A stretch of 20,345 nucleotides of DNA from a virus, in IMG/VR virus record IMGVR_UViG_3300007631_000008, positions 1 through 20,345 of that record. One strand, given 5' to 3'. Both the position numbers and the translations under genes were made by a program. The notes under the pieces are model-generated. The model searched no databases. It saw only the letters and a list, made by a program, of their open reading frames with translations, and was not told where the DNA came from. Shown here in pieces: positions 1 to 20,345 of this stretch; positions within the stretch are counted from its first letter, which is position 1; the number at the start of each line of letters is the position of its first letter.

Positions 1-336
1 ATCCTGCGAGTCGATGGTGCCCGCGATGGTGTCGATCAATCCGGCATAATAGCCGCCGGCGACGGGGAACCCGAGCAGGTTGAGCTCAATGGCAACGGCA
101 AGATCAATATCAAGATCGCCGCGCGTGCCCTCGCGCTGGATAAAGCCTTGGGCGATCTGCGCTTTGCGGCCCTCAATGCTCTCGTCAAAGCGCGCAACCG
201 GATGGCCGCCGGGCGTTGATCCGTCGTGGACGACCAGGGCGTTGCGATCAGTGTCGTGGGTGACTTCGCTTTGCGCGCCGATAAAACTCGAATGATCGCC
301 GCTGGTGCCGCGACGAAATTGCAATTCTGTTGCCAT
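1..336 (-). CDS. Tail fibre/receptor-binding protein with Mtd-type N-terminal domain (partial, runs off the window)
   Basis: The frame is open from ATG at 336 to the window edge (112 codons, no stop). The start is preceded by GAGGG about 8 nt upstream and lies 15 nt after the stop of the long fibre gene. Residues 4-50 carry LQFRRGTSGDHSSFIGAQSE followed by HDTDRNALVVHDGSTPGGHP, the hallmark of the small beta domain at the N-terminus of the Bordetella phage major tropism determinant (Mtd_N) and of many other phage tail fibres. In those proteins the domain usually anchors or trimerises the fibre, and receptor specificity lies further C-terminal, here outside the window. Its place after the 772-aa fibre fits a distal adhesin or tailspike. 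The domain call rests on remembered family patterns. Confidence 0.8.
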   Translation of the reverse strand, partial: MATELQFRRGTSGDHSSFIGAQSEVTHDTDRNALVVHDGSTPGGHPVARFDESIEGRKAQIAQGFIQREGTRGDLDIDLAVAIELNLLGFPVAGGYYAGLIDTIAGTIDSQD

Positions 337-351
337 GCTATTGCCCTCTTT

Positions 352-2670
352 TTAAGCCAGTGTTCCGCAGTCGAGCGTTCCCTCAACCGTGAGGTTGCCC
401 GTGATTTGCTGATTGCCAGTAAAGCTGTTGCCACCGCTTAGCTGCGCCTTGAGCGATTCAAGCTCGTCGATCGCGGCCTGAACATCGGCAGCGGTCAGTC
501 CGGATGAGGCGTTGTCATAGCTGACCTGATCGGCGCTTGCAGTCGCCACTTGCCAGGCGCTGCCGGAGTAGACGTAGAGCGCATCAGCGCTTGTGTTGAA
601 GTACAGATCGCCCGCCTGGAGCGCCGAGCCGTCTTTGCGCGTACTGGGTGCGTTGCTGCTCGCGCCGATATAGACATCGGCAAAGTTGGTCACATCGCCA
701 AGATTGTCGGCGACCACGCCCACATCGGCGATATTTGCGCTCACGTTCTGCACATCAGTGGCGTTGCTTGCCACCGTGTTCACGCTCGTAATGTCTGCCG
801 CCACGGTGCTGATATCGGTGGCATTCCCCGCCGCAGCGGTTACATCCGAGCTCACCCCCGAGACCGTGCTCACATCGCCGTCAATAAGCGCAACGGCGCT
901 CACATCGGCATTGATATTGGCTACCGTCTGCACATCGGTGCGAATGTTGTAGACCGTTGTGAGATAGCCATCCGGAACCCCGTCAGGGGCGGTTGATGGC
1001 TCGGTGATACTGCCGAGATCTGGGCCAAATGCCGCGCCCGCTAGATCGCTTGAGACAGTCTGGATTTTGGTGAGATTGTCGTTCACCGAGCTGACGTCTG
1101 AATCAACAGCAGCGACTGCTTGCACATCAGTAATGCTGCCGGCGACGGTGTTGACGTTCGCCTCATTGGCGTTGAGCGTTGTCACGTCTGATGAAATGCC
1201 CGCGACCGTGGTCACGTCAGGCTGAATGCCCGCGACCGTTGTCACATCAGGATGGATGCCCGCGACAGTGTTGACGTTGCCAATGTCGGCGGCGACCACG
1301 GTAATGTCCTGACCGGGCCCGACGTAGCCTGCGACCGTGGAGACTTCGGTGGACCGCGAGGCCACCATCGTTACATCCGAGTCGATTCCGGCAATCGTCT
1401 GAACATCGGAATCAACGGCTGCGACGTCGGTGATGGCTGACCCGATGCCCGCAACCGTCTGCACATCGCCACGAATGTTGTAGACCGAGATAATGTAGCC
1501 ATCGGGTACATTGGTCTGCGCCTGCGCGGGCTGGGTGATTGAGCCCAGATCGTAACTGAACGACCCACCCGCCAGATCGCTGCCAACGGTATCGACCACC
1601 GAGGCATTGATGGAGACGTTATTGATCTCTGTCTCAATGCCCGCCACCGCCGTGATATCGGTGCTAATGCTGGCGGCGGTGCTGACAGCACCCGAGTTGG
1701 CGTCGACTGCCTGGACAGCCGGAGCAATGGAGTTCACGCCCGTGACCGCGGAGCCAATGTTCGCCACTGCGGTAACATCCGCCCCAATCCCAGCCACGCT
1801 GACAATGTAGTCGCTATCCGCTGCGACGACGTTGATCTTGTCAATATCCGTGGCGACGGTGCCAATATCGGCAATACCGCCGGCAACGGTGCCGATCGTG
1901 TTCGAGCCAGCCAGATCTGCGGCGATGATCGTGACATCTTTGCCCGCGCCAATCTCGCCCGAGACGGTGGAGACGTCGGCAATATCTGTGGCAACGGTGC
2001 CGATATCCGCAATGTTTGTGGAAAGGGTGGTGACATTGGGGTCGGTCGCCCAATACTTGGCCGAGAAATGCGTGCCATCGACCGTTCCATCGGTCTTAAT
2101 CGCCCAGTCTCTGGCGGAGCCAATCGACCCATCAACGCCGCTGCCGCCGATGGCGTAGGCCTTCGCCGAGTAGTCGCTGGAGTCGACCTGACCGCTGGTG
2201 CGAACTGCCCATGCCTCGGCCTCGTCCTCGCTCGCCTTGGCGGCGGCTTTGGCGGCCTCGACGTCGCTGACGTTGATCGCCAGATCCGTTTTGCCCGAGT
2301 CAATGCTCGCACCCGAGACATGGCGAAGCTCGACGACGTACAGGTTTTTGGTGGCCGGATCGCGGAACACGTCATTGACGTAGTACTCGACCCCCGATGC
2401 GTAGTCACCTCGCCAGGTAAACCCAGCGAGCAATGCCATTGCGCCGGTATTGTCAAAGCCGACGACCTTGTTCCGGCGCTCCGTTGCGGTCGCGGCGACC
2501 TCATGATCGGAGCCATCCGCCGCCAGCTTGAGCGATCGCGCGGCATCGGTGGCAACATCCGAAAACCCGGACGCGACCTCATCGAACTTGCCATCTACCT
2601 CGTCAGCGCGCACCGTCGTGCCGGGCTGGAAGCGCTGACCCTCGTCAGAGTTGTCATAGTAGTTAGCCAC
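352..2670 (-). CDS. Repeat-rich tail fibre protein, 772 aa
   Basis: Structural tail fibre. The start is GTG at 2670, overlapping the upstream stop by 8 nt (GTGGCTAA). The N-terminus (about residues 1-50) looks like a virion-anchoring fibre domain. It is followed by a W-R-G-D-Y / YYVNDVFRDP segment (about 85-115) typical of small beta modules in fibres, an Ala/Glu-rich helix, and EAWAVRT and SAKYWATDP segments. From about residue 210 to 660 there is a long array of roughly 7-residue units of the form D-V/I-x-x-V-A-G/x (such as PDVTTVAGIQ), which suggests a shaft of regular beta or helical repeats. A 44-residue module occurs twice. The C-terminus has a GDLYFNTSADALYVYSGSAW module and a short NLTVEGTLDCGTLA end. 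No enzymatic motif is visible. The exact fold and receptor are unknown. Confidence 0.85.
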   Translation of the reverse strand: MANYYDNSDEGQRFQPGTTVRADEVDGKFDEVASGFSDVATDAARSLKLAADGSDHEVAATATERRNKVVGFDNTGAMALLAGFTWRGDYASGVEYYVNDVFRDPATKNLYVVELRHVSGASIDSGKTDLAINVSDVEAAKAAAKASEDEAEAWAVRTSGQVDSSDYSAKAYAIGGSGVDGSIGSARDWAIKTDGTVDGTHFSAKYWATDPNVTTLSTNIADIGTVATDIADVSTVSGEIGAGKDVTIIAADLAGSNTIGTVAGGIADIGTVATDIDKINVVAADSDYIVSVAGIGADVTAVANIGSAVTGVNSIAPAVQAVDANSGAVSTAASISTDITAVAGIETEINNVSINASVVDTVGSDLAGGSFSYDLGSITQPAQAQTNVPDGYIISVYNIRGDVQTVAGIGSAITDVAAVDSDVQTIAGIDSDVTMVASRSTEVSTVAGYVGPGQDITVVAADIGNVNTVAGIHPDVTTVAGIQPDVTTVAGISSDVTTLNANEANVNTVAGSITDVQAVAAVDSDVSSVNDNLTKIQTVSSDLAGAAFGPDLGSITEPSTAPDGVPDGYLTTVYNIRTDVQTVANINADVSAVALIDGDVSTVSGVSSDVTAAAGNATDISTVAADITSVNTVASNATDVQNVSANIADVGVVADNLGDVTNFADVYIGASSNAPSTRKDGSALQAGDLYFNTSADALYVYSGSAWQVATASADQVSYDNASSGLTAADVQAAIDELESLKAQLSGGNSFTGNQQITGNLTVEGTLDCGTLA
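919..1050 (-). repeat. 44-residue fibre module, copy B
   Basis: Encodes SDLAGAAFGPDLGSITEPST and then PDGYLTTVYNIRTDVQTVA. It aligns without gaps to copy A at 1450-1581, with the same SDLAG, DLGSIT, VPDGY, VYNIR and DVQTVA blocks. Both copies are embedded at the same phase in the D-V-x-x-V-A array, so the fibre grew by duplicating a larger segment as well as single units. Confidence 0.85.
1450..1581 (-). repeat. 44-residue fibre module, copy A
   Basis: Encodes SDLAGGSFSYDLGSITQPAQ and then VPDGYIISVYNIRGDVQTVA, the partner of copy B at 919-1050. The start-to-start distance is 531 nt (177 codons), which gives the size of the presumed duplicated segment. Confidence 0.85.
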
Positions 2671-4138
2671 GCAAGCGCCTCCTTGGTTCGTGGTGCAGGG
2701 TGTAGCCGTAAATCACATGCGGCCGGGTTTGGCCCGAGGAGTAGACCGAGAACCCAATCGACTCGCCGGAGCCGGCAACATCGACAGGCTCGGTACGAAG
2801 AACGGGCGCCGACCAGGCAATCTCGTTCCAGTTGTCGGCGTTCCACAAACCGCCCGAACGCCGGTAGTCCAGAAAAAAGCGCAGCTGCCTTGAGGATTCG
2901 ACACCGCCATAATCGAGCTCGGGGCGGACAGCAATCCGATCTTCGGTGCCTGAATCAATGTCGAAAAACGCCCGGCGATAGCGCTTTTTAGCGCCCGGGG
3001 CGTTCAGATCGGTATAGGCGAGCGCCAGAAAGGCAGTGATCGGCTCGCCGTTGAACGACAGCGCATCTGCGTCAAACCGATAGACGTTGCCCTGATCGTC
3101 GCCGGATAGGATGGACTCGGCGCCGCTCTCAAGCTCGCCGGTGTGCATCACCACCATCTGGTCGGGGAACTCGACCGTCGTTGCCCCCGAGGGCGACCAG
3201 TAGACACCCGTGCGATCGTTGAAAAGCACCCGGTACTGCGCCAGGCGTTTTGAAACACATGACGCGACCACGCGCTCGGAATAGCCGTCATCCGAGAAGA
3301 TCGGCTGGATGGGGCTGCCCGGTAAGGTCGGCGAGAAGTCGCCGAAGTCGTTAGAGGCCTTGAGCCCTGTGATGCCGCGCTCGGCGACAAAATACGGCTC
3401 GGTGAACGACTGCATCGAGTAGGCCTTGGCGCCTGAATTAGGCACCGTGATGCGCAGCTCCCAGTTTTGCGGGACGTTGCCAAACAGCCCTTTGATTGAA
3501 TCGCGGCAGGCAATGTGGAAAGCGCCGCCGCGCCCGGACGCTAGGCCAGTGATCTGTTGCGAGACGCCGATCTCGCCAGCACCGCCTGTTGCCGCATCCC
3601 ATTCGTTGGGGTCACCCACGCCGGAGTACTGCAAGGAGCCGGCCTCAAATCCGAGCATCAGGTGATTGGCATGGATGCCGATGTATTTTGCCCCCGAAGG
3701 CGCCTGATCCAGCACCCGGAAACTACCGTCGGCCTTGATCTCAAACGGCTTGCCGCCGCCGACGCCATAGACTGCCCGCCCGCTGCTGGTCGCGAGGAAG
3801 TTGCCCTCGACCGTCTCATGCCGCCCTGCGGCCAATACGCCGCTGGTGTCGGTGACAACGGCCCAGCTTGAGCCATCCCACCGATAGAGGGTGGCCGCTC
3901 CGCCCGAACTGTCCTCGCGGATCGCATAGAAGTCGTCAAAGAACGTGAACACCCCGAGCACCGGGCCTTGGCCTGGCAGGGTTTCTCCGATCTGCTCGTA
4001 GCCTTCAATGCGCCGGTAGCCGCCTGTCACTGGGCACTCGTAATTGACGGCGAACAGGCACCGACCGGGCTCGACCTGCCGAACCGGCGTGGTCAGATCA
4101 ATGCCACCACCAAATGGGATGTAGGCGGTACTGGTCAT
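2663..4138 (-). CDS. Tail/stabilisation protein, possibly P22 gp10-like, 491 aa
   Basis: ATG at 4138 overlaps the upstream stop by 4 nt (ATGA). The protein is soluble, acidic and Gly/Ser/Tyr-rich, with many short beta-strand-like segments (such as LYRWDGSSW and GNVYRFDAD) and no signal peptide or membrane segment. It begins with YIPFGGGIDLTTP and a conserved-looking NYECPVTGGYRRIEGYE block. This start, length and position (after the adaptor, before the fibres) resemble podophage proteins that plug or extend the tail, such as P22 gp10 (packaged-DNA stabilisation, about 470 aa). That parallel is inferred from context and general form, not from a clear signature. It is certainly a virion-region structural gene. 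Confidence 0.75.
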   Translation of the reverse strand: MTSTAYIPFGGGIDLTTPVRQVEPGRCLFAVNYECPVTGGYRRIEGYEQIGETLPGQGPVLGVFTFFDDFYAIREDSSGGAATLYRWDGSSWAVVTDTSGVLAAGRHETVEGNFLATSSGRAVYGVGGGKPFEIKADGSFRVLDQAPSGAKYIGIHANHLMLGFEAGSLQYSGVGDPNEWDAATGGAGEIGVSQQITGLASGRGGAFHIACRDSIKGLFGNVPQNWELRITVPNSGAKAYSMQSFTEPYFVAERGITGLKASNDFGDFSPTLPGSPIQPIFSDDGYSERVVASCVSKRLAQYRVLFNDRTGVYWSPSGATTVEFPDQMVVMHTGELESGAESILSGDDQGNVYRFDADALSFNGEPITAFLALAYTDLNAPGAKKRYRRAFFDIDSGTEDRIAVRPELDYGGVESSRQLRFFLDYRRSGGLWNADNWNEIAWSAPVLRTEPVDVAGSGESIGFSVYSSGQTRPHVIYGYTLHHEPRRRLRG

Positions 4139-4767
4139 GCGAGCGGCCCCTGCACGGTGACGTTGGGGAGCTCGCGATTGACCATTTCCTGATAGACGCC
4201 GGCGAAGTTGTTTCGGCCCTGCTGCACCACCTCGGGGGCGTTCTCATAAAGCCCGTACTGGATCATCGCAGCGTAGACAATCGCGTCGTGATAGACCGCC
4301 GGGCAGCGCGGCACGTCGCTGTTGCTCGCAAGGGTCTGAGGCGTGCGCCAATACTCGAACGTGAGCCGAGCGCCGACAGGCGGCTCGGACTCCAGGTAGA
4401 GCAAGCCATCCGGTGCGATGGATGCGATGCGGGGCTCGCGCACATTGGTTGAGTCCCGATAGTCGGACCGAAACCGCTCCCACGGCAAAAGGGAGACAAT
4501 GGTCTTACCAATGCGCAACGTCTGATCGTCGATAACGGACAGATCTTGAGGCAGCGCAAACTCGCGGAACTCGGGCGATAGATCCACCTCGCCCGTGGCC
4601 CAGGCAAACCGCCAGCGCTCATGACGCTGCTGGATGCGCAACCACTCGCCGCGCACCCACTCCACCAGCCGCGCCGACTCGCCGGTCTGGCCTTCGACGT
4701 TGGCCGGGCCCGTGCCCGCGGCGCCGACCTGGCGCCGGAGCGATTGGCAGAGCTCGAGGAATGTCAC
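4135..4767 (-). CDS. Head-tail adaptor-like protein, 210 aa (P22 gp4-like position)
   Basis: GTG at 4767 overlaps the upstream stop (GTGA). The N-terminus reads FLELCQSLRRQVGAAGTGP, then GQTGESARLVEWV and EWLRIQQRHERWRFA. This pattern is common in podophage proteins that sit below the portal and start tail assembly. A helical N-terminus of this type is expected to dock to the portal ring. The middle is beta-rich (GLLYLESEPPVGARLTFEYW) and the C-terminus helical (AAMIQYGLYENAPEVVQQGR). Its place between the head genes and the larger tail protein supports an adaptor role. The family match is from memory of similar phage proteins. Confidence 0.7.
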   Translation of the reverse strand: MTFLELCQSLRRQVGAAGTGPANVEGQTGESARLVEWVRGEWLRIQQRHERWRFAWATGEVDLSPEFREFALPQDLSVIDDQTLRIGKTIVSLLPWERFRSDYRDSTNVREPRIASIAPDGLLYLESEPPVGARLTFEYWRTPQTLASNSDVPRCPAVYHDAIVYAAMIQYGLYENAPEVVQQGRNNFAGVYQEMVNRELPNVTVQGPLA

Positions 4768-5171
4768 GCCCGAACCTCACGATGGATCTGGAACGGGTAG
4801 GCATGAACCTCCTGGCGCTCCATGTTGCTCGGGTCGTAGACGTACTGCACCGCGTGATCAAGCACCTCAACCACGGCAGCCGGGACGGTGACCTTCTGCC
4901 CGCGCTTGATGACATAGTTGTAGCCATTGACCGATACCGGGACGGGCTGCTTGTCCTGACTGTCCTGAGCGATGCTGATCTCGTACTTGATCTCGCCCTT
5001 CGTGGTCAGATCCGGGCCCTCGGTGATCTCCGGCGTTGGCTCGCCCAGGTGCGTGCGAATGCGCTCGGCGAGCTTGGCGTCGGTGATGTTTGAGCGGAAC
5101 TCGATGCCGAGATCAGCGGCGGTCGTCTCCAGATCCTCGCGGCTCATCTCGCTGACGTTGATTTCGGACAT
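4764..5171 (-). CDS. Virion-region protein with N-terminal HeH/SAP-like motif, 135 aa
   Basis: ATG at 5171 is preceded by GGAG 8 nt upstream. A longer in-frame start at 5210 lies inside the terminator hairpin and has no good ribosome site. Residues 1-45 (MSREDLETTAADLGIEFRSN followed by ITDAKLAERIRTHLGE) look like the two-helix HeH/LEM/SAP fold seen in several small phage proteins. Residues 78-135 form a second part, with YNYVIKRGQKVTVPAAVVEV and HAYPFQIH, a beta-rich segment found in proteins next to capsid genes. It may be a minor head protein or decoration factor; the sequence does not settle this. It follows an intrinsic terminator, so its transcript depends on readthrough or antitermination. 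Confidence 0.7.
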   Translation of the reverse strand: MSEINVSEMSREDLETTAADLGIEFRSNITDAKLAERIRTHLGEPTPEITEGPDLTTKGEIKYEISIAQDSQDKQPVPVSVNGYNYVIKRGQKVTVPAAVVEVLDHAVQYVYDPSNMERQEVHAYPFQIHREVRA

Positions 5172-5195
5172 TGCTGTTTCTCCATGTCGGAAATG

Positions 5196-5219
5196 AAAAG
5201 CCCCGCTCAAAGGCGGGGC
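5196..5219 (-). terminator. Intrinsic terminator after the 49-aa gene
   Basis: On the minus strand GCCCCGC-CTTTGA-GCGGGGC is followed by TTTT: a 7-bp all-GC stem, a 6-nt loop and a short U-tract. It lies between the stop of the 49-aa gene (5246) and the start at 5171. It should lower transcription of the tail genes relative to the capsid genes unless RNA polymerase is modified. Confidence 0.8.
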
Positions 5220-5245
5220 CGGGGGATATTGGGATAGGCCGGAGC

Positions 5246-5395
5246 CTATTTTTTCTTGGCGGTCTTGGCCGATCGTTTGAACGCTTTGTCCGTTGGCCGC
5301 CCTGCTTCACCCTTGCGAGCCATGCGCTCATTGGAGCCGTTTTTGATCCGCTCGCGCTTCTGGTGAATGTTGGTATACAAACCGTTTTTAGCCAT
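5246..5395 (-). CDS. Small basic phage protein, 49 aa
   Basis: ATG at 5395, stop TAG at 5246. It reads MAKNGLYTNIHQKRERIKNG, then SNERMARKGEAGRPTDKAFK and a Lys-rich end (AKTAKKK). This very basic mini-protein with the LYxNIHxKRxRI start recurs beside capsid genes in many podophages, usually unannotated. The charge suggests it binds DNA or the inner capsid surface; that is inference. It sits alone between two hairpins (5412-5442 upstream, 5196-5219 downstream), directly after the major capsid gene. A second Lys-rich mini-protein of exactly 49 aa is encoded at 14245-14394, with little sequence similarity beyond composition. Confidence 0.85.
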   Translation of the reverse strand: MAKNGLYTNIHQKRERIKNGSNERMARKGEAGRPTDKAFKRSAKTAKKK

Positions 5396-5411
5396 CAGGC
5401 ACTCCAATCAG

Positions 5412-5442
5412 AACGGCGCCACCCGCTTGGGGCAGCGCCGTT
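5412..5442 (-). terminator. Strong hairpin just after the major capsid gene
   Basis: Minus strand AACGGCGCTGCCC-CAAGC-GGGTGGCGCCGTT forms a 13-bp stem (two G-T pairs) with a 5-nt loop, 10 nt beyond the capsid stop. Only CTGATT follows it, so it lacks a clear U-tract. It may be a weak terminator or a 3'-end stabiliser for the capsid mRNA. Confidence 0.6.
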
Positions 5443-5452
5443 GCCGGCCTAC

Positions 5453-6445
5453 TTACGAGAGATCGCTGGCCGCGACCTCCAGTCGATGGGTCCAGGATTC
5501 GTTGAGAATCTTGGCCACGAAGTAGGTTTTCCAGCCGACCGAGCCCTTCTGCCCAAGCGGGTCGCCGCCGCGCGGGGTGTCAGGATTGAGCACCTTCGGC
5601 GTGATGGCGTTGGCCCCCTTGAGCGGGATCAGCCCGTAGGCGTCCTTGGCCACATAAACGACCGGGTAGACGTCGACGTTGCTGCCGTCGTTGACCATGC
5701 CGTTGGTGGTCGAGGAGCCCGCGCCCTCGTAGTTGTCGAGCACCGGGGAGAGGACATAGCGCACGTCCTCCACCTTGCCGATCTCATGCGGCAGCGCGTC
5801 CATCGAGCCGTACTGCTCGGTGGGCGTGAAGCCCGGAAGATCGCGGATGTCCGACTCGAGATCGGTGTGGGCGAACGCAATGAACGCCGGCGCCACGGGG
5901 ACCGTCTCGTAGTTGGGCGAGGCGGCAACCATGTTGGTCACCTTCTTGCCGCGGTTCGCCTTGATCGACCGGGTGATGGCCCGCTGCTTGTCGAGGCTGA
6001 TCGGCGTGTTCACGTCCGAACGGCTGGTGCCGTTGGCATAGAACACCGAGGTTCCGGCCCGGAGCGCGCCCCAGGTCTGGATCTCGACCGTCTCGGCGGC
6101 CTGCTCGCCGCACAGCATCGAGGCGTCCGAGAGCACCGGGTCCTCGGCCAGGTCGTTGACCACATCGGTGATCTCGACGAAAGCACCCCACTGATCCAGC
6201 TGGACCTGAACGTCCTCGTACTGCATCTGCTGGGCGGTCGGGGTCGTACCCTCGGTGAGCGCCGTGCTCAGCCCGCCGAACGGGACCGGACGCCGGAACT
6301 TGACGGTATCGGCCTTATTCTTCGGCAGCGGCTTGGACAGGCCAAACTTGGAGAGAACAAGGATGGGCTCCGCGTGCTGGAGCATTTCGGTTGCGGCCCA
6401 CGCAGCGGTACGCTGCGAGATAGTGCCGTAAGTCGTGGTCGCCAT
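5453..6445 (-). CDS. Major capsid protein, N4-gp56 family, 330 aa
   Basis: This is the shell protein of the head, expected to have the HK97 fold. ATG at 6445 is preceded by GAGGT 8 nt upstream, inside the last codons of the scaffold gene. Family features visible are LTEGTTPTAQQMQYEDVQVQ, WGAFVEITDVVNDLAEDPVL, GEQAAETVEIQTWGALRAGT, a central HTDLESDIRDLPGFTPTEQY and the late VGWKTYFVAKILNESW. Together these match the N4-gp56 group of major capsid proteins by pattern, and about 330 aa is a normal length for it. It follows a coiled-coil scaffold gene with only 6 nt between them, the usual scaffold-capsid pair. Strong hairpins follow it, consistent with high expression. Confidence 0.9.
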   Translation of the reverse strand: MATTTYGTISQRTAAWAATEMLQHAEPILVLSKFGLSKPLPKNKADTVKFRRPVPFGGLSTALTEGTTPTAQQMQYEDVQVQLDQWGAFVEITDVVNDLAEDPVLSDASMLCGEQAAETVEIQTWGALRAGTSVFYANGTSRSDVNTPISLDKQRAITRSIKANRGKKVTNMVAASPNYETVPVAPAFIAFAHTDLESDIRDLPGFTPTEQYGSMDALPHEIGKVEDVRYVLSPVLDNYEGAGSSTTNGMVNDGSNVDVYPVVYVAKDAYGLIPLKGANAITPKVLNPDTPRGGDPLGQKGSVGWKTYFVAKILNESWTHRLEVAASDLS

Positions 6446-6451
6446 GGTGTA

Positions 6452-7321
6452 TTACCTCTTTTTGGCGTAGTGATTGAATGCAGCCTCGAAGTCCTCCGGC
6501 GCTCCTGCCTTCGGCGCACCCCCTCGGCGGGGGACGCTTTGAGCGGAGGCCAGACGCTCCTGGCGTCGATCTGGATTGCTGGCAGCAGCCTCGCCACCTG
6601 CCTGCGACTTGTAGAGATCCATCAACGCGGCGGCTTCCGCGGCGTCATTGGATTCGGTCAGTCGACGCAGTGATTCCGGCTGCTGGTTTAGCCATTCAGT
6701 AAACGCCGGCGCAGCGACCACCTCTTGCCAATCAGGATGGCGGGCTTCTAGCGCGCTCACCTGAGTCTTGAGGTATTGGCTCTGGGCCTGTTCCTGGATG
6801 GGTTCCACAGCGGTCTGGAGCTGCTCCAGCCGCTGCTCGAGTTGCGCCTGTCGCTGCCTGTCGGCCTCAAGACGCTGGGCCTCGGCGGACAGTCTGGCTT
6901 CAAGCGCTTTTGCGACCTCGGGGAAGTCCTGTTTCAGCGATTCCCAGTCCTCGGAGCCAGCCGCTTCGGCCGCCTCCTGACGCTTCTGGTCGTCGCTGAC
7001 GTTGGATTGCCCCGCGGGTGCCTGGGTCTGCTGCAGTTGGGCCTGCAGCTGATTGATCTGTCGCTGGTACGCGCCAAGGCGGCCGCGCTGGCTGGCCTCG
7101 GAGTGCTTGAGCTTCTGGTTTTCGGCCTCAATCGCCGCCAGCCGCTTGGCAAGGTCCTCCTCGCCCGGCTGCTCGGCTGGCTCCTGCTCGGCCTCCGGTG
7201 TCTCGGCTGTGTCATCAGCCTCCGGGGCGTCGTTGCTCACCTCGCCGGTGGCGTACTCAGCGAATGCAGTCTCGTATTCGTCCTCGGACTGCGGCTCATT
7301 GTCGAGCGGCTCGTCAGTCAT
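6452..7321 (-). CDS. Capsid scaffold protein, 289 aa
   Basis: Probable internal scaffold that guides procapsid assembly and is then lost. The start chosen is ATG at 7321, with AAGGAG 8-9 nt upstream. An in-frame ATG at 7345 exists but abuts a terminator U-tract and has no ribosome site. The N-terminal 55 residues are very acidic (EPLDNEPQSEDEYETAFAEY, then repeated Glu/Asp). Residues about 60-190 are a Gln/Glu/Ala coiled coil, followed by a charged region. The C-terminus reads APKAGAPEDFEAAFNHYAKK, with the basic tail that scaffolds use to bind capsid subunits. Position between portal and capsid, composition and length all fit. Scaffolds diverge fast, so this is context plus composition. Confidence 0.85.
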   Translation of the reverse strand: MTDEPLDNEPQSEDEYETAFAEYATGEVSNDAPEADDTAETPEAEQEPAEQPGEEDLAKRLAAIEAENQKLKHSEASQRGRLGAYQRQINQLQAQLQQTQAPAGQSNVSDDQKRQEAAEAAGSEDWESLKQDFPEVAKALEARLSAEAQRLEADRQRQAQLEQRLEQLQTAVEPIQEQAQSQYLKTQVSALEARHPDWQEVVAAPAFTEWLNQQPESLRRLTESNDAAEAAALMDLYKSQAGGEAAASNPDRRQERLASAQSVPRRGGAPKAGAPEDFEAAFNHYAKKR

Positions 7322-7345
7322 TGCGGATCTCCTTGGATCGGCCAT

Positions 7346-7370
7346 AAAAAAACCGCCTCAGTGGGCGGTT
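7346..7370 (-). terminator. Intrinsic terminator upstream of the scaffold gene
   Basis: Minus strand AACCGCC-CACTGA-GGCGGTT is followed by a run of seven T that ends directly at ATGGCC (7345). It is a 7-bp stem with a 6-nt loop, in the gap between the DUF1289 gene stop (7393) and the scaffold start (7321). It would separate portal-side from capsid-side transcription unless polymerase is antiterminated. Confidence 0.85.
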
Positions 7371-7392
7371 TTGCGGTAGATAGGGAGTCGAT

Positions 7393-7536
7393 TCAGCCAA
7401 ACAGCCGATCGACTACCCGTTGTTGCTCGTCCTCGCTCATGTGCTGCCAGTTGACGATCTCCTCAATGCGCCGCCCGCAGCCCGCGCAGACATCGTCCTC
7501 GATGCGGCAGACGTTCACGCAGGGGGAGTCAGCCAT
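7393..7536 (-). CDS. DUF1289-family Cys-rich (Fe-S type) mini-protein, 47 aa
   Basis: ATG at 7536 overlaps the upstream stop by 8 nt (ATGGCTGA). Residues 4-40 carry SPCVNVCRIEDDVCAGCGRR and then IEEIVNWQHMSEDEQQRVVD, which is the complete DUF1289 signature: four cysteines as C-x3-C-x6-C-x2-C and the W-x-x-M-S-x-x-E segment. DUF1289 proteins are small bacterial proteins thought to bind an Fe-S cluster or metal; their role is not established. Finding one between a portal and a scaffold gene suggests a captured host gene or a structural metal protein. There is no membrane segment. Confidence 0.8.
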   Translation of the reverse strand: MADSPCVNVCRIEDDVCAGCGRRIEEIVNWQHMSEDEQQRVVDRLFG

Positions 7537-7702
7537 TGGCAAGGTCCAGCAGTTCGTCGATCGCCTGAATGCGGCCGCGGATACGTTCATCCTGCTCGGG
7601 GTACGCCCCGCCAATGAGGCGCTCCACTTCGCCGTCGCGCTTGTTTTGCGCCCATTCCAGAACGGCCTGCCAGGTGGATGAAGTGCGATCAATGTGGTGC
7701 AT
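7529..7702 (-). CDS. Hypothetical small protein, 57 aa
   Basis: Not recognised. ATG at 7702 has GGGAG 5 nt upstream; the longer in-frame start at 7720 lacks a ribosome site. The protein is helical and charged: residues 10-20 contain STWQAVLEWAQNKRDGEVER, and the C-terminal half reads RIRGRIQAIDELLDLANG. The segment W-x-x-V-x-x-W-x-x-x-x-R/L followed by a short amphipathic helix is seen in some phage proteins that follow portal genes. It is coupled to the DUF1289 gene by an 8-nt overlap and starts 36 nt after the portal stop. Confidence 0.65.
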   Translation of the reverse strand: MHHIDRTSSTWQAVLEWAQNKRDGEVERLIGGAYPEQDERIRGRIQAIDELLDLANG

Positions 7703-7738
7703 GACGCTCCCGTCTATCAAAATTGCTAGATACGGCTA

Positions 7739-9925
7739 TCAACCGTAGCTATCAAACCCCATGGACTGATTGCGCTCTCGCGCCGCCCGCTCGGCCTGCT
7801 TGTCGGCGAGCTCGGCAGCGGCCTTGTCGCGCTCGGTCTGCATCTTGGCAGCGGTCTGCTCACGCTGGGCTTGCAGCTCGGCGGCGGTCTTTTGCATTTC
7901 CGCCTCCAGCTTCTGCGATTCCAGCCCGGCCTTTTGCTCCAGCTCCGCTAGGGTGACGCCCTCCTTGAGCGCGATCTCAAGCCGTGCCTTTTCCTGCTCG
8001 GTCTGCAGTTGAGCGGCTTTGTGCTGCTGCTCGAACTGCTGCTGCTGGGATTTGAGCTGCATTTCCTGCGCGGACTTCTGGGCGTCGAGCTCGGCCTGCT
8101 GCTGCTTGAGCTGCTGTTCGGCCTGCTTGATCTGCAGCTCCTGCATTTTGAGCTGCGTCTCGGTGTCGGGGCCTTGCTGCTCTTGCTGCTGCTCGAGCTC
8201 CTCGTCGTCGATCGTGACGTTATCGGCGCTCACCGACATGGTGCGCAGGATCTCTTTGTACATGGCCTGCCAGTCGGTCATGCGGGCGAACTCGGGATTC
8301 GAGCCGGCGAGCTGGGCGAGCATCATGAGCTTTTCCTGCTGCTCCTCGCGGGCGATCAGCACCGACGTGCCCTTGGCGACCGTGTCGAAATCCCCCTTGA
8401 TCTCGGGGCGATCGGTGTAGGCCATGTGGAAGTCATAGAAACGGCGCACCGTTGGCACCGTGACGCCATCGTCGAAGTTCTTCACCGCCGAGCGCAGGAC
8501 GATGTTGGAGTTGTTCATGAGCATCTGCATGCCCGTTGCGGTCGACGCCCCCGGGCCCCCGCTTGTGCCCTCGCCCTGGAGCAGGATCGGCAGATTGGTC
8601 TCGGTGTCGGCGAGCTGCTGCGCCATCTGGAAAATGGCCGACAGGTCGCCCTGATTGGAGTTGATGTTGTAGACGCCGAACGCCTGATCGACCGGGACGT
8701 CACCCGTCGCCTGCCAGACCTTCATGCGGTTGATCTGCCAGTCCCCGTCAGCGGGCGTGACAGCCCGCTTGTTGACAATGATCTGCGGGCCTGCCGAGAC
8801 AGCCGCGTTATCCATCATCATCCGCCAGGCGGCGTTGGTGACCTTCTGCGGCTGGCGCATGAGATAGGGCACGCCAAAGCCGAAGATCGAGCTGCCATCG
8901 GCCTCCCAGTTGAAAACCGAGTAGGGGATCGCGCCTGAGTCGAGCGGGTTGAGCCTCGCCTTGACCACCTTGTTGCCCACCATGAGCACCGAGCCGGTGT
9001 ACTCCACCAGCGGGTCGTCATCGACTTCGACGCCCGCGACTCGGAGCTCGTCTTTATCGAGCGGCCCCCAGTACTCCCACAGCTCCCAGCGCTTGGCCGT
9101 GGAGACCGTGTCGACGCCGGTGATCTCGCGCAGCTCGTCGCGCCGATCGTTGGCGATGTGACCCTGACTGTCCTCGTCCTCCATCGCCTGACGGAGCTGG
9201 TCGAGCATTACACCCGGCAGCTCAGCGAGTTCGCGCAGCTGCTTACGATTGATCAACTTGCGCTCGAAAACGAACTCGGCCTCGTCCATGCTTTGAGCCG
9301 ACATATCCGGGAAGAAGTCCCACGGGTCCACCCGCTCCACTGAGGGCCGGTATTCCTGCTGGATCTCAAGCGCGGACTGACCCGTCTGCGGATCGGTGCT
9401 CCATGCCTGACGGGTGCGATTGACGATCGTCGGCCCTTTCAGAACGCCCGTGCCGTAGATACAGGCGTCCTCGATAATGTCGCGGGTGTGCGCGTAGTAC
9501 CGCGCCTCCTCGAAATCGTCGGCGATTTGCTCCTCCATCGCCCGCGCCGCCTCGTCCGCGCCCTCTTTGGCCGCCTGCTTTTCCTCGTCCGGCACCAGCG
9601 CCGAGGTCTCGGGAATGGGTGTGGGCTTGATGCCGTAGTTACGGTCATCAGCGGGCAGGAGCATATCCGCGAGCCGCGAGATTGCCGCCCGGGTTTTGTT
9701 GCGGGTGATGTTGACGTAGACCGAGCTGCGGCCCTCCATGCGGTCCAATTCCTGCGGCGTATACTCGCCGTGGTACTGACGCAGGTCAGCGAGCCAGCGC
9801 GTTTCGATCATCTGTCGCGCGGAAACCTGATCCTGGGCGAGCCGGTGGAGCTTTGAGCCCAGCACCTGCAGATCTTCCTCGCGCTTTATCTCCTCGGGCG
9901 AGCGATCGTCGGTCGTGTAGTCCAT
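7739..9925 (-). CDS. Portal protein with Gln-rich C-terminal coiled coil, 728 aa
   Basis: This forms the dodecameric DNA entry ring of the head. The start chosen is ATG at 9925, with GAGGG 5 nt upstream; an adjacent ATG at 9928 and a TTG at 9937 are also possible. Portal-like features are the early helical LHRLAQDQVSARQMIETRWL, then VYVNITRNKTRAAISRLADM, KRWELWEYWGPL, and the long helix-forming stretch around PYLMRQPQKVTNAAWRMMMD. Residues about 570-715 are an extremely Gln/Glu/Ala-rich coiled coil that could build a barrel extending into the capsid, as in P22-like portals. The length of about 730 aa matches large podophage portals. It follows the terminase nuclease ORF by 8 nt, the usual terminase-portal-scaffold-capsid order. 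Confidence 0.9.
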   Translation of the reverse strand: MDYTTDDRSPEEIKREEDLQVLGSKLHRLAQDQVSARQMIETRWLADLRQYHGEYTPQELDRMEGRSSVYVNITRNKTRAAISRLADMLLPADDRNYGIKPTPIPETSALVPDEEKQAAKEGADEAARAMEEQIADDFEEARYYAHTRDIIEDACIYGTGVLKGPTIVNRTRQAWSTDPQTGQSALEIQQEYRPSVERVDPWDFFPDMSAQSMDEAEFVFERKLINRKQLRELAELPGVMLDQLRQAMEDEDSQGHIANDRRDELREITGVDTVSTAKRWELWEYWGPLDKDELRVAGVEVDDDPLVEYTGSVLMVGNKVVKARLNPLDSGAIPYSVFNWEADGSSIFGFGVPYLMRQPQKVTNAAWRMMMDNAAVSAGPQIIVNKRAVTPADGDWQINRMKVWQATGDVPVDQAFGVYNINSNQGDLSAIFQMAQQLADTETNLPILLQGEGTSGGPGASTATGMQMLMNNSNIVLRSAVKNFDDGVTVPTVRRFYDFHMAYTDRPEIKGDFDTVAKGTSVLIAREEQQEKLMMLAQLAGSNPEFARMTDWQAMYKEILRTMSVSADNVTIDDEELEQQQEQQGPDTETQLKMQELQIKQAEQQLKQQQAELDAQKSAQEMQLKSQQQQFEQQHKAAQLQTEQEKARLEIALKEGVTLAELEQKAGLESQKLEAEMQKTAAELQAQREQTAAKMQTERDKAAAELADKQAERAARERNQSMGFDSYG

Positions 9926-9933
9926 CATTTCCC

Positions 9934-10656
9934 TCAATAGCCCGCGGTCGGGTCGCCCGGCAGCTGCGGCTTGATCGCCGGCTTGGTGGATTTGGTCACA
10001 GCGTGGTGAATGCCCATTACGAGATAGCGGGTGCCGTCCATGAGGTGATCGTGCTCTTTGACCACCCGGCCCTTATCGTCGCGCCGATAGATCCGATACT
10101 CGGACAGCCAATGCTGGAGCGTCGAGAACACTCGGAGCCGGCCGGTCGAGAGTCGATCGAGCATTTCCATCAGCCCCGCCTCAACCGCCTTGTCCGCTTT
10201 GTTGAGGATCAGCCCCTCGTCCTCGTAGAGCTCCCAAAGGCTCTTGCCGTCCGCCTGGCTGCGTCCCCGGGCGGCGGTATCAATCACCCCCGGAATCCAG
10301 TCGCCCCGCATACGGATGGCTTTGGCGTGGATCGGCACCTCGGCCTGGCCGCGGTAGTGCTCGGAGTAGAGGTAGATCGTGTCGGATTCGCGATCGTAGG
10401 CACCCCACACCGCGGCCGTGCGATTCCAGCCGACGTCGAGTCCGTAGAGTCGCGGATACCAGGACGGAATCTGGAACGGCTCGACCAGCACGTCATCCTC
10501 GGGCACCGGGAATATCGCGCCCGAGCCCAGCGTCGGCGTGCCGTTCATGCGCGCTTCGAGCTGATGGGGCGCGATCGAGCGACTCATGTCCTCGATATCC
10601 TGATCAGTCAGGTGCGGCACGTCCCGCCACCCCGCTTGCACGACGTATCGACTCAA
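9934..10656 (-). CDS. terL: Large terminase, nuclease half (separate ORF), 240 aa
   Basis: This is the RNase H-fold nuclease domain that cuts concatemeric phage DNA. It begins SRYVVQAGWRDVPHLTDQDI, which in one-piece terminases directly follows the ATPase domain. Acidic candidates for the metal site are D74 (LYGLDVGWNRTAAVWG), D126 (GVIDTAARGRSQADGK) and D203/D207 (EHDHLMDGTRY). All are intact, so the domain is probably active. The start is a TTG at 10656 overlapping the upstream stop (TTGA), with GTG at 10641 as the alternative; an in-frame TGA further upstream shows this frame cannot extend to the ATPase ORF. With the ATPase half (237 aa) it totals 477 aa, a normal TerL length. It is not a decayed fragment. 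The split is described under findings. Confidence 0.85.
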   Translation of the reverse strand: MSRYVVQAGWRDVPHLTDQDIEDMSRSIAPHQLEARMNGTPTLGSGAIFPVPEDDVLVEPFQIPSWYPRLYGLDVGWNRTAAVWGAYDRESDTIYLYSEHYRGQAEVPIHAKAIRMRGDWIPGVIDTAARGRSQADGKSLWELYEDEGLILNKADKAVEAGLMEMLDRLSTGRLRVFSTLQHWLSEYRIYRRDDKGRVVKEHDHLMDGTRYLVMGIHHAVTKSTKPAIKPQLPGDPTAGY

Positions 10657-10772
10657 CCCGGAACCCCGGCGTAGCGCTCGCGGAGCGCCTCGATAGCGGC
10701 CTGCCTGCGCCGAGCCACCGGGTCAGACTCCCACTCGTCGAGCACTTCGGTGACGCGATATCGCTCGGTCAT
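10653..10772 (-). CDS. Small ORF between the terminase halves, 39 aa
   Basis: ATG at 10772, stop TGA at 10653. It overlaps the previous ORF by ATGA and the nuclease ORF by TTGA. The protein is helical and basic in its second half (DPVARRRQAAIEALRERYAG), with EVLDEWESDP before it. Not recognised. Exact end-to-end coupling on both sides argues that it is translated, perhaps mainly to deliver ribosomes to the nuclease start. Confidence 0.6.
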   Translation of the reverse strand: MTERYRVTEVLDEWESDPVARRRQAAIEALRERYAGVPG

Positions 10773-10963
10773 GTCCGCACCCAAAGTTCAATACCGCCCA
10801 GATCCAGCCGCTTGCCCGGGTAGGCGCTGCGATCAATGCGGCTCGCCAGCGACAAGGGAATCGTCCCGCCGGTCACGCCACGCGCCTGCAGGGTTTCGAT
10901 CAGCTGCTGACGAATGCTCGCGGTCGCGCTGCGCTCGCCGGGTAGGTATTCCTGGTCGCTCAT
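10769..10963 (-). CDS. Small ORF between the terminase halves, 64 aa
   Basis: ATG at 10963, 6 nt after the previous stop. The ribosome site is weak, so reinitiation is likely. The first half is helical (SIRQQLIETLQARGVTGGTI) and the second half beta-like (GKRLDLGGIELWVRT). There is no recognised domain. It overlaps the 39-aa ORF by 4 nt. Confidence 0.55.
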   Translation of the reverse strand: MSDQEYLPGERSATASIRQQLIETLQARGVTGGTIPLSLASRIDRSAYPGKRLDLGGIELWVRT

Positions 10964-10969
10964 GCGCTG

Positions 10970-11161
10970 TTAACCCAGCACCTGGTGGCGAATGTGCTCG
11001 ACCGCATCAATCAGCCCCTCGGCGTACTCAGCGGCTGACTCAATATCCTCGAGGTCCTCGTCCGGCTCCGGCGGCTCGACGTCAAGATCCAGGCCAAGCG
11101 CTGCAATCTGGCTCGCCAGTTCTAATAGGATGGCAAGCGTTTCCGCTTCGTTGTCTGTCAT
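10970..11161 (-). CDS. Small acidic ORF between the terminase halves, 63 aa
   Basis: ATG at 11161 overlaps the stop of the terminase ATPase ORF by 4 nt (ATGA). It is very acidic: residues 25-45 read LDVEPPEPDEDLEDIESAAE, flanked by two amphipathic helices (TLAILLELASQIAAL and EGLIDAVEHIRHQVL). Not recognised. Its charge and place at the ATPase/nuclease boundary would suit a protein contacting the terminase, but that is speculation. Confidence 0.6.
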   Translation of the reverse strand: MTDNEAETLAILLELASQIAALGLDLDVEPPEPDEDLEDIESAAEYAEGLIDAVEHIRHQVLG

Positions 11162-11871
11162 ACCGGCTCCTGCGCTGCGCGTGATTCCAAGAAGTCCATC
11201 ACCAGCTGGGTGAGGCCCTGCAGCGGGGTGAACGTCATGAACACGATGCCCTGCACCGTCATCGTCCTGACGAGCGCCTCCTCGTAGACGTCCCGGGGCA
11301 CCTCCTCGTCGAGCCACACCACATGCTGCTCAACGCCCTGAAATATCCGCCGGCCCTGATCGTAGCTGCGAAGCGCCAGCCGACTGGTTCCGCCAGCCGC
11401 GTGCTCGACCGGGATCTCCTCGTAAGCATTGGCGATGCCGCGGGAGACCGTGGGTTTGCCGAGGTAGTCACGCGGGATCAGCCCGGTGCCGAACTCGGGC
11501 GTGTCGTAGAGACCGCCGAGGAGCTTGTGCTGGATTATGTCTCTGGTGGTCTGGCTGGTATCGCCCGCGGCCAGCGCCCGGATCGGCTGGTCAAACCGCC
11601 GCCCCTCCCACCAGTCGGGGTATCGCCCGGTGAGGTGGTAGGTCATTTCCGCGGCACCAGCGAAACTCTTGCCGGCCCGGTTGGCCGCCATGAAAAGGCG
11701 TTCTCGGTGGATTGCGCCGGCCCGGAAAAACTCGACGTGCCGCGGATACAGATGCCGCGCATAGGGCCCGTCGTCCGGGAACAGGTCATCAATCAGCCGG
11801 TAGCGCTTGCGCCGCGCTCGCTCCTCGAGCAGCTGCACCAGCTCGCGCTTCTGGTCAATCGTGAGCGGCAT
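11158..11871 (-). CDS. terL: Large terminase, ATPase half (separate ORF), 237 aa
   Basis: This is the ATP-driven motor domain that pumps DNA into the head. Walker A-type AANRAGKS is at residues 62-69, Walker B-type VVWLDEE at 184-190 with the catalytic Glu, and the coupling motif MTFTPLQG at 212-219. The ORF then stops after MDFLESRAAQEPV, where a one-piece terminase would run on into the nuclease domain. The start ATG at 11871 overlaps the upstream zinc-ribbon gene by 17 nt, so it is probably translationally coupled. The N-terminal 40 residues (LVQLLEERARRKRYRLIDDL) are the usual helical lead-in. The nuclease domain follows as a separate ORF about 500 nt downstream. Confidence 0.9.
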   Translation of the reverse strand: MPLTIDQKRELVQLLEERARRKRYRLIDDLFPDDGPYARHLYPRHVEFFRAGAIHRERLFMAANRAGKSFAGAAEMTYHLTGRYPDWWEGRRFDQPIRALAAGDTSQTTRDIIQHKLLGGLYDTPEFGTGLIPRDYLGKPTVSRGIANAYEEIPVEHAAGGTSRLALRSYDQGRRIFQGVEQHVVWLDEEVPRDVYEEALVRTMTVQGIVFMTFTPLQGLTQLVMDFLESRAAQEPV

Positions 11872-11995
11872 AGCCGCCCGGCTTGATCACCGTCCCGCAG
11901 TCAGTACAGCGCAGGTAGTGCACCGGCACGCGGCTCACCGTCTCAGCCTGCCATACCAGTTCGCCACGCCGACAGATCGGGCAATCACTGGTCAC
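11855..11995 (-). CDS. Zinc-ribbon mini-protein, 46 aa
   Basis: GTG at 11995, stop TGA at 11855. It lies between TerS and the terminase ATPase and overlaps both (11 nt and 17 nt). It reads MTSDCPICRRGELVWQAETV, then a beta stretch and LRCTDCGTVIKPGG: two C-x2-C knuckles (C5/C8 and C30/C33) spaced as in YgiT-type or rubredoxin-like zinc ribbons. It probably binds one Zn2+. The role is unknown; the location suggests a packaging accessory or a small DNA-binding factor. Confidence 0.75.
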   Translation of the reverse strand: MTSDCPICRRGELVWQAETVSRVPVHYLRCTDCGTVIKPGGYAAHD

Positions 11996-12419
11996 CTGTG
12001 AGCTCCTTGATCCGCCGGTCCAGATCCTCGTCGCTGATCTCGCGTTGCGGGCTCATCGACCCGTCGCTGGAGACGTTGTCCTGAATCGTGCGCGGGCTGT
12101 GACCCTTGGGCGCCATGCGCTCCGCCGTCCACTTGTAGGCGTCCAGCGCCACCTTGGCGACCTGCGGGCTGATCGTCTCCTGCTGCAGATCCTGGCCGAT
12201 CTCCTGGATTCGATCAGCGTGGATATAGCCCGCGGCCTCGCGCGCCCGGAAATACGCATCGCTGAAATGCGGCTGCGTCCCATCCACAATCCACATCGTC
12301 ACCGTGGACAGCGCCGGCAGGTGATCGTCGCGGCAGATCGAGCGCAGCGACTCGCCCGACGCGATGCGGCGACAGATCTCGCCCACCACTGCGTCATTTG
12401 CGCGTGTCTTGCCACTCAT
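11985..12419 (-). CDS. terS: Terminase small subunit, Sf6-like, 144 aa
   Basis: It recognises the packaging site and recruits the large subunit. ATG at 12419 has AGGAA about 9 nt upstream. The N-terminal helix-turn-helix reads VVGEICRRIASGESLRSICR, then PALSTVTMWIVDG. It is followed by FSDAYFRAREAAGYIHADRI (oligomerisation helices), and VALDAYKWTAERMAPKGHS with the D-A-x-K-W-x-x-x-x-x-x-P block typical of Sf6 gp1-type small terminases. The length is normal. A divergent plus-strand gene cluster begins 122 nt away, and the inverted repeats at 12421-12459 lie directly on its upstream edge, so it may be regulated from there. Confidence 0.85.
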   Translation of the reverse strand: MSGKTRANDAVVGEICRRIASGESLRSICRDDHLPALSTVTMWIVDGTQPHFSDAYFRAREAAGYIHADRIQEIGQDLQQETISPQVAKVALDAYKWTAERMAPKGHSPRTIQDNVSSDGSMSPQREISDEDLDRRIKELTGDQ

Positions 12420-12420
12420 A

Positions 12421-12459
12421 TCAATCGTTCCTGTGCTTTTGATTGATCGTCTCAATCGA
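12421..12459. promoter_or_regulatory. Candidate operator: three copies of TCAATC/GATTGA
   Basis: Plus strand has TCAATC at 12421-12426, GATTGA at 12441-12446 and TCAATC at 12452-12457, the last followed by GAAAA. The second and third form an inverted repeat with a 5-nt spacer, extended by flanking TTTT/AAAA. They sit between the divergent TerS gene and the plus-strand cassette whose last gene is an HTH protein. This arrangement fits an operator, but no strong -35/-10 pair could be identified for either direction. Confidence 0.4.
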
Positions 12460-12492
12460 AAATCTTCTTATAGGCATTGCGCCGGATACTCA

Positions 12493-12512
12493 GGGGCCGT
12501 AGAGTAGGCCCC
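12493..12512 (+). promoter_or_regulatory. Leader hairpin upstream of the plus-strand cassette
   Basis: GGGGCC-GTAGAGTA-GGCCCC forms a 6-bp GC stem with an 8-nt loop, 28 nt before the ATG at 12541. There is no U-tract, so it is not a terminator. It could be a 5'-UTR stabiliser or protein-binding site. Confidence 0.4.
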
Positions 12513-12540
12513 AACGATAACGACAGCAGGAGCCAAGACA

Positions 12541-12762
12541 ATGACTTACCTCAACGACGACCAGATCGAAGAAATGGCCCACGCAGCGTTCGCCGCTTAC
12601 GAGGTCTCTGCCAACAAGCGCTCAGCGATCCGCGCCGCTAAGGAGCACGCTATAGACGAGTTTGGTATTGAGCCCAACGGCTCTGCGGTACTGCTCGCCT
12701 TCAATATCGCGATGACCCAATGGGAGGGCGACAAGATCGCCGCCCGTATGGCGAACTCATAA
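12541..12762 (+). CDS. Hypothetical small helical protein, 73 aa (plus-strand cassette, gene 1)
   Basis: Not recognised. ATG at 12541 has AGGAG 8 nt upstream. The protein is mostly helical and Ala-rich: LNDDQIEEMAHAAFAAYEVS, then KRSAIRAAKEHAIDEFGIEP and a hydrophobic AVLLAFNIAMTQWEGDKIAA. No membrane span or metal site. It is the first of three co-directional small genes that run opposite to the surrounding late genes, which suggests an independently controlled cassette. Confidence 0.7.
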   Translation: MTYLNDDQIEEMAHAAFAAYEVSANKRSAIRAAKEHAIDEFGIEPNGSAVLLAFNIAMTQWEGDKIAARMANS

Positions 12763-12803
12763 CAATTCACCGCCCCGCTCCGGCGGGCCAGCAGGAGCTG
12801 ACC

Positions 12804-12962
12804 ATGCAGATCACGATCCACAGCGACTTCTACGTTGACGTCATCCACCCCGGCGGCGTCATCACGCTGGAGTACGACGAAGCGGCCGAGCTGGCCGAAG
12901 CCCTCCGCGCCGAGCCGCACCGCGAGCAGGAGTTTGCCGCCCGTATCGTGGAGGCCGAATGA
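12804..12962 (+). CDS. Hypothetical small protein, 52 aa (plus-strand cassette, gene 2)
   Basis: ATG at 12804 with AGGAGCTGACC upstream. It starts beta-like (MQITIHSDFYVDVIHPGGVI) and ends in an acidic helix (EAAELAEALRAEPHREQEFA). Not recognised. The stop overlaps the HTH gene start by 4 nt (ATGA), so the two are probably co-translated. Confidence 0.65.
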   Translation: MQITIHSDFYVDVIHPGGVITLEYDEAAELAEALRAEPHREQEFAARIVEAE

Positions 12963-13207
12963 GCCCCGAGACATTCACCCGCGACTCGGCCGGCCTGGAA
13001 GCCGTCGGCCGGGCGCTCTACGGGCCGATGTGGCAGACCTACATGGCCCGGGATCTAGGCGTGCATGACCGCACGGTGCGCAAATGGACCAGCGGCGAGA
13101 AGCCGATACCGCCCGGGCAGTGGCGGTATATCGCCGCGCTACTGCAGCAGCGATCGGATGACTGCCAGGGCCTAGCCCGCGCCATTCATTTGTCTATCCC
13201 TCGGTAA
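12959..13207 (+). CDS. Predicted HTH DNA-binding protein, 82 aa (plus-strand cassette, gene 3)
   Basis: ATG at 12959 overlaps gene 2 (ATGA). Residues 15-60 read AVGRALYGPMWQTYMARDLG, then VHDRTVRKWTSGEKPIPPGQ, matching the Cro/XRE-like helix-turn-helix layout: first helix, recognition helix VHDRTVRKWTSG, then a Pro turn. Small proteins of the form G-x-x-L-Y-G-x-x-W-Q-x-x-x-A-R-D-L-G are frequent in Pseudomonadota phages and are usually labelled regulators. It could bind the TCAATC repeats at 12421-12459, about 500 nt upstream. Its 3' end overlaps the converging minus-strand gene by 14 nt, with no terminator between. Confidence 0.75.
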   Translation: MSPETFTRDSAGLEAVGRALYGPMWQTYMARDLGVHDRTVRKWTSGEKPIPPGQWRYIAALLQQRSDDCQGLARAIHLSIPR

Positions 13208-13430
13208 GGCTTACCTTCATCAGCTGCGCTTTGGCGACCTCGATCAGCGCGACCGGCGCCAGGGTCGATCCGTCGCCAGCAATGCCGACCGCTCCCTCGT
13301 CCATGTAGCCAAGGAAAACCGCGTCGGGGTTGAACTCGTCATCGTGGCGTATCCGGCGTGCGACATCTTCCAGCGCATCAGCGACGATGTAGTCTCCGCG
13401 CTCCTCGCGGATATCGCGAATGTCAGCCAT
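13194..13430 (-). CDS. Hypothetical small protein, 78 aa
   Basis: ATG at 13430 has GGAGG 6 nt upstream and overlaps the DUF1353 gene stop by 8 nt (ATGGCTGA). It reads DIREERGDYIVADALEDVAR, RIRHDDEFNPDAVFLGYMDE and then GSTLAPVALIEVAKAQLMKV. It is probably a small alpha/beta protein. Not recognised. It is the last gene of the lysis-side array before the opposed cassette. Confidence 0.65.
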   Translation of the reverse strand: MADIRDIREERGDYIVADALEDVARRIRHDDEFNPDAVFLGYMDEGAVGIAGDGSTLAPVALIEVAKAQLMKVSLTEG

Positions 13431-13764
13431 GGAGCCTCCGGTAGCGCAGCCCACCGAATAGGCGGACCGCTATGTAGATCAATCTTGCCATCACCGGGTC
13501 GACGCCTTCATTCTGCATGGCCTCGAGGAACACCCGGTCGGCGTAGGCGCGATCCGCGCCCCGGTGATAGAGCCAGTCGTGGATCACCGCCGAAGCGGTT
13601 GCCCGGCGCGCCGCCAGTGCATGCACGCCCGGGACACGCGGCACACTATCGAGATCCGTACCAAAACCCTCAGGCACGTAGACCCAGTTATCCCGACTGC
13701 GATAGACCAGCGGCTTCGCCAGCTGCCACCGACGACCCATCCGACGCAGCGTGAGCGTGCTCAT
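13423..13764 (-). CDS. DUF1353-family protein, 113 aa
   Basis: The family signature is clear: WQLAKPLVYRSRDNWVYVPE, GFGTDLDSVPRVPGVHALAA, then ASAVIHDWLYHRG and a C-terminal ARLIYIAVRLFGG. DUF1353 proteins are small phage proteins of unknown function, often near lysis or tail genes; the conserved VPxGFxTDLxSVP and HDWLY motifs suggest an enzyme-like or metal-binding core. The start chosen is ATG at 13764; ATG at 13740 is an alternative. Either start lies inside the upstream gene (overlap 77 or 53 nt), and neither has a strong ribosome site. Confidence 0.8.
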   Translation of the reverse strand: MSTLTLRRMGRRWQLAKPLVYRSRDNWVYVPEGFGTDLDSVPRVPGVHALAARRATASAVIHDWLYHRGADRAYADRVFLEAMQNEGVDPVMARLIYIAVRLFGGLRYRRLHG

Positions 13765-14215
13765 CACGCCGCAGGATCTCGTCGTATTCAGCATCGGTGT
13801 AGCCCCGGTAATAATTGGTTCGCTTTGCTAGGGATCGCGCCGCGTCGACCACCATCGCGAGCGGCTGCATCAAGATGAGCGCGTAGTCACTTTTTATCTC
13901 CACCGGCACATCCGGAATCCCCTCCGCTTCCTCAGCGTCTGGGTGGAACCCCATGAGCCAAACTCCGCTGGGGGTGACATTCTGCGCTTCAATCCAATCG
14001 TCGAACCCCTGCGCGCTGCGCCGCCACGGTCTGGTCCAGGCGATAACGTAGGTTTGCCCCGGCTGGGGCGGGAGCTTGCGCTTGAGGCTTGCGACACGGG
14101 AGAGCCGATCGGTGACAATGACCGACACCTCACCCCGCTGGTAAGCCGCCTCGGCGTAGGGACACGCGGGCAACCCACCAAAGTGCTGGGTGGGCGTGGA
14201 CAGGCTATGAGCCAC
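13688..14215 (-). CDS. Conserved-looking hypothetical phage protein, at least 175 aa
   Basis: Not firmly recognised. It has HFGGLPACPYAEAAYQRGEV near the N-terminus, then VIAWTRPWRRSAQGFDDWIE, GVWLMGFHPDAEEAEGIPDV and a C-terminal helix NYYRGYTDAEYDEILRRDEH. The G-G-x-P-x-C-P-Y/F-A-x-x-A element followed by a W/DDWI region recurs in phage proteins of unknown role. The first accepted start is GTG at 14215, but the frame stays open and protein-like upstream (VISIPSEIRAWVAHSL) without an ATG, GTG or TTG before it. The true start may therefore be a rare codon, or translation may enter from the preceding ORF. Confidence 0.7.
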   Translation of the reverse strand: MAHSLSTPTQHFGGLPACPYAEAAYQRGEVSVIVTDRLSRVASLKRKLPPQPGQTYVIAWTRPWRRSAQGFDDWIEAQNVTPSGVWLMGFHPDAEEAEGIPDVPVEIKSDYALILMQPLAMVVDAARSLAKRTNYYRGYTDAEYDEILRRDEHAHAASDGSSVAAGEAAGLSQSG

Positions 14216-14244
14216 CCACGCCCGGATTTCAGACGGAATCGAGA

Positions 14245-14394
14245 TTACTCGCCGCCCTTGGTCGCACGATCGTACGACTGATTCATCACGCTGGCCGGGT
14301 CCTGCGAGCGGCGCTTGTCAGCACTGTGCTCATTGTAGGCCTTGGTGCCAGACTGCTTCATGCCACTTTTCATGCCGTTCTTCTTGCCCTTCAT
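14245..14394 (-). CDS. Small Lys/Ser/Met-rich protein, 49 aa
   Basis: ATG at 14394 has AAGGAG 6-7 nt upstream. It reads MKGKKNGMKSGMKQSGTKAY, then NEHSADKRRSQDPASVMNQS. It is hydrophilic, basic at the N-terminus and probably disordered. Not recognised. It starts 10 nt after the Rz1 stop. Composition resembles the 49-aa protein after the capsid gene, but the sequences do not align convincingly. Confidence 0.65.
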   Translation of the reverse strand: MKGKKNGMKSGMKQSGTKAYNEHSADKRRSQDPASVMNQSYDRATKGGE

Positions 14395-14404
14395 GGTTTG
14401 CTCC

Positions 14405-14656
14405 TTACTGTTGATTGCTCCATTCGCGCAGCGCCTCGACGCCATCACGGCATAGCCGCAATGAGCGCTTGAGGTCTGCGTATCCGCGGGCGAGATCGCC
14501 GTTGGTCTTGATCGTGTGCTCCGGTGTCGCGCAGTCGGGGTAGAGGCTACTCGGCGGCGTCACCGTCACGCGCTCGGTCACCACCCTCGGGCTTGCGCAG
14601 CCAGTCGCGAACACCGCGAGGAATAGGAGCATCGCTCCAGTCCTGAATCTCGTCAT
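14405..14656 (-). CDS. Rz1: o-spanin Rz1-like lipoprotein, 83 aa
   Basis: Outer-membrane subunit of the spanin complex that fuses inner and outer membranes in the last step of lysis. ATG at 14656 has GGAGG 7 nt upstream. The lipoprotein signal reads MTRFRTGAMLLFLAVFATGC with the lipidated Cys at residue 20. The mature part begins with SPRVVTERVTVTPPSSLYPD and has the Pro-rich element and Cys typical of Rz1. It starts inside the Rz gene in another frame (110-nt overlap) and ends 142 nt beyond it, an overlapping spanin architecture. At 83 aa it is a little long for Rz1. Confidence 0.85.
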   Translation of the reverse strand: MTRFRTGAMLLFLAVFATGCASPRVVTERVTVTPPSSLYPDCATPEHTIKTNGDLARGYADLKRSLRLCRDGVEALREWSNQQ

Positions 14657-14951
14657 CGGATGCCTCCAGATCCTGCAGCCGGCGCTCGGCCTCGGCCGCC
14701 CGCGCCCTTGCCGCCTGCTCGCGCTTGCGCTGCGCTTTGACGGCGGCCTCGTATTCCGCCATTTCCTGCTTTTGGGCGGCGATGGTTGCAATCGACTGAT
14801 CAAGCCCTTGCTCAGCGGCGTGCAGGTCATCGCGCGCATCGCGCAGCTGCCAGGCAAGCCAGCCAATCGCGACAACGGCCGCGACGACAACGCCGATCAA
14901 CGTTTTGGTGCCAAGCCGTTTAGCGATGGCGTTAATAGTTGCGTTGATCAT
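14547..14951 (-). CDS. Rz: i-spanin Rz-like protein, 134 aa
   Basis: Inner-membrane spanin subunit. ATG at 14951 overlaps the holin candidate by 20 nt. There is one N-terminal membrane segment, about residues 17-35 (KTLIGVVVAAVVAIGWLAW), with a short basic lead, then a periplasmic coiled coil rich in Ala/Gln/Arg/Glu (about 36-98). The C-terminal DWSDAPIPRGVRDWLRKPEG matches the Rz ending W-x-D-x-x-[IV]-P-x-x-[VI]-x-x-W-L. Topology and overlap with the lipoprotein gene are exactly those of Rz/Rz1 pairs. Confidence 0.88.
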   Translation of the reverse strand: MINATINAIAKRLGTKTLIGVVVAAVVAIGWLAWQLRDARDDLHAAEQGLDQSIATIAAQKQEMAEYEAAVKAQRKREQAARARAAEAERRLQDLEASDDEIQDWSDAPIPRGVRDWLRKPEGGDRARDGDAAE

Positions 14952-15153
14952 TACGCGCCTTGCGGATCTGCATCACCCCGTAGGCGACAGCAGGCAGGCC
15001 ATACACCGCGGCAAGCGCCGAGGCGGTGCCCGCACGGATCACCGGCGGGTTGGGGCCGAAAACGCGCCAGGTGACCCACGTCACAAGCGCTGCTGCATGG
15101 ATCGCGAGCAAAGTGCCGGCGACCAATATCAAAACGCGCTCCGCTTTAGCCAT
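14932..15153 (-). CDS. Holin candidate, 73 aa
   Basis: ATG at 15153 overlaps the endolysin stop by 8 nt (ATGGCTAA). Two hydrophobic segments: about residues 7-30 (VLILVAGTLLAIHAAALVTW) and 41-62 (GTASALAAVYGLPAVAYGVM), with a polar, Pro-containing turn between and a charged C-terminus (QIRKARNDQRNY). Size, two membrane spans and position next to endolysin and spanins fit a class II-type holin that permeabilises the inner membrane. There is no sequence signature, so this is topology and context. Confidence 0.7.
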   Translation of the reverse strand: MAKAERVLILVAGTLLAIHAAALVTWVTWRVFGPNPPVIRAGTASALAAVYGLPAVAYGVMQIRKARNDQRNY

Positions 15154-15565
15154 TGCGGATCATCCCGGCGACTTCTTTCGCCCGGCGCGGCGTTTGCTCC
15201 GCCCAGCGCGAATCGAGCGCCTCATCGGCAGCGCTTTCAAAATCGCCCTGATCGAGCGCCTGCCACATGCGAGAAAAGCGCATCAAACCGTCGACGCCCA
15301 TTTGGTACGCCATGTTGACCAGCGCGTGCTGGACACCCTCCGGCAGGGTGTGCAGCGACGGCGCGCTATGCTCGAGCGAGCCAATCACACGGGCAATGTC
15401 ATTGCTCAGCAGCTGCTCGGCCTCGGCCTGGCTGATTCCGCCGCCGCGGCGCTCATCAATGAGCCGGCCGTAGCCAATGGTCCAGAATCCGAGGTGGTCC
15501 TGGTAGGCATGCAGCACGCAGCCCTCATGCCGCTTGATCTGATTGCGGAGCTCGGCGGTGTTCAT
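15146..15565 (-). CDS. Endolysin, T4-type lysozyme (GH24), 139 aa
   Basis: Muramidase that cleaves peptidoglycan at lysis. ATG at 15565 overlaps the upstream stop by ATGA. The catalytic triad has T4 lysozyme spacing: E14, D23 and T29 in KRHEGCVLHAYQDHLGFWTI followed by GYGRLI. Later family blocks are VNMAYQMGVDGLMRFSRMWQ and the C-terminal RWAEQTPRRAKEVAGMIRNG. Full length for the family (T4 lysozyme is 164 aa; phage forms of about 140-150 aa are common). The N-terminus has no signal or SAR segment, so release depends on a holin. Confidence 0.93.
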   Translation of the reverse strand: MNTAELRNQIKRHEGCVLHAYQDHLGFWTIGYGRLIDERRGGGISQAEAEQLLSNDIARVIGSLEHSAPSLHTLPEGVQHALVNMAYQMGVDGLMRFSRMWQALDQGDFESAADEALDSRWAEQTPRRAKEVAGMIRNG

Positions 15566-15870
15566 CGCTTGTCCGCTTTTTCGTCCAGCTTGCCGATGAT
15601 CTGTCGCAGCATCGCCTTCATTTCGCTGGCGTCCTCGCGATAGTCATCCTTGCGCAGGTATGTTTCGTGCGCGTGATGATCATTGCGCGTAACCTGCTGC
15701 TCAATTTTTTGGATCTCGGATGCGAGCCGCCGCTCGGCTGCCTGTCTCGCCTCGGACTCCGCTGAAATGGTTTCCTTGACGGACTGGATCGCCTGCCAAA
15801 GCAGAAACGCAATGCCGCCCAGAACCAGATTCACTAGCCCGGCGATGGCGAGAACGATCGTCTCAAGCAT
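15562..15870 (-). CDS. Single-span membrane protein with coiled coil, 102 aa
   Basis: ATG at 15870 overlaps the upstream stop by 8 nt. The N-terminal membrane segment is at residues 3-25 (ETIVLAIAGLVNLVLGGIAF), then a charged coiled coil (ETISAESEARQAAERRLASE) and the conserved-looking TYLRKDDYREDASEMKAMLR with KLDEKADKR at the end. This Y-x-R-x-D-D-Y-x-x-D-x-x-E-x-K-x-M-L form recurs in small phage membrane proteins near lysis genes. It may act as an antiholin or a lysis accessory. The function is not established. Confidence 0.75.
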   Translation of the reverse strand: MLETIVLAIAGLVNLVLGGIAFLLWQAIQSVKETISAESEARQAAERRLASEIQKIEQQVTRNDHHAHETYLRKDDYREDASEMKAMLRQIIGKLDEKADKR

Positions 15871-16063
15871 CCCGGCAATCCGGCGCAATCGTGACGGAGT
15901 AATGGCGATCGAACCCACGAAATCCAAACGTCGCGGATTCGCCCGATCCGTTGCCCGGCAAACCGCAGACGTAGACTCGGCCAATCGGGGCGTCATCGGC
16001 GATGACACAACGAGCATCCCCTTGTGCGCACGCAATCAAAGCGGCGGCCAGCAATGCGTTCAT
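15863..16063 (-). CDS. Small exported Cys-containing protein, 66 aa
   Basis: ATG at 16063 has GGAG 7 nt upstream. The hydrophobic N-terminus MNALLAAALIACAQGDARC could be a signal peptide. L-I-A-C at residues 9-12 also fits a lipobox, though the segment is short and lacks a basic lead. Four cysteines (12, 19, 33, 63) suggest disulfides in the periplasm. The rest is small and Gly-rich (VYVCGLPGNGSGESATFGFR). Not recognised. Position at the head of the lysis genes suggests an envelope role. Confidence 0.65.
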   Translation of the reverse strand: MNALLAAALIACAQGDARCVIADDAPIGRVYVCGLPGNGSGESATFGFRGFDRHYSVTIAPDCRDA

Positions 16064-16074
16064 GATTGACTCCG

Positions 16075-17229
16075 TTACGCAGCGACCATTTCGGGGGTGA
16101 GGCGGACTCGGCCCACCTCGCCATGGTCGCGGTGATAGGTAATGACTTGGGCGCTGCGACCTGATTTGTAGCCGTGACGTGACTCAAAAGCCGTGGCCGC
16201 GGCCAGCGTCTGGTGCTGCTCAACGGTCATCAGCGATGACTCCTGCACCGTTTTATGATGCAGGTGGCCAACGTGGGCATAGCTGTGCGTCGTGCGCCCG
16301 AGCAGCGGCCGAAACTTGCCTGCCAGGGCCCGATCAAGCTCGCCCGGTTTGGTCAGATGCCCGTGATGGAAGAACAGGCTCACGTCGCCGTGCTCGACCG
16401 CATAGTAGGGATCGGGGCTGATGTCGACTGTGACGCGCTGCTCCGCCTCATAATGGGCTGCCAGCCATTCGCGCATATAAGCGCTTGTCGCTAGATCGTG
16501 ATTGCCCTCAGCGTAGATGACGTGCACCTGCTCGTAGCGCTGGGCGAGCATGTCGATCACACGGCGCATCACCCGAATCACCGTCCGGGCAAGCAGCTGC
16601 AGCCGAGTGTCGGAATCCAGGACATGGCCGTGGCCGGGCGTGACGGCCTCAAGGCTGTCGTAGTGGCACGCATCACCGAGCTGCGCGAGCACAACGCGCT
16701 TGGCCGGTGGCGCTGCAGCAATCGCCGCCTCAAACCACCGAACCAGCAAATCTTCGGCTTTGGCTAGATCCCAGTTGTCGTCCCCGGTCTCCTCGCCCCA
16801 GGCCAGTGAGCCTAGGTGGTAGTCGGTGATGACAAAACAGGCCATCAGGTTTTGGTCGACGCCTTTTGGTCGCACCCTGAGCCGAGTGCGCGGGATATCG
16901 TCGGAAAAACCGTTGAACACAGCCTGCAGCGCCGAGCGGACCGCATCGTCATCGCGGCTGGTCTTTACCCACTCCAGCTTGGCCTCGCCCGTCTGGGCGT
17001 CGTAGAGCGTCGAGCGGCCGCGGACCTGCTCGTCGACGGCCTCCCCTTCGGACAAGTTGCCGACAAGCGCCTGCCGCTGCGCGTCGAGGGAGCGCCCTTC
17101 GCGGATATTTTTGATGCGTCGCTCGCAGCCACGGGCGCTCATGCCGAGCAGCGCTGCCGCACCACGCTGAGAGCCAGCCTGCTCAACTGCGGCCAGTATT
17201 TGGTCGTCCGTGTATTTGCGAGCGGCCAT
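16075..17229 (-). CDS. HTH-containing metallophosphoesterase, 384 aa
   Basis: Calcineurin-like phosphoesterase with the full metal-binding set: D136-x-H138 (ITDYHLGSLAWG), G185-D186 with H189 (LAQLGDACHY), G-N-H-D at 242-245, H-H-G-H at 288-291 and G-H-L-H-H-K at 321-326. An N-terminal HTH-like segment (KYTDDQILAAVEQAGSQRGA, ALLGMSARGCERRIKN) precedes it, so it may act on DNA or RNA. Phage proteins of this form are common, but their substrate is unproven. It is the first gene after the late promoter/terminator region. ATG at 17229 sits directly on the terminator U-tract, with only GGGG (inside the stem) as a possible ribosome site. The HTH homology requires a start at or very near this codon. 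Confidence 0.88.
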   Translation of the reverse strand: MAARKYTDDQILAAVEQAGSQRGAAALLGMSARGCERRIKNIREGRSLDAQRQALVGNLSEGEAVDEQVRGRSTLYDAQTGEAKLEWVKTSRDDDAVRSALQAVFNGFSDDIPRTRLRVRPKGVDQNLMACFVITDYHLGSLAWGEETGDDNWDLAKAEDLLVRWFEAAIAAAPPAKRVVLAQLGDACHYDSLEAVTPGHGHVLDSDTRLQLLARTVIRVMRRVIDMLAQRYEQVHVIYAEGNHDLATSAYMREWLAAHYEAEQRVTVDISPDPYYAVEHGDVSLFFHHGHLTKPGELDRALAGKFRPLLGRTTHSYAHVGHLHHKTVQESSLMTVEQHQTLAAATAFESRHGYKSGRSAQVITYHRDHGEVGRVRLTPEMVAA

Positions 17230-17260
17230 AAAAAAACCCCGGCGATTGCTCGCCAGGGTT
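17230..17260 (-). terminator. Intrinsic terminator (tR'-like) ending at the phosphoesterase ATG
   Basis: Minus strand AACCCTGGCGA-GCAA-TCGCCGGGGTT is an 11-bp stem (one G-T pair) with a GNRA-type GCAA loop, followed by seven T and then ATG. It lies about 16-20 nt downstream of the predicted transcript start of the promoter at 17283-17311 and would stop it after about 45 nt unless antiterminated. Confidence 0.92.
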
Positions 17261-17282
17261 ACAGTTTTCCTAATTTACCTGA

Positions 17283-17311
17283 ACGATACCACTTTCTTTC
17301 TATAAGCACAA
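17283..17311 (-). promoter_or_regulatory. Candidate late promoter (pR'-like)
   Basis: Minus strand TTGTGC (17311-17306), a 17-nt AT-rich spacer, then TATCGT (17288-17283). -35 matches TTGACA in 4 of 6 positions and -10 matches TATAAT in 4 of 6. It begins 3 nt after the stop codon of the Q-like gene, and the expected start is near 17276. Spacing is ideal; sequence match is moderate. Its position between Q and the late genes is the lambda pR' position. Confidence 0.65.
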
Positions 17312-17313
17312 GA

Positions 17314-17673
17314 TCATGTGGCTTCTACGCCCATAACACCCGCTATGTAGTAGTGCAGCTGGTCGATGCGCTGACGATACTGCGCCACACTGATCTTCAT
17401 CCGCTGGGCGGCGACCTTGTCGGGGACGTGCGAGACGTAGCGCTGCTTGGCCGTTTCTTTTAGCGGGCCGGTGACACCGAGTAGTGCCGATTCGATCTCA
17501 CTAACCGAACCGGGCATCGGAGCATCCGAGCTGCCGCCCGAAACACCGGCAGCAGGGCCCTCGCGCATCGCTTTGTGGATCACATTGCGGCGCGGGTAAC
17601 CCAGCCCAAAATCCTGCCGCTCCCGGACATAATCGCCCCACTCGTAGAGCCTCACGTCGATGTCATGCAGCAC
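17314..17673 (-). CDS. Antiterminator Q-like late regulator candidate, 119 aa
   Basis: GTG at 17673 has GGGAGG 7 nt upstream, inside the resolvase gene (11-nt overlap). The N-terminus RLYEWGDYVRERQDFGLGYP resembles the W-G-x-W-x-R...G-Y-P opening of small phage Q-like proteins. The C-terminal half (AKQRYVSHVPDKVAAQRMKI then SVAQYRQRIDQLHYYIAGVM) looks like a helix-turn-helix of the sigma-region-4 or Q type. It is the last gene before the pR'-tR'-like region, where lambda Q sits. The role would be to let RNA polymerase read through 17230-17260 and later terminators. Sequence similarity alone is weak; context carries the call. Confidence 0.65.
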   Translation of the reverse strand: MLHDIDVRLYEWGDYVRERQDFGLGYPRRNVIHKAMREGPAAGVSGGSSDAPMPGSVSEIESALLGVTGPLKETAKQRYVSHVPDKVAAQRMKISVAQYRQRIDQLHYYIAGVMGVEAT

Positions 17674-18043
17674 TCAGCACCTCCCTCTCAATCAAACAGA
17701 ATCCGTCCAGATCAATCTGGCAAAGGTGATCATTTTCTGAACCAGCGCCGACGAGATACCGAAGCGGCAGCACGATCGCCCACGGGCGCCGTGACTGTCG
17801 GTAGGCAAGCACCGGGACCTGACCGGCGTCGCACTGGGCGCAGGCCTGGCGCCACCAGGCCGGGATAGACAGCGTCTCGCAGCGCTTGACCTCAATAGCG
17901 AATGGATCAACGCCAATCAGATCGTGGCCACCGCTGCGGGTTTGCTCGAGGTTGCGCACGACCGACTCGCCCAACCGATCAGCCAGAAGATTGGCAAGTT
18001 CACGCTCAGCGCTTGCCCCTTTTCGGCGCTGCGCGGCACCCAT
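17663..18043 (-). CDS. PD-(D/E)XK Holliday-junction resolvase-like nuclease, 126 aa
   Basis: The ATG at 18043 shares one base with the previous stop (TAATG). Motifs match small archaeal-Hjc-type and phage resolvases: basic N-terminus with E13/E15 (QRRKGASAERELANLLADRL), NLEQTRSGGHDLIGVDPFAI with D41, and EVK with E51 and K53. A conserved PAWWRQACAQCDAGQVPVLA segment follows. It would resolve branched replication or recombination intermediates before packaging. It takes the place that RusA or Rap holds in lambda-like nin regions, next to NinB and DUF1364. The catalytic set looks complete. Confidence 0.8.
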   Translation of the reverse strand: MGAAQRRKGASAERELANLLADRLGESVVRNLEQTRSGGHDLIGVDPFAIEVKRCETLSIPAWWRQACAQCDAGQVPVLAYRQSRRPWAIVLPLRYLVGAGSENDHLCQIDLDGFCLIEREVLSAA

Positions 18044-18360
18044 TACGCCGCCGCCTTACTGCGCCGATAGCGCATCTGCTGATGAACTGCGCGGGAGTTG
18101 TTCAGCACCTTTTGACGGACTGCCTGCAGATCAAGCCCAGCAAGATCGGCACACCAGCGGGCACTCCACGGTGCAACATCGTCACTGATCAGCCAGTCGA
18201 TGGCCTCAATTCGCTCGCGGGCGAGCCGCGACATTTTTTCCGCACTGGCCCGGCGCGACGGCTGCCTGACCGCGTCCTCAATAGCCTGGCGTAGACACGA
18301 CACCACTAGGCGATACTCGGGTTCAGCGGAAAGTGCGTCCTCAACGAACTCGTCATTCAT
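18043..18360 (-). CDS. Hypothetical nin-region protein, 105 aa
   Basis: ATG at 18360 overlaps the DUF1364 stop by 8 nt (ATGAATGA). It is helical, with AIDWLISDDVAPWSARWCAD and LAGLDLQAVRQKVLNNS. The W-L-x-S-D-D...P-W-S-x-x-x-x-C-x-x-L-G/A-L-D-x-x-x-V-R element recurs in small phage and bacterial proteins of unknown function and looks like a winged or plain HTH. The C-terminus is basic (RYRRSKAAA). Possible DNA binding; no firm family name. Confidence 0.7.
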   Translation of the reverse strand: MNDEFVEDALSAEPEYRLVVSCLRQAIEDAVRQPSRRASAEKMSRLARERIEAIDWLISDDVAPWSARWCADLAGLDLQAVRQKVLNNSRAVHQQMRYRRSKAAA

Positions 18361-18673
18361 ACCGAATCAACCCCTCGCTGCGTTGTAGTGATCGCGTCTC
18401 GGCGAGCGCCCGGACCATACACTCGTAGAGCTCGGCCTGGCTGACCATCGGGAGCGCCCGCTGATCCAATGCGGCATGGCACCCTGAGCACCCGAAAACC
18501 GCGTGATCGTCGCTCGCCTTAAAACCCGTGCCACGGCCACCGTGTGGCAAATGGCAAAGCACCGTCGTCTCCGGGTCGCCCGTGCAATGCCCCGGAATGC
18601 GCAGACAGCACGGCTGACCGTTGGCTGAATCGCGGAGTTTTTTGGATCGAACCGGGGTGTCTTTTGCGATCAT
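18353..18673 (-). CDS. DUF1364-family Cys/His protein, 106 aa
   Basis: ATG at 18673 overlaps the NinB stop by ATGA. The family pattern is clear: KLRDSANGQPCCLRIPGHCT, GDPETTVLCHLPHGGRGTGF, then DDHAVFGCSGCHAALDQRAL. Cys22/23, Cys30, Cys40-His41 and Cys62-x2-Cys65-His66 form an HNH/zinc-binding-like arrangement. DUF1364 occurs in lambdoid phages next to NinB and RusA-type genes and is thought to be a nuclease-like protein; the activity is unproven. Its presence supports a lambda-type nin region. Confidence 0.85.
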   Translation of the reverse strand: MIAKDTPVRSKKLRDSANGQPCCLRIPGHCTGDPETTVLCHLPHGGRGTGFKASDDHAVFGCSGCHAALDQRALPMVSQAELYECMVRALAETRSLQRSEGLIRYE

Positions 18674-19104
18674 GCCGCCTCCATTGCCTGCTGCGATTCG
18701 TCTGACCATTCCACGCCCCACTCGGAGCCGTAGGCGTAAATCAGCTCGATGAGCTCGGACAATTCGTGCTTACGCATCCGCGAAGTCCGCATTCCAAGCA
18801 TGACGACACCGCCACCGACGCCCTGCGCCATCCGGGTTTCTTGGCGATAGGCCGCGGTGAAAACATCCTTCCAGTCCTCCTCGTCGGCCCATACCATCGC
18901 GCCGTTAATGACCAGCTGGCGCTGACTCGCGACATCCCGGAGCAGCGCCCACATCTTGCGGTTTTGATCGGTGCTGCGGCGCGGGCGGCTCAGGGTGATG
19001 ACCAGCTCGCCGCCCTGGATTCCTCGCTCGATCATGTCCATGACCCAGTTCACAGGGCGGCTCAGTGAATCACCGGGGCGTACCGTGTGGCTTACCTCAC
19101 CCAA
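18670..19104 (-). CDS. ninB: NinB-like recombination protein (lambda Orf), 144 aa
   Basis: Lambda Orf/NinB is a recombination mediator that binds single-stranded DNA and SSB, partly replacing RecFOR. Family blocks are PRRSTDQNRKMWALLRDVAS, WADEEDWKDVFTAAYRQETR, GGGVVMLGMRTSRMRKHELS and ELIELIYAYGSEWGVEWSDE, which align closely to lambda NinB from memory. The start is uncertain: the TTG at 19104 gives a family-typical length, an 8-nt overlap (TTGGGTGA) and GGGAGG 9 nt upstream. TTG at 19110 and an internal ATG (VMDMIERG) are alternatives. It leads the nin-type cluster. Confidence 0.88.
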   Translation of the reverse strand: MGEVSHTVRPGDSLSRPVNWVMDMIERGIQGGELVITLSRPRRSTDQNRKMWALLRDVASQRQLVINGAMVWADEEDWKDVFTAAYRQETRMAQGVGGGVVMLGMRTSRMRKHELSELIELIYAYGSEWGVEWSDESQQAMEAA

Positions 19105-19279
19105 GGCCAAGATCCTCCCGGCAGCGTGCGCAATGGCCATCAACAATGCGCTCAAAATACTCGCCGCATTCGTCGCACTCGCCCGCGCAGCCTTTCGGAA
19201 TATCTCGATCAATAGCGCTTAACGCAGAAGCAGTCAGCTGCTCAACCAACTCGGTCGCGCGATCAATGTCGTCAGCCAT
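19097..19279 (-). CDS. DksA/TraR-like zinc-finger protein, 60 aa
   Basis: ATG at 19279 has AGGAGG 6 nt upstream and overlaps the DUF3310 stop by 8 nt (ATGGCTGA). The N-terminal helix MADDIDRATELVEQLTASAL is typical of short phage TraR-type proteins, followed by a four-Cys finger: C35-x2-C38 and C50-x2-C53 (ECDECGEYFERIVDGHCARC). Members of the group bind the RNA polymerase secondary channel. This short form probably acts on host transcription, though binding cannot be judged from sequence. The finger spacing (11 residues) is shorter than in DksA. Confidence 0.75.
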   Translation of the reverse strand: MADDIDRATELVEQLTASALSAIDRDIPKGCAGECDECGEYFERIVDGHCARCREDLGLG

Positions 19280-19895
19280 GATCTGCCTCCTTTTCGCTGT
19301 CACTCAAAACCCGATCTATGTACCAAACGGCTTTACGCAGCGACTCATTGCCGCCCTTGTGCCGGTAGCGCCAGAGGTACTTGATGGCGTTGAGAATGCG
19401 GAAGTCATGCCCATCGGCGGCGAGCTGCTCGAGCACTTCGATGCACTCAATGCCGCCCTGGGTGTAGTGCGCGGGGTGTTCAACTGCGTCGGCAGTTGTA
19501 AAGCGATCCTTGATGGCTGCCTCGGCCTTTCTTCGATTTTCGACGTCACGCTCGACAAGTGACGACGTCCAATTCTGAGGACTAAAACCAAAGCCAGGTG
19601 CCCATTTGGCACGCCCTCTGGATTGCCACTCGCGATCGTCACAATTAAGGCGGGGTCGCGCGGCGTGCCAAAACGCAATGCCAATGCCGCAGTCATTGTC
19701 CATCGCCCAGTAATTAGCCCACTCTGGCGCCTGCGACCAGTCAACGGCCCTCTCGTCCACCGCCGGCCCAACCGTGAGCTCGTGCCGCCGCAGCGCGGCC
19801 ATAGCATCACCGGCCCGCTCGTCGCGCACTTTATCTATGCGACGCTTGATTGCGGCCTCACGGTGCTCTTGATCCTCGATCTCTAGGTGGTGCAT
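19272..19895 (-). CDS. DUF3310-domain protein, 207 aa
   Basis: The start chosen is ATG at 19895 (AAGGAGG upstream) over an in-frame start at 19937 that encodes an Arg-rich lead. The C-terminal domain, residues about 137-200, is DUF3310: EHPAHYTQGGIECIEVLEQL, then NAIKYLWRYRHKGGNESLRK and AVWYIDRVL. T7 gp1.7, a DUF3310 member, is a nucleotide kinase. The N-terminal half contains ANYWAMDNDCGIGIAFWHAA and GRAKWAPGFGFSPQNWTSSL, an extra module found in some larger phage relatives and of unknown role. It lies early in the region, compatible with nucleotide metabolism. Confidence 0.8.
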   Translation of the reverse strand: MHHLEIEDQEHREAAIKRRIDKVRDERAGDAMAALRRHELTVGPAVDERAVDWSQAPEWANYWAMDNDCGIGIAFWHAARPRLNCDDREWQSRGRAKWAPGFGFSPQNWTSSLVERDVENRRKAEAAIKDRFTTADAVEHPAHYTQGGIECIEVLEQLAADGHDFRILNAIKYLWRYRHKGGNESLRKAVWYIDRVLSDSEKEADHG

Positions 19896-20032
19896 CCGTC
19901 CTCCTTGTCGTCGTCGGCGCCTGGCTCGCGCTCCCATTCATCACACGTCGCGTCTGACCCGGTAGGCACATCGGCTAGGCTGCACCAGCCCGGGACATAC
20001 CAGCGGCACCAGCGGCATGGCTTATCGGTCAC
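19883..20032 (-). CDS. Cys/Trp-rich mini-protein, 49 aa
   Basis: GTG at 20032 has GGAGG 6 nt upstream; stop TAG at 19883. It reads MTDKPCRWCRWYVPGWCSLA, then DVPTGSDATCDEWEREPGAD: C6-x2-C9-x7-C17-x12-C30 followed by D-E-W-E, plus C47. Short proteins with C-R-x-C-R-x-[WY]...C...C-x-E-W-E occur in many Pseudomonadota phages and look like one-zinc folds. Function unknown. It overlaps DUF3310 by 13 nt and the methyltransferase end in one frame by 11 nt. Confidence 0.7.
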   Translation of the reverse strand: MTDKPCRWCRWYVPGWCSLADVPTGSDATCDEWEREPGADDDKEDGCTT

Positions 20033-20345
20033 CCATGGCCTCCTTGATTACTTCTGCCGCGACTTGCGGGACGATGGCGTTTCCGTAGGCGCGCAAGCGT
20101 CCCACTCGGGCGGGTATCCCATGAGCCAGCGGGAATGTGCCGGATTCAACTGGCCGCCACTTTCCATCCCGGCAGTAGAGCCAGTCAGGATCGTTCCATC
20201 CGGTTTTAGCCTTGCCGGTTCCCGATTTTCTTTGAGTCTGAGGACAACCTCGCTGATGTAACCCGAGTCCCGATTGGTCGCTGCACGGCTCGGCCTCTCT
20301 TGCTGACGATCCACGGTGTCCATCGTGTTTGCTGTCGGCCACCCC
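20022..20345 (-). CDS. DNA cytosine methyltransferase C-terminal end, frame A (partial)
   Basis: Open from the window edge to TAA at 20022, so the 5' part lies outside. It reads WNDPDWLYCRDGKWRPVESG, TFPLAHGIPARVGRLRAYGN and AIVPQVAAEVIKEAMGDR. The R-x-x-A-Y-G-N-A-I-x-P-x-V-A-x-x-x-I block is motif X of C5-cytosine methyltransferases, and the CRDGKWRPVE lead is common in phage Dcm-type enzymes. Catalytic motifs would lie upstream, outside this window. Such enzymes protect phage DNA from restriction or alter host regulation. The first half (MADS-type linker) is low in recognisable structure. A second frame over the same DNA also looks like a methyltransferase end (see 20048-20344), so which one continues the gene is open. 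Confidence 0.6.
   Translation of the reverse strand, partial: GVADSKHDGHRGSSAREAEPCSDQSGLGLHQRGCPQTQRKSGTGKAKTGWNDPDWLYCRDGKWRPVESGTFPLAHGIPARVGRLRAYGNAIVPQVAAEVIKEAMGDR
20048..20344 (-). CDS. Methyltransferase-like C-terminal end, frame B (partial)
   Basis: Open from the window edge to TAA at 20048, overlapping frame A. It reads GWPTANTMDTVDRQQERPSR, SGYISEVVLRLKENREPARL and GGQLNPAHSRWLMGYPPEWD followed by CAPTETPSSRKS. The L-N-P-x-x-x-x-W-L-M-G-[FY]-P-x-x-W element is frequent at the C-terminus of phage DNA methylases. Many codons in the first third end in G or C, as in the neighbouring genes, and the ribosome site of the next gene lies just after this stop. Both facts favour this frame, while motif X favours frame A. 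At most one is likely to be the main product. Confidence 0.45.
   Translation of the reverse strand, partial: GWPTANTMDTVDRQQERPSRAATNRDSGYISEVVLRLKENREPARLKPDGTILTGSTAGMESGGQLNPAHSRWLMGYPPEWDACAPTETPSSRKSRQK

Follow-up and report, generated by a model that had tools for sequence, protein, structure and literature searches.

In packaging models, the lid of the large terminase (TerL) carries the power stroke on from the ATP site to the nuclease domain, all on a single chain. In T4 gp17, packaging requires the hinge that links ATPase and nuclease, and the two domains lose translocation when they are separated (PMC9958956). In the TerL of D6E, residues Y213, M216 and R224 belong to the lid and residues 230–241 form the linker between lid and nuclease (PMC5727402). 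In Arthrobacter cluster AY phages, two consecutive genes encode TerL (PMC11920828). These phages, together with the Jug phages and the Bastillevirinae, are the only cases of split TerL found in the open-licence literature, which yielded no description of a P22-type split TerL or of a break between ATPase core and lid. Homing endonucleases have also given rise to phage enzymes encoded by genes in pieces, as in the case of nrdA (Friedrich et al. 2007, as cited in PMC3322345).

A large terminase on two open reading frames

The window, that is, the whole stretch of DNA analysed (20,345 nucleotides of IMG/VR record IMGVR_UViG_3300007631_000008), is part of the genome of a tailed phage, and its head genes lie on the minus strand. 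The relevant features are as follows.

11985–12419, minus strand: TerS (small terminase), the upstream partner (Sf6_terminase PF20901, E=2e-27; phrog_1482)
11855–11995, minus strand: zinc-ribbon-like ORF of 46 aa (CPIC...CTDC), overlapping the TerS end and the ATPase start
11158–11871, minus strand: TerL part 1, ATPase core, 237 aa (Terminase_6N, E=9e-15)
10970–11161, minus strand: ORF1, acidic small protein of 63 aa, with an ATGA overlap with the ATPase stop
10769–10963, minus strand: ORF2, 64 aa, a small inter-TerL gene conserved across the window's clade
10653–10772, minus strand: ORF3, 39 aa, with an ATGA overlap with ORF2 and a TTGA overlap with the nuclease start
9934–10656, minus strand: TerL part 2, nuclease ORF, 240 aa, TTG start (Terminase_6C, E=8e-9)
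7739–9937, minus strand: portal protein, SU10/P22-like, directly downstream of TerL part 2 (SU10_portal, E=3e-15; phrog_332/phrog_1216)
5453–6445, minus strand: major capsid protein

Part 1 carries a Walker A motif (ANRAGKS), a Walker B motif (LDEE) and the coupling motif (TFTP), and ends 21 residues past the last of these. Part 2 begins with a strand and a lid-like segment (residues ~2–42), followed by a linker and an RNase H-like nuclease (~43–240). The Terminase_6N and Terminase_6C matches confirm the preliminary description in placing ATPase and nuclease on two ORFs, and the window's TerL carries the motifs of a P22-type Terminase_6 protein for both the ATPase and the RNase H-like nuclease. 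Both activities usually occur on one polypeptide in Terminase_6, although this is not strictly defining; here they do not. The two ORFs sum to 477 aa and are separated by 501 nt that hold the three small ORFs. Fused relatives are mostly 460–495 aa in length, which agrees with the normal total length that had been claimed. The further claim that nothing is missing does not hold completely, as a poorly conserved linker of ~8–20 residues is absent. The analysis confirms the in-frame stop reported ahead of the nuclease ORF. A second contig (L003) shows the same arrangement, with an ORF1 that is 98% identical, which rules out an error in a single assembly.

The zinc-ribbon-like ORF matches Lar- and TFIIB-type zinc ribbons, in all cases below threshold. 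Elsewhere in the window, a 772-aa protein (352–2670, minus strand) is built of TVAGI(x)SDVTTVA-type repeats and is probably a tail fibre or needle. An open frame of 500 aa (5171–6673, plus strand) runs antisense to the capsid gene and is most likely a side effect of G+C-rich codon use.

Position of the break

The ATPase ORF had been described as stopping where the nuclease domain begins. The Terminase_6N profile, however, is covered by the window's ATPase ORF only over positions 1–153 of 215, compared to 1–212 in fused relatives, where the match extends to their residues 292–293. The second ORF aligns with the P22 nuclease structure 4dkw from profile position 42 of 249 (E=1.6e-72), and the nuclease half superposes on this structure with an rmsd of 1.8 Å and a TM-score of 0.86 by target (Foldseek). 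The second-ORF residues that precede the 4dkw match align to D6E TerL from approximately residue 191–200. By these alignments the second polypeptide starts with the strand before the lid. The break is just past the coupling motif and inside the ATPase, and part 2 comprises strand, lid, linker and nuclease. The nuclease ORF thus opens with ~40 lid-like residues, and the split does not separate ATPase from nuclease as had been proposed, but falls between the ATPase core and the lid, leaving lid, hinge and nuclease as one chain.

A fused relative (L012), modelled with AlphaFold2 at a mean pLDDT of 89.8, contains a pre-lid strand (E242–247) that lies in blocks of pLDDT 91–94. When the second half is modelled on its own, the corresponding residues are coil, with a mean pLDDT of 50. 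Comparison of these two single-chain models suggests that the pre-lid strand may require the ATPase core to form. Full-length superpositions with Foldseek gave low TM-scores, which we put down to differing domain orientations, and a search of the PDB by sequence with the ATPase-half profile returned no match at 0.01.

Distribution of split loci

Both halves were compared by tblastn with loci fetched from IMG/VR and GTDB, and the matches were then checked for frame. The preliminary description had pointed to relatives split at the same site as the thing to look for; there are ~112 usable split loci, in IMG/VR contigs and in prophages of bacterial genomes, and the small ORFs in their gaps vary from locus to locus. 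Fused loci are comparable in number. Loci were fetched by similarity to split ATPases, so their proportions are not estimates of prevalence. The figure of 112 counts loci retrieved by similarity, not independent lineages, and deduplication was applied for the tree only. One locus (L155) was excluded because its apparent split is a single stop close to the end of a gene that is otherwise fused.

The break point is identical across the split loci. The first ORF stops shortly past TFTPLxGMSxVVxxFL. The second, which mostly opens with M-[ST]-[RK]-x-V, starts one or a few residues ahead of the conserved block xxATWDDVPHL; a variable linker connects these two blocks in fused proteins. Some of the start codons were picked automatically, and a scan for Shine-Dalgarno sequences was uninformative. 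The spacers between the halves range from −17 to 2416 nt, being 10 nt or less in 46 of 113 cases and exactly −4 nt in 23, while 59 loci have a gap of more than 100 nt.

These spacers bear on two ways in which a single TerL might still be made. A self-splicing intron (group I, group II or an undescribed class) or a split intein could join the halves, as had been raised for this locus, and spliced group I introns do occur in terL of the Bastillevirinae (PMC11878797) and Jug phages (PMC12363816). This is nevertheless very unlikely here. The window's gap has no Rfam match at either the gathering threshold or E≤5, no family matches anywhere in the window, and Rfam applied to 20 split loci matched nothing but a tRNA. 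The spacers are continuous from −17 nt, the 46 shortest leave no room for any intron, and the gap carries selected protein genes that differ between loci. The halves also lack intein-like extensions, with part 2 starting almost directly at its conserved block. Programmed frameshifting or read-through, yielding a fraction of fused TerL, is scarcely credible: the exact 4-nt overlap in 23 loci offers a compatible geometry, but frameshifting is impossible over the window's 501-nt gap with a stop in the nuclease frame, and likewise in the 59 loci with gaps above 100 nt.

Split loci are also found in sequenced bacterial isolates (Halomonas sp. McH1-25, Acetobacter musti, Azospirillum, Novosphingobium and Mesorhizobium); since these are cultured bacteria, the split is not an artefact of metagenomes. 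The isolate closest to the window is Halomonas sp. McH1-25, whose prophage locus (L164) is ~74% identical. All 24 scored Mesorhizobium loci are split, and all 11 scored Ensifer/Sinorhizobium loci are fused. The cultured phages among the matches listed (P22, LUZ24-like phages, kuraviruses and vibriophages) all have TerL in one piece, so no split form found here is known to form plaques. The sole two-piece entry among the phage matches listed, MW202785, is a metagenomic record in which two 'large terminase' CDSs are annotated. PHROGs contains a family of unknown function resembling the ATPase half (phrog_31467, length 261) and short nuclease families labelled TerL (e.g. phrog_5653, length 199). 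Pieces like these halves are therefore already in databases, without comment there.

Active sites, selection and changes of state

The catalytic residues are kept in nearly every split locus. In the ATPase half, Walker A GK is present in 111 of 112 loci, and both Walker B DE and TxTP in 112 of 112. In the nuclease half, D74 is retained in 112, E159 in 108 and D203 in 110 of 112, which bears out the statement that the nuclease ORF retains its acidic residues. These counts exclude L181, L193, L217, L307 and duplicate loci. Within the window's clade, the ATPase half has a mean dN/dS of 0.13 and the nuclease half one of 0.08, means that omit several saturated synonymous distances. Purifying selection acts on both halves.

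These observations argue against a broken TerL, either the pseudogene of a defective phage or the product of a frameshift or assembly error. The single ORFs of cultured relatives among the matches listed, and the host-like or IS genes found within or close to the gap at some Mesorhizobium loci, are what a broken gene might lead one to expect. However, dN/dS is well below 1 in both halves, the active sites are kept in 108–112 of 112 loci and the start site is conserved. The window and L003 share the structure on separate contigs, and TerS and the portal gene are intact alongside. We consider a broken gene highly improbable.

A quick-search tree (IQ-TREE) was built from 166 representatives, 78 split and 88 fused, after removal of near-copies at 85% within each state. 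The tree requires at least 16 changes between split and fused, 11 of which are forced by strongly supported (starred) branches. The state has thus changed repeatedly at one site. Part of these changes may be re-fusions, as direction cannot be read from counts of changes. The closest split–fused pair in the tree set is 71% identical, and the nearest fused relative of the window's TerL is 59% identical.

Genes between the two halves

The description of the gap as more than debris is upheld: ORF1, ORF2 and ORF3 are real genes, with homologues in other contigs and pN/pS below 1. ORF2 is the most consistent of the three. A homologue of it, with pN/pS of 0.17–0.53, is located between the halves in ~20 loci that have a TerL 67–100% identical to that of the window. 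In L007 the homologue is instead just upstream of the ATPase, and L253 and L257 lack ORF2, their halves overlapping by 4 nt. No homologue was found among the fused loci searched. ORF1 (pN/pS 0.27–0.72; homologues between the halves in L003, L004, L007 and L009) and ORF3 (0.31–0.49; L004, L005 and L007) are more sporadic. Pfam and PHROGs gave no match for ORF1, and family searches with all three ORFs (Pfam, PHROGs and PDB profiles) gave at most weak matches. The best PDB match of ORF2 is a glucanase (E=0.018), which we take to be chance.

ORF2, which occurs between the halves across the window's clade and is absent from the fused loci searched, might be a third motor subunit: a small protein that would bridge the ATPase core and the lid–nuclease subunit or help to assemble them, giving a three-part TerL. 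We regard this as rather doubtful.

The ORFs had been described as joined by overlaps from the ATPase stop to the nuclease start. Three such overlaps are present (ATPase/ORF1, ORF2/ORF3 and ORF3/nuclease), but the chain has four junctions, not the three claimed, and at the remaining one ORF1 and ORF2 are separated by a 6-nt spacer. An ATGA or TTGA at the nuclease start was counted as evidence of coupling only where an ORF ends there, since the A is supplied in any case by the second codon (Ser/Thr, AGN/ACN).

In the gaps of several relatives a small helix-turn-helix-like protein is encoded beside ORF2 (L005:6034–6276, L009:2889–3167 and L004:6474–6758). Its occurrence in place of ORF3 or next to it looks like cassette exchange.

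The contents of other gaps are diverse. That of L009 encodes an Endonuclease_7-type HNH protein (E=8e-23) and that of L030 an HNH protein. In L041 an IS110-type transposase is flanked by long arrays of SEPxxxREP-like units (L041:5772–7635). One gap encodes a homologue of GroES (Cpn10 family), which from its sequence we take to be the 98-aa ORF between the halves of L278 (3400–3696). In Mesorhizobium chromosomes (L213, L221 and others) the halves are up to ~2.4 kb apart with bacterial-type genes between them, including a bestrophin (L213), a solute-binding protein (L221) and a recurrent small lipoprotein. No portal gene was recognised next to the L221 TerL within the fetched flank, and some Mesorhizobium loci may be remnants, or domesticated or gene-transfer-agent-like elements. 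The range of contents fits a linker at the split site that tolerates interruption, with small genes inserted and lost.

The HNH genes of L009 and L030 and the transposase of L041 raise the question of origin. A homing endonuclease inserted in terL could have produced a genes-in-pieces enzyme, the small ORFs being leftovers of the mobile event, and such endonucleases interrupt other phage genes too, terL included (PMC3322345). As preliminarily stated, the window's gap has no endonuclease gene by Pfam or PHROGs, and among the larger gap ORFs scanned only those of L009 and L030 are of this kind; most gaps have none, and directly abutting halves require no insertion. Homing endonucleases are plausible as a cause of fission but not a general one, and as the explanation for this locus we think them possible though on balance unlikely. 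An origin of this type would be compatible with a TerL of two polypeptides.

Proposed assembly of the two polypeptides

Two polypeptides are the best reading of the locus, given the ~112 split relatives, the intact active sites, the purifying selection and the lack of introns. The large terminase is very probably a working two-subunit enzyme, assembled non-covalently; we infer its translation into two proteins, their docking and the packaging activity. The stable two-polypeptide terminase proposed earlier is therefore retained, but not its division into ATPase and nuclease. Polypeptide 1 would be the ATPase core, with the ATP site, catalytic glutamate and coupling motif, and polypeptide 2 would supply the strand after the coupling motif, followed by lid, hinge/linker and nuclease. 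Both would be translated from one mRNA through overlapping or adjacent genes. Polypeptide 2 would then dock non-covalently on polypeptide 1, most likely with its N-terminal strand joining the core sheet and the lid closing over the ATP site, and the docked pair would rebuild a P22-like TerL. Fission of the gene, perhaps with re-fusion, would have occurred repeatedly at the variable linker, with the gap acting as a slot in which small phage genes are gained and lost, as are, on occasion, HNH endonucleases or transposases.

The assumption that covalent linkage is essential has to be refined. The finding in T4 (PMC9958956) concerns the ATPase–nuclease hinge, which is intact here; only the bond between core and lid is missing, and the split can be reconciled with that result. 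In many lineages the covalent core–lid bond is absent while the lid–hinge–nuclease chain is retained. The split thus separates two usually confounded hypotheses as to which link must be covalent, and suggests that the packaging motor need not be one continuous chain. Two polypeptides predict a tight core–lid interface in trans, and split TerL provides ready-made natural split proteins for reconstitution. Tools for virus classification or completeness that rely on TerL may count split loci as partial or duplicate terminases.

Comparison with known systems

The window's TerL shares motifs, their order and total length with P22 gp2-type TerL (Terminase_6N plus Terminase_6C; LUZ24-like phages, kuravirus and P22), but uses two genes rather than one and is broken within the ATPase. 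The terL genes of Jug phages (PMC12363816) and Bastillevirinae (PMC11878797) are likewise in pieces with intervening DNA; there the pieces are separated by group I introns and the RNA is spliced, whereas no intron was found in the window. By analogy with genes-in-pieces enzymes, an essential enzyme would here consist of two polypeptides, but most of the gaps lack an endonuclease and many loci share one break site. The cluster AY phage BillyTP is similar to the window in that the TerL of an isolated phage is encoded by two genes. These overlap, have no genes between them and encode 359 and 198 aa, compared to 237 and 240 aa in the window, and the protein is of a different family, with PF20441 on the second half. 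The cluster AY break is ~100 residues further on than that of the window, as placed by protein lengths rather than structure. Split TerL as such is already known from cluster AY, and the locus described here differs in its break between core and lid with intervening genes.
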